64,000 nucleotides of DNA from Desulfobacterales bacterium (lineage in GTDB: Bacteria; Desulfobacterota; Desulfobacteria; Desulfobacterales; JAHEIW01), in the NCBI GenBank assembly GCA_030066985.1, contig JASJAN010000002.1, positions 186,531 through 250,530 of the forward strand, written 5' to 3'. Position numbers and translations under genes: made by a program. The notes below the pieces were generated by a model that searched no databases, was not told the origin of the DNA, and was given only the letters and a program-made list of their open reading frames with translations. This document shows, piece by piece, positions 1 to 64,000 of this stretch (position 1 is the stretch's first letter; each line of letters opens with the position of its first letter).

Positions 1-117
1 AAGAAGCAGCCCGAAGACATTGGGCTTGTCAGCCGCGATGACCAGGCCGGCAGAGGCAAATATGAAGGCAAAAACAAGACAAATGGTTGCGAATCCAGTA
101 AAGATTTTTTTCGTCAT
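1..117 (-). CDS. Secreted protein, N-terminal fragment (runs off the window)
   Basis: The first 39 codons of a minus-strand gene are visible. They encode MTKKIF, a hydrophobic stretch and an Ala-Ala-Asp ending, which together form a Sec signal peptide with probable cleavage near residue 28. A strong AGGAGG ribosome binding site lies a few bases upstream of the ATG at 117, which settles the start. The mature protein is almost entirely outside the window, so its family cannot be named. It is presumably periplasmic or extracellular. Confidence 0.7.
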   Translation of the reverse strand, partial: MTKKIFTGFATICLVFAFIFASAGLVIAADKPNVFGLLL

Positions 118-1089
118 GAATTTTCCTCCTTCGTAATGTGAAATGAGAAAGACTTATCGTCGCTGGCGGGAGAAACGATATAATTCCTTAAAGAGTCTGC
201 TGCACCCCGGGCCCAATGATATTTAATCCAGGGCACAGGACTTTTCTCAATCAACAGGAATAACGACATTCATTTACTTCAAAGACATGCCAAAATGGAT
301 CTTGCCTTTATAAATAAAAAAAATACCCGCGGTCAAGTCTGAATTTAATTTTTGTGAAAATTTATTTGTTTAAATTTCAACAGGTTATAATCTGTAAAAC
401 ACTGTAAAGTAATTTCTTTAATAATATTAAATACAAAGCGCATATTATACTTCTTCAAATATTTTGCCAAGGAAGGGTAATTGCTTTTTTAGCATTGTTT
501 TCACGTGAAACATTCCGAACTGGCTTTAAAAACCTATCTTTTACTCGATGACGGTGTTCCGATCCGCTTCAAAATGCTCACGTACCATTCCGCCGGAGGC
601 AGACTCCGCTTTCAAACCGAATCGCGCTTGCTGAATACACTAATATTTCTAAAATCAGATGTGAAGTCTCGCATACTTGCAGGGTCATCAAGCAAAATCT
701 GGGCTTTTAAAGCCAGTTCGAGTTATTAAAAAATCAAGTATGAGACAACGATCACGGATGCTGCCGGTTGCATGTTCTAAATATGGGAAAGTGTATCTAT
801 AAGGCTCTATAGGTATTAGAACGAAGATGACCGATTTTTTGTTGACATATCGTATGATCTATGACCAATAAATGCGTTTACTACCCTGTAGCGAGCCATC
901 TCAAATTTTTCATATCATACCTGCCCAGTCTACTTTTCGCAGGAGAAAAAGTTCACCAGTATCCGATTTCGGAGAAAGACACGATTTGGGACAAAGGGTT
1001 TCATGTTGAAAAGTTAAATGGATAACTGCTGAGTGCTTTTCGTTTAATGGCTGCACTCTGACGTGCAGCAAACAAGATGGAGGCATACC
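118..1089. other. Long intergenic region with a degenerate parS-like site
   Basis: This stretch of about 970 bp separates two divergent genes. It is AT-rich in the first half. At 497-512 lies GTTTTCACGTGAAACA, which matches 14 of 16 bases of the parS consensus. At 177-190 the sequence GATATAATTCCTTA resembles the loop motif of the structured repeats at 14.6 and 28 kb, with one mismatch; this may be chance. A 74-codon open frame at 505-729 has no ribosome binding site and looks non-coding. No convincing promoter was identified. Confidence 0.5.
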
Positions 1090-1518
1090 GTGTTCGGCTT
1101 TGAAAATATATCAAACCATAATGGATGGGCCATAGCGGCCGTGGGCGCATCAATCGTGTTTTCGGGTCTGGTTGTGCTGTCTTTCGTTATTTCTCAAATC
1201 CATAAAATCTTGAATCTTTGGGAGGATAGAGAAAAAGTTGTCCGCCGATTCAAAAAACAGCCTGCAGCCGTTGAACCGCAAGAAACTGAAGAGATGGTGT
1301 ACAGCGAGCAACGACTTCCGTCCGTAGAGGAGCTGATCGAGGTTTACCAGCCGTTGGTTGAACAATTGGAAGAACCGTTTAAACTATCACAACTATTTGA
1401 ATTTGCTAATAAAAATGACATGCCCCACCCGCATCTATCGATACAGCGCCTGCAGGAGGCCGACGTTTTAGTGGCACAAGGGGATGGCACGTTTACCTGG
1501 AATGAATTCAAATCATAA
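1090..1518 (+). CDS. OadG-like gamma subunit of a Na+-translocating decarboxylase
   Basis: A small membrane protein of 142 residues. One transmembrane helix (about residues 10-33) is followed by a charged cytoplasmic segment and a C-terminal domain, the layout of OadG-family gamma chains that assemble with and stabilise the beta subunit of oxaloacetate, methylmalonyl-CoA or glutaconyl-CoA decarboxylases. I chose the GTG at 1090 because GGAGG lies six bases upstream; a GTG at 1063 would be longer but has no such site. The beta-subunit gene starts 14 bp downstream, so the two form an operon. The family call rests on topology and neighbourhood; the C-terminal part (about 90 residues) is not a segment I recognise. 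Confidence 0.7.
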   Translation: MFGFENISNHNGWAIAAVGASIVFSGLVVLSFVISQIHKILNLWEDREKVVRRFKKQPAAVEPQETEEMVYSEQRLPSVEELIEVYQPLVEQLEEPFKLSQLFEFANKNDMPHPHLSIQRLQEADVLVAQGDGTFTWNEFKS

Positions 1519-1532
1519 GTAAGGGTTAAACC

Positions 1533-2660
1533 ATGTTCGATCTATTATTGCAGTTTTTAGCAAATACCGGATACGCTTTGGCAGACTATCGCAATTATAT
1601 CATGCTCGTGGTGGGTTGCATCTTTTTATATCTTGGCACCGCCAAAAAATATGAGCCTTTGCTGCTGATTCCTATCGGCTTTGGTATCTTGGTGGGCAAT
1701 ATTCCCTTTTTCAAAGGCTTTGGCATCGGTATCTATGAACCCAACAGTGTTTTGCACTATCTTTACTTTGGGGTTACCACCGGTGTTTATCCATCAATCG
1801 TTTTTATGGGCTTGGGCGCCATGACCGATTTTTCATCCTTGCTGGCCCAGCCCAAGTTAATGCTTCTGGGGGCTGCCGCCCAGATGGGAATTTATTTTAC
1901 CCTGCTGGGGGCCCTGTTTTTCGGGTTCGCCCCCAAAGAAGCGGCTTCAATTGCGATTATCGGTGGCGCTGACGGTCCGACATCCATTTTTTTAACCGCC
2001 AAACTGGCGCCGCACCTCATCGGCCCAATTGCCATCGCCGCCTATTCCTACATGGCATTGATACCGGTTATCCAACCACCGATCATGCGTTTGCTGACGA
2101 CCAAAAAGGAACGGCTGATTAAAATGCCGCCCGCCAGAGCCGTCTCCAAAAAAGAGCTGCTCATATTTCCGGTAGCAGGGGTTTTGCTGTGCTGTTTTCT
2201 GGCGCCCACCGCACTGCCGTTGCTGGGGATGCTGTTTCTAGGCAACTTCATCAAAGAATGCGGCGTTGTCAATCGTCTTGCCAATACCGCCCAATCCGCT
2301 ATTATTGATACGGCCACCATCTTCCTGGGTTTCACGGTGGGCTGCAGCACCCAAGCGGATGTCTTTTTAACCCCAAAATCTCTTGGCATTTTCTTTCTGG
2401 GTGCCGTGGCATTCTCCATTGCCACTGCATCAGGTCTGATTTTTGCCAAAATAATGAATCTATTTCTGAAGCAAAAAATTAATCCTCTGCTGGGCGCAGC
2501 CGGCGTATCCGCGGTGCCCGGTTCCGCCCGCGAAGTCCATTTGATGGGCTTGAAAGAGGATCCCAATAATTTTTTGCTGATGCATGGGATGGCATGCAAT
2601 TCATCGGGTGTGATTGGCTCGGCCATTTGCGCCGGAATTCTGTGGAGTTTCTTTGTTTGA
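1533..2660 (+). CDS. Na+-translocating decarboxylase beta subunit (OadB/GcdB/MmdB family)
   Basis: A polytopic inner-membrane protein of 375 residues, normal length for GcdB/MmdB-type beta chains. The family carries out decarboxylation of carboxybiotin coupled to outward Na+ pumping. The conserved GGADGPTSIF segment lies in the first half, and the C-terminal GAAGVSAVPGSAR and HGMACNSSGVIGSA segments are also characteristic. It follows the gamma-subunit gene by 14 bp. No carboxyltransferase (alpha) or biotin-carrier gene is adjacent, so the substrate cannot be assigned from context. A strong hairpin terminator follows at 2780-2810. Confidence 0.88.
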   Translation: MFDLLLQFLANTGYALADYRNYIMLVVGCIFLYLGTAKKYEPLLLIPIGFGILVGNIPFFKGFGIGIYEPNSVLHYLYFGVTTGVYPSIVFMGLGAMTDFSSLLAQPKLMLLGAAAQMGIYFTLLGALFFGFAPKEAASIAIIGGADGPTSIFLTAKLAPHLIGPIAIAAYSYMALIPVIQPPIMRLLTTKKERLIKMPPARAVSKKELLIFPVAGVLLCCFLAPTALPLLGMLFLGNFIKECGVVNRLANTAQSAIIDTATIFLGFTVGCSTQADVFLTPKSLGIFFLGAVAFSIATASGLIFAKIMNLFLKQKINPLLGAAGVSAVPGSAREVHLMGLKEDPNNFLLMHGMACNSSGVIGSAICAGILWSFFV

Positions 2661-2679
2661 TTTGACTTTCGGTGTTTTC

Positions 2680-2716
2680 ACCACAAAGACACAAAGATCA
2701 CGAAGGTCACAAAAAA
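2680..2716. repeat. Dispersed CACAAAG-type repeat (half element)
   Basis: The sequence TCACCACAAAGACACAAAGA followed by a CACGAAGGTCACAAA unit is one arm of an imperfect palindromic repeat. Fuller copies are seen at 11.8-11.95 kb and 48.29-48.37 kb. This copy has no clear opposite arm. Confidence 0.45.
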
Positions 2717-2779
2717 TTTTCTTTATCAATTTTCGCTGCAACCTCACAGCCCGTGAGGAATTAAAGCAATCATCATAAT

Positions 2780-2810
2780 AAAAAAGCTCGCCCAATGGGC
2801 GAGCTTTTTT
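2780..2810. terminator. Bidirectional intrinsic terminator
   Basis: A perfect stem AAAAAGCTCGCCC / GGGCGAGCTTTTT closes a 3-nt AAT loop and is flanked by A and T runs on both sides. It lies between the plus-strand decarboxylase operon and the minus-strand gene ending at 2907, so it can end transcription from both directions. Confidence 0.9.
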
Positions 2811-2906
2811 ATTTGCCGGATATTTTTTATCTATCTTCTGACCTCTGCCTGCGGCGCCGAAGTCTTTAGGCGAAGGCGGGTTCTCTGTCTTCTGACCTCA
2901 GTAAAA

Positions 2907-3659
2907 CTACTGATGGGTGGGGATGTCCTTGATGCAGCGGAATCCCATCCAGTGAGCGCCGTTTACGGGATCCTCCGGAGTCCAACGGCAAGTAACGCGC
3001 ACAAAAGTCGCCGTGCCTAAAAAACACCCCCCCCGCATGGGCAGATGTTCATCCAACCAGCGGCCTTCGCACATTTCCCAAACATTGCCACACATATCAT
3101 AACAACCATATGGACTGATTCCCTGATCAAAGACGCCAATTTCTGATGTGTGGCCCAGCCCGTATTCATTTGAATTGCAGCGTTCGGGTAAAAAATCCTG
3201 TCCCCAGGACCACCAGCGGCCATCTGTACCGCGACCGGCTTTTTCCCACTGTTCCTCGGTAGGAAGTGTCTTTCCGGCCCATTTGGCATATGCGCGGGCA
3301 TCATCCCAGCCCACAAATACCACCGGCCGCATCGGCTGCCCCCAGATGGGGTGCTGGAGCAAAATGGGTTCGCGGTGACCAGTTGCCTTGATAAAGTTTT
3401 GATACTGGAAGTTGGTGACGGGATAGCGATCGATATAAAAATCCGTTAGATAAATTCTACGGGCGGGAACCTCGGAGGCAAAAACAGGATTTTCTTGTTT
3501 GTCCAGCAAGAATATCTGGTCCAATTCGGCTTCAGTTATTCCTTTGGTAAAATCGCCGGCAGGCACCCTAACCATCTCGGCCCTATCAATCGGAGCAAGA
3601 AGGGTTTCGGGCAAAGAGCCGCTGCCGATGGTTTCTTTTATGTTCCAGCGGGTTTCCAT
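2907..3659 (-). CDS. Formylglycine-generating-enzyme-like (SUMF1/EgtB/PvdO) domain protein
   Basis: A 250-residue protein almost entirely made of an FGE-sulfatase/C-type-lectin-like fold. Visible signatures are VPAGDF near the start, YPVTNFQYQNFIKATGH, VGWDDARAYAKWAGKTLPTE, CGNVWEMCEGRW and the C-terminal RGG...MGFRC. The authentic formylglycine-generating enzyme uses a close cysteine pair just after the RGG motif. Here the nearest cysteines are in RGGC and VRVTC, about 12 residues apart, so the copper-binding active site is doubtful and another role in the superfamily is likely. No signal peptide is visible. It may be co-transcribed with the two minus-strand genes upstream (3779-4824). Confidence 0.8.
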   Translation of the reverse strand: METRWNIKETIGSGSLPETLLAPIDRAEMVRVPAGDFTKGITEAELDQIFLLDKQENPVFASEVPARRIYLTDFYIDRYPVTNFQYQNFIKATGHREPILLQHPIWGQPMRPVVFVGWDDARAYAKWAGKTLPTEEQWEKAGRGTDGRWWSWGQDFLPERCNSNEYGLGHTSEIGVFDQGISPYGCYDMCGNVWEMCEGRWLDEHLPMRGGCFLGTATFVRVTCRWTPEDPVNGAHWMGFRCIKDIPTHQ

Positions 3660-3778
3660 GGTAGAGACTGGTATTGGTTGTCGAAAATTGGCAAATGGAT
3701 TTCGGGTTCCTGATTCGAATCGCTATGCATAACCGACATTCATACCCCGTATCATCATCCGCAATTCAAAATAAAAGA

Positions 3779-4126
3779 TTAGGTTCTTCCTTCTTTGTCC
3801 AACAAATCCTTGTACCAGCAGGAAAATTCAAACATTGCCAGAAAATAATCGTCTTCGTTTACGATACCCAGGGCAAGATCCAATACACCGCGACCGTATG
3901 AATTACTGTATTCTTCTGAACTGCGTGATTGCAAAAACTCTCTGACCAGCATCTGGGTGGTCCGTTTGGTTTTGTCCTTGCGAATGTCAATCGGATCTTT
4001 GGGTTCTTCAAACGGATCCCATTTATCATACCCTTTTTTTAAAATATGCTTCTGGCGCCGGGCGGACATACTTTCAAAGACGGCCCGCTTCCGCTTTTCG
4101 ACCTCTTCAGGAGAAAATTCGCTCAT
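3779..4126 (-). CDS. Hypothetical protein in operon with a YkgJ-type protein
   Basis: A hydrophilic 115-residue protein rich in Lys, Arg, Glu and Asp in its first 60 residues, with no signal peptide or membrane segment. I do not recognise a domain. Its start overlaps the stop of the upstream gene by four bases (ATGA type), which implies translational coupling and joint function with the cysteine-cluster protein. Confidence 0.75.
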   Translation of the reverse strand: MSEFSPEEVEKRKRAVFESMSARRQKHILKKGYDKWDPFEEPKDPIDIRKDKTKRTTQMLVREFLQSRSSEEYSNSYGRGVLDLALGIVNEDDYFLAMFEFSCWYKDLLDKEGRT

Positions 4127-4824
4127 AGGGTTCTCCTCTTGCGTTTTTTTCGGGGTGGCGGTTCGGCGGCTTTCTCCTCACCGATTCCCATATACTCATC
4201 ATCATATACCGTGAGCAAGGCCATGGACAGCGGTACCAGCATGTCCGCCAGTTTTACATACCTGGATTTAAGATCCCGGATCAATTCCGCCGACAGTTTC
4301 TGGAGTTGATTGTGGATGACATCCAGGTTCACCGTCGGGTACTGTTCTCCTTCTTTAAATTCGGATTTGCCGCAGGTGTGACCCTGCCCTCCAATAGCTG
4401 TGGGTATACCATAAAAACGACAGGTCAAGGGACGATTATCGTATAGATCACACAAATCATCTGCGTTTAAAAGCGGGCAGCGCACGCGCTCCAGGGCCAG
4501 TTCGGCAAGAATCTTGTCTTCGCTTTTGCCGTTCTGCAGATCTTTGTATGCTTGGCGCTTAAGTTTGTGTACCCTGCGATCAGCCTGATTGGCTTTTTCC
4601 AAAAGATCCGCTTTCTGGCCGCCTTTGACCTTCTCGTTAAACTTATGATTGATGTAAAGGGCTTCAATCAAGGTTAAATCGAATAAAGCATGGCAACAAT
4701 CCGCACATTTTTCCTCACATTTTACACATTCTGCGTATGCCTGTTGCACGCGTTCAAATGCTTCGTCGCCTTTTGAAACCAGGGCCTCATACTTATCAAA
4801 ATAGGGTGTAAAATCAAAATCCAT
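4123..4824 (-). CDS. YkgJ-family cysteine-cluster protein
   Basis: A 233-residue cytoplasmic protein with a Cys-rich centre: CVKCEEKCADCCHALFD near residue 35 and CPLLNADDLCDLYDNRPLTC around residue 130, followed by GHTCGKSEF. This spacing is that of the UPF0153/YkgJ family (CxxxCC plus CPxL...C...RPxxCR), believed to bind zinc or an Fe-S cluster; the biological role is not established. The tail is strongly basic (PPPRKKRKRR). AAGGAG lies about 12 bases upstream of the ATG. It is the first gene of a two-gene operon. Confidence 0.85.
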   Translation of the reverse strand: MDFDFTPYFDKYEALVSKGDEAFERVQQAYAECVKCEEKCADCCHALFDLTLIEALYINHKFNEKVKGGQKADLLEKANQADRRVHKLKRQAYKDLQNGKSEDKILAELALERVRCPLLNADDLCDLYDNRPLTCRFYGIPTAIGGQGHTCGKSEFKEGEQYPTVNLDVIHNQLQKLSAELIRDLKSRYVKLADMLVPLSMALLTVYDDEYMGIGEEKAAEPPPRKKRKRRTL

Positions 4825-4899
4825 GGATAGTTTTATCTCCTTTGGTGAATCATATAAGCATTTCGATTAAACCATACAATGGTCGCTGTTAAGATACAA

Positions 4900-5027
4900 G
4901 TGCCTAAAATTTATTATGATCTAATCCACCACAACAAAGGCGGATAAAAATGCCTAAAATTAAGGCTGGACTCAATATTTTTTAAATTTAGGCATTTTAG
5001 CTCATTTTAGTTCAATTTAGGCATTTC
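4900..5027. repeat. Inverted array of TGCCTAAAAT-type units
   Basis: Two plus-strand units (GTGCCTAAAAT at 4900, ATGCCTAAAAT at 4950) face a minus-strand run of about four related units (reading ATGCCTAAATTG, AACTAAAATG, AGCTAAAATG, CCTAAATTT) between 4985 and 5027. The arrangement and unit sequence resemble the element at 14558-14684, indicating a dispersed repeat family. It ends five bases before the parS site. Confidence 0.65.
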
Positions 5028-5031
5028 CAAA

Positions 5032-5047
5032 TGTTTCACGTGAAACA
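5032..5047. promoter_or_regulatory. parS: parS centromere-like site (perfect 16-bp match)
   Basis: TGTTTCACGTGAAACA is an exact match to the conserved chromosomal parS palindrome bound by ParB/Spo0J. It lies in the 4-bp-separated gap after the mnmE stop codon. parS sites cluster near replication origins, and mnmE is a classical origin-proximal gene, often followed by parA-parB, though those two genes are not here. A 14-of-16 variant lies at 497-512. The match is seen directly; the centromere function is inferred from the conserved sequence. Confidence 0.92.
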
Positions 5048-5051
5048 TTAA

Positions 5052-6485
5052 CTATTTTCCCACACAAAATCGGCTAAAAATCTGATCCAGCACATCCACT
5101 TTGACATTATCACCACTGATAACCCCCAGCGCATCGATGGCTTCCTGCAGGTGAATTGCCATCAAGTCGCTGGAGGTATTGTTTTGTAGCGCTTCAATGA
5201 CCGTTTCCGTAGCCGATAAGCTGGTTTCCAACAGCATTTTATGCCTTAAATTAGGGACAACCGTAGCGGTTACATCCAGCGGATTTTTTCCACCAGCCAG
5301 CTGAATCATTTTGTCTTTAAGCTGGTCTATTCCCTGGTCGTAAAGAGCTGAAATAAATACCCGATCATCAAATTGCCACTTGTCCGGAAGCGCTGCCGGG
5401 CTGTCTTGTTGTATCAGATCTTTTTTGTTCAACACCAAAATGATGCGTTTGGACTTGATCTTCTCATAGATCAAATAATCATCCGAGCCCAAAGGACAAT
5501 GGGATTCAACCATAAAAAGGACCAGATCAGACCCATTGACATGCTCGATTGTTTTTTCAATTCCAATTTTTTCAATGGGGTTATCAGTTGGATGGACGCC
5601 GGCCGTATCGCTGATGATCACGGGTATGCCCTGCAGGCTGAGGGTTTCTTCGATAATATCCCGGGTGGTTCCGGGCATATCGGTAACAATGGCACGATCC
5701 TTTTTGACCAGCTGATTTAGCAGGCTGGATTTGCCCACGTTGGGCCTGCCAACCACAGCCACCGATATGCCATCTCTGAAAACATGGGCATCAATATAAT
5801 TTTGGATCAGGCCTTTAAGAGGCGCCAAAACGTCTTTTTGAAGTACTTTGACGGTGTTATCGGGGTTGACCAGGTCGTCAACCTCATCCGGAAAATCAAT
5901 GGCAGCTTCCACCTGAGTCAAGAGTCCGATAAGGCTGTTTCTGGACATTGCTACCCGCTCTTTTAGCTTCCCGCTGATTTGAGCCGCAGCCAGCTCCAGA
6001 TTTTTTTGGGTTCGGGCATTGATGACATCGATGACCGCTTCAGCCTGGGTCAGATCGATGCGCCCATTCAGAAATGCCCGACGGGTGAACTCCCCCGGTT
6101 CAGCCAAACGCGCGCCCTTGCTTAAAACCAGGCCTAAAATCGACTGCAGTACCACGGCACCGCCGTGGGCATTGATTTCGACCACATCTTCACGGGTATA
6201 GGTTTGCGGCGCCTTCATGGCCGACACCAATACTTCGTCTAACAACCGACCGTCATCCGGATCAATGATGTGCCCGTAGTAAAGGCGATGGGTTTCAAAT
6301 CGAAATGATCGCGTTTCAGGGGACTGTCGGTTTTGACCTGCATACTGTTTCAGGGAACTTTTTTGCGGTCTAAAAATAGCCTGTGCAATCACAAACGCAT
6401 CATTGCCGGATATCTTGACAATGCCGATGCCACCCTGGCCAGCAGGTGTGGCGATGGCCGCAATGGTATCAGAATGTGGTATCAT
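5052..6485 (-). CDS. mnmE: tRNA uridine-5-carboxymethylaminomethyl(34) synthesis GTPase MnmE
   Basis: MnmE partners with MnmG to modify the wobble uridine of certain tRNAs. This 477-residue protein has an N-terminal tetrahydrofolate-binding domain (IATPAGQGGIGIVKISG start), a helical domain, and an inserted GTPase domain with G1 GRPNVGKSS, switch MPGTTRD, G3 DTAG and G4 NKKD. It ends in FCVGK, the C-x-G-K catalytic tail of the family. It is the last gene of the minus-strand rpmH-rnpA-yidD-yidC-jag-mnmE cluster, separated from jag by 195 bp in which I see no gene. Confidence 0.97.
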   Translation of the reverse strand: MIPHSDTIAAIATPAGQGGIGIVKISGNDAFVIAQAIFRPQKSSLKQYAGQNRQSPETRSFRFETHRLYYGHIIDPDDGRLLDEVLVSAMKAPQTYTREDVVEINAHGGAVVLQSILGLVLSKGARLAEPGEFTRRAFLNGRIDLTQAEAVIDVINARTQKNLELAAAQISGKLKERVAMSRNSLIGLLTQVEAAIDFPDEVDDLVNPDNTVKVLQKDVLAPLKGLIQNYIDAHVFRDGISVAVVGRPNVGKSSLLNQLVKKDRAIVTDMPGTTRDIIEETLSLQGIPVIISDTAGVHPTDNPIEKIGIEKTIEHVNGSDLVLFMVESHCPLGSDDYLIYEKIKSKRIILVLNKKDLIQQDSPAALPDKWQFDDRVFISALYDQGIDQLKDKMIQLAGGKNPLDVTATVVPNLRHKMLLETSLSATETVIEALQNNTSSDLMAIHLQEAIDALGVISGDNVKVDVLDQIFSRFCVGK

Positions 6486-6680
6486 AAGCTTTCAACCGAG
6501 GAATGCCCTTCCATTTTGGGCCATTTGGGCTGTACCAGCACAGCTGGCAGCAGATTTGAGATGTCAGCGGACATCCTTCTGGACAACAAAGCCCATCAGC
6601 AGGAATACAGTTGTTCGGGGCCTACATCCATTTTTCTGGAGGGATAGCGCTATCGGCCGAAGTGTTGGCTTGCCTACTCC

Positions 6681-7484
6681 CTATTGTCGTGCGGCATTCC
6701 TTTTCTGGGGGAAGATCACCAGTTTTCTTAAAGGACCTTCTCCCCGGCTGCGGGTTTGAACAGCCGAAAAATCTTGTAGCGCAAGGTGAACAATTCTGCG
6801 GTCATAGGCATTCATGGGGCCCAGTGTCATGGGCTTACCGATTTTTTTGGATTTTTCGGCCAGTCGCAAAGCCATCTTTTCCAAATTTTCCTTGCGGGTT
6901 TCCAGATAACCTTCAATATCCACCAGGACCCGGGTTCGGCTTTGATTGTGCTTGTTGACCACTTTATGGACGATGGCCTGAATGGCATCCAGGGTTTGAC
7001 CGCGCTTGCCGATCAAAACGCCGGCATTACCACCATTGACATTGAAACATATTCGATCATCAACTTTCTCAACCGAGATTTTCGCATCCGAGGTTATGGC
7101 GTCCACGATACGCCTTAAGACGAGCCGGCCCATTTCAGCAGGGTCATCCGGAAAAGCATAAAGCGTTTGGCCGTTATCGCTTTGGTCAGTTGTTCTACCG
7201 TTATTGCTTGAATCCATCTCGGCTGAATCCACAGTGGCGCCGTAAGCAACCGCTTCAGGGCTACTGTCAGCAACGGATGTGTCTTTAGCTTCAGATGCCA
7301 GGGTATCTTCCGGCAGCTGAACCCGAATTTTAGCTTTTCTGGCACCGGTCAAACCGAATATGCCGCTGGATCCGTAGGAGAGCACTTCGTACTTTAACTC
7401 ATCTTTCGGCAGTTTGAGCTCTGTACTGGCCCGCTCGACGGCCTTGTCTAGGTTTTTGCCTTTGAATTCCAGCTTGGTTGACAT
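6681..7484 (-). CDS. jag: Jag/KhpB-type RNA-binding protein (Jag-N, KH, R3H)
   Basis: A 267-residue protein with the Jag N-terminal domain (residues 1-55, MSTKLEFKGK... SSGIFGLTGARKA), an acidic linker of about 75 residues, a KH-like domain with the GKRGQTLDAIQ loop, and a C-terminal R3H domain (NAYDRRIVHLALQD). Jag/KhpB proteins bind RNA and in many bacteria sit just downstream of yidC, as here with a 15-bp gap. The cellular target in this organism is unknown. Confidence 0.95.
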   Translation of the reverse strand: MSTKLEFKGKNLDKAVERASTELKLPKDELKYEVLSYGSSGIFGLTGARKAKIRVQLPEDTLASEAKDTSVADSSPEAVAYGATVDSAEMDSSNNGRTTDQSDNGQTLYAFPDDPAEMGRLVLRRIVDAITSDAKISVEKVDDRICFNVNGGNAGVLIGKRGQTLDAIQAIVHKVVNKHNQSRTRVLVDIEGYLETRKENLEKMALRLAEKSKKIGKPMTLGPMNAYDRRIVHLALQDFSAVQTRSRGEGPLRKLVIFPQKRNAARQ

Positions 7485-7499
7485 ATAAAACCTCCGTAA

Positions 7500-9173
7500 T
7501 CAGGCATATTTTTTCTGAGTATAGTATTGCTGGGCAATCGATAAAATGTTGTTCACCAGCCAGTAAAGCACCAGACCGGATGAAAAATTAATAAAAATGA
7601 CCGTAAATATAATGGGCATAAACATCATCATCTTTGCCTGGGTGGCATCCCCCATCGGTGGTGACATTTTTTGCTGAAGCAGCATACTGGCACCCATAAT
7701 AACCGTCAAAACAGGGATGCCGTATGGCGGCTCCATAAAGGGTATGCTAAAGTTAAAATTAAATAAACGGTCCGGTGCTGACAGGTCATTTATCCAGAGA
7801 AAAAAGGGCGCATGCCGCAGTTCAATAGCCTGGTAGAGCATGCGATACAGAGCAAAAAATACCGGCAGCTGAACAATCATGGGCAGACAGCCGCCCAGCG
7901 GATTAATTTTGTAAGTTTTATAAAGACCCATGAGCTCCTGGTTCTGGCGCTGTTTGTCATCTTTGTATTTTTCACGGATCTCTTTCATCAGCGGCTGCAG
8001 TCTTTTCATCTCGCTCATGGATTTGTAGCTTTTCTGTCCAAGGGGCCACAGCAAGGCCTTGACCAAAACGGTTAGAACAATGATGGCCACCCCATAATTG
8101 GGGATTACGCTGTAAAACAGATTTAGAAGCCACAGACACGGTCTGGCAATAAAATCAAACCAGCCAAAATCAATTAGCTTTTCCAGATTATTGCCCACTG
8201 TTTTCAAATAGCTGATGCGTTTCGGGCCGATGAACAAATCATATTTATATGTGTACTGGTTGCCGGGCGGTATGGCTTTTTCCGGCTGCTGATACTGGGC
8301 AGCGACAAATTTATCAGATTTCAAGGCCAGAAATAATCGGGCTTCTTCGATCTGTTCGGGAATCAGCCCGGACATAAAATAACGGCTTTGAATCGCAATC
8401 CATTTAATTCGGCCGTCAAAGGTATTCTCATCTTCAATATTTTTAATCTTGATTTGCTGGAGTTCATCGTTGATCAACGCACTGGGGCCTTGAAACGAAT
8501 ACATGCGTTTGTCAGAGGGTGTCTTGCCGTTTATGCCAACCCACAGCCTGTCCTGAATGCTGCTTGCAGAACCATTTTTAACCGACACATTCAGGCCAAT
8601 GACATATGAATTGGGGTCAAAGCGGTATGTTTTCTGAATCACGACGCCTTTGGGCGAACGCCATAAAAAGGAGAGATCGCGCGCAGCTTGACTTACCGTC
8701 AGCTGATCAGCAGTCAAGTCCGTGCTGAAAACCGCTTTATCAAGCCCGGCAACGCTTTGGCCGAGAAATCCCAGTTGGCCAACGCCCTGGGTCTGGTCGT
8801 TTGTCAACACCTGTTTTAACGGTGCATCTCGCTGGACGCGTTCGCGATAGTTTTTGAGAAGCAAGCTGTAAACAACCGCCCCACTCTCAGATATTTTTGC
8901 TTCATATAGCGGTGTCTGAATGGTTATGGTTCTTGCGATTGCGGGTGCCACGCTTGTGGTGTCAGACTGGGCGCTCAAACCGGTGGTTTCTTTTTCCGCC
9001 ACATAGGGCTGCGCCTGATCTTTATCTTGAACCGGTTTTTCCTGGGTCGCCACAGGCGTCTTCGCCTTTTCGGCCGGTGGGCGTTGCGGCGGCTGGGGCG
9101 CGAAAAAAAACTGCCATGCCAAAAATATAAGTAGAGATATGACGATGGCTAATAACAATCGCGATTGTTCCAT
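7500..9173 (-). CDS. yidC: Membrane protein insertase YidC
   Basis: YidC inserts proteins into the inner membrane alone or with SecYEG. At 557 residues it is of the Gram-negative type: an N-terminal membrane anchor, a Pro/Lys-rich linker, a large periplasmic domain (about residues 70-340), then the conserved insertase core beginning at WFDFIARPCLWLLNLFYSVI and containing the cytoplasmic hairpin QPLMKEIREKYKDDKQRQNQ and the segment NPLGGCLPMIVQLPVFFALY. It lies between yidD and jag in the standard order. Confidence 0.97.
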   Translation of the reverse strand: MEQSRLLLAIVISLLIFLAWQFFFAPQPPQRPPAEKAKTPVATQEKPVQDKDQAQPYVAEKETTGLSAQSDTTSVAPAIARTITIQTPLYEAKISESGAVVYSLLLKNYRERVQRDAPLKQVLTNDQTQGVGQLGFLGQSVAGLDKAVFSTDLTADQLTVSQAARDLSFLWRSPKGVVIQKTYRFDPNSYVIGLNVSVKNGSASSIQDRLWVGINGKTPSDKRMYSFQGPSALINDELQQIKIKNIEDENTFDGRIKWIAIQSRYFMSGLIPEQIEEARLFLALKSDKFVAAQYQQPEKAIPPGNQYTYKYDLFIGPKRISYLKTVGNNLEKLIDFGWFDFIARPCLWLLNLFYSVIPNYGVAIIVLTVLVKALLWPLGQKSYKSMSEMKRLQPLMKEIREKYKDDKQRQNQELMGLYKTYKINPLGGCLPMIVQLPVFFALYRMLYQAIELRHAPFFLWINDLSAPDRLFNFNFSIPFMEPPYGIPVLTVIMGASMLLQQKMSPPMGDATQAKMMMFMPIIFTVIFINFSSGLVLYWLVNNILSIAQQYYTQKKYA

Positions 9174-9285
9174 AGGTTTCTCCTAAACACAGGTTATGAA
9201 ATTGCGGCCCTCAAATTGGGCGCATGCGCACCGATCAAACAGGTTTATATCTGGGGTTTTCGCAAGGTGAGCTGGTGCTGCTCGG

Positions 9286-9573
9286 TTAACCTTTCATCTT
9301 ATATCCTGCAAGAGGCGTCCGCATCGATTTGTTATGCGCAGATTGGGGAACCGGATCAACGCCGCCAGGATGAAAGGGATGACATCGCAGCACTCGTTTG
9401 GATGCCAGAAATAGGCCTTTGAACGGACCATGCTGTTGGATGGCCTGTAAGGCATAATTCGAACAGCTTGGATAGAAACGACAACAGGGACCCAATAGCG
9501 GAGATAGTGTATATTGGTAGCCCCTGATCGATGAGAGCATTAATATCGATATAATCTTTTTAATTAACACCAT
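9286..9573 (-). CDS. yidD: Membrane protein insertion efficiency factor YidD
   Basis: A small membrane-associated protein with the YidD core [33 protein letters not shown] and [15 protein letters not shown] take the ATG at 9573 (MVLIKKI), which overlaps the last 14 bases of rnpA and gives about 95 residues; a longer frame starting at 9594 would overlap rnpA by 35 bases. YidD assists YidC-dependent insertion. The extra C-terminal residues after DPVPQ are variable in the family. Confidence 0.93.
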
Positions 9574-9916
9574 TCTCAATCTGTTCAAACACATCTTGAA
9601 GGAATGAAAATACCTTCTCAGCTGAAAGGTCTACGGCCTTATTTTTGGCTACGATGTTGATATCCCAGTTTTGATTGAAATGCCGCCTGTTTAATCGAAA
9701 ATATTCGCGTACCAAACGCTTAATTCTATTTCGGTGTGCAGCTTTTGCGACCTTTCGCGTAACCGTAATTCCCAGCCTGCAGCGATCAAATCGGCCTGGC
9801 TTGTAGAGTGCGATAAAGCAGTCGTTTTGTACCTTGCGCCCGGATCGGGTGAGTTCGAGAAATTCCGATCGCTTCAGGAGTCGATCTGCCTTTTTTAAGG
9901 AAAAGCGCATCGCCAT
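9560..9916 (-). CDS. rnpA: Ribonuclease P protein component
   Basis: The basic protein subunit of RNase P, which binds the catalytic RNA and helps mature tRNA 5' ends. The 118-residue protein shows the family hallmark [18 protein letters not shown], the N-terminal [15 protein letters not shown] and the central [12 protein letters not shown]. It follows rpmH by 35 bp and overlaps yidD, the usual arrangement. The start at 9916 gives MAMRF; the second Met at 9910 is equally possible. Confidence 0.95.
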
Positions 9917-9951
9917 CCATCACCATCATCCGGTTTTAAAGGCCGGGTCGT

Positions 9952-10086
9952 TTAACCGGCGAGTCGTGCTCTGCCTTTTGCCCGGCGACGATTAATGATT
10001 CTGCGACCTGCTTTGGACGACATCCGTTTGCGAAATCCATGATTCCTGGCGCGTCTGACCCTGCTGGGTTGAAAAGTGCGCTTCAT
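9952..10086 (-). CDS. rpmH: 50S ribosomal protein L34
   Basis: Too short for routine ORF listing. Translation from the ATG at 10086 gives 44 residues, [20 protein letters not shown] and then an Arg/Lys-rich remainder ending RARLAG, an unmistakable L34. AAGGAAG lies about eight bases upstream. It heads the minus-strand cluster that continues into rnpA, yidD, yidC, jag and mnmE. Confidence 0.97.
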
Positions 10087-10183
10087 TTTATAACTTCCTT
10101 ATATTATTATATATTTTATTTATTAAAGTGGGCACCAACTGCCGATATTTAGGGCCTGAGCATGCGTAGCCCGAAATTTTTGA

Positions 10184-10212
10184 TATAAATCACATGCTTG
10201 AAACCATGTCAA
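10184..10212 (-). promoter_or_regulatory. Probable sigma70 promoter for the rpmH operon
   Basis: On the minus strand, a perfect TTGACA (-35, 10207-10212) is followed after 17 bases by TTTATA (-10, 10184-10189). It lies between the rng stop codon and rpmH with an AT-rich leader of about 95 bases. The -10 hexamer is weak, so the call depends mainly on the -35 box, the spacing and the position. Confidence 0.55.
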
Positions 10213-10221
10213 GATAAAATC

Positions 10222-11760
10222 CTAATCTTGATGAATTTCAAATATATCGAACTCTTCAAGGTGATAGGTGGTATTGGGGTATATGACAATTTGCTTGCCG
10301 ATGACTTTTTCCAGAGCCGCGATCAGGGAGTTTTCTTCGTTGTGCAGCAGTTCGGCGATCTGAGGGTTGACCCTTAGGGTTAGCCGAATACCGTTCATAT
10401 CCTTGGATTCCCGCAAAATTTCGCGGAAAATTGTGTAACAGATGGTTTGCTTGGAAACGATGTAGCCTTCACCATCGCAGTAATAGCATGGCTCGCACAG
10501 AATTCGCGTCAGCGGCTCACGCGTGCGTTTGCGGGTCATCTGAATGAGTCCCATATCAGACATCGGCAGCACATGGGTTTTGCTTTTGTCTTTTAGCAGC
10601 GCTTCCTTTAAGGCCGTATAAACTTTTTCGCGATTGGATTTTTTATCCATATCGATAAAATCAAGAATGATAATACCGCCGATATCCCGCAATCGAATTT
10701 GATATGCAATCTCTTTGACGGCTTCCAGATTGGTTTTTAGAATCGTTTCTTCCAAATTGTGTTTGCCGACATAGCGTCCGGTATTGACATCAACCGCAAC
10801 CAGCGCCTCGGTATGCTCTATGGTAATATAACCACCAGATTTCAGCCAGACCTTGCGTTTTAGCGCTCTTGAAATGTCGCCTTCCAGGTTATAGGCATCA
10901 AAAACTGATTCAGTGCCTTCATAAAGCACCACATGGTCTTTTAGGGTGGGCATATAGGTGTCCAGAAAAGACAAAACCGATTCATAGGTGGCTTTGTCGT
11001 CAATGACCAGTTTCTCGACTTCATGGATCAGCAAATCCCGCACTGCGCGCAGACTCACAGAAATCTCGTGATGCAAAATGGATGCAGCCGTGGCTTTTTC
11101 AGACTTCTTCTGGATGTTGGCCCACAGGTTATTTAAAAAGGCCATCTCTGAAGCCAATTTTTCTTCAGCCTCGCCCTCTGCGGCTGTGCGCACGATATAC
11201 CCATGGCTGTTGGAGCGCAAATCCACCACCGCTTGGCGTAATCGCTCGCGTTCGACTTCATCTTCGATGCGGCGTGAAATGCCGATATGATCCGAGGAGG
11301 GCATCAGTACCAAAAAGCGTCCGGGCAGAGAAATGTATGAGGATATGCGGGCCCCTTTGGTACCGATGGGTGATTTGGCAACCTGGGCCATTATTTCCTG
11401 GCCCTCTGAAATCAGTTCTTCGATGTGCTGGCTGCGCCGGTTTTCGAATGCGGACGGCTCTATATCCACGTCGGTTTCTTCGTCCGTTTCATCAGCATCC
11501 ATCTGAAAAAGGCGCTCGTATTCTTTAAAATCATCGGAATAAACATCATCCACATAAATAAAGGCCGCCTGTTGAAGACCGATATCAACAAAGGCCGCCT
11601 GCATTCCGGGCAACACTCGCAGTACCCTGCCCTTGTAGATGTTACCGGCAATATCCGAATCATCCCCACGGTCCACATAGAGTTCAACGATGGTGCCATC
11701 TTCGAGCAAGGCTACGCGGGTTTCATGCTCCAGCACATTTATGATCAGCTGTTTGTACAT
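10222..11760 (-). CDS. rng: Ribonuclease G/E family endoribonuclease
   Basis: A 512-residue single-strand-specific endoribonuclease of the RNase G length class, lacking the long C-terminal scaffold of RNase E. It has an N-terminal S1 domain (GNIYKGRVLRVLPGMQAAFVDIG), a catalytic DNase-I-like domain with AVDVNTGRYVG and IGGIIILDFIDM, and the zinc-link cysteines CEPCYYC near residue 420. An acidic insertion (about residues 85-105) interrupts the S1 domain. RNase G acts in rRNA 5' processing and mRNA turnover. The upstream gene is the TIGR03960 radical SAM gene, a common neighbour. Confidence 0.94.
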   Translation of the reverse strand: MYKQLIINVLEHETRVALLEDGTIVELYVDRGDDSDIAGNIYKGRVLRVLPGMQAAFVDIGLQQAAFIYVDDVYSDDFKEYERLFQMDADETDEETDVDIEPSAFENRRSQHIEELISEGQEIMAQVAKSPIGTKGARISSYISLPGRFLVLMPSSDHIGISRRIEDEVERERLRQAVVDLRSNSHGYIVRTAAEGEAEEKLASEMAFLNNLWANIQKKSEKATAASILHHEISVSLRAVRDLLIHEVEKLVIDDKATYESVLSFLDTYMPTLKDHVVLYEGTESVFDAYNLEGDISRALKRKVWLKSGGYITIEHTEALVAVDVNTGRYVGKHNLEETILKTNLEAVKEIAYQIRLRDIGGIIILDFIDMDKKSNREKVYTALKEALLKDKSKTHVLPMSDMGLIQMTRKRTREPLTRILCEPCYYCDGEGYIVSKQTICYTIFREILRESKDMNGIRLTLRVNPQIAELLHNEENSLIAALEKVIGKQIVIYPNTTYHLEEFDIFEIHQD

Positions 11761-11802
11761 GGTGTCGCTAAGATAAAAATTTAGTTTCTTAAGCTATTAT
11801 TT

Positions 11803-11945
11803 TTTCACCACGAACCCGCTCGTCTCGCCTGAGTCCGCCTCAGGCGGACGATGGCGGGCGCGGGACACAAAGTTCACAAAGGATTTTAATGAATTTTATT
11901 AATTGGTGCACTTAGTTTTCTTTGTGAACTTCGTGGTTAAATTTC
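11803..11945. repeat. Imperfect palindromic repeat with GC-rich insert
   Basis: Left arm pieces CACCACGAA and CACAAAGTTCACAAAG match the reverse complement of the right arm CTTTGTGAACTTCGTGGT. The left arm is split by about 50 bp of GC-rich sequence carrying its own GTCCGCC/GGCGGAC palindrome, which looks like a second repeat inserted in the first. Related arms occur at 2.7, 47.7 and 48.3 kb. It fills the rng to radical SAM gap. Confidence 0.6.
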
Positions 11946-11967
11946 TTTTAGCTTCGAACCTGAACGG

Positions 11968-14481
11968 CTAAGTTTCTGAGTTTAATTTAATGATTTTTGC
12001 CTGTTTGATCTGCGTGTCGCTCAAATTGAATATGTGACGCAGGACATCAAAGGGCCTCACGGTTTTTCCCGGTTCGCTTTGAAGGACCAGCTCCAAATCG
12101 CCTGAATCGCGCAGCTCACTTTTAATTACAATATCCTTTAAATCAATCTTTTTCAACTTTCCTTTTCGCCCGCTGAGCGAAATGGGAAAATGTGGCTGCG
12201 CATTGAAGGCTTTTAGCAGCGCGGGATCAAACTGTCCTTCTGGCAGGGCAATTCGGTAACGGATGCGCCGCTGCCGACTTTGCGCCGATTTGGGAGGGGT
12301 CAACCGGCAATCGTTGATCTTAAGACCCGCCGGCAAGTGGGCATTTAGCGCATCTTTTATTTTGCGGGGATCTCTGGTGTCCGGAACAGAAATCACAAAG
12401 CGCTCCTGCTGGCTTTCGATTCCCACAGGCAACGGATCGTCAAAAGAGATTTTGGGTTTGGGGTGAAATCCCTCTGAAAAGCGAACGGCTATTCCAGCCC
12501 GTTTTAAGGCCCGTTGGAAAATGTTGACCAGCTCAAGATGTCCAAAGAACCGCGCCTGATCCCGCTTGGTATAAAAAACGGTGAGTTTTTTGAAAGTCGA
12601 CGGTTTCGGTGCCGCGTGTTGCTGCGCCCCGGTGGTACGGTTTTTAAAACGGTCGTGGGTTAACGGCTCAACGTGTTCAAAGTCGCAGACACCGCATTGG
12701 TTGCAATCATCTACACGGCAATCTGCTGTATGGGCGCCTTTGCGCGCCTGTTCCCATTCAGCGGCTAAAAAAGATTTGGTCACCTGGGTGTCAATATGAT
12801 CCCAGGGCAGCGGTTCGCAAACGTCTCTTTCGCGTAGGGTATAATACTCCGGATCGACACCCTGCTCCGCAAAGGCCGCTTGCCACAAATCATAGCGAAA
12901 TTGATCGCTCCAGCCGTCAAAGCGGCAGCCTTTTTGGTATGCAGCGACCAGTAGACGACTCAATTTACGATTGCCACGGGCCCAGACCCCTTCCAGCCAG
13001 CTGACCTTTGGCGCCTGCCATTTGAATTTGATTCCGGGCAATTTCAGCTGAGCTTGCAGCCAATGGATGCGCTCTTCAGATTCGGTGAGTGACAGCTGGG
13101 AGGCCCATTGAAAAGGGGTATGCGGTTTGGGAATAAAGGTCGCCACGCTGACATTGATCTTGCCCCGACGTCCGGCGGTATTTTTAGCGTGTCGCAGGGA
13201 TTTAACCAATGCCACCAAAGCGGCCAGGTCCACCTCGGTTTCGGTGGGCAGCCCAATCATAAAGTACAATTTGATTGCCTGCCAGCCCAGATCGAATGCA
13301 TCTTTAACCGTTTTGATAATCTCGCTGTCACTGATATTTTTATTGATTACATCGCGCAGTCGCTGGCTGCCGGCTTCAGGGGCAATTGTAAAGCCGGTTT
13401 TACGCACTGTCTTGATCAGTTTCATCAGCTCGGGTGTCAATGTTCCGGCCCGCAACGAGGGTAGCGACACCGCTACATTCTGGGGCGCGTAACGCGACAT
13501 CAATTGCTCCATCAACGGCACGATGCAGCCGTAATCGCCGGTGCTCAGGGACAACAGAGAGATGTCTTCATAACCCGTGTTGCTGACGGATTGATCGCAC
13601 AGGGCCAGCAAAGCGTCCGGTGAGCGTTCCCGCACCGGCCGGTAGATCATGCCCGCCTGACAGAACCGACAGCCGCGGGTGCAGCCCCTGGCGACCTCCA
13701 GCCGCAGGCGATCATGAATGGGTTTGCCGAAAGGGATGATGGGTGTCTCCGGAAAAGGCACCTGATCCAGATCGGCGACCAGCGTGCGGGTGACATGGGT
13801 ATAATCCGAATAGCGCGGCGCCAGTTTTTGAAAACCACAGTCATCATCATAGGGCGTGAAAAAAGAAGGCACATAGACACCTTCGATTTGAGACCAGCGC
13901 TTTAAAAGCGCCTCTTTGTCGTTTTTCGCATTCTCTTTCCACTCCAACCAGCTTTCGGCCAGCTGCAGGGTAACGTTTTCACCGTCACCAATGACCATGG
14001 CATCAAAAAAATCCGCCACCGGCTCCGGGTTGCAGGTACATGGTCCGCCGGCGACGATCATCGGATAGGTGTGGTCGCGCTGGCTGGCGTAAAAGGGGAT
14101 GCCGGCCAGCTCCAAGATGGTTAAAATATTGGTGTAGTTCAGCTCGTAAAGCAGGCTGAATCCGATAATGTCAAAGCAATCCAGCGGCTGGCGTGATTCC
14201 AGAGAAAATAAGCGCAGTCCCGAGGCTCTCAAATGGCCTTCCATATCCACTCCCGGTGCAAATACCCGTTCGGCGGCAATATCCGCACGCTTATTGAGGA
14301 TATGATACAGAATCTGCATTCCGAAATGGGAGGTGCCGATTTCATATAGATCCGGAAACGCCAGCGCAATACGCAATTTGACGCGAGCGGGATCTTTTTT
14401 GATCTGGTTGATTTCTCCACCCAGATAACGGCTGGGTTTTTCAACCAGCGGCAGAATGTCTTCGATGGTCTTGGTGCTCAT
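11968..14481 (-). CDS. TIGR03960-type radical SAM protein fused to a DUF2344 domain
   Basis: An 837-residue two-part protein. The N-terminal B12-binding-like and radical SAM region carries the cluster motif CTRGCRFCQAGMIYRPVRER, followed by typical SAM-barrel segments such as ISLLSLSTGDYGC and TIAPEAGSQRLRDVINKN. The C-terminal 220 residues match the TIGR03936/DUF2344 type (FFGHLELVNIFQRALKRAGI, FSEGFHPKPKISF). A Cys-rich CRVDDCNQCGVCDFE joins the two and may bind an additional cluster. The family is widespread next to rng or ribosomal protein genes; its reaction is not established. Confidence 0.9.
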   Translation of the reverse strand: MSTKTIEDILPLVEKPSRYLGGEINQIKKDPARVKLRIALAFPDLYEIGTSHFGMQILYHILNKRADIAAERVFAPGVDMEGHLRASGLRLFSLESRQPLDCFDIIGFSLLYELNYTNILTILELAGIPFYASQRDHTYPMIVAGGPCTCNPEPVADFFDAMVIGDGENVTLQLAESWLEWKENAKNDKEALLKRWSQIEGVYVPSFFTPYDDDCGFQKLAPRYSDYTHVTRTLVADLDQVPFPETPIIPFGKPIHDRLRLEVARGCTRGCRFCQAGMIYRPVRERSPDALLALCDQSVSNTGYEDISLLSLSTGDYGCIVPLMEQLMSRYAPQNVAVSLPSLRAGTLTPELMKLIKTVRKTGFTIAPEAGSQRLRDVINKNISDSEIIKTVKDAFDLGWQAIKLYFMIGLPTETEVDLAALVALVKSLRHAKNTAGRRGKINVSVATFIPKPHTPFQWASQLSLTESEERIHWLQAQLKLPGIKFKWQAPKVSWLEGVWARGNRKLSRLLVAAYQKGCRFDGWSDQFRYDLWQAAFAEQGVDPEYYTLRERDVCEPLPWDHIDTQVTKSFLAAEWEQARKGAHTADCRVDDCNQCGVCDFEHVEPLTHDRFKNRTTGAQQHAAPKPSTFKKLTVFYTKRDQARFFGHLELVNIFQRALKRAGIAVRFSEGFHPKPKISFDDPLPVGIESQQERFVISVPDTRDPRKIKDALNAHLPAGLKINDCRLTPPKSAQSRQRRIRYRIALPEGQFDPALLKAFNAQPHFPISLSGRKGKLKKIDLKDIVIKSELRDSGDLELVLQSEPGKTVRPFDVLRHIFNLSDTQIKQAKIIKLNSET

Positions 14482-14557
14482 AGAATTTAGGGTGATACAC
14501 AGCAGCCATTATTTTAACTTGTTTTTGGCATTCATGCATAAATAGCCATCAAAAAAA

Positions 14558-14684
14558 AGTGACTAAAGTGAACTAAAGTTTGGCGTGACTAAAGTGATGG
14601 TGTCGCTATGCTCCTTCTTTTTTATGAACGATAGAATTCCTCAATTTTAGTCATTTTAGCTCACTTTAGTCATTTTAGGCACTT
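14558..14684. repeat. Inverted array of TGACTAAAG-type units with a GATAGAATTCCT core
   Basis: The left arm has three units of GTGACTAAAG or TGAACTAAAG (14559-14596). The right arm, read on the minus strand, has GTGCCTAAAATGACTAAAG and AGCTAAAATGACTAAAA (14645-14684). Between them at 14630-14643 lies GATAGAATTCCTCA, nearly identical to the loop motif of the structured elements at 27.95 and 28.16 kb. The unit sequence is shared with 4900-5027. Confidence 0.7.
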
Positions 14685-14864
14685 CTTTTTGTTTTTTCTG
14701 AGGACCGCAATACTGCTTGATATTGATTTTTAGCTCATAGTACCAGATTTGCTCTAATAAAAGAAGAAGTCGTCTTTATTTTCATGGCAAGATGTTTATC
14801 TTTTAGCTGCCAAACGGGGACGCAGTGTCAAACACAGGCGAACTGCAGGATTGGAAGGAAATAT

Positions 14865-16277
14865 ATGTCCAACCACTTGAACCGCAATCAGACCAAGATC
14901 GTTTGCTTTCTTTTTGTTTTGCTTTGTTTTCTGTTTTCTCTGGTATCCCCACAGCCTGGCTGGAGCCTAAAAAACGAGCGTGAAAGCCCAGTCGTAAGGG
15001 CCGTGCGCAAAGTCAGCCCGGCAGTCGTTAATATAAGCTCCTCCTATGCCGTCCGCAAGCGTCCCAATCCTTTCTCCGGATTCGGCATGGATCCGTTTTT
15101 TGAGGAGTTTTTCAAAGATTTCTTTGACCCGCGCTTTGAACGCCGGCAGCAAAGCGCCAGCCTGGGCTCCGGCGTGCTCATCGACGGTAAAAGAGGCTTA
15201 ATTCTCACCAACGCCCATGTCATTGAAAAAGCAAGCAAAATAAAGATCGTGTTGGAGGATGAACGCGAATTTGATGCCAAGATCATCGGCGCGGACCCGG
15301 ACTCTGATCTGGCTGTTTTGCAAATCGACTCCCCCAATCGTCTGCCGGCGATCGAAATGGGCAGCAGTGATGATCTGATGATTGGTGAAACGGTTATTGC
15401 CATCGGCAATCCCTTTGGTTTTTCACACACGGTGACCACCGGTGTCATCAGTGCCCTCAACCGTAGCGTTCGCAGCGAAGAGATGGTGTTTCATGATTTC
15501 ATTCAAATCGACGCTTCCATCAATCCCGGCAACAGCGGTGGGCCGCTGTTAAATATCGAAGGTGATCTGATCGGTATCAATACCGCTATTTATGCCAAAG
15601 CCCAGGGCATTGGATTTGCGATCCCCATCAACAAGGCCAAAAAGATCATCGCCGATCTGATTGAATTCGGCGAAGTGATCCAGGCCTGGATCGGCATCCG
15701 CGTTCAAAACCTGAGTCGCAAACTGGCCGGGTATTTGAACGTCCCCGATAAAAAAGGGGTTGTGGTAAAAGCCGTTGAGCCCGGGAGCCCGGCACTCAAA
15801 TCCGGTCTTAAGGAAGGCGATATCATTTTGGGGATTGATTCAAAAAAAATTGCCTCGCCGCGGGATTACTGGTCGATAAAAAAAACATATGCCGCCGGAG
15901 ATAAGCTCAAGGCCCGAATTTGGCGCAACAATAAAGTCAAAACCGTATCGATCAAAACCCGGGTGTTTCCCATGGAGCGAGCTGAAAAACTGGCCTTTCG
16001 TACTATGGGCATCCGGGTGGAAAATATCAATCGACAAAACCGCAATTATTATCGCCTCCTGACGCGAGAAGGCGTGGTGATTTCAGAAATTGCCAATGGC
16101 AGCCATCTTGACCGCATCGGTGCGCGGCCCGGTGATGTCATTCGCCAAATTGATGACTTGACTATTTCAAACAAAGAAGACTTTAAAAAAGCCGTTGTCA
16201 AATATCGGCAGAAACAATCGGTGGTGATCCTGCTTCAGAGGGGGGATCAGGGGTATTATATAACACTTAGAATGTAA
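14865..16277 (+). CDS. DegP/HtrA-type periplasmic serine protease with two PDZ domains
   Basis: A 470-residue exported protease of the Do family that degrades or chaperones misfolded envelope proteins. After a signal peptide (residues 1 to about 33), the trypsin-like domain shows the triad H118 (TNAHV), D148 (DPDSDLAVL) and S224 (NPGNSGGPL). Two PDZ domains follow: one from about residue 275 (VQNLSRKLAGYLNVP...GLKEGDIILGID) and one near the end (GARPGDVIRQID). The start at 14865 has GGAAGG just upstream; an earlier ATG at 14784 would add an unlikely Cys-rich leader. Confidence 0.94.
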   Translation: MSNHLNRNQTKIVCFLFVLLCFLFSLVSPQPGWSLKNERESPVVRAVRKVSPAVVNISSSYAVRKRPNPFSGFGMDPFFEEFFKDFFDPRFERRQQSASLGSGVLIDGKRGLILTNAHVIEKASKIKIVLEDEREFDAKIIGADPDSDLAVLQIDSPNRLPAIEMGSSDDLMIGETVIAIGNPFGFSHTVTTGVISALNRSVRSEEMVFHDFIQIDASINPGNSGGPLLNIEGDLIGINTAIYAKAQGIGFAIPINKAKKIIADLIEFGEVIQAWIGIRVQNLSRKLAGYLNVPDKKGVVVKAVEPGSPALKSGLKEGDIILGIDSKKIASPRDYWSIKKTYAAGDKLKARIWRNNKVKTVSIKTRVFPMERAEKLAFRTMGIRVENINRQNRNYYRLLTREGVVISEIANGSHLDRIGARPGDVIRQIDDLTISNKEDFKKAVVKYRQKQSVVILLQRGDQGYYITLRM

Positions 16278-16448
16278 CGTTGTGGTGCTCTATTCATTTT
16301 AAAAATAGGCGCTACAAAATCTAAAGATACTGGCGTGGTGACGTATTGGAGTGATGGAGTAATGGAAAAGCGAAAAAAGAGCAGAGCAGTAAGATATTTT
16401 GAAATATGGATAAAAGATGTAAATGCGGATGCGTTTAAGGAGGTCAAT

Positions 16449-17042
16449 ATGCAAAGGTTAAAGTTGCGAATGATGATAGTCGTCCTGATGGTGGTGTTTC
16501 TTTATGCCTGTGGTTACAATACCATGCAGCAAAATGAGGAAGCGGTTTTCAGTGCCTGGGGTGGCGTGGAGTCCAACTTGCAGCGCAGGGCGGATCTGAT
16601 TCCGAACCTGGTCGAAACAGTCAAAGGCTATGCGGCCCATGAAAGAGAAACATTGGAGGCCGTGATCAATGCCCGCGCCAAGGCCACATCTGTGGAAGTC
16701 TCGGCCTCAGATCTGAGCAATCCCGCCGCGATGCAGCAACTGCAGGCCGCCCAAGGAGAGCTGTCTTCGGCCCTGGCCCGCTTGATGGTGGTGGTTGAAC
16801 GATACCCGGATTTAAAGGCCAACGAGAATTTTAAAGATCTGCAAAACCAGTTGGAGGGCACCGAAAACCGCATCAATGTTGCCCGGCAGCGCTATAATCA
16901 GAATGTGGAGACATTTAATTTTTCGATTCGCAAATTTCCCAACAGCCTGACCAACAAATTGCTGCTGAATCTGGAGCGCAAGGAATACATCAAAGCCGAG
17001 GAAGGCGCCGCACGTGCGCCCGAAGTCAAGTTTAACGAATAA
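16449..17042 (+). CDS. lemA: LemA family protein (lipoprotein type)
   Basis: A 197-residue LemA protein: an N-terminal helix ending in a lipobox-like LYACG, then a long helical domain with the family signatures [28 protein letters not shown] and RFNQNVxxFN-like [19 protein letters not shown]. The ATG at 16449 is preceded by TAAGGAGG; the open frame extends further upstream but without a ribosome binding site. LemA genes commonly precede TPM-domain genes, as here, forming a three-gene envelope operon of unknown function. Confidence 0.9.
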
Positions 17043-17071
17043 TGCCAAGCCGTATTGGATAAGCCGACGTT

Positions 17072-17971
17072 ATGAAAATGCAAAAACGACATTGGATTAT
17101 CCCATTTCTGGTCGTGGGCGGATTGATCTGTTTTGTTAGGATCTCCAACCTGTTGGCGCTGGAGGTCCCGGCGCTCAGAGGCCGGGTAAACGATACCGCC
17201 GGCATGCTCTCAGCAGCCACACGGCAACAGTTGGAAGATGTTCTGGCGCGCCTGGAAGAAACCGATTCCACCCAGATCGTCGTATTGACCATCCCTTCGC
17301 TGGGCGGAGAAGTCCTGGAAGAATATTCCATCAAAGTGTTGGATCAATGGAAAATTGGTCAAAAAGGCCTCGACAACGGCGCAATGCTGTTGATTGCCAG
17401 AAATGATCGCAAAATTCGCATCGAGGTCGGGTACGGCCTGGAGGGCTCCATGACCGATTTGATGGCCGGCCGCATCATTCGCAACGTGATTGTGCCGCAG
17501 TTTAAAGCCGGTAATTTCGATCAGGGAGTCATCGACGGTGTCCAGGCCATGATCAAGGTGGTCAAGGGTGAATATCAAGCTGCGGATAAATTGCCGACCG
17601 GCAGGGGCCAACGGCAAAAAAAGGTGTCTGGAGGTTTTGCCGGTTTGATCGCCTTTTTATTTTTCATCAGCTTGCTGGGTCGGTTGCGGCGTCCTTTAGG
17701 CATTGCCGCCGGCGGCATCCTGGCGCCAATAGCGGCATCACAGTTCTTTAACATCAGTTCCGTCTGGCTTCTGCTGTCGATTCCCATCGGTTTGCTGGTC
17801 GGCCTGATTTTAAGCTTCCTGGGTTCACCGCTGATATTCGGCCACGGGCATCACCATCATCGCCACAGCGGCGGGTGGTGGTCCGGAGGGGGCGGTGGCG
17901 GATTTTCAACGGGCGGCTTTGGTGGCGGTGGGGGCGGTTTTGGCGGCGGCGGCGCCTCCGGTGGCTGGTAG
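17072..17971 (+). CDS. TPM-domain membrane protein (YgcG-like) with Gly-rich tail
   Basis: A 299-residue protein with a signal peptide, a TPM domain (about residues 35-160: RVNDTAGMLSAATRQQLED, DNGAMLLIARNDRKIRIEVG), two or three transmembrane helices (about 188-250), a His-rich GHGHHHHRHSGG and a Gly-rich C-terminus ending GGGGASGGW. This layout is typical of TPM proteins encoded after lemA. TPM domains have been linked to phosphatase activity in plants and to membrane protein assembly; the bacterial role is unsettled. It starts 29 bp after lemA. Confidence 0.88.
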   Translation: MKMQKRHWIIPFLVVGGLICFVRISNLLALEVPALRGRVNDTAGMLSAATRQQLEDVLARLEETDSTQIVVLTIPSLGGEVLEEYSIKVLDQWKIGQKGLDNGAMLLIARNDRKIRIEVGYGLEGSMTDLMAGRIIRNVIVPQFKAGNFDQGVIDGVQAMIKVVKGEYQAADKLPTGRGQRQKKVSGGFAGLIAFLFFISLLGRLRRPLGIAAGGILAPIAASQFFNISSVWLLLSIPIGLLVGLILSFLGSPLIFGHGHHHHRHSGGWWSGGGGGGFSTGGFGGGGGGFGGGGASGGW

Positions 17972-18082
17972 CGGTCATACGCAGGAAATATGATCTGATA
18001 GTATGTTCAAGTTGCAAACCATAAATTTAGAGCCGATTGATATGGTTAATTATTTCGGGTTTAGAATACAGGGGAATCGCGA

Positions 18083-18736
18083 ATGAAAGACCTGGCCCAA
18101 CATTTCTTAACAGACAATGAGCGCAACCGGGTGGAGGATGCGGTCAAAGCGGCGGAAAAATTAACTGCCGGCGAAATTGTGGTGATGATCATATCGTCCA
18201 GCTATCAATATCCGCTGGCCAATGTGATCGGCGCGGCCACCTTTGCGCTGCCGCTGGCTTTGATATGGTCATCCCTGGCGGGGTCGTGGTTGTGGATCGG
18301 CGCTCAGAATATGTGGCTGTTTTTGGGATTTCTAACCGTTTTTTTCATCCTTTTTCATGAAGTCATCAAGCGCACGCCATGGCTCAAGCGCTTTTTTATA
18401 TCTCAGCGGGAAATCGATGATGAGGTTGAAGAAGCGGCCGTAACCCAATTTTTCGATCAGGATTTGTATCGCACCCGGGACGAAACCGGTGTACTGGTGT
18501 TGATATCGGTATTCGAACATAGGGTCTGGGTATTGGCCGACCGCGGCATCAATGCCAAAGTTGATGAGGGCCAGTGGGACGATATTGTCACCATCATTAC
18601 CGATGGCATCAAGCAAAGCCGCCCGGCGGAAGCCATTTGCACGGCGGTCGAAAAAATCGGGGATCTTTTGAAAACGCATTTTCCCATCAAACCCGATGAT
18701 ACCGACGAATTAAAGAACCTGATCATTGAAAAATAG
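18083..18736 (+). CDS. Second TPM-domain membrane protein
   Basis: A 217-residue protein with a TPM-like fold interrupted by two transmembrane helices (about residues 42-63 and 70-92). The C-terminal half has FFDQDLYRTRDETGVLVLIS and VLADRGINAKVDEGQWDDIV, which resemble the second half of the TPM domain. There is no signal peptide or Gly-rich tail. It is the third gene of the lemA-TPM-TPM cassette, 111 bp after the previous gene. Confidence 0.85.
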   Translation: MKDLAQHFLTDNERNRVEDAVKAAEKLTAGEIVVMIISSSYQYPLANVIGAATFALPLALIWSSLAGSWLWIGAQNMWLFLGFLTVFFILFHEVIKRTPWLKRFFISQREIDDEVEEAAVTQFFDQDLYRTRDETGVLVLISVFEHRVWVLADRGINAKVDEGQWDDIVTIITDGIKQSRPAEAICTAVEKIGDLLKTHFPIKPDDTDELKNLIIEK

Positions 18737-18918
18737 CGCATTACGGCCCTTACCGGTAAAGCATCCTCATAAAACCAAGCGCAGGCGCACCCAACTGAAT
18801 AATTTTAGTTAAAGTTTTACCTGTATAACGCCGATAAGACATTTGAACCGCTTAGGTTTATCGTAAATGTCATTGTGGTTTGCTCTTTGTAAAAATCGGT
18901 TGTTAAGATCATAAATTT

Positions 18919-18999
18919 CTCAAGATAATGCCAAACCTTGAGTAATCAGGGGACGGAAAGCCACGGGTCCGCCGGAGGTGGATGGCCGGGTTGCCTGAG
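18919..18999 (+). ncRNA. Cyclic-di-GMP-I (GEMM-I) riboswitch aptamer
   Basis: The sequence carries the hallmarks of the GEMM-I aptamer in order: GCCAAACC at 18930, GGGGACGGAAAGCC at 18949-18962, ACGGGTCC, a short variable helix with GGAGGTGGAT, and GCCGGGTTGCC at 18985-18995. CTCA (18919-18922) can pair with TGAG (18996-18999) to close P1. By alignment to the Vibrio Vc2 aptamer, the base equivalent to G20 appears to be G, favouring c-di-GMP over 3',3'-cGAMP, although one neighbouring base differs. An intrinsic terminator follows within 10 bases. Confidence 0.9.
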
Positions 19000-19008
19000 G
19001 AGGCAAAG

Positions 19009-19043
19009 AAGCTGGGTTGTCGATAAGACGGCCCAGCTTTTTT
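19009..19043 (+). terminator. Riboswitch expression-platform terminator
   Basis: AAGCTGGG (19009-19016) pairs with CCCAGCTT (19032-19039), with an inner GTC/GAC extension and a run of six T. It starts ten bases after the aptamer, the standard layout for transcriptional control by a GEMM-I riboswitch. Confidence 0.88.
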
Positions 19044-19218
19044 CATTGGTCATTTCAGAGGTCAGACATCAGATGACAGATAGCAAATTTAGAAAATGAT
19101 GCACGCAAAAATCCCTCAATACCCAGTATCGAATACTCGACATCTAATCAACTTTCACAGATAGTGATCACAACCGAACCGCCGACCGTCAACAGCATCT
19201 AGCAAGTGTAGATCTATC

Positions 19219-19247
19219 TTGCCGACTCAGTATGACAATGGTATAAA
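19219..19247 (+). promoter_or_regulatory. Probable sigma70 promoter for asnS
   Basis: TTGCCG (19219-19224) and TATAAA (19242-19247) are separated by 17 bases, about 95 bp upstream of the asnS start and 176 bp after the riboswitch terminator. A promoter here would let asnS be expressed independently of the riboswitch. Confidence 0.55.
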
Positions 19248-19342
19248 TGAGAATTGGAGGGATTGCAGTGCACGATTTTGCTAATGATAACTCATCCCGC
19301 CTTAACCGACCCAACGGGCTCAACCGATTATAGGGAGTTTTC

Positions 19343-20725
<1,383 letters not shown>

Positions 20726-20750
20726 CCGCCAGCAGATAAACTGGAACGAA

Positions 20751-20786
20751 AAAGGCGCCCGGATTCAAACGGACGCCTTTGTTTTT
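20751..20786. terminator. Intrinsic terminator between convergent genes
   Basis: AAAGGCG-C-CCG pairs with CGG-A-CGCCTTT, with a single C/A mismatch and an 8-nt loop; T-rich sequence follows on the plus strand. It serves asnS and possibly the minus-strand gene ending at 20807. Confidence 0.75.
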
Positions 20787-20806
20787 GATTTAGCCTGAAA
20801 GCGTTT

Positions 20807-21415
20807 TCAAGGCATTTGAATGGATGCGATGATCTGCTCGGCAGTATTTTTATATTTGGGGTAATAATATTCGCGTGCGCCCGAATAGCAGATTAAATAC
20901 AACCGCTGGTCTTTAACCGTCCCGACGGCAAACCCCTCATATTCAAGGCCTTGCTTGGATAGAAAAGTAAGCTGGAAACGAAATCCGTTTTGGCTGCCAA
21001 AGGTAAAGGGTCTCAAATTAAACGACTGCACATTGGTGCCGATCATATTGGGCCCCACCAGTGATTGGGGATAGGGCGCCATCATGCTGTCAACCACAAA
21101 CTCCTGCACCTCATTGGCCGTCATATCGTCTTGAAATTTGGGTAATTTTGCTTTGCGTATCGCTTTTCCGTAGTAAGGGTACAGGTTTTCCCCATCAGCG
21201 ATGCCATTGAAAAAATGAACGGCTGCCAGGGCAGGGCCGTCGACCGTCCAGATTTCAACCTTACCCTGGGTAGCCCGATTCCAGGTAATTTGCGGCTCAA
21301 CATGATAACTGCCACCGGCCATGTCTCTTTTGGCCGGCTCCACCCGGGTGTAATGCGCACAGGCGCTTAAAAGTAAGACCATTGCCAACAGGATAAGGCG
21401 TTTGTTGTTACTCAT
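20807..21415 (-). CDS. Hypothetical lipoprotein
   Basis: About 202 residues beginning MSNNKRLILLAMVLLLSACA, with a clear lipobox (LSAC), so probably lipid-anchored in the envelope. The mature part has alternating beta-type segments and no motif I recognise. AAGGAG lies about ten bases upstream of the ATG at 21415; the frame also opens at a TTG at 21424. It overlaps the end of the M48 protease gene by eight bases and is the last of three coupled minus-strand lipoprotein genes. Confidence 0.8.
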   Translation of the reverse strand: MSNNKRLILLAMVLLLSACAHYTRVEPAKRDMAGGSYHVEPQITWNRATQGKVEIWTVDGPALAAVHFFNGIADGENLYPYYGKAIRKAKLPKFQDDMTANEVQEFVVDSMMAPYPQSLVGPNMIGTNVQSFNLRPFTFGSQNGFRFQLTFLSKQGLEYEGFAVGTVKDQRLYLICYSGAREYYYPKYKNTAEQIIASIQMP

Positions 21416-22580
21416 TTGATTCAAGCTCCTTTAAATAGGATTTGACCATTTCAGCATCGGGCGCAGCCGGATCTACCACCAGATAATTGTTAAATGATTC
21501 TTTAGCATCCTCGATTTTTTGGGTCTTCCAGAACAGCAATCCGAGAGACCGCAGGACGACGGGCGGGTAATGGTCATAATTTAAGGCCTTTTGATAGCTG
21601 GCAATGGCCTTTTCGAGGTCGCCTTCCTGGGCCCGCATGCGATAGAGTTCACCCTGATAAAAATACAACTCTCCGGCATTGTCGGCGGCGATGAGCAAAT
21701 GCTTGAGCACCACCTCACTGGCGGCATAATCCCGTTTGCGCAATTCATTTTTTAACCATTGGCCCCGAAAGGGGCGGATGGCAGCTAAATACTCACTTTG
21801 AAAAGATTGCCCGTAGATGCCATGGGATTCCAGCACGTCGGCCATTTTTTGCAGGGTCTCCACCCTTTCGGAGGAAGTGGGGTGGGTGGAAAAAAGAATG
21901 AATTGCTCGGGGTGTTCGGCGGCATCATGTTCTTCGATTAATGCCTGCCATATTTTGGGCGCTTCATGGACGTCATAGCCGGCATCCGCCATAAGATCAA
22001 TACCGATGTCGTCGGATTCGCGCTCCTGATCCCGACTGTAAGCCAGAAGGCCAAAAAGGGCTGCGAAAGAGGCTATGTCGCCGGCATACCCTGCACCGGC
22101 GGCTGAAGCCGCAATCCGCACAAAAGCCAGAGCGGTGGTGGTATTGCGCACAGCTCGCCAGCGCTCCAGTGAATGGCGCTCCTGGTAGTGGCCGATTTCA
22201 TGACCCACCACATAGGCCAGCTGGGCTTCGTTCTGGGCTCTCAGCATCAGACCGGTCCAGATTTCCATGTAGCCGTTGGGGGCCATCATGGCGTTAAAAT
22301 GGGGTGTTTTGACAATATAAAAGCGCAGGTCGTCACAAAAATCGGGCTCGAGTTTGCAAATAATGCGGTGCACATAAGCGTTGAGCGCAGGGTCGGTTTC
22401 GATGCGGCCGGATGTCTTTAAATTTTCTTCCATGCGATCCATCATCATCCATAGACCGCCCTCATCGGTTTCCGGAGCCGGTGTTTCACCGGGTTTGATC
22501 TTCGGCACCGAAGTGGTGGCACAGGACAGACAGATCAAGCAAACCGCCAGAATCCAGAGGTTTAAAAACTTATTGGTCAT
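21408..22580 (-). CDS. M48-family metalloprotease lipoprotein with TPR-like C-terminus
   Basis: A 390-residue protein starting with a lipoprotein signal (LICLSCA). The peptidase M48 domain contains the zinc motif HEIGH (VVGHEIGHYQERHS) and the downstream SRDQERESDDIGIDLM, supplying the third zinc ligand. The C-terminal third has TPR-like repeats (GELYFYQGELYRMRAQEGDL, AIASYQKALNYDHYPP). The overall plan is like BepA/YfgC, an outer-membrane quality-control protease. It overlaps both flanking genes by a few bases, indicating one operon. Confidence 0.9.
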   Translation of the reverse strand: MTNKFLNLWILAVCLICLSCATTSVPKIKPGETPAPETDEGGLWMMMDRMEENLKTSGRIETDPALNAYVHRIICKLEPDFCDDLRFYIVKTPHFNAMMAPNGYMEIWTGLMLRAQNEAQLAYVVGHEIGHYQERHSLERWRAVRNTTTALAFVRIAASAAGAGYAGDIASFAALFGLLAYSRDQERESDDIGIDLMADAGYDVHEAPKIWQALIEEHDAAEHPEQFILFSTHPTSSERVETLQKMADVLESHGIYGQSFQSEYLAAIRPFRGQWLKNELRKRDYAASEVVLKHLLIAADNAGELYFYQGELYRMRAQEGDLEKAIASYQKALNYDHYPPVVLRSLGLLFWKTQKIEDAKESFNNYLVVDPAAPDAEMVKSYLKELESNE

Positions 22581-23329
22581 AACGGTATCTCGGATAAAAG
22601 CTGCATTACCGCTTCGTGGGCCGGCTCTTCTGTTCGCAAATCACCCGTAGTTCTGAATAATCGGCCAAACCACAGGACATTTCCGGTTTCAAGATCAACA
22701 AGGGAGGCAAAACCGCTCTGAGCGCCGCCGGTCACCCCAATACCGGCCAATGCCCCCAGTACCATCACCGCTTTTCGGCCGGCACTGGCATAGCTGTCCC
22801 TTACAAATATGAACAGCGCGCAGTCGGCGTCGTATCTTTCGTTAATGCGCTGGACGCCGCTGCCCAGACTCCAATCGAAATTGTCCTTTTTGGTCGGAAG
22901 GTTGAAGCCCGCAAAATAGGTATGCACCAAAATGGTTCCCCCGACCACCTCATGCAGTTTCAGCAGCTGTTGATTAAGGCGTTTTTTTTCCGGATCATCC
23001 TGTGGGGGTTCGTAGAGCAGCACGGTATCTTTTTTGTCCGCCAATACCTTTTTCAGTGCTGTGTGCATGTGGATTTCGGCCGCCGCCGTCCAATCTGCTT
23101 TGGGCTCCTGAAGACCGCCAGCGGTGAGTTCAAACAGCTGCACATCGAGGGGCATCAAAAGAACCCGCGCATTGGGCGGCAACTCTGGTGACTCCGGGTT
23201 TGCTTTATAGCTGACGGTGGCACAACCAACGCAGACCAAACAAACGCATAAGATGGCTGATTTGAAAGCGGTGTGGATCAGACGGGCAAAAATAGAAAAA
23301 ACTCTAGACCACGTACTTGTAGTATTCAT
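22577..23329 (-). CDS. Hypothetical lipoprotein heading the M48 operon
   Basis: A 250-residue protein with a long N-terminal leader and lipobox CVGCATV at about residue 35. The mature domain (ARVLLMPLDVQLFELTAGG, YDADCALFIFVRDSYASAGRK, GFASLVDLETGNVLWFGRL) has the look of small envelope proteins with a nucleotide-binding-like alpha/beta core, but I do not assign a family. Its stop overlaps the M48 gene start by four bases, so it is the first gene of a three-lipoprotein operon. Confidence 0.8.
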   Translation of the reverse strand: MNTTSTWSRVFSIFARLIHTAFKSAILCVCLVCVGCATVSYKANPESPELPPNARVLLMPLDVQLFELTAGGLQEPKADWTAAAEIHMHTALKKVLADKKDTVLLYEPPQDDPEKKRLNQQLLKLHEVVGGTILVHTYFAGFNLPTKKDNFDWSLGSGVQRINERYDADCALFIFVRDSYASAGRKAVMVLGALAGIGVTGGAQSGFASLVDLETGNVLWFGRLFRTTGDLRTEEPAHEAVMQLLSEIPL

Positions 23330-23942
23330 TACCTTGATTCCCTTCGGTTAAATTTCCAGGAAAAAATGAATCCACTATAACAAGCACAATTAACGGCGTT
23401 TTTCGGTTTGTGGAAAGAGAAGGTGAGTAATTTTACTTTATCAAAGAATCATACGGCGGTCAAATGAATATCAGAGGCCTGCCTACAAACAAGCGCCTGC
23501 CGCGAATTTACATCAACACCCTGTTCACGTAAAGATACTGCAACTGTATGGTTAAGTATAATCTTCAGAATCTGGTTTGCAGTCAAGAAAATGTGATAAA
23601 AAATTAAACAGCCGAATTTATGAGTATTATTGATTGTCCTCATTTGTGGTATGCCTTTTGCTTTGACTAGCTCCCCAATACGTTGTCTGCAAGGCCTAAA
23701 TAAGGGAAGCCCCCACCTCAAGCCGCATGATCTGCATATTCTTTTTGTCCAGCAGAACACAGATCTACTAGGAAACTTTATCGGATCTCCCGAACCGGTG
23801 AAGGTCATTCAACCTAACGGCAGCAATAAAAAGCGATCAACACCTGCCATCGCGTGGTATCCCGTTCGCGCTTCACGCGAAGATCTTAAAAAGGAGATTC
23901 GGGTGCAACGGCAGGTTGGGTGTTACCAAAAAGGAGGTGGCT
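23330..23942. other. Intergenic region between divergent operons
   Basis: About 610 bp with open frames on both strands (23449-23808 minus, 23630-24049 plus) that lack ribosome binding sites and recognisable domains. The minus-strand reading near 23450-23560 (ILNHTVAVSLREQGVDVNS) could be a remnant of a coding region, but I cannot name it. Promoters for the two divergent operons should lie here; none is obvious. Confidence 0.4.
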
Positions 23943-25481
23943 ATGATCAACACGCGTTTACCAATAATTCTCATCCTAATGATATTGATGGCTGCATGCA
24001 GCGGTGGTGGCGGCAGCGGATCGGGCGATTCCGACGGCCTCGGCAGTGATTCGCAAGAAGAAATCGGCCTGCAAAGTTTTGCAGATCAGGATTACAATGC
24101 GCTGAGCGAAGAAGACAAATTGGGGGTCTCCAACAAAGCCTTGGGCGCTCTATTTAAAGGCGTGGCCCCGGACGAATTTTTCGATATGGGCAACGGTGTG
24201 TCGGCCCTGGCGCTTGAAACGGAAGAAAATTATGTGTCCAAAATTGAAAAGGACCTTTCCAAACCAATCAATGAAAGCCAGATTCGCAATCTGATCAACG
24301 AAAAATATGAATTCGACGACAAGCAGGAACCGATTCAATATCAACTGGCCTTGCTTTATGAAACCCCTTTGAGCAAAAATTATTTTGAGTTGTGGATGGC
24401 CTATCAATTAACCAACACCATCCTGTTTTCTCCGGCGGTTGAGCTGGATACCGTTGCCTATGAGGATGCGCGGCGCGTCTTTGAGCGTGTGCTGGCTGGA
24501 ATTCGACAGGACAACTCGATTCGCAAGATTGTATATGACCATATGATATCCCAGGAAAACTGGCGCCGTTTTCGCTCGCCGGAAGACAATACCCGGGAAA
24601 TGATGGAAATATTTTTAAAGCGCTTTAACGATGCCGAGGTGCCGCTGGCTGCCATGGCTTGCAAGAACTGGTCACTGGAAGAAGAAGACGATGAATATCT
24701 GCTGGTCATTGGCCCTGAAGTAAATACGGAACCGGTTCAAATCCTGGATACCACCGTTGTCGACTGCACTCAGTTTTACCAGGCCGTAGCCGGTCATGCA
24801 GATTTGATCCCCACCGTGGCAGCAGCGCTGGTAGACGTTTTCTTTTACGGATATATGCCGGAAGACAAGGCCAGAATAGTCGAAGATATCATCGACGGTA
24901 ATCCCGTCACATTTAATGATATTTTCAAAGACATCCTCTTTTCAAAAGAATTTCTAATGAATGTTGAACGACCGAAGTCCTTCGAAGAAATTTTCCTCGG
25001 TCTGGCTGAAAAGATGGACTGGTACGCCAATGAAAGCTTTTTTCGGTACATCAACCGGCAGACCAGTAATACCAGTTTTCCCAGTCTCAACAACATGAAT
25101 CAGTCCGCCCTGACCTATAAACTGGGCCGCCGGGCCCGGGTACCTTTAGATACACTCAGCTTTGCCTTTTATCATCAAGCGGTTCGGGAAAGACTGCTGA
25201 TCGACCGCAAAGGCAACCCTGACAATGACCGAGACGGCGGCTGGCAGGACTCGTTTATCGAGGTGGATCTGCTGCAGGACGACTTTTATCATTATTTATT
25301 TTTGGCCCTTTTATCGCGCAATGCACGCCAGCAAGAACTCGACGAGCTTAAGTCCATCATCGCAGATCAGGGCTTTAACCGTAACGATCGCCGAAGGCAG
25401 CAGGCCATGATTATCCTGGATTATATATCCCGACTATCAGAGCTCTATCACACCCGGCCGTTTGAAAAGGAGGTGTCCTAA
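23943..25481 (+). CDS. Hypothetical lipoprotein paired with a DUF1501 protein
   Basis: A 512-residue lipoprotein: MINTRLPIILILMILMAACS gives a lipobox, followed by a Gly/Ser/Asp linker of about 20 residues. The rest is an acidic, mostly helical domain without transmembrane segments. I do not recognise the family; by position it takes the place of the DUF1800 protein that commonly accompanies DUF1501. AAAGGAGG lies just upstream of the ATG at 23943. The stop overlaps the next start (TAATG), so the two are translationally coupled. Confidence 0.8.
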   Translation: MINTRLPIILILMILMAACSGGGGSGSGDSDGLGSDSQEEIGLQSFADQDYNALSEEDKLGVSNKALGALFKGVAPDEFFDMGNGVSALALETEENYVSKIEKDLSKPINESQIRNLINEKYEFDDKQEPIQYQLALLYETPLSKNYFELWMAYQLTNTILFSPAVELDTVAYEDARRVFERVLAGIRQDNSIRKIVYDHMISQENWRRFRSPEDNTREMMEIFLKRFNDAEVPLAAMACKNWSLEEEDDEYLLVIGPEVNTEPVQILDTTVVDCTQFYQAVAGHADLIPTVAAALVDVFFYGYMPEDKARIVEDIIDGNPVTFNDIFKDILFSKEFLMNVERPKSFEEIFLGLAEKMDWYANESFFRYINRQTSNTSFPSLNNMNQSALTYKLGRRARVPLDTLSFAFYHQAVRERLLIDRKGNPDNDRDGGWQDSFIEVDLLQDDFYHYLFLALLSRNARQQELDELKSIIADQGFNRNDRRRQQAMIILDYISRLSELYHTRPFEKEVS

Positions 25482-26860
25482 TGATTTCCAGAAGGCAATT
25501 TTTAAAAGTCGCCACCATCGGAGGCCTTTCCTTGGCAATACCGCCGCTGGTCTGTAGGCATGAAGCCCAGGCAGCCCTTCCCGATACGCTCAATTATAAT
25601 GCACCGGCGATGGTCCCCCAAATTATTCATATATTTTTATACGGTGGGCCTTCGGAACTGGCCGGCAATTTGACCAACATCGAAGAAATTGCCACCAATT
25701 CGCAAAATCCTTATCCGTCCAGCCTGAATCCGAATATCGCTAACAACGATATTACTGCCAATAACCTCTGGGGCAGCGCCGGTGGCGATATTATGGAGCA
25801 GTTGCTAGCCAGCGGTGAAATGTCGCTGTATCGCACCATCAACCGAATTAAAGACGATAACAAAGGCCACGGCCGATGTATCGCCCAGAATCTGCTGGGC
25901 AACCTGGATTTGTCCAACCCCGGTATTGCCACCACCCTGGCGGCAGTTCTCGAGCGCTTTAATCCTTTCGGCAAGGCGGTTGATGAGCTCCGGCTGCCAT
26001 TTGTCAGTTTTGAGGGCGATTCGCGGGTTTTCAGTTCCGGAGATCTGGATATACCCCAGACCTTAAAGCCCTTGTCCCTGGATGCCAATTTCAACAACCC
26101 CTATGCACGTTCTGACAATAATTTTTTAAACGCCGCCAATGATCAAAAACTGGAGGATCTGGCCCAAAGTGAGTCGAACCTGTTCCCGCAATTTGACAAA
26201 GTCAACAGCGCATTTATCAAACGGGCCGAGCTCTCAGATTTTATTGAAAGCAGCTTTAACAGTGCAAAAATCATTGAAGACCTGCCCGTGGATCCGTCCA
26301 CCGGCCAAAAACTTCAATACCCCAACACCAATTTCGGCAACCGGCTGCTGGCAGCTGTCAGCCTGGCGATCAAGAACCCGGAAAGTGTTTTTATCAGCCT
26401 GGGCAGCGGGGGTCTGGGTGGCTGGGATGATCATTCCGAATCGCTAAGCCGCTATCCAAACCGCATTCAGCTACTGATGGGGGCCCTGCAAGTGGCTTCC
26501 CGGCATCTGGCACTAATGGAAGCCAACAACATCGTCATCAATGTATTCGGAGACTTTGGCCGAAATGTGAATGTGAACGACTCCCAGGGGTGGGACCACG
26601 GCAACAACCAGAACCTGTATACCTTCGGAGGCGCTGACATTCCCGGTCGCGCCCTGGGAAAACTGGTTGGCAAAACCCAACGTATTGGAACGGCTTTTCA
26701 AAATCGGCAATTTACTTCACCGACCGATGACAGCTACCAGTGCGAGCCTTTTGCAATTGCATCGACAATATTTAAATATTTCGGGGTGCAAAACCCTGAG
26801 GTGTTGACCGGTGAGCCAGCCATTGATGAATCTGACAACATACCCGATGAACGAGTTTAG
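25481..26860 (+). CDS. DUF1501-family protein with Tat signal
   Basis: A 459-residue protein with a twin-arginine signal, MISRRQFLKVATIGG, followed by a hydrophobic stretch and AQA cleavage near residue 32. The mature part belongs to the DUF1501 alkaline-phosphatase/sulfatase-like superfamily: IIHIFLYGGPSEL, GLGGWDDHSE, VFGDFGRNV and GWDHGNNQNLYTFGGADIPG are visible. Tat export suggests folding or metal loading in the cytoplasm. Substrate unknown. A GC-rich hairpin follows at 26956. Confidence 0.88.
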   Translation: MISRRQFLKVATIGGLSLAIPPLVCRHEAQAALPDTLNYNAPAMVPQIIHIFLYGGPSELAGNLTNIEEIATNSQNPYPSSLNPNIANNDITANNLWGSAGGDIMEQLLASGEMSLYRTINRIKDDNKGHGRCIAQNLLGNLDLSNPGIATTLAAVLERFNPFGKAVDELRLPFVSFEGDSRVFSSGDLDIPQTLKPLSLDANFNNPYARSDNNFLNAANDQKLEDLAQSESNLFPQFDKVNSAFIKRAELSDFIESSFNSAKIIEDLPVDPSTGQKLQYPNTNFGNRLLAAVSLAIKNPESVFISLGSGGLGGWDDHSESLSRYPNRIQLLMGALQVASRHLALMEANNIVINVFGDFGRNVNVNDSQGWDHGNNQNLYTFGGADIPGRALGKLVGKTQRIGTAFQNRQFTSPTDDSYQCEPFAIASTIFKYFGVQNPEVLTGEPAIDESDNIPDERV

Positions 26861-26955
26861 CCGGAGCACGAATTAAGCGCCCAATGACCCGGCAAATGAA
26901 ACCGCCTTTTGTCAATAATGAGCCGCTGAATCAAGATCTTAAATGAAACAAAAGC

Positions 26956-26988
26956 CAGGCGGGGGTTGATTTTTTCAACCCCCGCCTG
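26956..26988. terminator. Perfect 14-bp hairpin downstream of the DUF1501 gene
   Basis: CAGGCGGGGGTTGA pairs perfectly with TCAACCCCCGCCTG around a five-T loop. There is no long T tract after the stem, so it is either a terminator of weak type or an mRNA 3' stabiliser. Confidence 0.65.
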
Positions 26989-27001
26989 ATCTTGTAAGGG
27001 T

Positions 27002-27031
27002 TTGACTTTCTTTGATAAAAGAAGCTATAAT
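27002..27031 (+). promoter_or_regulatory. Sigma70 promoter
   Basis: TTGACT (27002-27007) and a perfect TATAAT (27026-27031) are separated by 18 bases, 55 bp upstream of the start at 27087. This is one of the best -35/-10 matches in the window. Confidence 0.8.
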
Positions 27032-27086
27032 AAAAAAGAACGACATCTGGCATAACAAACCCAGCAGCAAGAAAGGCTTTTTCATC

Positions 27087-27584
27087 ATGGACACCACCGA
27101 GCGCGGAAAACTGATTCTAAAAGCAGTGCCGGCCGGAGAAGCTGAAGAAAAGGTTGTTCGGCTGCTGTTAAAATTTGCAAAAACGGCGTCCGCCATCGAA
27201 TTGACCCAGAAGGTCAGGAATCCGCCTTATGAGCTGAGCAGTGATATTGAGGCGGAAAAAGCGGCCATCTTCATCGAGGCATTTCAAAATTGTGGAGCGA
27301 CCGCCGTATTTATCCCCCACATTACCGAAAAACCGGTTCCGGAAAAACCGGCACTTGTCCAGAGTCGACCGGATTTTTCCTTTGACTCAGATCCCGCATC
27401 AGCTGGTGAAATCACACCGCCACCAATTAAGGTAAAGCCTCAAAAAAACGGCGTCCGCCGCTTAACCATGATTCTGGTAATCATCTTATTGTTGTTATCC
27501 CTTGGTTTTCTGACCTGGCAGCTCTGGCCGATTATCAGCGTTAAACTTCAAGAGATGATTCACTTCCTCAAAAACAACATTTAA
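27087..27584 (+). CDS. Tail-anchored membrane protein with an L7/L12-CTD-like N-terminal domain
   Basis: A 165-residue protein starting at 27087 (MDTTERGK), downstream of a strong promoter. The first 75 residues (KLILKAVPAGEAEEKVVRLL...ELTQKVRNPPYEL...KAAIFIEAFQNCGATAVFIP) have the pattern of a ribosomal L7/L12 C-terminal-like fold, a resemblance I judge by eye. A Pro-rich linker leads to one transmembrane helix (about residues 126-148) and a short tail. The open frame extends upstream to 27012, but that segment overlaps the promoter. Function unknown. Confidence 0.75.
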   Translation: MDTTERGKLILKAVPAGEAEEKVVRLLLKFAKTASAIELTQKVRNPPYELSSDIEAEKAAIFIEAFQNCGATAVFIPHITEKPVPEKPALVQSRPDFSFDSDPASAGEITPPPIKVKPQKNGVRRLTMILVIILLLLSLGFLTWQLWPIISVKLQEMIHFLKNNI

Positions 27585-27730
27585 AACCGGCCTTAAAAAT
27601 GCATCTAACGCCCAATGGCTGTGTTGAAAACCGATTCAAAATGCTCGAATACTAGCGTGTATGCTCCACTTTTGAATCGGTTTTCGCCTTGCCCTTGAAC
27701 GTTATCTACTATTTTTAAGACCGGTTTTTA
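27581..27730. repeat. Nested inverted-repeat element
   Basis: Outer arms at 27581-27600 and 27711-27730 match at 18 of 20 bases. An inner 16-bp perfect stem, GAAAACCGATTCAAAA at 27626-27641 with its complement at 27670-27685, encloses a 28-nt loop. Between them TAACG (27606) can pair with CGTTA (27700). It begins at the stop codon of the preceding gene, so it may also act as its terminator. The architecture resembles the two elements just downstream, but the sequence is different. Confidence 0.75.
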
Positions 27731-27804
27731 TATTAATAAATTCCAGAATAATTCGTATTTGTTAATGAAAATAAAATTATAAATTCGAAACGCTCAAATT
27801 TGGA

Positions 27805-28008
27805 ACCTAAGCTGAGCGCTTGTTGAGGTTGCTGCAGCTACACGGCAGATGCCGTTCCGCTATAGTCTACTATGCGGAATGGCATCTAACACTGCAGATG
27901 CAGTAAGATCGACAAGCCCCTTGGGGTTTCAAAATAAAAATATTAAAATGATAGAATTCCTTAAAAAAAGATCCCTCCTATTTTTATTTTGAAACGATCA
28001 GCTTAGGT
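27805..28008. ncRNA. Structured non-coding element, copy 1
   Basis: A 204-nt element closed by ACCTAAGCTGA/TCAGCTTAGGT (11 bp). Inside are P1 GCTTGTTGA/TCGACAAGC (27818, 27909), P2 TTGCTGCA/TGCAGTAA (27829, 27899), hairpin P3 AGATGCCGTTCCGC/GCGGAATGGCATCT (27847, 27874), a CCCC-TT-GGGG hairpin, and P4, a perfect 16-bp stem GTTTCAAAATAAAAAT with its complement (27926, 27980) whose loop holds GATAGAATTCCTTA. No coding frame is evident. Strand of any transcript is unknown. Comparison with copy 2 shows preserved pairing despite changed sequence, which supports selected structure. Confidence 0.8.
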
Positions 28009-28010
28009 AA

Positions 28011-28216
28011 TACTTAAAGTGAGCGCTTGTTGAGGTTGCTGCAGCTACAAGGCAGATGGTGTTCCGCTATAGTCTACTATGCGGAACGCCATCTAACACA
28101 GTAGATGCAGTAAGATCGACAAGCCCCATAGGGGTTTTAAATTTTAAAAATTAAAAAGACAGAATTCCTTATACTTTAATTAGATTTTTTAAAATTTAAA
28201 ACGCTCACTTTAAGTA
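28011..28216. ncRNA. Structured non-coding element, copy 2
   Basis: A 206-nt element three bases after copy 1, closed by TACTTAAAGTGAGCG with its perfect 15-bp complement (28011-28025, 28202-28216). P1 and P2 sequences are the same as in copy 1 (28025/28116 and 28036/28106). P3 is AGATGGTGTTCCGC/GCGGAACGCCATCT (28054, 28081), P4 is a perfect 17-bp stem GTTTTAAATTTTAAAAA with its complement (28134, 28186), and the P4 loop holds GACAGAATTCCTTA. The CCCC-ATA-GGGG hairpin is kept. Outer stem and P4 differ in sequence from copy 1 yet pair fully. It ends about 120 bp before the macroglobulin gene. Confidence 0.8.
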
Positions 28217-28334
28217 AAAGTTGTGTAAAAGATACTCTCCTAATATTGACTGCCGCAGCCGTCGCTTATAAAATTTTAGCATGAGCTTAAAAACCAACAT
28301 CCAATGCATACCAAAACAGCCGGGAGCTTATTCC

Positions 28335-31300
28335 ATGAAACGGATCCATATCTTTTTTTATATAGCGCTGCTTTTGCTGATCGCCGCACCGGTCGGGGCT
28401 GCAGACATCGCCCACCCTCAAATTCGCAAACAGGCCCAAAAAGCTTATGCCGATGGCAACTGGCGGGATGCCTTTGAGCTGTATCGCCAACTGAGTCTGG
28501 ACACCGACGCTGACCCCAAAATGGTTGGGCCGGATTTTAACCAGGCCTGGCAGTGCCTACGCCAGCTCAAACAGTTAAACCAGCTGGACGAATACCGTGA
28601 AGCGGTCATTGAGCAACATGCGGCCAATTGGCGTTTGCTACTGGCTGCAGCCCGCAGCTACAGCCACAACACCCACTGGGGCTATATGATCGCCGGAGAA
28701 TTTCGGCGGGGTCATCATCGGGGCGGTGGGAAATATATCAACGCCGTTGCCCGCGACCGGGTGCGCGCCATGCAGCTTCTGCAGCTGGCCATGGCGCCGG
28801 CTGAATCAGATCCGCAAAAAACGGAAGTGGCCCAGTTTTACATGGCATTTGCCCAGATCGTTCAGCAGCAGCGCGGAACCAACCAGTCCTGGCGCCTGCA
28901 GTATTTAACCGATCTGAACCGCCTGCCGGACTATGCGCCCGGTTACGGACCTGCCTATGGCCGGCGCACCGTATTCGCCCCGGTGGATGCTGAGGGTCAG
29001 CCGATTTATCATCACATTCCAAAAAATTTCACATCCGCGGTCTCTGATGGAGAGCGCTGGCGCTGGTTGCTGTCCAGAGCGGTGGCACTGGATCCGACGC
29101 TCAAAGCCAGTGTCGACAACACCTGGGCCACTTTTTTACACCAGCAATTTGGTGTTCAAACCCTGGCAAATGTCGGTATTCTCTACGGCCGCGGGCGCCC
29201 CTTTAATAAGGAAACGAAGCAGAAAGATGAAAGCGGCGCATATGCCGTGCACACTTTAAACGATCAAGAAACCATCGCCAGACTGGCGGTCGGCGTCCGC
29301 CGCTTTGATCTGCCCGCAGGTTTTAATTTCATTCAGTTGTATAAGCAGATCCTTGATGGTCACAACAGCAGCCAGGCCGCAAATGCCGCCCGGGCGCTGG
29401 CTCAAATCCATGAAAACCGGAGGCAATACGATCGCGCCGGACACTACTGGCAACGGTACAAAACATACAACCGCTCCGCTGCCCAAAAGCGAATTGATCA
29501 AATCACCCAAAACTGGGGTATGTTTGAATCCAGCAGTACACAGCCTGCCGGCACAACCCCCCGGGTTGATTATCGCTATCGCAACGGCCGCATGGTGACA
29601 TTCAGCGCCCAGCGTATCCGGGTCAAGCGGCTACTTGAAGATGTAAAGGCCTATATCCGCTCTGAAAAACGGCGACTGGACTGGCAACGCATCAATCTCA
29701 ACAACATTGGCTGGCGCATCGTCAATGCAAACCAGACCCGCTATGTCGGTCAGCATGTGGCAACCTGGAAACTGGCCCTGGAGCCTGACGTGCGTCACTG
29801 GGACCGGCACGTCAGCGTTGAATTTCCCGATGCCCTTAAAAAGGCCGGTGCCTATCTGGTAACCGCCCGGATGCAAAGCGGCAATATTGCCCGCATCATC
29901 ATCTGGGTAAGCGATACGGTTATCGTTAAAAAGCCGCTCAAGCAGCAGATGCTGTATTATGTCGCCGACGCAGTCAGCGGCAAAGCCCTGGCCGGTGTTG
30001 ACCTTGAATTTTTCGGCTACCGCACCCGTTCGATTAAAGGAACCAATCGCTACCGGGTCATTCACCGGGAGTTAAACAAGGTTACCGACGCCAACGGTCT
30101 GGTCATTGTCGAGCCGGACCAAATGGCTCAAAATATGAACTGGCTGGCAACTGCAACCACGCGGCAGGGCCGCCTGGCCTTTTTGGGTTTTTCAAATGTC
30201 TGGTATCCAAATTATTATGATAGTGGATACAACCAGACCAAAACCCTGATCATGACCGACCGCCCGGTGTATCGACCGGCCCAAACGGTAAAGTTCAAAG
30301 CCTGGGTGCGGCACGCCCGCTATGACAAGGAGGATACGTCCAGCTTTGCCGGCCAGCACTTTACGGTTCGTATTCATAATCCCAAAAGCGAACAAATCTA
30401 TTCGCAACGCCTGACAGCCGACGCCTATGGGGGCATCGCGGGAGAATTTAACATACCGCCTGAAGCCCCATTGGGTGTTTATCGCATCTCCCACGGGCGC
30501 AGCAGCGCCTATGGCGGGCAGACCTTTCGGGTGGAAGAATACAAAAAACCTGAATTTGAGGTCCGTGTGGAAGCCCCCACAGAACCGATCATGCTGGGCG
30601 AAAAAATCACCGCGACCATCAAAGCCGCTTATTACTTCGGCTCTGCAGTCACCGAAGCCAGGGTCAAATACAAAGTCTTGCGAACCGTGCACGACAGCCG
30701 CTGGTATCCGCAATTTTACTGGGACTGGTTTTATGGACCCGGTTACTGGTGGTATGCCTATGACTACCCCTGGTACCCGGGCTGGCAGGAATGGGGCTGC
30801 CTCAGGCCGATCTGGAGCTGGTGGCCGCACTGGCCCCAACAGCCGCCGGAAATCGTTGCCGATGGTGAAGTTGACATCGGCCCCGACGGCACGGTCCGTA
30901 TTCCCATCGATACTGCCCTGGCAAAACTGATCCACGGCGACAGCGACCAACGCTATACCATCAAAGCCGAGGTACGGGATCAGTCGCGGCGAACGATCGT
31001 CGGACAGGGCCAGGTGCTGGTGGCCCGCAAACCGTTTAAGGTATATGCCTGGTTGGATCGCGGCCACTACCAAGTCGGCGATACGATCCGGGCCAGTTTC
31101 AAAGCCCAGACCCTCAGCCAGAGCCCGGTTAGCGGAAAGGGACGGCTCAAGCTGCTGCGCATTACCTACCCAAACGATCAACCCCGGGAAGACGAAGTGG
31201 CTAGCTGGGATTTGAACACCGACGAGCAGGGCGAAGCCGGCATGCAGATTCAGGCTTCCCGTTCCGGTCAATACCGGTTGTCCTATAGCGTTCGCGATGC

Positions 31301-34300
31301 CAAAGGGCATGCCATCGAAGGGGGCTACATTTTTACGGTGCGCGGTGCGGGCGATGACGGTGCCGGCTACCGATTTGCCAAGATCGAACTCATCGCCGAC
31401 AAAGCCGAATATGCGCCCGGAGACACGGTCCGGCTGCAGATCAATACGGATCAAAAAGGTGCTACGGTGGTATTGTTTGTGCGCCCGGTAAACGGCATCT
31501 ATTTAGCGCCCAGAGTCATCACACCCGTTGGTAAGAGCGCCCGGGAAACGATACAGATTTCAAAAAAGGATATGCCCAATTTTTTTGTAGAGGCGTTTAC
31601 GGTATATGGCGGCAAGGTGCACACCGAGATCCGTGAAATTGTGGTGCCTCCCGAAAAGAGGGTACTGAGCGTCAGCGTGGCACCTGCCCATCAAGATTAT
31701 CGGCCCGGCCAAACCGCTAAACTCAAGGTTCAGCTAACCGATTATAATGGTGAGCCCTTTCAGGGCTCAGCGGTCATCAGTGTTTATGACCGCGCCGTCG
31801 AATATATTTCCGGCGGCTCCAATGTACCCGAGATTCGCTCATTTTTCTGGAAATGGCGGCGTCAGCATCAATCCTATCGAGAATCCAATCTCACTCGCTG
31901 GTTTGCCAACCTGCTTAAAAAAGATGAAACCCCCATGAGGCCCATCGGCGTCTTCGGAAATCTCATGCAGCCCGTTACGCCTGGAAAGGGAACACGGGAC
32001 GAACATAAAAAAGCCCGCTCCCAGGCGACCCTTGAGGCAGGAGTTGCCAGAGCCCCGGCGCCGGCCGAGGCCGGTGAAGCCGCACCCGTTTTACATTCTA
32101 AAATGCATGCGGCCGACCGGTTCGCCGACAAGGAGGGTCAGGCTGCAGCACCCGAAGACCTGGCCCAACCCGAGGTGCGCACCCAATTTGCCGATACGGC
32201 TTTCTGGTCAGCCAACATCACCACCGATGCCCAGGGGATGGCAGCGGTTGCCTTTAAAATGCCTGAAAACCTGACCGGCTGGCAGGCCAAAGTATGGGCC
32301 ATGGGGCACGGCACCCAGGTCGGCCAGGGGGAAGCCAGGTTGGTGACCCGCAAGGATTTGATTGTGCGCCTGCAGGCCCCCCGGTTTTTTGTGGAAACCG
32401 ATGAGGTCGTGCTGTCGGCCAACGTTCACAATTATCTAAAACGGCGCAAATTTGCTAAGGTTTCACTGGAACTGGACAGCGGTTGCCTGGTCTTGATCAA
32501 AGGCCAGCAACAAACCCAATCGGTCTTTGTCGACGCCAACGGCGAAACACGCGTAGACTGGCGTGTTAAAGTCATCAAAGAAGGTGAGGCCGTGGTGAGC
32601 ATGCAGGCGCTCACCGATGAAGAATCCGATGCCATGCAGATGCGCTTTCCAGTCTACGTCCACGGCATGGTCAAGCAGGTGCCCAAAAGTGGCGTCATCC
32701 GCAACGATCAGACCCAGGCCCGGATTCTGTTTAAGGTGCCCGCCGCCCGGCGGGTGGACCAATCCCGCCTGGAGCTGCGCTATTCACCTACTCTGGCCGG
32801 CGCTATGGTGGATGCCCTGCCGTATCTGGTCAGTTATCCTTACGGCTGCACCGAACAAACCTTAAACCGCTTTTTACCGACGGTGATCACCCAGCAAACC
32901 TTAAAACGCATGGGGGTTGATCTGGCCGATATTCAAAACAAACGCACCAATTTAAATGCCCAGGAAATCGGTGACGACACCCGGCGGGCCGCGCAGTGGC
33001 AACGCTATGACCACAACCCGGTGTTTGACGCGGATGAAGTGGCCGCCATGATCACTGCCGGGGTCAGGCGCCTGATCGCCATGCAGCTTTCCGACGGCGG
33101 CTGGGGTTGGTTTAGCGGTTACGGTGAGCGGTCCTATCCCCACACCACCGCCCTGGTCGTTCATGGGCTGCAGATCGCCCGACAAAACGGGGTGACCATC
33201 TCCGACACGGTTATCGATCGGGGCATTCAGTGGCTCAAAGACTATCAGGCCAAAGAAATCGAGCGCCTGCGGCTTTGGGACCGCACCCGCAAGAAAGGAA
33301 AATCCCAGGCCGACAACCTGGATGCTTTTGTCTACATGGTATTGACCGATGCAGCGGCCGAAAATCAAACGATGCGTGCGTACCTGTATCGTGATCGCAA
33401 ACGGTTGGCGGTATATGCCAAAGCCATGTACGCTCTGGCGCTGGTCACCGTCGAGGATCATGAAAAGCTGGCCATGGTCATTAAAAATATCGAGCAGTTT
33501 CTGGTCATTGATGACGAGAATCAAACGGCTTACCTGGACCTTCCCAACCACCATTACTGGTGGTACTGGTACGGCTCCGAATACGAGGCCCACGCCTATT
33601 ATCTGAAGCTGTTGGCGCGCACCGATCCGGCCGGTAAGAAAGCGCCCGGCCTGGTCAAATATCTGCTCAACAATCGCAAACATGCTACCTATTGGAACAG
33701 TACCCGGGATACGGCCGTGATCGTGGAAGCGTTTGCCGATTATCTGGCCGCCAGCGGTGAGGCTGCACCGGATCTAACCCTGGACCTCTTTTTTAACGAC
33801 CAAAAAGTAAAAACCGTCCGGATCAATGCCCAGAACCTGTTTACCTTTGACAACAAATGGGTGCTGGAAGGCAAACAGATTCCGGGTGGCACCCAGTCTT
33901 TGACATTGAAAAAATCAGGCCGGGGTCCGATCTATTTTAATGCCTATCTGGATTATTTTTCCCTGGAAGACTTTATCACCAAAGAAGGTCTGGAGATCAA
34001 AGTTGAGCGCCGAGTGTTTCGCCTAACAGAAATCGACAAAAAAATTAAAGATGTCGGCTCGCGCGGGCAGGTAATTGACCGCCGGGTGGAAAAATACGAA
34101 CGTCAGCCGCTTAAAAATAAGGCCGTCTTGCAAAGCGGCGAGCTGGTTGAAGTTGAGCTGCTCATTGACAGCAAAAACGATTATGAATACCTGGTCTTTG
34201 AGGACATGAAGGCCGCCGGCTTTGAACCCGTTGAGGTGCGCAGCGGCTATACCGGAAATGAAATGGGCGCCTATGTGGAATTTCGCGATCAGAAGGTGGC

Positions 34301-34466
34301 CTTTTTTGTGCGCCGACTGGCACGCGGCAGGCACAGCGTCAGCTATCGGCTGCGGGCGGAGATCCCTGGTAAATTCAGTGCGTTGCCCACTAGGGCATAT
34401 GCCATGTATGCACCGGAGCTGAAGGCCAATTCAGATGAAATTAAGCTGGTCATCCGAGATCAATAG
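28335..34466 (+). CDS. Bacterial alpha-2-macroglobulin with thioester motif and aromatic-rich insert
   Basis: A 2043-residue periplasmic protease-trap protein. A signal peptide ends at VGA-AD near residue 21, with no lipobox. Residues 25-150 look TPR-like; macroglobulin domains follow, including MTDRPVYRPAQTVKFKAWVR and VEEYKKPEFEVRVEAP. The thioester motif GCTEQ lies at C1505-Q1508, followed by the alpha-helical thioester domain (ALVVHGLQIARQNG). Residues about 790-833 contain 12 Trp and 8 Tyr. A GGGAG site precedes the ATG at 28335; an upstream ATG at 28281 would spoil the signal peptide. The usual partner pbpC is not adjacent. Confidence 0.93.
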   Translation: MKRIHIFFYIALLLLIAAPVGAADIAHPQIRKQAQKAYADGNWRDAFELYRQLSLDTDADPKMVGPDFNQAWQCLRQLKQLNQLDEYREAVIEQHAANWRLLLAAARSYSHNTHWGYMIAGEFRRGHHRGGGKYINAVARDRVRAMQLLQLAMAPAESDPQKTEVAQFYMAFAQIVQQQRGTNQSWRLQYLTDLNRLPDYAPGYGPAYGRRTVFAPVDAEGQPIYHHIPKNFTSAVSDGERWRWLLSRAVALDPTLKASVDNTWATFLHQQFGVQTLANVGILYGRGRPFNKETKQKDESGAYAVHTLNDQETIARLAVGVRRFDLPAGFNFIQLYKQILDGHNSSQAANAARALAQIHENRRQYDRAGHYWQRYKTYNRSAAQKRIDQITQNWGMFESSSTQPAGTTPRVDYRYRNGRMVTFSAQRIRVKRLLEDVKAYIRSEKRRLDWQRINLNNIGWRIVNANQTRYVGQHVATWKLALEPDVRHWDRHVSVEFPDALKKAGAYLVTARMQSGNIARIIIWVSDTVIVKKPLKQQMLYYVADAVSGKALAGVDLEFFGYRTRSIKGTNRYRVIHRELNKVTDANGLVIVEPDQMAQNMNWLATATTRQGRLAFLGFSNVWYPNYYDSGYNQTKTLIMTDRPVYRPAQTVKFKAWVRHARYDKEDTSSFAGQHFTVRIHNPKSEQIYSQRLTADAYGGIAGEFNIPPEAPLGVYRISHGRSSAYGGQTFRVEEYKKPEFEVRVEAPTEPIMLGEKITATIKAAYYFGSAVTEARVKYKVLRTVHDSRWYPQFYWDWFYGPGYWWYAYDYPWYPGWQEWGCLRPIWSWWPHWPQQPPEIVADGEVDIGPDGTVRIPIDTALAKLIHGDSDQRYTIKAEVRDQSRRTIVGQGQVLVARKPFKVYAWLDRGHYQVGDTIRASFKAQTLSQSPVSGKGRLKLLRITYPNDQPREDEVASWDLNTDEQGEAGMQIQASRSGQYRLSYSVRDAKGHAIEGGYIFTVRGAGDDGAGYRFAKIELIADKAEYAPGDTVRLQINTDQKGATVVLFVRPVNGIYLAPRVITPVGKSARETIQISKKDMPNFFVEAFTVYGGKVHTEIREIVVPPEKRVLSVSVAPAHQDYRPGQTAKLKVQLTDYNGEPFQGSAVISVYDRAVEYISGGSNVPEIRSFFWKWRRQHQSYRESNLTRWFANLLKKDETPMRPIGVFGNLMQPVTPGKGTRDEHKKARSQATLEAGVARAPAPAEAGEAAPVLHSKMHAADRFADKEGQAAAPEDLAQPEVRTQFADTAFWSANITTDAQGMAAVAFKMPENLTGWQAKVWAMGHGTQVGQGEARLVTRKDLIVRLQAPRFFVETDEVVLSANVHNYLKRRKFAKVSLELDSGCLVLIKGQQQTQSVFVDANGETRVDWRVKVIKEGEAVVSMQALTDEESDAMQMRFPVYVHGMVKQVPKSGVIRNDQTQARILFKVPAARRVDQSRLELRYSPTLAGAMVDALPYLVSYPYGCTEQTLNRFLPTVITQQTLKRMGVDLADIQNKRTNLNAQEIGDDTRRAAQWQRYDHNPVFDADEVAAMITAGVRRLIAMQLSDGGWGWFSGYGERSYPHTTALVVHGLQIARQNGVTISDTVIDRGIQWLKDYQAKEIERLRLWDRTRKKGKSQADNLDAFVYMVLTDAAAENQTMRAYLYRDRKRLAVYAKAMYALALVTVEDHEKLAMVIKNIEQFLVIDDENQTAYLDLPNHHYWWYWYGSEYEAHAYYLKLLARTDPAGKKAPGLVKYLLNNRKHATYWNSTRDTAVIVEAFADYLAASGEAAPDLTLDLFFNDQKVKTVRINAQNLFTFDNKWVLEGKQIPGGTQSLTLKKSGRGPIYFNAYLDYFSLEDFITKEGLEIKVERRVFRLTEIDKKIKDVGSRGQVIDRRVEKYERQPLKNKAVLQSGELVEVELLIDSKNDYEYLVFEDMKAAGFEPVEVRSGYTGNEMGAYVEFRDQKVAFFVRRLARGRHSVSYRLRAEIPGKFSALPTRAYAMYAPELKANSDEIKLVIRDQ

Positions 34467-34684
34467 GATCCTTGGCGACCACCGATGTACCCAGTGGCTG
34501 GCAACCTATTGTATTTGCTTTTGATATGAACCATCAACGCCTTGGGGTGAAAACGAATCGGGCCATAAACGGATGATTATACCAAAGGGTGGGGGATTTC
34601 ACAGGGTGAGTGACAACGGTCCACGAGAATAACTGGGTACAGGTGACCTGTCTCAATTGCCAAATGAGGCCATAAATACGCTGC

Positions 34685-35023
34685 TTAAAAGCGAGGCATA
34701 TGCAGCTTGTCGATATGGTGTTTGTTTTCCCTGACAAAATGGTTCACGTAAGGCGGAATCACCGAACGGTCTAAATAATCCTTGAAATCGGCTTCTATTT
34801 TCGCCTTGGGCACGCTGGCCACCGGCCAGTCTTCGGCAGATTTGCAGAAAACATCGTATTCGCTGTGTCCTGTCACGCGCGAGATTTTATACAAATAATA
34901 CTCCATTGAATTCTGATGTTTCTTGATCTGTCGGGCATTTAACTTATACAGGGCCACCAGTCCCATACCTGCCAGAAGTCCAAAACACACATTGCCAACG
35001 CCGTTTATAATATCTGCAAACAT
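34685..35023 (-). CDS. Small inner-membrane protein of unknown function
   Basis: A 112-residue protein with one N-terminal transmembrane helix (about residues 5-25, IINGVGNVCFGLLAGMGLVA) and a basic, then mixed-charge cytoplasmic domain. I choose the ATG at 35023 because GGGAG precedes it by eight bases; the frame opens upstream to 35068 without such a site. No recognised domain. It stands alone. Confidence 0.65.
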   Translation of the reverse strand: MFADIINGVGNVCFGLLAGMGLVALYKLNARQIKKHQNSMEYYLYKISRVTGHSEYDVFCKSAEDWPVASVPKAKIEADFKDYLDRSVIPPYVNHFVRENKHHIDKLHMPRF

Positions 35024-35635
35024 CACACTATCTCCCAAAACATTGTTCTCCGACATATATATCAGCACTATCTGGTGTAATTTTTAGACATTTATACAGA
35101 TTCCATCTTTCGGCAGCCGGACTATGCTGCAAAGAACTGGATTCTGCCAAAATGCCAGAGGTATATGATAAGCACGAATTTAAAAATGCAAATCATATGC
35201 CATTTCAACCGCCCGCCGCATCAGAAGTGATTCAATCGGCCAAAAGGGTCTGGATAGCATTTATCTTGCTGAGAGTGAGAACGCGCTAAGTGGCTTAGCC
35301 ATGCAAACCGCCAGCAGTGGGCGGATATCCAGCGCGCCCGATCTCCCGAATCGTTTCGTTTGACATCGCCAATGGCCTAGCTCGCTGCATTGCCATATAA
35401 TGTGAAAATCCGTCAAATTCCGAACCCTAAGGCTGCTGCGCATCGTCAGGTTTTTGGCGAAATATAATGCTAAAAGACTCAAAACCTCCGTTTCATTGTA
35501 TTTTTGAGTTAAGGTGTATTATCGAAATAGCTTGCCTGAGGCGACTTTGATGCTTAAGATTCCCAATAGATTCAATCTGATGGAAGGGTGCTGACGGCAC
35601 CCGATGGCATTTCACTCTAAGGAAGGATTTGGCTC
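35024..35635. other. Intergenic region with a possible repeat-derived frame
   Basis: About 610 bp. A minus-strand frame at 35261-35482 (LSLLALYFAKNLTMRSSLRV... ending AKPLSAFSLSAR) has no good start and may be a degraded dispersed repeat. GGGTGC/GCACCC at 35586-35602 forms a short hairpin just upstream of the permease gene. Nothing else is recognisable. Confidence 0.4.
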
Positions 35636-37996
35636 GTGACGCCGGAAATTGTGCTGGTATTGTCGATCCTGGCCGTAGCGATCGTATTTTTGATCAGCGA
35701 ATGGCTCCCGATGGAGGTCACCGCCCTGCTGGCGCTGGGGGCTGTGGCCTTAACCGGTCTGGTTAGCCCGGTTGAAGCGCTGGCCGGATTTAGCAACCCG
35801 GCGGTTGTTACCGTGTGGGCGGTTTTCATTCTAAGCGGCGGTTTAACCCGAACCGGCGTTGCCAATGTCATCGGTCGATTTGTGCTGCGCCTGGCGGGCA
35901 ACAGTCAAACAATTATGGTTATCGTCATCATGATCACCGCCGGTGTGATGTCGGCCATTATGAACAATGTGGCGGTGGCCGCCCTGATGCTGCCGGTGGT
36001 CATGGATATCGCCCGCCACACCGGCAGCGCGCCCTCCCGGTTGTTGATGCCCCTGGCATATGGTTCGCTGCTCGGCGGTCTCACCACCCAGATCGGCACG
36101 CCCCCCAACATCCTGGTCACCAATGCCCTGCAGGATGCAGGGCTTGAGCCTTACTCATTCTTTGATTTTACGCCTATCGGCCTGGTGATTATGTTTGGCG
36201 GCATTGCGGTAATGACCTTTATCGGCCGTTACCTTCTGCCGCAACGCGATGTGGCCAAGGAATCATCCCGCACCAATACGGTGGACTGGGGGTCCGATGA
36301 CGATTCAGGAGAGCAATTGTTTAAAGTACGAATTCCAGCGGACTCAAATCTGATCAACAAGACCCTGGCTGACAGCCGTATGGGATCTGTTTTGGGCTGG
36401 AATGTGATTGGTATTACCCGCAAGGAGCGCACTGTTTTGGCCCCCGGCCCCACTGATGTTTTACAGGCCGATGACCTGTTGACCGTTGAAGGCCGTATTG
36501 AAAATTTAGATGACATGAAAAACTGGCAGCAGTTAATTGTGGAAGATAAAAAAATCGATGTTACCGAGCCCTATTCAGATGAGATCAAAATCGGTGAAGT
36601 GCACCTGCCGCCCGCTTCCCAGTACATCGGCAAGACCCTAAATGTTTTGGGTTTTCGCGATCAATTCGGCGCCAATGTGCTGGCCATACACCGTAACGGC
36701 AGCACCAAACGCACCCATCTGTCGGATGAACCTCTGCTGCCGAATGATCGACTGCTGGTGGCAGGGCAACAGGAGCGCCTGGAGCAGCTCGGGAAAAAAT
36801 CCGGTTTCGATCAATTTCGTTTTGTCCCCCGGCAGGAACTGATCGATGTCTTTCACCTGCATGAGCGCCTGATGGTCATGCGGGTGCCGCCGGATTCACC
36901 GCTGGCCGGAAAAACACTTAAACAGAGCCGTTTGGGAGATGCGCTCGGCAGCCGAGTTTTGGGTATCATGCGGGGCAATGATCCCATCGTGATGCCCGAG
37001 CCTCACGAAATCCTGCAGGCTGGTGATCGGCTGGCGGTCGAAGGGCGTCTGCGGGATTTTAAAGAGTTGGGTGACCTTGAAAAGCTACAAATTGAAAGAC
37101 GCACCCGTCCGGATATCCAGTCATTGGTAACAGACAATGTGGGCGTGGTTGAGGTCATCCTATCCCCCCAGACGACGCTGGTGGGCAAAACCCTGCGCCA
37201 GCTAAACTTCCGCGAAAAATACGGTTTAAATGTACTGGCCATATGGCGTGGTGGAAAGGCTTTTCGGTCGGATTTGCGGGATATGGACCTGCGCTTCGGA
37301 GATGCCATCCTACTGCTGGGCCCGCGCAATAAACTCCAGCTGCTGGGCCGCGAGCCGGATTTTGTGGTCCTGACGGAAATGGCGCAACGGGAAGTGCGTC
37401 AGGAAAAGATGAACATCTCGATTTTGATCATGGCCGCGGTGCTGTTTCCGGTGATTATGGGCTGGGTGCCCATTTACATTGCTGCCGTGGTCGGGGCTGC
37501 TGTGATGGTTATGTGCGGTTGTCTGACCATGGAAGAAGCCTATCGGCAGATTGAATGGAAGGCTGTTTTTCTGATCGCCGGTATGCTGCCGCTGGGCACG
37601 GCCCTGGATCAGACCGGCGCTGCCCGGATGATCGCCGAAGGGGTAGTCGCACTGGTGGGTCCTTTCGGGCCCACGGCGGTGATGTTCGGCCTGGTGAGCC
37701 TCACCTTTGCAGCCACCTGTTTTGTGCCCACGGCCGCCCTGGTGGTTTTAATGGCGCCCATCGTTTTAAATACCGCCGCCACATTGGGCCTGTCGCCGCA
37801 TGCCCTGCTCATGGGGGTGGCCATGGCCGCTTCGGCCAGTTTTATGACCCCCATATCGCACCCGGCCAACATCCTGGTGATGGGGCCGGGGGGCTATCGT
37901 TTTTTGGATTATATCAAAGTCGGCGGTCTGCTGACCCTGGTCGTTTTACTGATCATTGTTTTTGTTTTGCCGTTTTTCTGGCCGCTGACCGGATGA
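35636..37996 (+). CDS. SLC13/DASS-family permease with TrkA-C (RCK-C) domains
   Basis: A 786-residue membrane transporter of the divalent-anion/Na+ symporter superfamily. The N-terminal membrane half (about residues 1-205) and C-terminal half (about 585-786) carry the paired re-entrant motifs, such as IMNNVAVAALMLPVV with GGLTTQIGTPPNILV and MAASASFMTPISHPANILVM. Between them lie about four RCK-C domains (for example FKVRIPADSNLINKTLADS, IKIGEVHLPPASQYIGKTL, LMVMRVPPDSPLAGKTLKQS, VEVILSPQTTLVGKTLRQLN) that may regulate gating by ligand binding. Substrate (sulfate, dicarboxylate or other) cannot be told. GTG start at 35636 after GGAAGGA. Confidence 0.92.
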   Translation: MTPEIVLVLSILAVAIVFLISEWLPMEVTALLALGAVALTGLVSPVEALAGFSNPAVVTVWAVFILSGGLTRTGVANVIGRFVLRLAGNSQTIMVIVIMITAGVMSAIMNNVAVAALMLPVVMDIARHTGSAPSRLLMPLAYGSLLGGLTTQIGTPPNILVTNALQDAGLEPYSFFDFTPIGLVIMFGGIAVMTFIGRYLLPQRDVAKESSRTNTVDWGSDDDSGEQLFKVRIPADSNLINKTLADSRMGSVLGWNVIGITRKERTVLAPGPTDVLQADDLLTVEGRIENLDDMKNWQQLIVEDKKIDVTEPYSDEIKIGEVHLPPASQYIGKTLNVLGFRDQFGANVLAIHRNGSTKRTHLSDEPLLPNDRLLVAGQQERLEQLGKKSGFDQFRFVPRQELIDVFHLHERLMVMRVPPDSPLAGKTLKQSRLGDALGSRVLGIMRGNDPIVMPEPHEILQAGDRLAVEGRLRDFKELGDLEKLQIERRTRPDIQSLVTDNVGVVEVILSPQTTLVGKTLRQLNFREKYGLNVLAIWRGGKAFRSDLRDMDLRFGDAILLLGPRNKLQLLGREPDFVVLTEMAQREVRQEKMNISILIMAAVLFPVIMGWVPIYIAAVVGAAVMVMCGCLTMEEAYRQIEWKAVFLIAGMLPLGTALDQTGAARMIAEGVVALVGPFGPTAVMFGLVSLTFAATCFVPTAALVVLMAPIVLNTAATLGLSPHALLMGVAMAASASFMTPISHPANILVMGPGGYRFLDYIKVGGLLTLVVLLIIVFVLPFFWPLTG

Positions 37997-38537
37997 TAGC
38001 GCATTAGGAAAATTGCAGCGCGTACACCGCAGCTAACGCCCCTTTGTATGTTTCCCCCTTTTTAACAAACGCGCTGCGGCTTACTCACCGTGGCGGGTAT
38101 ACTGGCGGCAAACGCCAACTATCGGATAACCAATGGTTCGCACCGATAGGTCCCCCGATTTGCCGCTAGACAGCGCCCAACCCTTGAATTGATATTAATT
38201 GACTACACAAAAATCGCTAAGATCCCGGGCCGGCAAGTTCGTTGGTGTTTACAGGTCGGGCCCGATATTCATCTATAACGAACAGCAAATCCATCAAAAC
38301 GGCGAATGATTTCTAGCCGCAAATCTGATGATCGGCAAAACAACAACATGACAATCGATTCGAATATCGGCTTTATCATCCGATCGAACCATCAATTCAT
38401 TGACCGACAGCCTGATCATTTAGACTTTATGGTTATGCCCGGCAGAATTGTATAGTGGGAGCAAACATTAGAAGGGATGAAGGGGGATAACCTAACCCAA
38501 ACCAGAGACAAAGCAGAATTGGCAAAGAACTTGTGTT

Positions 38538-38678
38538 TTAGGCGTCGGCTTCTTTAAAACCTTCCTCTGTCCGGAATAGTTTATCCCCCTTGTAGGCTTC
38601 ATGCTGACGGGTGATTTTAAGCTCCTTATCAGAATATGCGATGATAAGCGCTCGTGGCTTAGGACAGCCATGCAGCAT
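38538..38678 (-). CDS. Possible 46-residue small protein
   Basis: The minus strand from the ATG at 38678 reads MLHGCPKPRALIIAYSDKEL and continues to KEADA before a stop at 38538. Composition is protein-like, with charged and hydrophobic residues well mixed, and this part of the 945-bp gap has no better explanation. A weak GGTGAC lies upstream. I recognise no family, and it may be a remnant of a longer gene. Confidence 0.4.
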   Translation of the reverse strand: MLHGCPKPRALIIAYSDKELKITRQHEAYKGDKLFRTEEGFKEADA

Positions 38679-38745
38679 GATAGATGTCACCGTAGCAAAA
38701 GATCGCAGGGGTTTCAAGAAAATAATTATATATAATCAAATATTT

Positions 38746-38779
38746 ACAGCATTTGACAGCATTTGACAGCATTTGACAG
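38746..38779. repeat. Tandem 10-bp repeat (ACAGCATTTG)
   Basis: Three exact head-to-tail copies of ACAGCATTTG plus a further ACAG. One copy per helical turn could present a protein-binding face, but there is no direct evidence for this. Confidence 0.9.
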
Positions 38780-38824
38780 ATAGAATCCTGAAAAACTGTA
38801 AAATTGCTAAAACCTGTAATAAAT

Positions 38825-38856
38825 AAACAGGAGGCATCCGTAAGAATGCCTCCTGT
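38825..38856. terminator. Hairpin terminator after the minus-strand secreted-protein gene
   Basis: AACAGGAGGCAT pairs perfectly with ATGCCTCCTGTT around an 8-nt loop. Read on the minus strand, the 3' side is followed by TTATTTATTA, a modest T-rich tail. It lies 86 bp beyond the frameshifted gene's stop. Confidence 0.75.
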
Positions 38857-38941
38857 TGTTTATCCTGGGTATTTGTCATTGCTGTTGGCTGGCAATCGGT
38901 TATACAAAGACCGTTTGCCGGCAATGGCAATTATTTGCCGG

Positions 38942-39777
38942 TTACCGCGGATCCGCCTGTAGGATCCGAACCTTCGGGCTGAGCACATCATAGTACACCA
39001 CTACCGCCGGCAGAAAATTACCGTCACGCTTGGCGTCATAGCCGGCGACCACCGTCTGACGCTGATACACCGGCGATAAGTTGCCGAAACCGTCTTCAGT
39101 CATAAAGGGTTCAGCAATAAATCCACCGTCGCGGAAGCGCAGCAGCCCCTGTTCGATGGCTTCGCCGGTGGTGTTGGTGTAGCTGCGGTCCTCGACGATC
39201 TCACCCTGGTACTCGAACAGGATGATGGGGCGCTCGTCGGGCCCGTTGTCCGCCTTGTATTCTTCAGCAGCAAACGGCGATCCGGCCTGCGACACGTAAT
39301 CACAGGAGCCGTCAAAGTGGATGCCGGTGTTCTGGCCTTCGGCCATGTACTTGTCGTTGACCTGCACGTAACCGGCACCTGAGACGCGCACGAAGAACAC
39401 GCACGCCAGCACCTCGGCCGTGTTCTGGTCCACCAAGAACATGTAGGCCGCCCGGTACCCGGTGCGCTCGCCCGAGATCCAGCCCGTGTTGCCGCCGGTA
39501 TTGACCTTGAAAGAGCTCTCCACAGTCCGGTGCCAGTAGCCAGGTCGTTTAAGATGATGGTAAAGGCTTCTTTGGGAAGGCCCCTGCCGTTGAAGGTCTC
39601 ATTCTTAATCTGTTCTTCGATACACGGCCCGCCGGGTACAGCCCAACCATTGTTAGCCAGCCCCCCGACAACCAGGATGCTAAGGAGCATCAAGAGCATG
39701 ATTTTAGCGAACAGCAACCGGGTTGGCGCCGTGACAATTTGAACAGTTACTAAATCCATTTGCTTTGCGAAATTCAT
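38942..39777 (-). pseudogene. Secreted protein interrupted by a one-base frameshift
   Basis: Two overlapping frames make one protein. From the ATG at 39777 (GGAGG upstream) the first frame gives a signal peptide ending GLANNGWAV and a mature segment up to ILNDLATGTGLW. The second frame then continues ESSFKVNTGGNTGWISGERT to the stop at 38942. Adding one G in the TGTGGAGAGC stretch near 39523 would restore a single protein of about 278 residues. The downstream frame stays well-formed, suggesting a recent mutation or a sequencing or assembly error. The mature domain is beta-rich and Gly/Tyr-rich; I do not recognise the family. Confidence 0.75.
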
Positions 39778-39792
39778 TTTAAAGACCTCCAT

Positions 39793-40603
39793 TTCATGTT
39801 GCAGAAGTCAATTTTTGAAAAGTTCTTCCTCAACGCCAGTGTCTTTGAACACGAAGCGCTTTAAAAGCACGGGTCACTAAAAACGGCTGCTAATCGGTAA
39901 TGGGTTCTTGCTGCGCGGCAATCCGTATGCAACTGCAATTTTCTGGGACAGAATTGGCACCGCATGCAGCGTGAATGACCGTTGGTGTTGCCGAAACGGT
40001 CTCGGTTTTAAGGGGGCAAACGATCCATGCAGATCATACGAGATCTTGGACCGGACGCAGATCGGGAGATGTCCCTGAACGCCCGTCCTATAAGGACCGC
40101 AAGGGGCATGTTGCCGTACATGTAGAGCAAAAAGCATTCCACAAAAAGGCAGATATAAATTAATACAAAAATATCAGTGGTTTTATTGTGGGGTTGGGTT
40201 GAAACCGCGGTCAGTAGACAAATAAAGCGTGTGATTTAGTGAACGGCTAATTATAGGTTTCGAATACAAAACCATACAGGCAGTTTAAGATGAAAACGAA
40301 AATCAAACTGGCGAGCCGTAAAAAAACATGACTGGCTGTGTAAGGAGGAATTTTTTTTCAAACACATACACGCCGAAAAATACGGCTTAGTTTTGACTCT
40401 ATTTTAGAGCATTTTACACATCTTTGACAATTTTCAAAAAAGTACCTCACACAGGCGGCTTTATCATTTAAAGCTTAACGTCAGGGGGTTCGTTTGGCTA
40501 TTTTAGAAAATAACCATAAAGAAAAACAAGACATTTACCGATACTAGAGTAGGCCAAAAGCCAAGAGAAGTTTTCCACAAAAATATAAAATTAGGTGGTA
40601 TTT
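39793..40603. other. Long intergenic region, no gene recognised
   Basis: About 810 bp between divergent genes. It includes TAAGGAGGAATTTTTTTT near 40340, a ribosome-binding-site-like sequence with no open frame after it, and a short palindrome GGCTATTTTAGAAAATAACC at 40495. Nothing else identifiable. Confidence 0.4.
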
Positions 40604-40885
40604 ATGATCAACGATCATATCGTACAACGCAGAAGCGGTGAAGATCGGCGCAAAAAAAGCGACAGACGCAGCGGGTTTGATAGACGTAACGCAAGCTTTG
40701 CCAATGGTTTTGATGATACCAGCGAAGAAAATGTGTATACCACCAAAGAAGCCTGTGAGTACCTGAAAATATCACGCCCTACCTACCTTAAGTATATCGC
40801 TGAAGGCCGTATCAGGGCCATTAAAGTCGGCCGCGGCTGGCGTACCCTTAAAACCGAACTGGACCGATTTTTACGCGGAGACTGA
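40604..40885 (+). CDS. Excisionase-type helix-turn-helix DNA-binding protein
   Basis: A 93-residue protein. Residues 5-30 are an Arg/Asp-rich tract (RRSGEDRRKKSDRRSGFDRR). Residues 43-91 form an HTH_17/excisionase domain: VYTTKEACEYLKISRPTYLK followed by YIAEGRIRAIKVGRGWRTLK, the usual fold of MerR-like SinI/BldC/Xis domains. AGGTGG lies five bases before the ATG at 40604. No integrase or phage gene is nearby, so it is more likely a stand-alone regulator than a phage excisionase. Confidence 0.85.
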   Translation: MINDHIVQRRSGEDRRKKSDRRSGFDRRNASFANGFDDTSEENVYTTKEACEYLKISRPTYLKYIAEGRIRAIKVGRGWRTLKTELDRFLRGD

Positions 40886-41318
40886 CGCTTTTAAGCCCTG
40901 GCGTCATAAGATTCATGCATCTTTCAGCTCGCATCTAACTGTTTTTTCCTGCCACTGATAACATCTCTGCTCGTTTTCAGCATCAAGCACAACATCGTGC
41001 AACAGTGAAATCAAATCCCAGCGCGTTTGTGCCAAACCCATTTGATCCATCATTCAGCCCTAATTGAAGCGCTGGATAAAAAAGTTTACCCTGTGTATGA
41101 AATCAACGCTAGCTAAAAAACCATGTGTTTACTTTTGGTTAAGCCAGTTGAAGCTCCCACCATAACACCGGTGGTGCAGGGAAAACCATACATTTCAACG
41201 TATCCAGAATCCACCCTGTTTTTATAAAAAATCATAATAACAATTGGTTATGCATCATTTTGCCACTTTGGCATCGACCTTGCTGTTACAGAAAATAAAC
41301 GCAAAGGAGGTGACCATT
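40886..41318. other. Intergenic region, no gene recognised
   Basis: About 430 bp of AT-rich sequence with no coding frame or strong secondary structure that I could identify. The promoter of the small exported-protein gene downstream should lie here. Confidence 0.4.
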
Positions 41319-41624
41319 GTGTTGCAAAAAAGCATGTCTCTAATCCTGGTAGCACGCTGGCTAATCGTCATCTTTATAATTTCGGTGGTGGGTGTGGCCG
41401 TGATCCCTTTTGAGAAAGGAATTCAAACCGGCCGAATATTAGAAGGCACGATCATTAATAAAAACATAGAATTGGTTACAGTGGGAGCCAATGAACACCC
41501 CGGTCAAATTTTAACATTAAACACCGGACCCGGCATCGATCGGTTGGCCTTGCGCACGGGTGATCAGATCATCGTTGAATTCAGTCCGGATTATACCATT
41601 CGTTGGATTTCAAAGCGAAGTTAG
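41319..41624 (+). CDS. Small membrane-anchored beta-rich protein (paralogue of 42084-42380)
   Basis: A 101-residue protein using a GTG start at 41319, eight bases after AAAGGAGG; the open frame reaches back to 41244 without a site. One N-terminal membrane helix (about residues 13-30) is followed by a domain (GRILEGTIINKNIELVTVGA, QILTLNTGPGIDRLALRTGD, QIIVEF) that aligns with the protein encoded at 42084. Both contain a leucine-rich strand, NTGPGI or NAGPQI, and L-x-x-GDQ-[IV]. Function unknown; an OB-like or small beta-barrel fold is likely. Confidence 0.7.
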   Translation: MLQKSMSLILVARWLIVIFIISVVGVAVIPFEKGIQTGRILEGTIINKNIELVTVGANEHPGQILTLNTGPGIDRLALRTGDQIIVEFSPDYTIRWISKRS

Positions 41625-42083
41625 CCTCATGGCAATCATGCGCCTGTATCTTTTAATACAAATGCATACAAGCCAGCAACAAATGGATACACAATTTAAG
41701 TCACTGTTATTTCAATATATCATAATATTTTGGCGTCTGATGACCCCCAAACTGTCACAAATACTATACAAATCACAGCTTTTCTGTGATAGCAAAAAAT
41801 ATAAAATTATAATTATTTCAGGCAGATAATTAGAAATACCCTGCCTGGCACAGCCCTTGCTCTTTCAATTGGCGGTATCGGAGGGATCCGTTGATATCGT
41901 TGTTCAGCATCGAAAGCCATATTCACCTGTTGGTCATTCGGTGCCGAAAATTGAAATGGGCTGTCACACCGCACTAAATGGACCCGCATGGAAAGGAGGT
42001 GACCTATTACGGGTATAACCCTGTTCAACAGAAAATCATAGTGAATCAGAATGATTCACTTATCACCAAAAAGGAGAAGACCT
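41625..42083. other. Intergenic region with a second GGAGGTGACC and a palindrome
   Basis: About 460 bp between two paralogous genes. At 41992-42004 AAAGGAGGTGACC repeats the ribosome binding site of the upstream gene, but what follows (ATT ACG GGT ATA) has no AUG and only a short frame. Just downstream is the palindrome at 42040-42060. The layout could be a decayed third paralogue. Confidence 0.4.
42040..42060. promoter_or_regulatory. Palindromic operator-like site
   Basis: AGTGAATCA and TGATTCACT form perfect 9-bp arms around GAA, 24 bp upstream of the start at 42084. The position is in the leader, so it could be a repressor site or an mRNA hairpin near the ribosome binding site. Confidence 0.55.
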
Positions 42084-42380
42084 ATGCATCAATTAACAAG
42101 ACATAAGCCCATTTCAATGTTGATCATCACCCTGTTTGCCGTTTGTTTTGCAGCTATTAGCGTTGCTCAAGCCGCCGGACCCGCTGGGGCCATTAAAGGC
42201 GAGGTGGTTTCAGTAGACCCCAATACCGGTATGCTTGAAGTGATGAATCCGGATGGCAAAACCATCATGCTCAATGCCGGACCGCAAATAGAGGACCTGA
42301 AAACGCTGCAAAAAGGTGACCAGGTCATGATCCAATACGATAAAAACAAAAATATTACATCCATCAACAAAGAAGGCTAG
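42084..42380 (+). CDS. Small periplasmic beta-rich protein
   Basis: A 98-residue exported protein: MHQLTRHKPISMLIITLFAV starts a Sec signal cleaved near AQA-AG (about residue 30). The mature 68 residues (GAIKGEVVSVDPNTGMLEVM, GKTIMLNAGPQIEDLKTLQK, GDQVMIQYDKN) resemble short OB-like beta-barrel proteins and the paralogue at 41319. AAGGAG lies seven bases before the ATG at 42084. Followed by a stable hairpin. Function unknown. Confidence 0.8.
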   Translation: MHQLTRHKPISMLIITLFAVCFAAISVAQAAGPAGAIKGEVVSVDPNTGMLEVMNPDGKTIMLNAGPQIEDLKTLQKGDQVMIQYDKNKNITSINKEG

Positions 42381-42401
42381 TGCTAATGCTTTCTTTGAAA
42401 A

Positions 42402-42434
42402 GGATAAAAGGGGCACCTGCTGCCCCTTTTATCC
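42402..42434. terminator. Hairpin terminator
   Basis: GGATAAAAGGGGCA pairs perfectly with TGCCCCTTTTATCC around a 5-nt loop, about 20 bp after the stop codon of the small exported protein. The T tract is inside the stem, so it is a hairpin-dependent rather than classical terminator. Confidence 0.75.
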
Positions 42435-42804
42435 CTAAGTTTTCAGCCTGTAATCTGGCTGACAGTGTTCCCCCTCTTCACGGATCCAACCTTTTACCCG
42501 CTTGTTCGCGCCCAAACTAAAAAGAATTCTCAAGAATATAGCCAAACAGTATTGCCAAACGGACAAGTTCTTTTCTGAATGGCGATATGCGGAAAACTAA
42601 CGCATGAGTGAAACCATGCCACGATATTTGGGATGACAGGCACCCAAATATCTTCGCTGATGATTGCGGTTGTGGAATCACAAATATCGGGGCACAGGCA
42701 CATTAATATTCATATCGCCTATCAGAAAATGACTTGTCCGGCTTTCATCATTAAAGCGTTTTCGGTAAGAACTTATTGTGGGGCTTAATCGTCAAACCAA
42801 AACC
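42435..42804. other. Leader region of the kinase cassette with a perfect hairpin
   Basis: About 370 bp. GATATTTGGG (42623-42632) pairs with CCCAAATATC (42643-42652) around a 10-nt loop ATGACAGGCA, and a partly similar CACAGGCAC sequence lies at 42692-42700. In enterobacteria a small RNA gene sits upstream of glrK, so a small RNA here is conceivable, but no sigma54 promoter was found. Confidence 0.45.
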
Positions 42805-44259
42805 ATGAAACTAACCATCTTTAAACGATTGACCTTTGGTTATGCAGCCATTTTGCTGCTGGTGATATTTTTGGGTGTATATGTGACCTTAACACTCAAC
42901 CAGCTAAATGGTCTTAGCCGTGAGATCGCAACGGTTCATGTCAACCGCCTGACACTTGCAGAACATATTTTGGACAAGCTGTTTTCCCAGGTCAGTTTTG
43001 AGAAAAAATACCTGATTTCCAATGATGCTGATTTTTTAAAAAAATTCTGGGAAATACAACTCCATCTGATTGAAGACATCCGCAAGCTCTCTGCATTACC
43101 GGACACCGCGGAGAGCAAACATCTGCTGGACCAGATAGAGACCGACTATGGCCATTTTCTGCTGCTGTTTAGAACCGAGGTTAAAGAGATGAAGGACAAC
43201 CCGGATTATCTGCGCGCTAAATATCAGCAACGGAAAGATAACCTGGTTGATCGCATCAATCAGCGACTCAAAAAAATGATTCACATCAGCCGCTTGCAGC
43301 GCGATAAAAAAGTAAACGACGCCAGCCAAATTAGCTCCCGGGTTCTGCAGGTAACAGCAATTACAGCCGCTATAGCCGTTTTATTGGGCGTACTCATTTC
43401 TTTTTACAATACGCGCAGCATCAATCGTTCGATCAAGCGCTTGCAGATGATGACAAGAGAAATTGCCAAAGGTAAATTTGAAGAAATGCGTCATTTTTCT
43501 TCACCGCCTGAAATTAAAAAACTGGCTGACGATTTTAACCTAATGTGCGAGCGTCTCAGAGAGCTGGATGAAATGAAAAAAGATTTTATCAGCCATGTTT
43601 CCCATACGCTACGCACACCTTTGACCGCCATAAAAGAAGCCAGCCGCATGCTAATGGACAAAACCTATGCCGAGGTCCCCGCTAAAGAAAAGGAGCTGTT
43701 GACCATTAGCCAAAAAGAATGTGATCGCTTAATTGAATCGGTAAACCGCATTCTGGATCTGTCCCGTATGGAAGCCAAAATGATGGACTATCGCTTAAGG
43801 CCGCAAGCAGTATTTCCAATCATTCAACAAACTGTTTTAAAACTGGCGCCCATTGCCCAGCGTAAAAAAATTGACCTTGAATTAAAGCCATCGCGCAATT
43901 TGCCGGTGGTTAAAATGGATGAAGAGCGCATCGCCCAGGTCATGGAAAACCTGATCGGCAATGCTTTAAAATTTACAGCTGCCGGCGGAAAAGTTGTCAT
44001 TGAAGCGTGTTTGAAAATCAAAGGTCGGCATTGGATCGAGGTCTGCGTGGCAGACAAAGGATGCGGTATTCCACGGAAAAACCTGGGAAAAATATTTGAT
44101 CGATTTCAACGAATCGATGGCGGTCGCAATACCCCCCTGGGGACGGGATTGGGACTATCAATCGTCAAACACATCATCGCCGGTCATGGAGGAAAGATAT
44201 GGGTGCAAAGCCAACCCGGACAGGGCAGCCGCTTTTTCTTTACACTGCCGGTCTCCTGA
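42805..44259 (+). CDS. Sensor histidine kinase, QseE/GlrK-like
   Basis: A 484-residue inner-membrane kinase. Two transmembrane helices (about residues 8-30 and 184-204) flank a helical periplasmic sensor domain; then come HAMP, the dimerisation box with phospho-acceptor H267 (SHVSHTLRTPLTA), and an ATPase domain with N box NLIGNALKF, G1 DKGCGIP and G2 GTGLGLSIVKHI. The genes that follow encode a lipoprotein and a sigma54 activator, the order of qseE-qseG-qseF (glrK-yfhG-glrR). ATG at 42805 (MKLTIFKRL) or GTG at 42778 are both possible starts; neither has a clear ribosome binding site. Confidence 0.88.
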   Translation: MKLTIFKRLTFGYAAILLLVIFLGVYVTLTLNQLNGLSREIATVHVNRLTLAEHILDKLFSQVSFEKKYLISNDADFLKKFWEIQLHLIEDIRKLSALPDTAESKHLLDQIETDYGHFLLLFRTEVKEMKDNPDYLRAKYQQRKDNLVDRINQRLKKMIHISRLQRDKKVNDASQISSRVLQVTAITAAIAVLLGVLISFYNTRSINRSIKRLQMMTREIAKGKFEEMRHFSSPPEIKKLADDFNLMCERLRELDEMKKDFISHVSHTLRTPLTAIKEASRMLMDKTYAEVPAKEKELLTISQKECDRLIESVNRILDLSRMEAKMMDYRLRPQAVFPIIQQTVLKLAPIAQRKKIDLELKPSRNLPVVKMDEERIAQVMENLIGNALKFTAAGGKVVIEACLKIKGRHWIEVCVADKGCGIPRKNLGKIFDRFQRIDGGRNTPLGTGLGLSIVKHIIAGHGGKIWVQSQPGQGSRFFFTLPVS

Positions 44260-44792
44260 TATGGGTTTTGATGGTCACGGGTTGTCTGCATTGGCCGCCA
44301 CCGTCGCAGGGAAAACAGCAATTGCTCGAGGCCCGACAGCGGTTGGTCAGCGGGGACTACTCTGGAGCGCTTGACATAAGCCGGCACGTACAGACGCAGT
44401 TTCCTACAAGCCTGGCAGCGCAATCGCTTTTTCAAATCGGTCAGATCTATGCGCACCCGCATAATCCGGATCGCGATGTCCAAAAAGCAATGGCAGCCTT
44501 TCAAGACATCATCGACCATTATCCTGCCAGTTCTCTGCGCCCGGAGGCCGAGCTGTGGCTGACTTTACTGCACGACCTTAGAGCGCAAGAGGCTCAAATT
44601 CACGCATTAACGCAGCGTCATTCACCGCTGGAGAAAAAAATAAAAATGCAACACCAGAAAATACTTCGGCTCCAGGATCAATTGGAAAAATTAAAACGCA
44701 TTGACATCAAGATAGAAGAAAAGAAACGCGACACCATACCCCAGACAGAAGATTTCGAGGCAAAAGAAGATGGAAAAAATTCTGGTAGTTGA
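44199..44792 (+). CDS. QseG-like outer-membrane lipoprotein
   Basis: A 197-residue lipoprotein with lipobox LMVTGC at about residues 24-29, a TPR-like region (ARQRLVSGDYSGALDISRHV, KAMAAFQDIIDHYPASSLRP) and a C-terminal coiled coil (KMQHQKILRLQDQLEKLKRI). It overlaps the kinase gene by 61 bases and the regulator gene by 23, so the three are tightly coupled. In enterobacteria QseG interacts with the kinase QseE at the periplasmic side; the same role is inferred here. GGAGG lies six bases before the ATG. Confidence 0.82.
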   Translation: MGAKPTRTGQPLFLYTAGLLIWVLMVTGCLHWPPPSQGKQQLLEARQRLVSGDYSGALDISRHVQTQFPTSLAAQSLFQIGQIYAHPHNPDRDVQKAMAAFQDIIDHYPASSLRPEAELWLTLLHDLRAQEAQIHALTQRHSPLEKKIKMQHQKILRLQDQLEKLKRIDIKIEEKKRDTIPQTEDFEAKEDGKNSGS

Positions 44793-46128
44793 CGATGATC
44801 CCAGTATCCTTAAGGTGATTCGTATGCGACTGGAGGCCCAGGGATATCGGGTAACCACCGCCTTTGATGCCCAAAAGGCCATCGAACTGGCAGCCGAAAA
44901 TCGGTTTGATGCCGCCCTGCTCGACCTGAAGCTCAATGGTAAAGACGGCATTCAGCTGATGCAGGATTTACACCATATCACCCCGGAAATGCCGGTTATT
45001 ATCCTGACCGCTTACGGCACGATTAAAAGCGCCGTGGCAGCCATGAAAAAAGGGGCCTACAGCTATTTAACAAAACCGTTTGATCATGAGGAACTTTTGC
45101 TGCAAACCCGCAATTGCCTTGAACGCAGCCGTCTGACCAAAGAAGTAAAAAATCTAAAAAAAATCGTCAAAGAACGCTACGGTTTTGAAAACATCATTAC
45201 CAAAAGTAAATCGATGCAAACGGTCCTTGATCAGGTTGCCCATGCAGCAGAGTCGGATGCCAATGTGACCATTGAAGGGGAGAGCGGGACCGGAAAAGAG
45301 CTGATTGCCCGAACGCTGCATCTGGCCAGCTCACGCAGAGACGGACCTTTTGTGGCGATTAATTGTGCCGCCATACCCGAAACCCTCCTGGAAAGTGAGC
45401 TTTTTGGCTACCAGAAAGGCGCTTTTACGGATGCCGCGCAAAACAAACCTGGCCTGTTTTTACAGGCCAACAAGGGGTCTTTTTTTTTGGATGAAATTTC
45501 AGAAATGGTGCTTACGATGCAAGCCAAATTTTTACGGGTCCTGCAGGAAAAAGAGTTTTATCCGGTCGGCGCCTCAAAGACCGTTAAGGTGAACACCCGC
45601 TTTATTGCCAGCTCCAATAAGAACCTTGACGCAGAGGTTAAGAAAGGCACATTTCGCGAAGATCTGTTTTACCGCATCCATGTTATCGTCATACAGCTGC
45701 CGCCGCTGCGCCGACGCAAAGATGACATTCCCCTGCTGGCCAATTATTTTTTAAATAAATACTCCCGTGAGGCAAAAAAAGATATTGCCGGATTTACACC
45801 CTCGGCCCTGCAAAAACTGATGTTTCACGAATGGCCGGGTAATGTGCGCGAGTTGGAAAATACCATTGAATGTGCGGTTGCGCTGGCCACTGAGAATATC
45901 ATCTCGGAAACGTCAATTCTACCGGACCACAACGTCGCCGAAAGCGGCCCGCCGTCCTTCAAAAATGCCAAAGAGAATTTCGAGAAAAATTATCTGACCC
46001 AGTTGATTGAACTGACAGGCGGCAATGTGAGTCAGGCCGCCAAATTGGCCGGAAAATACAGAGCAGATCTGTATCAATTGTTGAAAAAATACGGTATCAA
46101 AGCAGCCGATTATCGCAAATCGCCATAA
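44770..46128 (+). CDS. Sigma54-dependent response regulator, QseF/GlrR-like
   Basis: A 452-residue NtrC-family activator. The receiver domain has D52 (LLDLKLNGKDG) as the phosphorylation site with VVDDDPS and K105-type KPFDHEE. The AAA+ domain has Walker A GESGTGKE, the sigma54-contact loop GAFTDA (in place of the commoner GAFTGA), and the arginine region REDLFYRI. A C-terminal Fis-like HTH (GGNVSQAAKLAGKYRADLYQ) ends the protein. It overlaps the lipoprotein gene by 23 bases. It should activate sigma54 promoters on signals sensed by the adjacent kinase. Confidence 0.93.
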   Translation: MEKILVVDDDPSILKVIRMRLEAQGYRVTTAFDAQKAIELAAENRFDAALLDLKLNGKDGIQLMQDLHHITPEMPVIILTAYGTIKSAVAAMKKGAYSYLTKPFDHEELLLQTRNCLERSRLTKEVKNLKKIVKERYGFENIITKSKSMQTVLDQVAHAAESDANVTIEGESGTGKELIARTLHLASSRRDGPFVAINCAAIPETLLESELFGYQKGAFTDAAQNKPGLFLQANKGSFFLDEISEMVLTMQAKFLRVLQEKEFYPVGASKTVKVNTRFIASSNKNLDAEVKKGTFREDLFYRIHVIVIQLPPLRRRKDDIPLLANYFLNKYSREAKKDIAGFTPSALQKLMFHEWPGNVRELENTIECAVALATENIISETSILPDHNVAESGPPSFKNAKENFEKNYLTQLIELTGGNVSQAAKLAGKYRADLYQLLKKYGIKAADYRKSP

Positions 46129-46167
46129 CATTGCCGATATAAAATTATTGTAACTTGCTTGGCACTT

Positions 46168-46587
46168 TTAATTCATAAAACCACCGCTGCTACCGGATAC
46201 CTTACTTTCGCGTACCTTTCGAACAATACCGTTTTTTTCAAAATAGACATGAAGATTACAATTTTTTTTGTCCATCTCAACCCGTCCGCCACCCATCGTA
46301 TCTCTGCTGGATGACTTGAAGGCATTTCCGCTGCCGCGTCCGCTGGGCGATGTGACTTCATAAGAATATTTCCAAAGCTCACCTTGATTGAGGGCTTCCT
46401 CAACTTTATCGGGATCACCAATGAGCTGCTTGACATCCTCTTTGGATGACTTGCCCTGCTGGATCTGACCGATAATCTTTGGATCACAGACATCTCTATT
46501 ACCGCGAGTTGAGCCGGCATAACCCGGCAACACCATTGCCAGCATGAATAGACAGGCGATTGATGCGGTCATATAATGTATTTTCAT
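46168..46587 (-). CDS. Exported SmpA/OmlA (BamE)-like small protein
   Basis: A 139-residue protein with a signal peptide (MKIHYMTASIACLFMLAMVL, cleavage near GYA-GS). Residues about 40-70 (IGQIQQGKSSKEDVKQLIGD, then PDKVE and LWKYSYE) have the helix-strand pattern of the BamE/SmpA fold found in many small envelope proteins. There is no lipobox, so it is periplasmic. Convergent with the response regulator gene. Its exact role is unknown. Confidence 0.78.
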   Translation of the reverse strand: MKIHYMTASIACLFMLAMVLPGYAGSTRGNRDVCDPKIIGQIQQGKSSKEDVKQLIGDPDKVEEALNQGELWKYSYEVTSPSGRGSGNAFKSSSRDTMGGGRVEMDKKNCNLHVYFEKNGIVRKVRESKVSGSSGGFMN

Positions 46588-46774
46588 GTTTTTCCTCCTT
46601 TCCCATGACCGGTAAAGAAAACGAAACTTTGGAACGTCATGAGGTTATGACAAAAGATAATTTCAGAATGAGGAATGACAACCCCGGCGCCATAGACGGT
46701 TTCGACCAGAGGCATGAATCCTATTGACTTTTGCAGCCATACCAGAGACAAAAAAGGCGGCAGGAGATTAAACA

Positions 46775-47683
46775 ATGAAGCCCATAAAACTGGCGGAAAT
46801 TGATTGTCAACAGGTTAGCAAAGAGATTGGTGATTTTGTCATCGAAGTGGTGTCGCAAGCCGCCTCTACTGGGTGTGTGATCGGATTATCGGGTGGGGTC
46901 GATTCCAGTACAGCGGCAGCCCTGATCAAAACCGCCTTTGACCGCCATAATGTCAAGCATTCAAAAAGCCAACCGGCGCTCGAGTTAGTGGGCTATATCT
47001 TGCCCTCCAGCGTCAATGCAACCCAGGACGAAGCTGACGCCGTATCTGTGGCCAATCACCTAAAGTTGCGTCATGAAATTCACAGCATCGAAGACCTGGT
47101 AAAATCTTTTCAATCAACCAATCCGGAAGCATTTGAACATAGATTCCACATAGGCAATATGATTTCCAGAATCCGGGCCAATGTTTTATCGACCAAGGCG
47201 GCTACCGAAAATAAAACTTTAGCGGGCACCGGCAATCGGGATGAAGACTTTGGTATCGGTTATTATACCCTTTTTGGTGATGGGGCGGTGCACCTTAGCC
47301 CTATTGCCGGTCTACCCAAGCGGCTTGTACGTGAAATGGCCACTTTTCTGGGTTTGGATAAGCAGATTGTGGAACGAGAACCAACTGCCGGTTTAGAGCC
47401 AGGTCAAAGTGATTTTAAAGACCTGGGATATGACTATGACGTGGTTGAACTGATTACCGAGGGTCTCCAACAGGGTTTTTCAAAAGATGCCCTCGTCAAA
47501 CATACGCAAATCGTCCCCCTGATTGAACGGCAAATCAAACAGTATCAATCGGTTTTCGGCAGCAAAAAGTTTAACTCGGTTAAGGCCGTAGTCGAAGATG
47601 TGCTCCACCGACATCAGCGGGCGAAAGACAAAATGAAAATCATCCATCCGCCAACGCCAAAAATCTCGTTATTCTACGACTGA
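46775..47683 (+). CDS. nadE: NH3-dependent NAD+ synthetase
   Basis: The final enzyme of NAD biosynthesis: amidates deamido-NAD+ using ammonia and ATP. The 302-residue protein has the N-type ATP pyrophosphatase P-loop IGLSGGVDSSTAAALI near residue 32, GTGNRDEDFGIGYYTLFGDG and KRLVREMATFLGL; it lacks a glutaminase domain. AGGAG lies eight bases upstream of the ATG. The next gene is 68 bp away and may be co-transcribed. Confidence 0.95.
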   Translation: MKPIKLAEIDCQQVSKEIGDFVIEVVSQAASTGCVIGLSGGVDSSTAAALIKTAFDRHNVKHSKSQPALELVGYILPSSVNATQDEADAVSVANHLKLRHEIHSIEDLVKSFQSTNPEAFEHRFHIGNMISRIRANVLSTKAATENKTLAGTGNRDEDFGIGYYTLFGDGAVHLSPIAGLPKRLVREMATFLGLDKQIVEREPTAGLEPGQSDFKDLGYDYDVVELITEGLQQGFSKDALVKHTQIVPLIERQIKQYQSVFGSKKFNSVKAVVEDVLHRHQRAKDKMKIIHPPTPKISLFYD

Positions 47684-47751
47684 TCAATTTTAGCTCTCTC
47701 CAAAATTATTTTTTACGCCACCAAGAACACAAAGAATAAAAAGGGGGAAAC

Positions 47752-48234
47752 ATGCCTGCAGAAGCCTTGCGCAAACAATTGTATGGATCATTTAAAAACC
47801 GTGCCATGATGTACTGGCATATTTATCAAGTATTGCTAAAAGAACTCGGGGAACAGAAGGCGACCAAGATCATGAAACAAGGCATTTACCATCGCGGCCT
47901 GGAAATCGGCAGCCCGTTTGAAAGATTTGCGCCGGCTGACCTCAACGGCTTAAAGGATGCTTTTTTTGATGTTATCCCGGATGGCGGCAAGATGTTTGAT
48001 CCTGAAGTGCAAAAATGTGATCAAAGTGGGTTGGAGATCCAGATGCGCCGTTGTCCCCTGAAAGAGGCCTGGCAGGAAGCCGGACTTAAAGAAAGTGACA
48101 TCGAGCGCATGTGCGATATTGCAGCTGCTGTTGACAAAGGCACCTTTGAAGGCGCCGGCTTTGGTTTTACAATCAAAACCTGGAAACCGGGCCAGCAAGG
48201 ATGCTGCCTGCTAAAAATAAAGCCGGGTAAATAA
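47752..48234 (+). CDS. L-2-amino-thiazoline-4-carboxylate hydrolase-like protein
   Basis: A 160-residue cytoplasmic protein matching the small ATC-hydrolase family: helical N-terminus (RKQLYGSFKNRAMMYWHIYQ), VQKCDQSGLEIQMRRCPLKE, AVDKGTFEGAGFGFTIKTWK and the terminal GCCLLKIKP. The conserved cysteines are consistent with metal or substrate binding. ATC hydrolases act in a bacterial L-cysteine pathway from thiazolines; many family members have no tested activity. The name is therefore family-level. Confidence 0.75.
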   Translation: MPAEALRKQLYGSFKNRAMMYWHIYQVLLKELGEQKATKIMKQGIYHRGLEIGSPFERFAPADLNGLKDAFFDVIPDGGKMFDPEVQKCDQSGLEIQMRRCPLKEAWQEAGLKESDIERMCDIAAAVDKGTFEGAGFGFTIKTWKPGQQGCCLLKIKPGK

Positions 48235-48287
48235 AATTATGCGGTTATCTGGGAAACTCCGGTAGGATACATCTGATATGGCTTACA

Positions 48288-48368
48288 CTACGAAGAACAC
48301 GAAGATCACAAAGGGAAAACACTTTAGTTTACTTTTATCCTTTTGTGTCCTTTGTGCCCTTCGTGGTT
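48288..48368. repeat. Imperfect palindromic CACGAAG/CACAAAG repeat
   Basis: Left arm ACTACGAAGAACACGAAGAT plus CACAAAGG (48288-48315) faces a right arm whose complement reads ACCACGAAGGGCACAAAGGA plus CACAAAAGG (48340-48368). Same family as 11803-11945. The surrounding 350-bp gap between genes holds nothing else recognisable. Confidence 0.65.
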
Positions 48369-48583
48369 TTGGGTGCCTAACTTGAGCTTTCTGCATAACC
48401 ATACAAAATTATTGATCCGAGAAAAAAAACTAAAGTTAATTGCAAAATGGCCAATAACAGTAGTGAGGGGATTGTGATCTGTAAGCCTTAAAAATGAGGC
48501 CGCAAAGTCCAATATACCCCTTAATCAGTTCAGTATTCGGATAACCAATCAATTAATGATTGCCAAGCCTTGGGGGGGCTTAG

Positions 48584-48949
48584 ATGTGTAAGGTTCGTAT
48601 CCGTATCGTCTGGATGTTGGTCATTTTAGGCCTAACCGGTTTTATCATCGGCTGTAATTCGATGCCGGTACCCGAAGAAAAAAAGTCTTATATCGGAACC
48701 TGGGAAGGCGTCGGCTTTCATTTGACCATAAATGACAACGGTGGTGTTGATTACCGGCGCGTCGACGGGAACCGATCAACCAAGATCTCCGGCCCCCTTA
48801 AAGACTTTGATGGCGATGACTTCATCATCGGTGTCCTCTTTTTCACCACAACTTTTGAAGTGCACAAGCCCCCTTACCTGGATGGTGATGATTGGTTAAT
48901 GATAGTCGACGGTGTTGAATTGAAAAAAGTTGCCGGACCGATTACCTGA
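48584..48949 (+). CDS. Hypothetical small lipoprotein
   Basis: A 121-residue lipoprotein with lipobox IIGCNS at about residues 22-26. The mature part starts with a linker and then YIGTWEGVGFHLTINDNGGV, resembling the start of a lipocalin-like or small beta-barrel domain. No catalytic motif. GGGGGG lies upstream of the ATG. It stands alone. Confidence 0.75.
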   Translation: MCKVRIRIVWMLVILGLTGFIIGCNSMPVPEEKKSYIGTWEGVGFHLTINDNGGVDYRRVDGNRSTKISGPLKDFDGDDFIIGVLFFTTTFEVHKPPYLDGDDWLMIVDGVELKKVAGPIT

Positions 48950-49118
48950 TCCCTTTAAACATTCCTGTTTGGCGCAACTGCATACCCCACATACCATTCT
49001 CATATGGTGTTAATCCTTTGATTTATAGGATTGATGCTTTTGCTTGTTGTAACATTGCTAATCTGAGTCGTGATTTTGCCAATAGCTGAATATAATAGCT
49101 AAAAATCATTTTATCGCG

Positions 49119-49169
49119 TTCATTTTCATGCAAAGTCCTGCCAGTAGCTTAATCTTGCATGAAAATGAA
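49119..49169. repeat. Perfect 15-bp inverted repeat
   Basis: TTCATTTTCATGCAA (49119-49133) and TTGCATGAAAATGAA (49155-49169) are perfect complements separated by 21 bases. CGCG and TGCG flank them and can extend the stem. It lies in the 309-bp gap upstream of the lipoprotein gene at 49259. Confidence 0.8.
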
Positions 49170-49258
49170 TGCGAAATTAAAGTAATATGTATTGACAGCA
49201 TCTCATGCTTATTAGAAAAGTAGGACAAAATTCCGCTTGGGTATAAAGGAGTCGAAAG

Positions 49259-49729
49259 ATGCCGCTAAAATATATGGGCCTGATGGTTCTGCTGTGTTTG
49301 TGTGCTGTATCCTGTGTCACCGATTCCGGACCGCGCTTCAATAGCCTGCGGGCCACAGAGCAACAGCAGATCCAGCAGCAGTTGGTGGACAACTGGTCCC
49401 AGTACACCATATATTACATCCCGGAACATGCCGTTTTATTTGACCCCAAGGACGACAATAACACGCTTAAAGTCAGCGGAAGGTGGTACCGGGTGGGTGA
49501 TGGTGAAGAAAAAAGATGGATAGACATCTTGCGAAAAAACACCCAGGAAAAGGATGATTTTTTCAGTGTCTGGCTGGGTTCAAGATCGGGTTTTCTCGAA
49601 GTTATCGGACCCGATGAACAGCTTTTCGGCTATCTGATCCATGATAAAAATGACCTGGTCGCCTTAAGAATCCTCGACCCCAGTACGATGCGTATTTATT
49701 ACTCGCCGCAGAGAAGTGAAGGACCTTAA
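49259..49729 (+). CDS. Hypothetical lipoprotein
   Basis: A 156-residue protein with lipobox LCAVSC at about residues 14-19. The mature domain is beta-rich with several aromatic residues (VDNWSQYTIYYIPEHAVLFD, GRWYRVGDGEEKRWIDIL). No family recognised. AAAGGAG lies about eight bases upstream. Its stop codon touches the left arm of the inverted-repeat element at 49726. Confidence 0.75.
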   Translation: MPLKYMGLMVLLCLCAVSCVTDSGPRFNSLRATEQQQIQQQLVDNWSQYTIYYIPEHAVLFDPKDDNNTLKVSGRWYRVGDGEEKRWIDILRKNTQEKDDFFSVWLGSRSGFLEVIGPDEQLFGYLIHDKNDLVALRILDPSTMRIYYSPQRSEGP

Positions 49730-49913
49730 TAGAAGCCATCTCAAAAACGCCTTTTGGCTCAATATCTTTCTTAGTGCCTAATTTTAAATCCTCGATCCGC
49801 CTCATTCGGACCTCCGGTTTAAAATTAGACCCCGACACGCGTGTCCCGGCGAAGCCTTTGGGCGAAGACGGAATCTTGAACAATAATCCTTTTTTTGAAA
49901 TGACTTCTAATAA
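49726..49913. mobile_element. MITE-like inverted-repeat element (188 bp)
   Basis: Terminal arms of 22 bases at 49726-49747 and 49892-49913 match at 19 positions (left arm begins TTAATAGAAGCCATC). An inner perfect stem CTAATTTTAAA/TTTAAAATTAG lies at 49778/49818. A GC-rich CCGGCGAAGCCTTTGGGCGA near the right end resembles the sequence at 2850. There is no open frame, so it would be non-autonomous. Only one copy is seen in this window. Confidence 0.55.
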
Positions 49914-49941
49914 CTTAGTATATTGTGTATCGGATATGCTC

Positions 49942-51156
49942 CTATTTTAGCTGCTTTTTGATCAAGCGCCCCAATTCGGCCACTGCCGCGGCAATCACCA
50001 TTTCACTGGATTGAGAATATGAGAGCCGAAACGTATGAGCGCCACTGCCGTCGATGAAAAACGGCTCCCCGGCCACAAAGGCCACGTTGTGTTCAATTGC
50101 TTCGGTCAGAAGTGTGGAAGCATCGAGGCTTTGGGGCAATTGAACAAATATAAAAAAGCCGCCATCCGGCCGATTCCAATTAACTTCTTCGGGGAAATGG
50201 GCCGCCAGCTGTTCGAGCATAAAATCCCGTTTGCGTTTATAGTACTGGTTGTTAAGCTGAACGCGTTTTTCCCACAACCCGCCTCGAATAAATTCCAGCA
50301 ATATATACTGCGCCAGGCTGTTGGTGGCCACATCGACAAACTGTTTGGCAACCACCATTTTACGAATCATTTCCGGCGCACCAATAGTCCAAGCCACCCG
50401 TAGCCCCGGGGCAAACGTCTTGGACATTGAGCGCATGTGCACGACGCGACCGTGGGTATCCAGAGATATAATCGGCGGCAGATGTTGGCCTTCAAATTGC
50501 AAATCACCATAGGGGTCATCTTCAAAAATGACCAGATCATAGCGCTTAGCCAGCTCCACAAGGTGTCGGCGGCGTTCGAGGGATAGGGTGGTTCCGGTGG
50601 GGTTCTGAAAATTGGGTATGACATAAACACCTTTGGCGCGCTGACCCTTTTTCTTTAATTGTTTCAGTTGCGTTTCCAGTTGCTGGGTATTCATCCCCTC
50701 TTCATCGACTGCCACGCCCAACAATTCGCCGCAAGCAGCCATTATTGCACCAGTTCCACCAAAATAGGTCGGCAAGCCAACGGCAACAACGTCATCGGGA
50801 TTGATGATCACCCGGCAGGCCAGATCCATTCCCTGGGCTGAACCGGCCGTAATGACAATGTGATCCAGGCTGCAGTCAATACCGTAGCGGTCAGTGGCCA
50901 GACTGGCCAGTTCCTGTCGCAGCTCAGTCACCCCCTCGGTGGTACCATATTGCAAAACCTTACCCGCCTTATTTTTGAGCAGCTCGTTGGTAATACCAAC
51001 AATCTCTTCTCCCGGAAAAACAGCCGGATCCGGCCAACCACCAGCCAAGGATTTCATTCCGGGTGAATCAACCAGTTTATTAATTTCGCGGATGGCAGAC
51101 GGTACAGCACAACAAGCGCTTTTAGAATATAGATGGGCCAGGTTTGATGGTGACAT
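49942..51156 (-). CDS. PLP-dependent aminotransferase, class I/II (2-aminoadipate-aminotransferase type)
   Basis: A 404-residue fold-type I aminotransferase. It shows GMKSLAGGWPDPAVFPGEEI, LQYGTTEGVTELRQELA, the PLP-contacting FEDDPYGDLQFEG and the lysine segment SMSKTFAPGLRVAWTIGAP. The pattern matches LysN/MocR-like transaminases that act on 2-aminoadipate, aromatic or branched-chain amino acids; the substrate is not determinable. I start at the ATG at 51156, seven bases after GAGG; a TTG at 51168 is in frame. Confidence 0.9.
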   Translation of the reverse strand: MSPSNLAHLYSKSACCAVPSAIREINKLVDSPGMKSLAGGWPDPAVFPGEEIVGITNELLKNKAGKVLQYGTTEGVTELRQELASLATDRYGIDCSLDHIVITAGSAQGMDLACRVIINPDDVVAVGLPTYFGGTGAIMAACGELLGVAVDEEGMNTQQLETQLKQLKKKGQRAKGVYVIPNFQNPTGTTLSLERRRHLVELAKRYDLVIFEDDPYGDLQFEGQHLPPIISLDTHGRVVHMRSMSKTFAPGLRVAWTIGAPEMIRKMVVAKQFVDVATNSLAQYILLEFIRGGLWEKRVQLNNQYYKRKRDFMLEQLAAHFPEEVNWNRPDGGFFIFVQLPQSLDASTLLTEAIEHNVAFVAGEPFFIDGSGAHTFRLSYSQSSEMVIAAAVAELGRLIKKQLK

Positions 51157-51357
51157 GATGAACCTCAATGTTGATGGTTAACATGTTTGGGTGAGTGGGA
51201 AGGCGTGCAACTGCCAGCACCACATACTCAAATAATATCGAAATAACCTTATATTAATCAAATATTATTTGATATTCAGATCAATTGAACATCAACAATA
51301 CAGGCGGATGCTGGTGTATCTTGGGGGGATCAATGGTGTTGCGATAATGCGGGCGAA

Positions 51358-52149
51358 TTAGGTTCTTAAACAGCGCAAGTTCGCCAGATCTTCCGCATAG
51401 CCGTAAAGGTGTAATCCTTTGCTTTCGACAACCATCTGACCATCTTCAACGCCAATTTCAGCAGCCATGTACTCTTTGAGGTTTTGAATGGCGGCAAGAT
51501 TGGCCGGAAAACCATTCCATAAGTCCCAGGAGCGAAAATAAACAAAGAAATTTAGGCTGTCATTTTGAACACGGGTATCAATTGACCGCAGGCAGGGCGG
51601 ATCTATTAGGGTCAGATCCGAAGGATGAGCGATTTGAAGGACCAGTTGATTATTGCGCTCGCCAAACTTTCGATAAGTATCGATGACCCACTCGATTTGG
51701 TTTAAATACAGTTGTCCGTCTTCCTCAAATACAATTTTTCCGTCAACATCGCGTTTGTCAATGATCTCTTTATTGGATTCTTGCCACCAGCTCAGTTTGT
51801 CACCGGACAATGGAACCCGCGTCAAGCGCTCTCCATAGGTATAGGACTCACCGGGTTCCTTGCGTGCTGACATTAAATACTCGATATAGGCCCGGTCATA
51901 ACCGGGACCGCCGTAAATGTAATCGTGCTCCACTGGATTGGGTATACCGCATGTCGGCGGAATATCCGGAATCAACGGTTGGGTACCGGGATGTTTTACA
52001 TGACCCATGAAATAATCATACTCCAGCCGGGTTTGGCCTTCATATGATCCACGATCGATAACAAAACGTTTGCCTTGATCCAGAATATCATGCACCGCTT
52101 GAAACCACAGATCCGGCAAGTCCCTGGCATAAATGTTGTGGATGTCCAT
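51358..52149 (-). CDS. Thymidylate-synthase-like protein (ThyA superfamily)
   Basis: A 263-residue protein with the C-terminal signatures of thymidylate synthase in altered form: DPPCLRSIDTRV contains the would-be nucleophilic Cys, FRSWDLWNGFPANLAAIQ corresponds to the RSxDxxLGxPFN region, and SKGLHLYGYAED corresponds to the DxHxY motif. The N-terminal half is divergent and shorter than in ThyA of E. coli, closer to archaeal-type proteins. It could make dTMP or carry out a related pyrimidine modification. It lies downstream of gyrB on the same strand, separated by 212 bp. Confidence 0.75.
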   Translation of the reverse strand: MDIHNIYARDLPDLWFQAVHDILDQGKRFVIDRGSYEGQTRLEYDYFMGHVKHPGTQPLIPDIPPTCGIPNPVEHDYIYGGPGYDRAYIEYLMSARKEPGESYTYGERLTRVPLSGDKLSWWQESNKEIIDKRDVDGKIVFEEDGQLYLNQIEWVIDTYRKFGERNNQLVLQIAHPSDLTLIDPPCLRSIDTRVQNDSLNFFVYFRSWDLWNGFPANLAAIQNLKEYMAAEIGVEDGQMVVESKGLHLYGYAEDLANLRCLRT

Positions 52150-52170
52150 CTTTTTTCTCTTAACTTAATT

Positions 52171-52301
52171 AGGTGTCGGGTGTCAGTGAAATTCAGATGT
52201 CAAAGATTAGTCGTTTTGAATGTCAAATAGTGGTGTTTGTTTTTCGACTTACCTAATTATCAAGTCTTTCAATCCTGACACCTGAACACTGACACCCAAT
52301 G
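52171..52301. repeat. Inverted repeat in the gyrB downstream gap
   Basis: GGGTGTCAGTG near 52176 is complemented by CACTGACACCC near 52289, with further GGTGTC/GACACC similarity around each arm. The intervening 100 bp is AT-rich. It lies between the gyrB stop and the ThyA-like gene. Confidence 0.55.
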
Positions 52302-52361
52302 ACTTATATAAGGAGCCAAGTTTTTGGGGAGAACCGATTACGATTTTTTCAGTAATTAAGA

Positions 52362-55933
<3,572 letters not shown>

Positions 55934-56234
55934 AATCTATTCCTTAATTATATTTAATAAATAAAGATAATAATAAATAAGGGCTGTTGATAACATCAAC
56001 AACTTTATAACCATTTTATTTTTATTAATAAAAAATAAAATTAGATGATCATAATGGATGTCTTTATAATTGAATAAAAGCCGCGATATGATCAGAAATA
56101 AGCTATTGTCGAAAACAGCACTTTTTTAAACAGTCTATGAACACACTATAATCGATATTTTGTTGAAAACCTAATAAAAGGAATTGTTTTATTAATAATA
56201 TAAAATTCAAATATATAGAGATCCCTTTTACCAT
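55934..56234. promoter_or_regulatory. Very AT-rich dnaN leader with DnaA-box-like motifs
   Basis: About 300 bp, strongly AT-rich. On the minus strand TTATCAACA (complement of 55985-55993) is one mismatch from the DnaA box TTATCCACA, and TTTTCAACA near 56160 is a weaker variant. TGTTGAT-AAC-ATCAACA at 55985-56001 is a perfect palindrome. The region may control dnaN or be an origin remnant, but boxes are too few and degenerate to call an origin. Confidence 0.45.
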
Positions 56235-56765
56235 TTAAGAGCCCGATTGGGACCACTTTTTAATCAATATTAAGGAACCTTTTTGCCAGCGGGATGATAC
56301 GCGCTCTTTGATAAAGTTTTTATATAATTTTTCTAAAAATTGCAAGATCTTATCATAAAGAAAGATTTTTTCTAAAATAAAGCCTTCCATATCTTCGGGG
56401 CTGTCTGGGGCGGCTATTTTGGGTGTTTTCAAACTGCTTAAGTTAAGACTCTCGCCTTTCAATGTAAATTGCCATTTTAACTCGGCTGACCGGTACACCA
56501 GATTAAGTTCGGTTACCAGAGCCCCCTTCTGCAAGGCCAGCATGGCTTCTTCAAGACCCGCATTTTCCCCTTTAATGGTAATCTTTTCGACACTCTTTTT
56601 ATGCCGTTTTTCAAGCACCATACGATTACCTATTTCCAATGAAGCAAATTCCGGATCGGCCTTTCTAAGGATAGCTGTGTCCTGATCGACGACAAACCAC
56701 AACCAGGTTAGAAACTCTTCACCTAAAAATTTAAAACGGTTATAGGCTACGGCAATATCCAGCAT
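56235..56765 (-). CDS. Unknown protein between RdgC-like protein and dnaN
   Basis: A 176-residue protein, alpha/beta in appearance, with no signal peptide or membrane helix. The first 115 residues look like a compact domain (YNRFKFLGEEFLTWLWFVVD, GENAGLEEAMLALQKGALVT) and the rest is helical and basic. It follows the RdgC-like gene by 12 bp, implying an operon. I do not recognise a family; co-occurrence with RdgC suggests a role in recombination or repair. Confidence 0.72.
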   Translation of the reverse strand: MLDIAVAYNRFKFLGEEFLTWLWFVVDQDTAILRKADPEFASLEIGNRMVLEKRHKKSVEKITIKGENAGLEEAMLALQKGALVTELNLVYRSAELKWQFTLKGESLNLSSLKTPKIAAPDSPEDMEGFILEKIFLYDKILQFLEKLYKNFIKERVSSRWQKGSLILIKKWSQSGS

Positions 56766-56777
56766 TTTGTCGATTGA

Positions 56778-57392
56778 TTATCCTGTAAACGGGGTTTGCG
56801 TCAGTTCCAATAGTTGATCTTTTTGTGTATCGGTCAGATTGGAGGTATAGTAGGCTTCAGTGTAGGGAATCATCCGTATCAAAGTTAGATCAAAAGATCT
56901 CAAAAATAAGGTTTCCAATTCCTCGTTGGCCGCCTTGAGATTAGAAAAAAACCATAATCTGGCATCTTCATAATTCCAGACAAGATCATAAATATGGGGT
57001 GTTGCTGGAACAGTTGCATGTAGACGATCTATTACCTGATCGCGGATACGCTCTTTTTCATTGCGAGACAAATAGGGTCGACCACTTTCAGCCAATCGCC
57101 TGTCTGATTCGATTACCACATGTTTTTTAAGTACCTTGGGCGGAACGGTTTTGCGATCAACTCGCAATGAGAATACCAGATAATTTCCATAAACAAATCC
57201 GGATCCGCCAAAATCAGGTTGATACGGTTTTTCAAAAGATGTCCAACCGACCGCCCTTTCCAAAGAGGCATCATCTATTTCGGAAATGGTATGTTTTTTT
57301 AATGCGGCTGCTACGGTTTCCAGAATGGGGGTTTTAAGTTGTCCCTCAACCTGGTAACGCGTTATGGAAACCGAACTCGACAGCAAACTCAT
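56778..57392 (-). CDS. RdgC-like recombination-associated protein
   Basis: About 204 residues from the ATG at 57392 (MSLLSSSVSITRYQVEG). It resembles the shorter RdgC-type proteins of deltaproteobacteria: TISEIDDASLERAVGWTSFE, FVYGNYLVFSLRVDRKTVPP and NYEDARLWFFSNLKAANEEL. RdgC binds DNA and modulates RecA activity. The open frame extends to 57605, but that stretch encodes an atypical leader and lies in AT-rich sequence, so I exclude it. No strong ribosome binding site is seen at 57392. Confidence 0.65.
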   Translation of the reverse strand: MSLLSSSVSITRYQVEGQLKTPILETVAAALKKHTISEIDDASLERAVGWTSFEKPYQPDFGGSGFVYGNYLVFSLRVDRKTVPPKVLKKHVVIESDRRLAESGRPYLSRNEKERIRDQVIDRLHATVPATPHIYDLVWNYEDARLWFFSNLKAANEELETLFLRSFDLTLIRMIPYTEAYYTSNLTDTQKDQLLELTQTPFTG

Positions 57393-57663
57393 ATCAGCGC
57401 CAAAGATTCTTTTTGGTATAAACCGTTTAAATAAGGTAGAAGGTGAAAAAACACCATATATAGTATATCGTCTATAACAATATAAATATATAGCGTGTTT
57501 GGTAGAAACGCACAAGCTTAATTTAGGGTTAAAAAATGAGTTTAAAAATGATATGAAGATGTGGTCTGAAGCTTTGCCCGTAAGCCAGTTGCACCTGTTT
57601 ATCATTTGTCCGCCTTAGCACCCAAACTAGCATAAACAACACTTTTATAATGAAAAAAATTCC

Positions 57664-60600
57664 ATGAAATTTATTGCCGATTTACACGTTCATTCCAAAT
57701 ATTCAAGAGCTACGGCTAAAAACCTGGATCTGGAAAATCTTTATATTGCGGCTCAACTCAAAGGTGTCACGGTAGTGGGGACCGGCGATTTTACTTACCC
57801 GGCCTGGTATGAAGAAATTTCTGACAAATTAGTCGCCGCTGAACCTGGTCTGTATAAACTTAAAGATGACCTGGCACGACATTGCGACGTCGAGGTGCCG
57901 GATTCCTGTCGCGCACCGGTGCGCTTTATGCTGGTTACTGAAATCAGCAATATCTACAAAAAAAATGGTAGAACCCGCAAAAATCATAATCTTGTATTTG
58001 CACCCGACGTTGATGTGGCCCGGCGATTCAGCAACCGGCTGGACAAAATCGGCAATATCCGATCAGATGGAAGACCTATTCTGGGGCTGGATGCCCACGA
58101 CCTGCTTGAAATGCTGCTTGATACATCCGAAGAGGCGTTCTTAATCCCAGCTCACATCTGGACGCCCTGGTTTTCGGTATTGGGCTCAAAGTCTGGCTTT
58201 GATTCAATAGAAGAGTGCTTCGAAGATTTAACACCCCATATTTTTGCGGTTGAAACCGGGCTTTCTTCCGATCCGGCCATGAACTGGCGCGTGTCTTCAC
58301 TGGATGGGTTTACACTGGTGTCCAACTCAGATGCGCATTCACCACTCAATTTAGGACGCGAAGCCAACGTATTCAACACGGCACTTGCCTATGCAGAGAT
58401 AAAATCGGCATTAAAAACCGCTGATCCTGAAAAATTCTTGGGAACCCTGGAGTTTTATCCTGAAGAGGGCAAATACCATATCGATGGTCACCGCGCCTGT
58501 AATATTTCCTTATGGCCGGCCACAACTCTTAAACATGACGGTCTGTGCCCGGTCTGCAACAAACCTCTGACGCTTGGGGTTTTGCATCGAGTCGAAGAAT
58601 TGGCTGACCACAAAGAAGGCCGCAAACCTGCCCGGCATTCTCCCTACCGCAGCATCATTCAACTGGCGGATATCCTGTCCGATGTGATGCGGGTAGGACC
58701 CAAATCCAAAAAGGTCACCCGGGCCTATCAAACCATCTTGCAACAGCTGGGATCGGAATTCAATATTCTACAAAATATGGATTTCGAGGAAATCGAAAAG
58801 GCTGGCATCCCGTTGCTGGCAGAAGGCATCAGGCGCATGCGGCATCAGGAAATTACCGTCATTCCCGGATTTGACGGGCAATACGGCCGGGTTCGAATTT
58901 TTAAAGAACATGAGCGCGCATCTTTACTGGGCCAGCAATCGCTTTTTGCGGCCGGCGAGCCCCAGGAGCCCGCTTCCAAACCCGGCTTTACTGAACCCCC
59001 GCGCAGGATGCCGCATAAAAAGGATGGGGCTGCAAAAAACGATAAACCCAAAGACGTGTCACCGGCGCAATTTTTTAAGCAGCTAAATGAACAGCAGCGC
59101 CAGGCGGTGGAGCATCCCGAGGGCCCGCTACTGGTTGTGGCCGGGCCCGGCACCGGCAAAACCCGCACCATGACCGTTCGTATCGCCCATTTGATCAAAC
59201 GCAAAGGGGTATCCCCCGACAATATTCTGGCATTGACATTTACCCGCAAAGCCGCGCGTGAAATGCAGCAGCGCCTGCACACCATTCTAAACGACGATCA
59301 TCATTTGCCGCTGACGGCTACGTTTCATTCTTTGTGCTATAAACTACTTAATGATCTTAAGCCGCAAGAAACGTTCGCCATTATTGATGACGACGATCGC
59401 AAAGAAATGATGCGTGAGGCCATCAAAACAGTAAAGCATCATAAAATTGAAGTTTTGCAAACTCCCAAACAACTCCTGACCCAAATCATTGCCGCTAAAC
59501 AGCAGATTTTGGGACCGGACGAGATGACACCGTCGAATAAGGTTACTGCTGCTGGCCGCGCGCTGGCCGAGGTCTATCACAGTTATCAGACACTGCTATC
59601 CACCCAAGGGCTCTATGATTATGAAGATCTTATTTTTAACGTCGTTGAGCTGCTTGAGAATAATTCCAACCTCCTTCAAAAATATCGCCGCCGCTTTCAG
59701 TACGTATTTGTCGACGAATATCAAGATTTAAACCATGGCCAATACCGCATCGTAAAAGCACTGGCGCCACCGGATGAGAACGGTCCCAATCTGTGTGTGA
59801 TCGGCGACCCGGATCAGTCCATTTATGGATTCAGGGGGGCTGACGTCCATTATTTCAAACGCTTTAAAGACGACTACCCCGATACAACAGAGATTCACTT
59901 AACCCGGAATTATCGATCAACAGAAACCATACTGGATGCTTCCTTTTATGTGATCCGCGATCATCGGCTCCATTCCAGCGACACCCGAACCTATTCCCAG
60001 ATTGATGGCGTAAAGACCATCAGCATCCTTGAGGCTGCCAGCGGCAAAGCCGAAGCCCGCGCCATTGCCAGTGTCATTGGCCAACTGGTGGGCGGTTCCG
60101 GTTTTCACTCTGTTGATACCGGTCAAGTTGCCGATGCCAACCTTGATGCAGCAAACAGTTATGCTGATTTTGCGGTGTTGGTTCGCACCCACTATCAGCT
60201 GAACATCATCGCCGATGTCTTTGATCAGAAAGGTGTGCCGTTTCAGATAGCCAGCCGCAAAACCAGCCTTAAGAGCTGGGGACTGGCAGAACTGATTTCG
60301 CTGTTAAGCGTCGTGGAGGGATTCGGCAGCGATTTGGATTTGAACGTCTGTCTATCTTTATTAACAGGAGGTTTGAACAATAAAACAACCGAACAATTCA
60401 AATCCTGGTGCACCGCTAATAAATTCTCGCAACTAAACGGACTGGTTAATGCCAAACGATTTCCTGTCCCGGGTTTAAGCCGTGACCAACAGCAAAAGCT
60501 CATTGATTTTAGCGAAGCGCTAGGCGTGATTAAAAACGAAACGGCGGCGATGACCATTGCTAAAAAATTGCAGCATTTATCCCAAATTCGGCAGTTATCA

Positions 60601-61080
60601 ACCCTGGTAAACACCGAACCCCAATCCCGCGAAGCGTTCAGCAACCTGTTAAACCTTTCAAATGATTTTGATGATATGGCAGCCTTTTTGGCAGCCGCAG
60701 CGCTGCAAAGTGATACGGATGCCTATTCGTCCCGGGCCGAGAAGGTGGCGTTGATGACTCTGCATGCTGCCAAGGGGCTCGAATTTCCGGTGGTGTTTAT
60801 CGCCGGGTGTGAAGATGAACTGATTCCCCTTAACCACCAGGGCAATGGTCAAACCGATCTGGCTGAAGAACGTCGTTTGTTTTATGTGGCCATGACCCGC
60901 GCCATGCAGCGTTTATATCTGACCCGCGCTAAAAAACGCAGTGTTTATGGTAAGCTTTTGACCCGCCGACCGTCTCCTTTTCTGGCCGACATTGAAGACC
61001 ATCTTAAAAAATATGAAACCCCGCAAAAAAAATCTCCAAAGAAGAAAGATAAGCAGCAGGAGCAGCTCAAACTCTTCTAA
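57664..61080 (+). CDS. EndoQ-type PHP nuclease fused to a UvrD/PcrA-type helicase
   Basis: A 1138-residue fusion. Residues 1 to about 425 match the endonuclease Q / TIGR00375 PHP family: DLHVHSKYS (H8, H10) metal ligands, GTGDFTYPAW, NSDAHSPLNLGREAN, and a zinc-like site with C279, C295 and C298. Archaeal and Bacillus EndoQ nick DNA 5' of deaminated bases. After a Pro/Lys-rich linker, residues about 470-1110 are a complete SF1A helicase: motif Ia Walker A GPGTGKT (K499), DEYQD (D684), GDPDQSIYGFRGAD, LTRNYRST, LHAAKGLEFPVVFIAG and RRLFYVAMTRA. All catalytic motifs look intact. A repair role, nicking then unwinding, is inferred. Confidence 0.9.
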   Translation: MKFIADLHVHSKYSRATAKNLDLENLYIAAQLKGVTVVGTGDFTYPAWYEEISDKLVAAEPGLYKLKDDLARHCDVEVPDSCRAPVRFMLVTEISNIYKKNGRTRKNHNLVFAPDVDVARRFSNRLDKIGNIRSDGRPILGLDAHDLLEMLLDTSEEAFLIPAHIWTPWFSVLGSKSGFDSIEECFEDLTPHIFAVETGLSSDPAMNWRVSSLDGFTLVSNSDAHSPLNLGREANVFNTALAYAEIKSALKTADPEKFLGTLEFYPEEGKYHIDGHRACNISLWPATTLKHDGLCPVCNKPLTLGVLHRVEELADHKEGRKPARHSPYRSIIQLADILSDVMRVGPKSKKVTRAYQTILQQLGSEFNILQNMDFEEIEKAGIPLLAEGIRRMRHQEITVIPGFDGQYGRVRIFKEHERASLLGQQSLFAAGEPQEPASKPGFTEPPRRMPHKKDGAAKNDKPKDVSPAQFFKQLNEQQRQAVEHPEGPLLVVAGPGTGKTRTMTVRIAHLIKRKGVSPDNILALTFTRKAAREMQQRLHTILNDDHHLPLTATFHSLCYKLLNDLKPQETFAIIDDDDRKEMMREAIKTVKHHKIEVLQTPKQLLTQIIAAKQQILGPDEMTPSNKVTAAGRALAEVYHSYQTLLSTQGLYDYEDLIFNVVELLENNSNLLQKYRRRFQYVFVDEYQDLNHGQYRIVKALAPPDENGPNLCVIGDPDQSIYGFRGADVHYFKRFKDDYPDTTEIHLTRNYRSTETILDASFYVIRDHRLHSSDTRTYSQIDGVKTISILEAASGKAEARAIASVIGQLVGGSGFHSVDTGQVADANLDAANSYADFAVLVRTHYQLNIIADVFDQKGVPFQIASRKTSLKSWGLAELISLLSVVEGFGSDLDLNVCLSLLTGGLNNKTTEQFKSWCTANKFSQLNGLVNAKRFPVPGLSRDQQQKLIDFSEALGVIKNETAAMTIAKKLQHLSQIRQLSTLVNTEPQSREAFSNLLNLSNDFDDMAAFLAAAALQSDTDAYSSRAEKVALMTLHAAKGLEFPVVFIAGCEDELIPLNHQGNGQTDLAEERRLFYVAMTRAMQRLYLTRAKKRSVYGKLLTRRPSPFLADIEDHLKKYETPQKKSPKKKDKQQEQLKLF

Positions 61081-61215
61081 AAACGCTCTCAAACCCAACG
61101 GTTGGGCCCGTTACCCGCTTGTCCGCCTTTGGTGGATTGACCCGTTAACCGGTTGAACGTCATTTATTCCTATATAACCGGCGCAACCGGCTCAACGGGC
61201 TTAACCGGCAACCTG

Positions 61216-61248
61216 AAATAATAGAAAACCTTAAGTTTTCTATTATTT
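61216..61248. terminator. AT-rich hairpin after the EndoQ-helicase gene
   Basis: AAATAATAGAAAAC (61216-61229) pairs perfectly with GTTTTCTATTATTT (61235-61248) around CTTAA. It lies about 135 bp after the stop codon. The rest of the 417-bp gap holds GGTTAACCGG-like short repeats and the next promoter. Confidence 0.65.
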
Positions 61249-61386
61249 TAGTCGATATTTTAGTGGGGAAGCATGACCGGATGACCCATGCGGCATACGC
61301 CTTGGGTTAAGGTTTAGCAGCGCCTACAAGATATAGGGGTTTTGTTTCATAAGCACCTAAAATTATTATATATTATTATTAATGAC

Positions 61387-61415
61387 TTGAGTTTCGGGAA
61401 AAAGTATTGTAAAAT
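61387..61415 (+). promoter_or_regulatory. Probable sigma70 promoter for the lytic transglycosylase gene
   Basis: TTGAGT (61387-61392) and TAAAAT (61410-61415) are 17 bases apart, about 80 bp upstream of the start at 61498. Confidence 0.6.
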
Positions 61416-61497
61416 TTAAGATACAGTCTCAACGAGCATATGAGCCCTTGCTTTTGGGGGAAAGCACTAAATGGGGTTAAATTGATTCTGAGGTACA

Positions 61498-62097
61498 ATG
61501 AGCGGACGAGGAAATACATTTCGACAAATTTTTGGTTTCGGTACTGCGCTGTTTTTACTTGTCTTTGGATCATCGGTGAATGCGGACATATTTCGCTATA
61601 TCGATGAAAACGGGGTGATGCATTTCACCAACACCCCCACCTCCAATGTCCAGGAATACAAACTGTACATCAAAGAAAAAACCACCCTATCGCGGAATTT
61701 TTACGCCCCTGACAAGTATGATCGTTACATTTCGGATGCCTCCGCCCAAACCGGTGTCGATTCGCGCTTATTGAAAGCCATGATTAAAGCCGAATCGGAT
61801 TTTAACCCGCGGGCCATTTCCAGAAAAGGCGCCATGGGTTTGATGCAGATCATGCCCGAGAATTTTAAAATGCTGGATTTGGAAAATCCCTTCGATCCCT
61901 GGCAAAACATCAGGGCCGGTGCACGCTATTTTCAACAGCTCTACGAGCGCTTCAACGGCAAATTGGCGCTTTCTCTGGCCGCCTATAATGCCGGACCCAC
62001 CGCTGTTGACCGCTATAAAACAATCCCGCCCTATAAAGAAACCGAAGAGTATGTTCGCCGGGTCCTGAGATACTATCGAACCTTTAAACAGCTATAA
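61498..62097 (+). CDS. Lytic transglycosylase (SLT family) with DUF4124-like N-terminus
   Basis: A 199-residue exported enzyme that cleaves peptidoglycan between MurNAc and GlcNAc. A signal peptide (to about residue 30) is followed by a short DUF4124-like segment (DIFRYIDENGVMHFTNTPTS) and a goose-type/SLT domain with catalytic E99 in KAESDFNP, then GAMGLMQIMPE and AYNAGPTAVDRY. GAGG lies five bases before the ATG. The HDOD gene follows by 33 bp. Confidence 0.93.
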   Translation: MSGRGNTFRQIFGFGTALFLLVFGSSVNADIFRYIDENGVMHFTNTPTSNVQEYKLYIKEKTTLSRNFYAPDKYDRYISDASAQTGVDSRLLKAMIKAESDFNPRAISRKGAMGLMQIMPENFKMLDLENPFDPWQNIRAGARYFQQLYERFNGKLALSLAAYNAGPTAVDRYKTIPPYKETEEYVRRVLRYYRTFKQL

Positions 62098-62129
62098 ATT
62101 GACATTCCGATTCCTACCGACATTCAATC

Positions 62130-63095
62130 ATGGGTCTATTCAATAAACTCCGTCGTCACGCTTCTGTTGCCCGGGGCGACTTCCAGATGCTGTCCAAGGA
62201 TTTGAAGATTCCCCCCTTGCCAGCGGCCGTCAACCAGCTTCTAGCAGAAATCAATCGAAGCGAGCCGAATATCGATCGGCTGGTAAAGCTCATTTCCGCA
62301 GATCCGGAAATCACCGCTAAAGTCATTAAAACGGTGAACTCTTCGCTGTATTCGCCGCGTGTGCCGGTTGCTGATGTTAAACGGGCCGTTACCATGCTGG
62401 GTCTTGCTCAGATTCGCTCCATTGTCTTGGCTTTTGCCACCATGGAGGCGTTGCCTCAGCCCAAAGGAAACGGTTTCGATCACAACGCCTTCTGGATTGA
62501 CTCGTTACTCAGAGCCATTCTGGCACGGGCGTTATCGCAGCAGCGTTTCAGCGGGCAGTTGGATGAAGTATTTACAGCGGCATTACTGTCAGAGCTGGCA
62601 GTGCCTTTATTGCTGTGCGTCTGGGCGGAGTACTATGAACCCGTTGTGGCTGAATGGCAAACCAGCGACCGACGGTTATCAGATATCGAGCGCGAGCAAT
62701 TTGGCTGGGATCACGCTCAGGCAGGCGCCTGGATCGTGCAGTCCTGGGAGTTTCCCGAAGAGATGATTTGCTATATCGGTGCCCACAATATGTCCATGGA
62801 AAAATTACAGGAAATGGAATTGCAAGATACCATTGTCATGCCGCTGGCGGTGGCATCGCTGGCACCCAGTGTACTGAGACCGGAGCCTGAATCATTGGCA
62901 GCGGTTTTTAACCAAAGCGTCCACCACCTTGACATGGACGCCAGTCAGTTTGCCGCTGTGGTCGAAACGGCCAAAGATACCTTGACGGAGCTATTGGCTC
63001 TGTTTGAGCTGCCGGATCAAAAAGCCGTTAACATTTTTGATCAGCTAGTGGAAATCGCTGAACCGGGTGCTGATACACCTCTTGAGAAACCATGA
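62130..63095 (+). CDS. HDOD-domain protein
   Basis: A 321-residue cytoplasmic protein with an HDOD domain (about residues 25-225: LPPLPAAVNQLL-like KIPPLPAAVNQLLAEI, DPEITAKVIKTVNSSLYSPR, DVKRAVTMLGLAQIRSIVLA). HDOD proteins are non-catalytic relatives of HD phosphohydrolases and often act in signalling. There is no GGDEF, EAL or receiver domain attached. The stop overlaps the next gene by four bases. Confidence 0.9.
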   Translation: MGLFNKLRRHASVARGDFQMLSKDLKIPPLPAAVNQLLAEINRSEPNIDRLVKLISADPEITAKVIKTVNSSLYSPRVPVADVKRAVTMLGLAQIRSIVLAFATMEALPQPKGNGFDHNAFWIDSLLRAILARALSQQRFSGQLDEVFTAALLSELAVPLLLCVWAEYYEPVVAEWQTSDRRLSDIEREQFGWDHAQAGAWIVQSWEFPEEMICYIGAHNMSMEKLQEMELQDTIVMPLAVASLAPSVLRPEPESLAAVFNQSVHHLDMDASQFAAVVETAKDTLTELLALFELPDQKAVNIFDQLVEIAEPGADTPLEKP

Positions 63096-63793
63096 CCCAA
63101 CGGCCGCCGCAACATACCCTCTTTTTCCGGATGGTCGCTTTTTTCAGTCGGCTTCAGTTGTGGTATCTGATCCGTAAAATCGACAACCCGCGTGTGCTGT
63201 TGCTGCTGTTCATTTTTATCGCCGGTGCCGTTGCATTGGGCACCATATCCATTATCGCCTACCTGACACGGTTGCCATTGCTTTTTCCCCAACTGGGCCC
63301 TTCGGCGTTTATTTTGTTTCATACCCCAATGTCGGTGACAGCCAGCCCGCGCAATGTTCTGCTGTCGCATACCCTGGCGGTGGCTTCCGGTCTATTTGCC
63401 TTATGGCTGGTGGGATGGTTCTATCCGCAGGCCGGCCTTTCCGATCCATTTGTGCTAAACTGGTATCGCATTTTAGTGATCGCGCTAACGATGGGCGTTT
63501 CCGGGGTGATGATGGTGGGCATAAAATGCATCCACCCGCCGGCGGCGGCCTCTGCCTTGATTGCGGCAATGGGGTTTTTAAACAGCCCTGCGCAGGTGCT
63601 GGGCGTCATCGGTGCCATGATCCTGCTGGTGCTGGAAGCGATATTATTTAACCGGTTTATCGGCGGGCTTCCCTATCCTTTGTGGCGCGCCGATCCGAAA
63701 GTGGCACGCCATTACGGCGCCCTGGCCGGTATCCCCGACAGCGAAACCACCTTCTGGCGACGGCTGGCCGCTAAAACCGTTCAAAAACGATGA
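63092..63793 (+). CDS. HPP-family integral membrane protein
   Basis: A 233-residue protein with four or five transmembrane helices and the signature CIHPPAAASALIAAMGF that names the family, plus the upstream PQLGPSAFILFHTPMSVTAS. HPP proteins have been linked to nitrite transport in cyanobacteria and plants; in this lineage the substrate is unknown. The ATGA overlap with the HDOD gene suggests co-translation. Confidence 0.88.
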   Translation: MTQRPPQHTLFFRMVAFFSRLQLWYLIRKIDNPRVLLLLFIFIAGAVALGTISIIAYLTRLPLLFPQLGPSAFILFHTPMSVTASPRNVLLSHTLAVASGLFALWLVGWFYPQAGLSDPFVLNWYRILVIALTMGVSGVMMVGIKCIHPPAAASALIAAMGFLNSPAQVLGVIGAMILLVLEAILFNRFIGGLPYPLWRADPKVARHYGALAGIPDSETTFWRRLAAKTVQKR

Positions 63794-63846
63794 TCTCATC
63801 AAGGCCCTTGGGGGTTATTCGTCTTGTTGAGTACGATACCTGACCG

Positions 63847-64000
63847 TCATTCTGGGGAAGGTGTTTTGCGCTTCAATAACCGGTCAATGACAAGTTGACC
63901 GACGCGGGCATTGTCAAGAATTCCACCGAATTCAGCACTGGATGGCCCATAGGCAAAGACGGGCACCATCGATGCCGTATAACTGCTAGTTGTAAAAGAG
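63847..64000 (-). CDS. Alkaline phosphatase, C-terminal fragment (runs off the window)
   Basis: The minus strand from 63999 to the stop at 63847 gives 50 residues, including YTASMVPVFAYGPSSAEFGG and LDNARVGQLVIDRL. This matches the end of PhoA-type alkaline phosphatases (VPVxAYGPGAxxFxGxxDN). The zinc and serine active-site residues lie upstream, outside the window. It converges on the HPP gene. Confidence 0.75.
   Translation of the reverse strand, partial: SFTTSSYTASMVPVFAYGPSSAEFGGILDNARVGQLVIDRLLKRKTPSPE

Follow-up and report, generated by a model that had tools for sequence, protein, structure and literature searches.

Bacterial MITEs are usually seen as transposon remnants, of which the ends are the meaningful parts. 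Two other kinds of repeat are known for their fold: the ERIC/IRU sequences of enterobacteria are inserted imperfect palindromes of ~127 bp with an RNA-like fold, ERIC inserting at TA, and in the attC sites of integrons structure is conserved over sequence and one strand acts as the fold. The family described here, first met as a tandem pair in a Desulfobacterales genome, differs from ERIC/IRU in sequence and ends and in a duplication of 3 bp. It differs from attC sites in having terminal inverted repeats and 3-bp duplications, and no cassette genes were seen.

The closest described systems are a MITE of Geobacter uraniireducens and a set of repeats of Bacillus cereus. Chunjie, the Geobacter element, measures 178-235 bp, and our family resembles such MITEs in size, terminal inverted repeats, short target duplications, intergenic position, lack of coding capacity and many partial copies (PMC10969869). 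Stable stem-loops in MITE transcripts are described in the part of that account available to us, whereas the body here is branched, with covariation and strand asymmetry, and is set apart by that description (PMC10969869). The B. cereus repeats are likewise interspersed and intergenic, and include the MITE-like bcr1-bcr3 as well as bcr10 and bcr18, which have conserved secondary structure; some bcr repeats are mobile, and some are fold-conserved and transcribed in untranslated regions (PMC3446304, PMC6542083). As far as the available portions of these two papers go, mobility and fold belong there to separate families of one species group, whereas here they meet in one family that reaches beyond an order (PMC3446304, PMC6542083).

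The window, by which we mean the whole stretch of 64,000 nucleotides that was analysed, holds two tandem copies of ~204 nt on the + strand, at 27805-28008 and 28012-28215. They form a direct repeat, D1, in which 144 nt are 85% identical at a spacing of 207, and have a branched fold in common, in which the stem letters differ and the pairing is kept. Copy 1 folds at -86.3 kcal/mol (z -10.6) and copy 2 at -92.9 kcal/mol (z -12.6), and in neither case did any of 200 shuffles reach so low an energy. The features are listed below; unless another basis is given, stems are those of the RNAalifold consensus of 19 copies.

27781 to 27804, + strand: stub adjoining copy 1 on its upstream side, the 3' end of another copy (direct repeat D2 of the copy 2 3' end at 27781-27796, extended to 27804 by eye)
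27805 to 28008, + strand: copy 1, full length, model positions 1-204 (cmsearch with model R1, 215.5 bits, the score of a training member)
27806 to 27818, + strand: copy 1 P0 5' arm (terminal inverted repeat), partner 27995-28007
27820 to 27826, + strand: copy 1 P1 5' arm, partner 27909-27915
27829 to 27835, + strand: copy 1 P2 5' arm, partner 27900-27906
27847 to 27865, + strand: copy 1 P3 5' arm, with one bulged base, partner 27870-27887
27870 to 27887, + strand: copy 1 P3 3' arm
27900 to 27906, + strand: copy 1 P2 3' arm
27909 to 27915, + strand: copy 1 P1 3' arm
27917 to 27925, + strand: copy 1 small CCC-loop-GGG hairpin
27926 to 27942, + strand: copy 1 P4 5' arm, partner 27979-27995 (17 nt, 100% complementary)
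27979 to 27995, + strand: copy 1 P4 3' arm (17 nt, 100% complementary)
27995 to 28007, + strand: copy 1 P0 3' arm (terminal inverted repeat)
28012 to 28215, + strand: copy 2, full length, model positions 1-204 (cmsearch with R1, 217.3 bits, again a training member)
28011 to 28025, + strand: copy 2 outer stem 5' arm (inverted repeat I4)
28054 to 28072, + strand: copy 2 P3 5' arm, partner 28077-28094 (fold of copy 2, RNAalifold consensus)
28077 to 28094, + strand: copy 2 P3 3' arm (fold of copy 2, RNAalifold consensus)
28134 to 28150, + strand: copy 2 P4 5' arm, partner 28186-28202 (17 bp, read from sequence; fold of copy 2)
28186 to 28202, + strand: copy 2 P4 3' arm (read from sequence; fold of copy 2)
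28202 to 28216, + strand: copy 2 outer stem 3' arm (inverted repeat I4)

A first-pass annotation of this DNA had described the outer stem as perfect in each copy, and it is (ACCTAAGCTGA/TCAGCTTAGGT in copy 1, TACTTAAAGTGAGCG/CGCTCACTTTAAGTA in copy 2). It had given P4 as perfect stems of 16 and 17 bp; the perfect pairing and the length in copy 2 are borne out, and the stem of copy 1 measures 17 bp as well. The changes it had listed in P3, a switch from C-G to G-C and two changes between Watson-Crick and wobble pairs, are seen in the full alignment. The 3'-end stub upstream, the many copies elsewhere and a second dispersed structured repeat nearby had escaped it.

Copies in other genera show how the element moves as DNA. 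Recent, near-identical copies there have fixed ends, with 14-nt terminal inverted repeats (ACCTAARTTGAGCG ... CGCTCARYTTAGGT), and among 72 distinct copies, of which the 69 with near-consensus ends were taken, 50 of the 69 have identical 3-bp flanks against a shuffled mean of 3.4 (4-bp identity in 1). Flank composition, read by eye, suggests a palindromic target preference near AYT-NNN-ART. In the genus of the window the 3-bp duplication is found in 5 of 31 copies (shuffled mean 1.15), the other 31 of 62 distinct copies having been dropped for diverged ends, and the copies of this genus look older than those of other genera. One genome, G220, gives 250 matches to an 18-nt end at up to 2 mismatches and 0 to the reversed control. 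Because of the inverted ends and the identical 3-bp flanks we regard the element as a MITE-like non-autonomous transposon; it has terminal inverted repeats and a target duplication fixed at 3 bp, and it is short, non-coding and dispersed in many copies. The family is thus a structured MITE, a known kind of element with an unusual body. Of the hairpin-dependent mobile element that had been one option of the first-pass annotation, the mobile part is confirmed by the inverted ends, the 3-bp target duplication and the 250 end matches in one genome, and the dependence of mobility on the hairpin has the standing of a proposal.

Copies of the window's genus carry a further feature at their upstream side. 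When at least 13 of 17 letters had to match within 40 nt, a duplicate of the copy's own 3' end was found immediately upstream in 23 of the 62 distinct copies and downstream in none of them (loci L002-L030 and L061-L093, besides 27781-27804 in the window); in other genera the upstream stub occurs in 1 of 75 copies. At L062 and L069 the stub reaches ~75 nt and differs little, by eye, from the 3' end of the element itself. The mildest explanation would be that existing copies undergo tandem duplication and loss, although it is not one that we defend. Target-primed reverse transcription, considered for these 5'-truncated 3' ends, was dropped since copies of other genera show fixed ends on both sides and 3-bp duplications.

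A partial search for an autonomous element with the same ends found none among the end pairs and transposase loci examined. End pairs 0.65-3.6 kb apart in the element loci examined enclose frames that look like host genes, and ten frames scanned against Pfam (8 from end pairs, 2 from L355) matched no transposase family; nine of them had a Pfam match at E <=0.001, one of these nine below its cut-off, and a 771-aa frame in L283 had no Pfam match. No transposase was seen by eye in further stretches of G220 and G063. Transposases of PF01609 lie at 13 loci in 3 of 4 genomes, and 3 of the 13 hold a convergent degenerate end pair (<=3 mismatches), no more than the shuffled mean of 3.05; at one of these three, L324, an apparently genuine element 5' end lies ~0.7 kb from the transposase. 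PF13612, which we take to be the IS982-type transposase family, was found in 0 of 12 genomes, which do not support an origin as an IS982-derived MITE. The near-complete genome G239 has 125 end matches (100 of the 125 listed), many of which, at two mismatches, are due to chance because the reversed control gives 36. A 1.4-kb end pair in this genome encloses hydrogenase-maturation genes, and a 2.1-kb end pair lies at C6:525351-527474.

The family is widespread, with hundreds of copies in a bacterial group to which sulphate reducers belong. A DNA search of the window's own genome (assembly of 5.07 Mb in 81 contigs) scored 40 of its 48 first-look candidates and yielded 33 rows, which come down to at least 25 sense places, the other 8 being antisense echoes of the palindromic body, and a DNA search across genomes found the element in 16 of 58, own included. 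A covariance model, R1, built from 19 full copies including both window copies (204 positions, 63 pairs), matched 103 of 291 genomes of the order, own included, or about a third of the sample, with at most 8 places scored per genome under strict filters. In a sample of the phylum it matched 18 of 395 genomes, own included, 12 of the 18 lying outside the order, with best E values from 6.7e-27 to 7.6e-5. Nineteen named matches are stretches of uncultured Desulfobacterales, Deltaproteobacteria and Desulfobacteraceae MAGs. The covariance-model search that the first-pass annotation had proposed has thus turned up dispersed copies, and covariation with them. The Rfam check that it had also proposed leaves the novelty standing: at gathering and relaxed thresholds over 4227 families, no family matched in the copy region, which gave only sub-threshold, chance-level hits. 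Annotated plasmids and phages held no match to the element queries, nor did viral contigs to one exact pattern used as the query. The open-access literature on MITEs of Desulfobacter, Geobacter and Desulfobacterota, on the terminal sequence and on structured intergenic repeats yielded nothing recognisable as this family.

Relatives outside the order match R1 over all 204 positions and have other terminal letters, ACCYRRATNNTGCA-like in L344, L345, L346 and L348, with the stems, by eye, in the same order as in the family. Identical 3-bp flanks, also read by eye, border L344 (TGA), L345 (GAT) and, within the order, L351 (ATT), and not L346 or L348. Shortened forms with P0 and P4 only occur at L214 and L218. 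In some copies P2 or the small hairpin is, as judged by eye, extended or replaced by small hairpin inserts of two types, TCCGCCTNNGGCGGA and CTTGTTGGG..GAAGCCC (L012, L016, L017, L019, L020, L021, L022, L023, L024, L026, L264 and L266), the CTTGTTGGG..GAAGCCC insert standing at the same spot in copies of different genera.

Some neighbouring features of the window are recorded here in their own right. A second dispersed repeat of ~150 nt, repeat B, lies at about 27583-27728 with its core on the - strand and is present many times in the genus. Among copies the core hardly changes, whereas the terminal stem varies and mostly still pairs; in 19 rows GT outnumbers AC by 89:3, an excess to which fixed wobble columns contribute, and several copies have TA on both flanks (by eye). 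Homology of repeat B with the element through a CAAGG/AACRCAG motif beside P3 was not supported by a shuffle test using sequence only, in which the shuffles at or above the observed value, of 300, numbered 203 for copy 2, 141 for L121, 98 for L344, 154 for L345, 9 for L348, 105 for L298 and 100 for L301. Only the element nested in L292 gave 0 of 300 shuffles. It is a 0.4-kb element at L292 887-1304 (G220) with the family ends and a body of two large structured repeats (TCGTAAAAAGTC ... GACTTTTTACGA), one of them resembling repeat B beyond chance. A c-di-GMP-I-GGC riboswitch lies at window positions 18921-18999 (RF03167, 64.9 bits).

The pairing of the body has been conserved despite sequence change, as the first-pass annotation had claimed from the two window copies. 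In an alignment of 97 copies (A4), which was fitted to R1 and so leans towards its structure, 43 of 63 pairs show two-sided change against a mean of 20.3 in shuffles that leave the relatedness of the copies in place and 21-29 with slid partners; 95.6% of cells pair, and 0 of 500 shuffles reach any of five measures. Among 62 rows of other genera (A5, fitted in the same way; 58 distinct, 22 of the 62 also in A4), 25 of 63 pairs are two-sided (shuffled mean 12.3, 0 of 500 shuffles; slid partners 7-13) and 96.7% of cells pair. Recent copies have mostly kept the letters of P0, as transposon ends in general do, with 6 of 13 pairs two-sided in the 62 rows; in the 97 copies the figure is 12 of 13.

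A strand test is less exposed than these covariation counts to the model-fitted alignment and to relatedness. Wobble pairs on one strand greatly outnumber their counterparts on the other, with GT:AC of 446:90 in 87 copies and 287:22 in the 62 rows, totals that are inflated by columns where the wobble is the commonest pair; of the 60 columns in which Watson-Crick pairs are the majority, 35 contain GT and 15 contain AC. By stem, GT:AC in the 62 rows is 45:6 for P0, 55:3 for P1, 94:5 for P2, 80:5 for P3, 6:1 for the small hairpin and 7:2 for P4, and a putative extension of P2 (CTAC/GTAG) has the opposite asymmetry, with GT 1 and AC 14 in 87 copies. Loop transitions (A>G 72, T>C 69, G>A 38, C>T 9) show no matching bias, so a mutational strand bias does not explain the GT excess, and GT so far above AC argues for selection on one strand. 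The idea that the outer stem is copied target sequence was dropped on the same ground, the GT count of P0 being far above its AC count.

Orthologous sites offer a further comparison. In all 16 comparisons, several of which have a copy in common, divergence is lower at paired than at unpaired positions (for example 11/134 against 15/68). With pairing kept, 35 pairs changed on both sides and 59 on one; with pairing broken, 90 changed on one side and 11 on both, and the 90 one-sided breaks exceed both the one-sided and the two-sided changes that keep pairing. Three comparisons between copies whose P2 has been replaced account for 40 of these 90. Together, this evidence points to a body kept by selection as one folded strand, either RNA or single-stranded DNA. 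The unknown structured RNA of the first-pass annotation is therefore upheld in part, as a conserved single-strand fold with covariation, and its RNA nature is a proposal. Folded DNA tolerates G-T pairs as well, so wobble tolerance does not separate the two.

The position of the window copies invites a reading as a riboswitch or leader of the downstream gene, which encodes a bacterial alpha-2-macroglobulin, and a riboswitch-like tandem had indeed been suggested. Copies lie upstream of this gene in three species: a stub is present in all of them, with two copies in the window's own species and a single copy in each of two congeners. However, the best of four promoter-like sites (TTGACT-17-TAAAAT, 28246-28274), a weak match to consensus only in a region with 4 such sites against 2.7 in shuffles, lies between copy 2 and the gene and so downstream of both copies, with similar letters by eye in both congeners, and most family copies are elsewhere. 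In other genera, the 59 copies occur in all four gene arrangements (-+ 18, ++ 15, -- 15, +- 5, both neighbours being called by script for 53 of the 59), which argues against a common cis role, and we find a macroglobulin leader scarcely credible. In a more general host role, copies would be kept as RNA elements of untranslated regions that affect how mRNAs end, how stable they are or how they are processed, a function suggested for other structured repeats between genes. Such a role would agree with flank comparisons, by which ten sites in the genus are occupied in two, three or four species, old copies remaining in place. It would also agree with the 36 of 87 copies at loci L002-L119 (for the most part from the window's genus) whose 3' end lies -11 to +5 from the stop of a convergent script-called frame; this closeness may follow largely from insertion tolerance and the TAA in the element's own end. 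Against a host role, copies of other genera stand in all four contexts with stop closeness in 12 of 59, and the orthologous macroglobulin site holds 2 copies in one species and 1 in each of two others, which makes such a role improbable.

Two further readings concern the folded strand itself. The element might move as folded single-stranded DNA, a strand being excised or copied, its ends forming the terminal stem, and a structure-specific recombinase or transposase joining it to the target, as for attC or IS200/IS605 ends. This would account for the paired changes in P0 (12 of 13 pairs in the 97 copies, 6 of 13 in the 62 rows), for wobble tolerance on one strand and for a structured body in a DNA element. 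However, both the 3-bp duplications and the preference for a palindromic target speak for a staggered cut through the two strands of the target and, to our knowledge, attC and IS200/IS605 insertions leave no target duplication; we consider this route unlikely, if worth keeping in view. Alternatively, the fold could be a by-product, with long inverted arms made or kept perfect by arm-to-arm copying (hairpin-templated repair) and no selection on pairing. P4 would fit, as it changes mostly by whole base-pair replacement with few wobbles (GT 7 and AC 2 in A5; many UA/AU and AU/GC swaps), as would the minimal hairpin derivatives L214 and L218. Yet such copying predicts equal decay to GT and AC, whereas GT far exceeds AC in P0-P3 and the loops lack a matching mutation bias. 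A by-product is largely refuted for P0-P3, and as an account of the whole we hold it to be quite improbable.

We therefore return to a mobile, MITE-like family whose interior has been selected as a branched fold of one strand, the fold serving the family's own spread, and we consider this reading probable. The element would be a non-autonomous MITE-like DNA transposon of ~205 nt with 14-nt terminal inverted repeats (ACCTAARTTGAGCG) and a 3-bp target duplication, presumably moved by a transposase acting in trans. In its folded strand, P0 would close a junction from which the long P1-P2-P3 arm, the small CCC/GGG hairpin and the P4 arm extend. Since copies are found in every gene context, and since the fold has lasted across genera of the order and even in some genomes outside it, its most likely use is the spread of the element itself and not any service to neighbouring genes. 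As to the form of the strand, we lean slightly towards a + strand RNA transcript over an intermediate of folded single-stranded DNA.

A 63-pair branched fold, kept by compensatory change in many genera and with wobble mainly on one strand, means that the body of this MITE matters. More tentatively, and with more doubt than conviction, we suggest that a widespread class of transposons, recognised by terminal inverted repeats and target duplication, may need a non-coding folded single strand for its own mobility, either as RNA together with a transposase in trans or as a single-stranded DNA fold presenting paired ends to the transposase. With this family it can be tested directly whether structured nucleic acid takes part in transposition or in controlling how MITEs spread.
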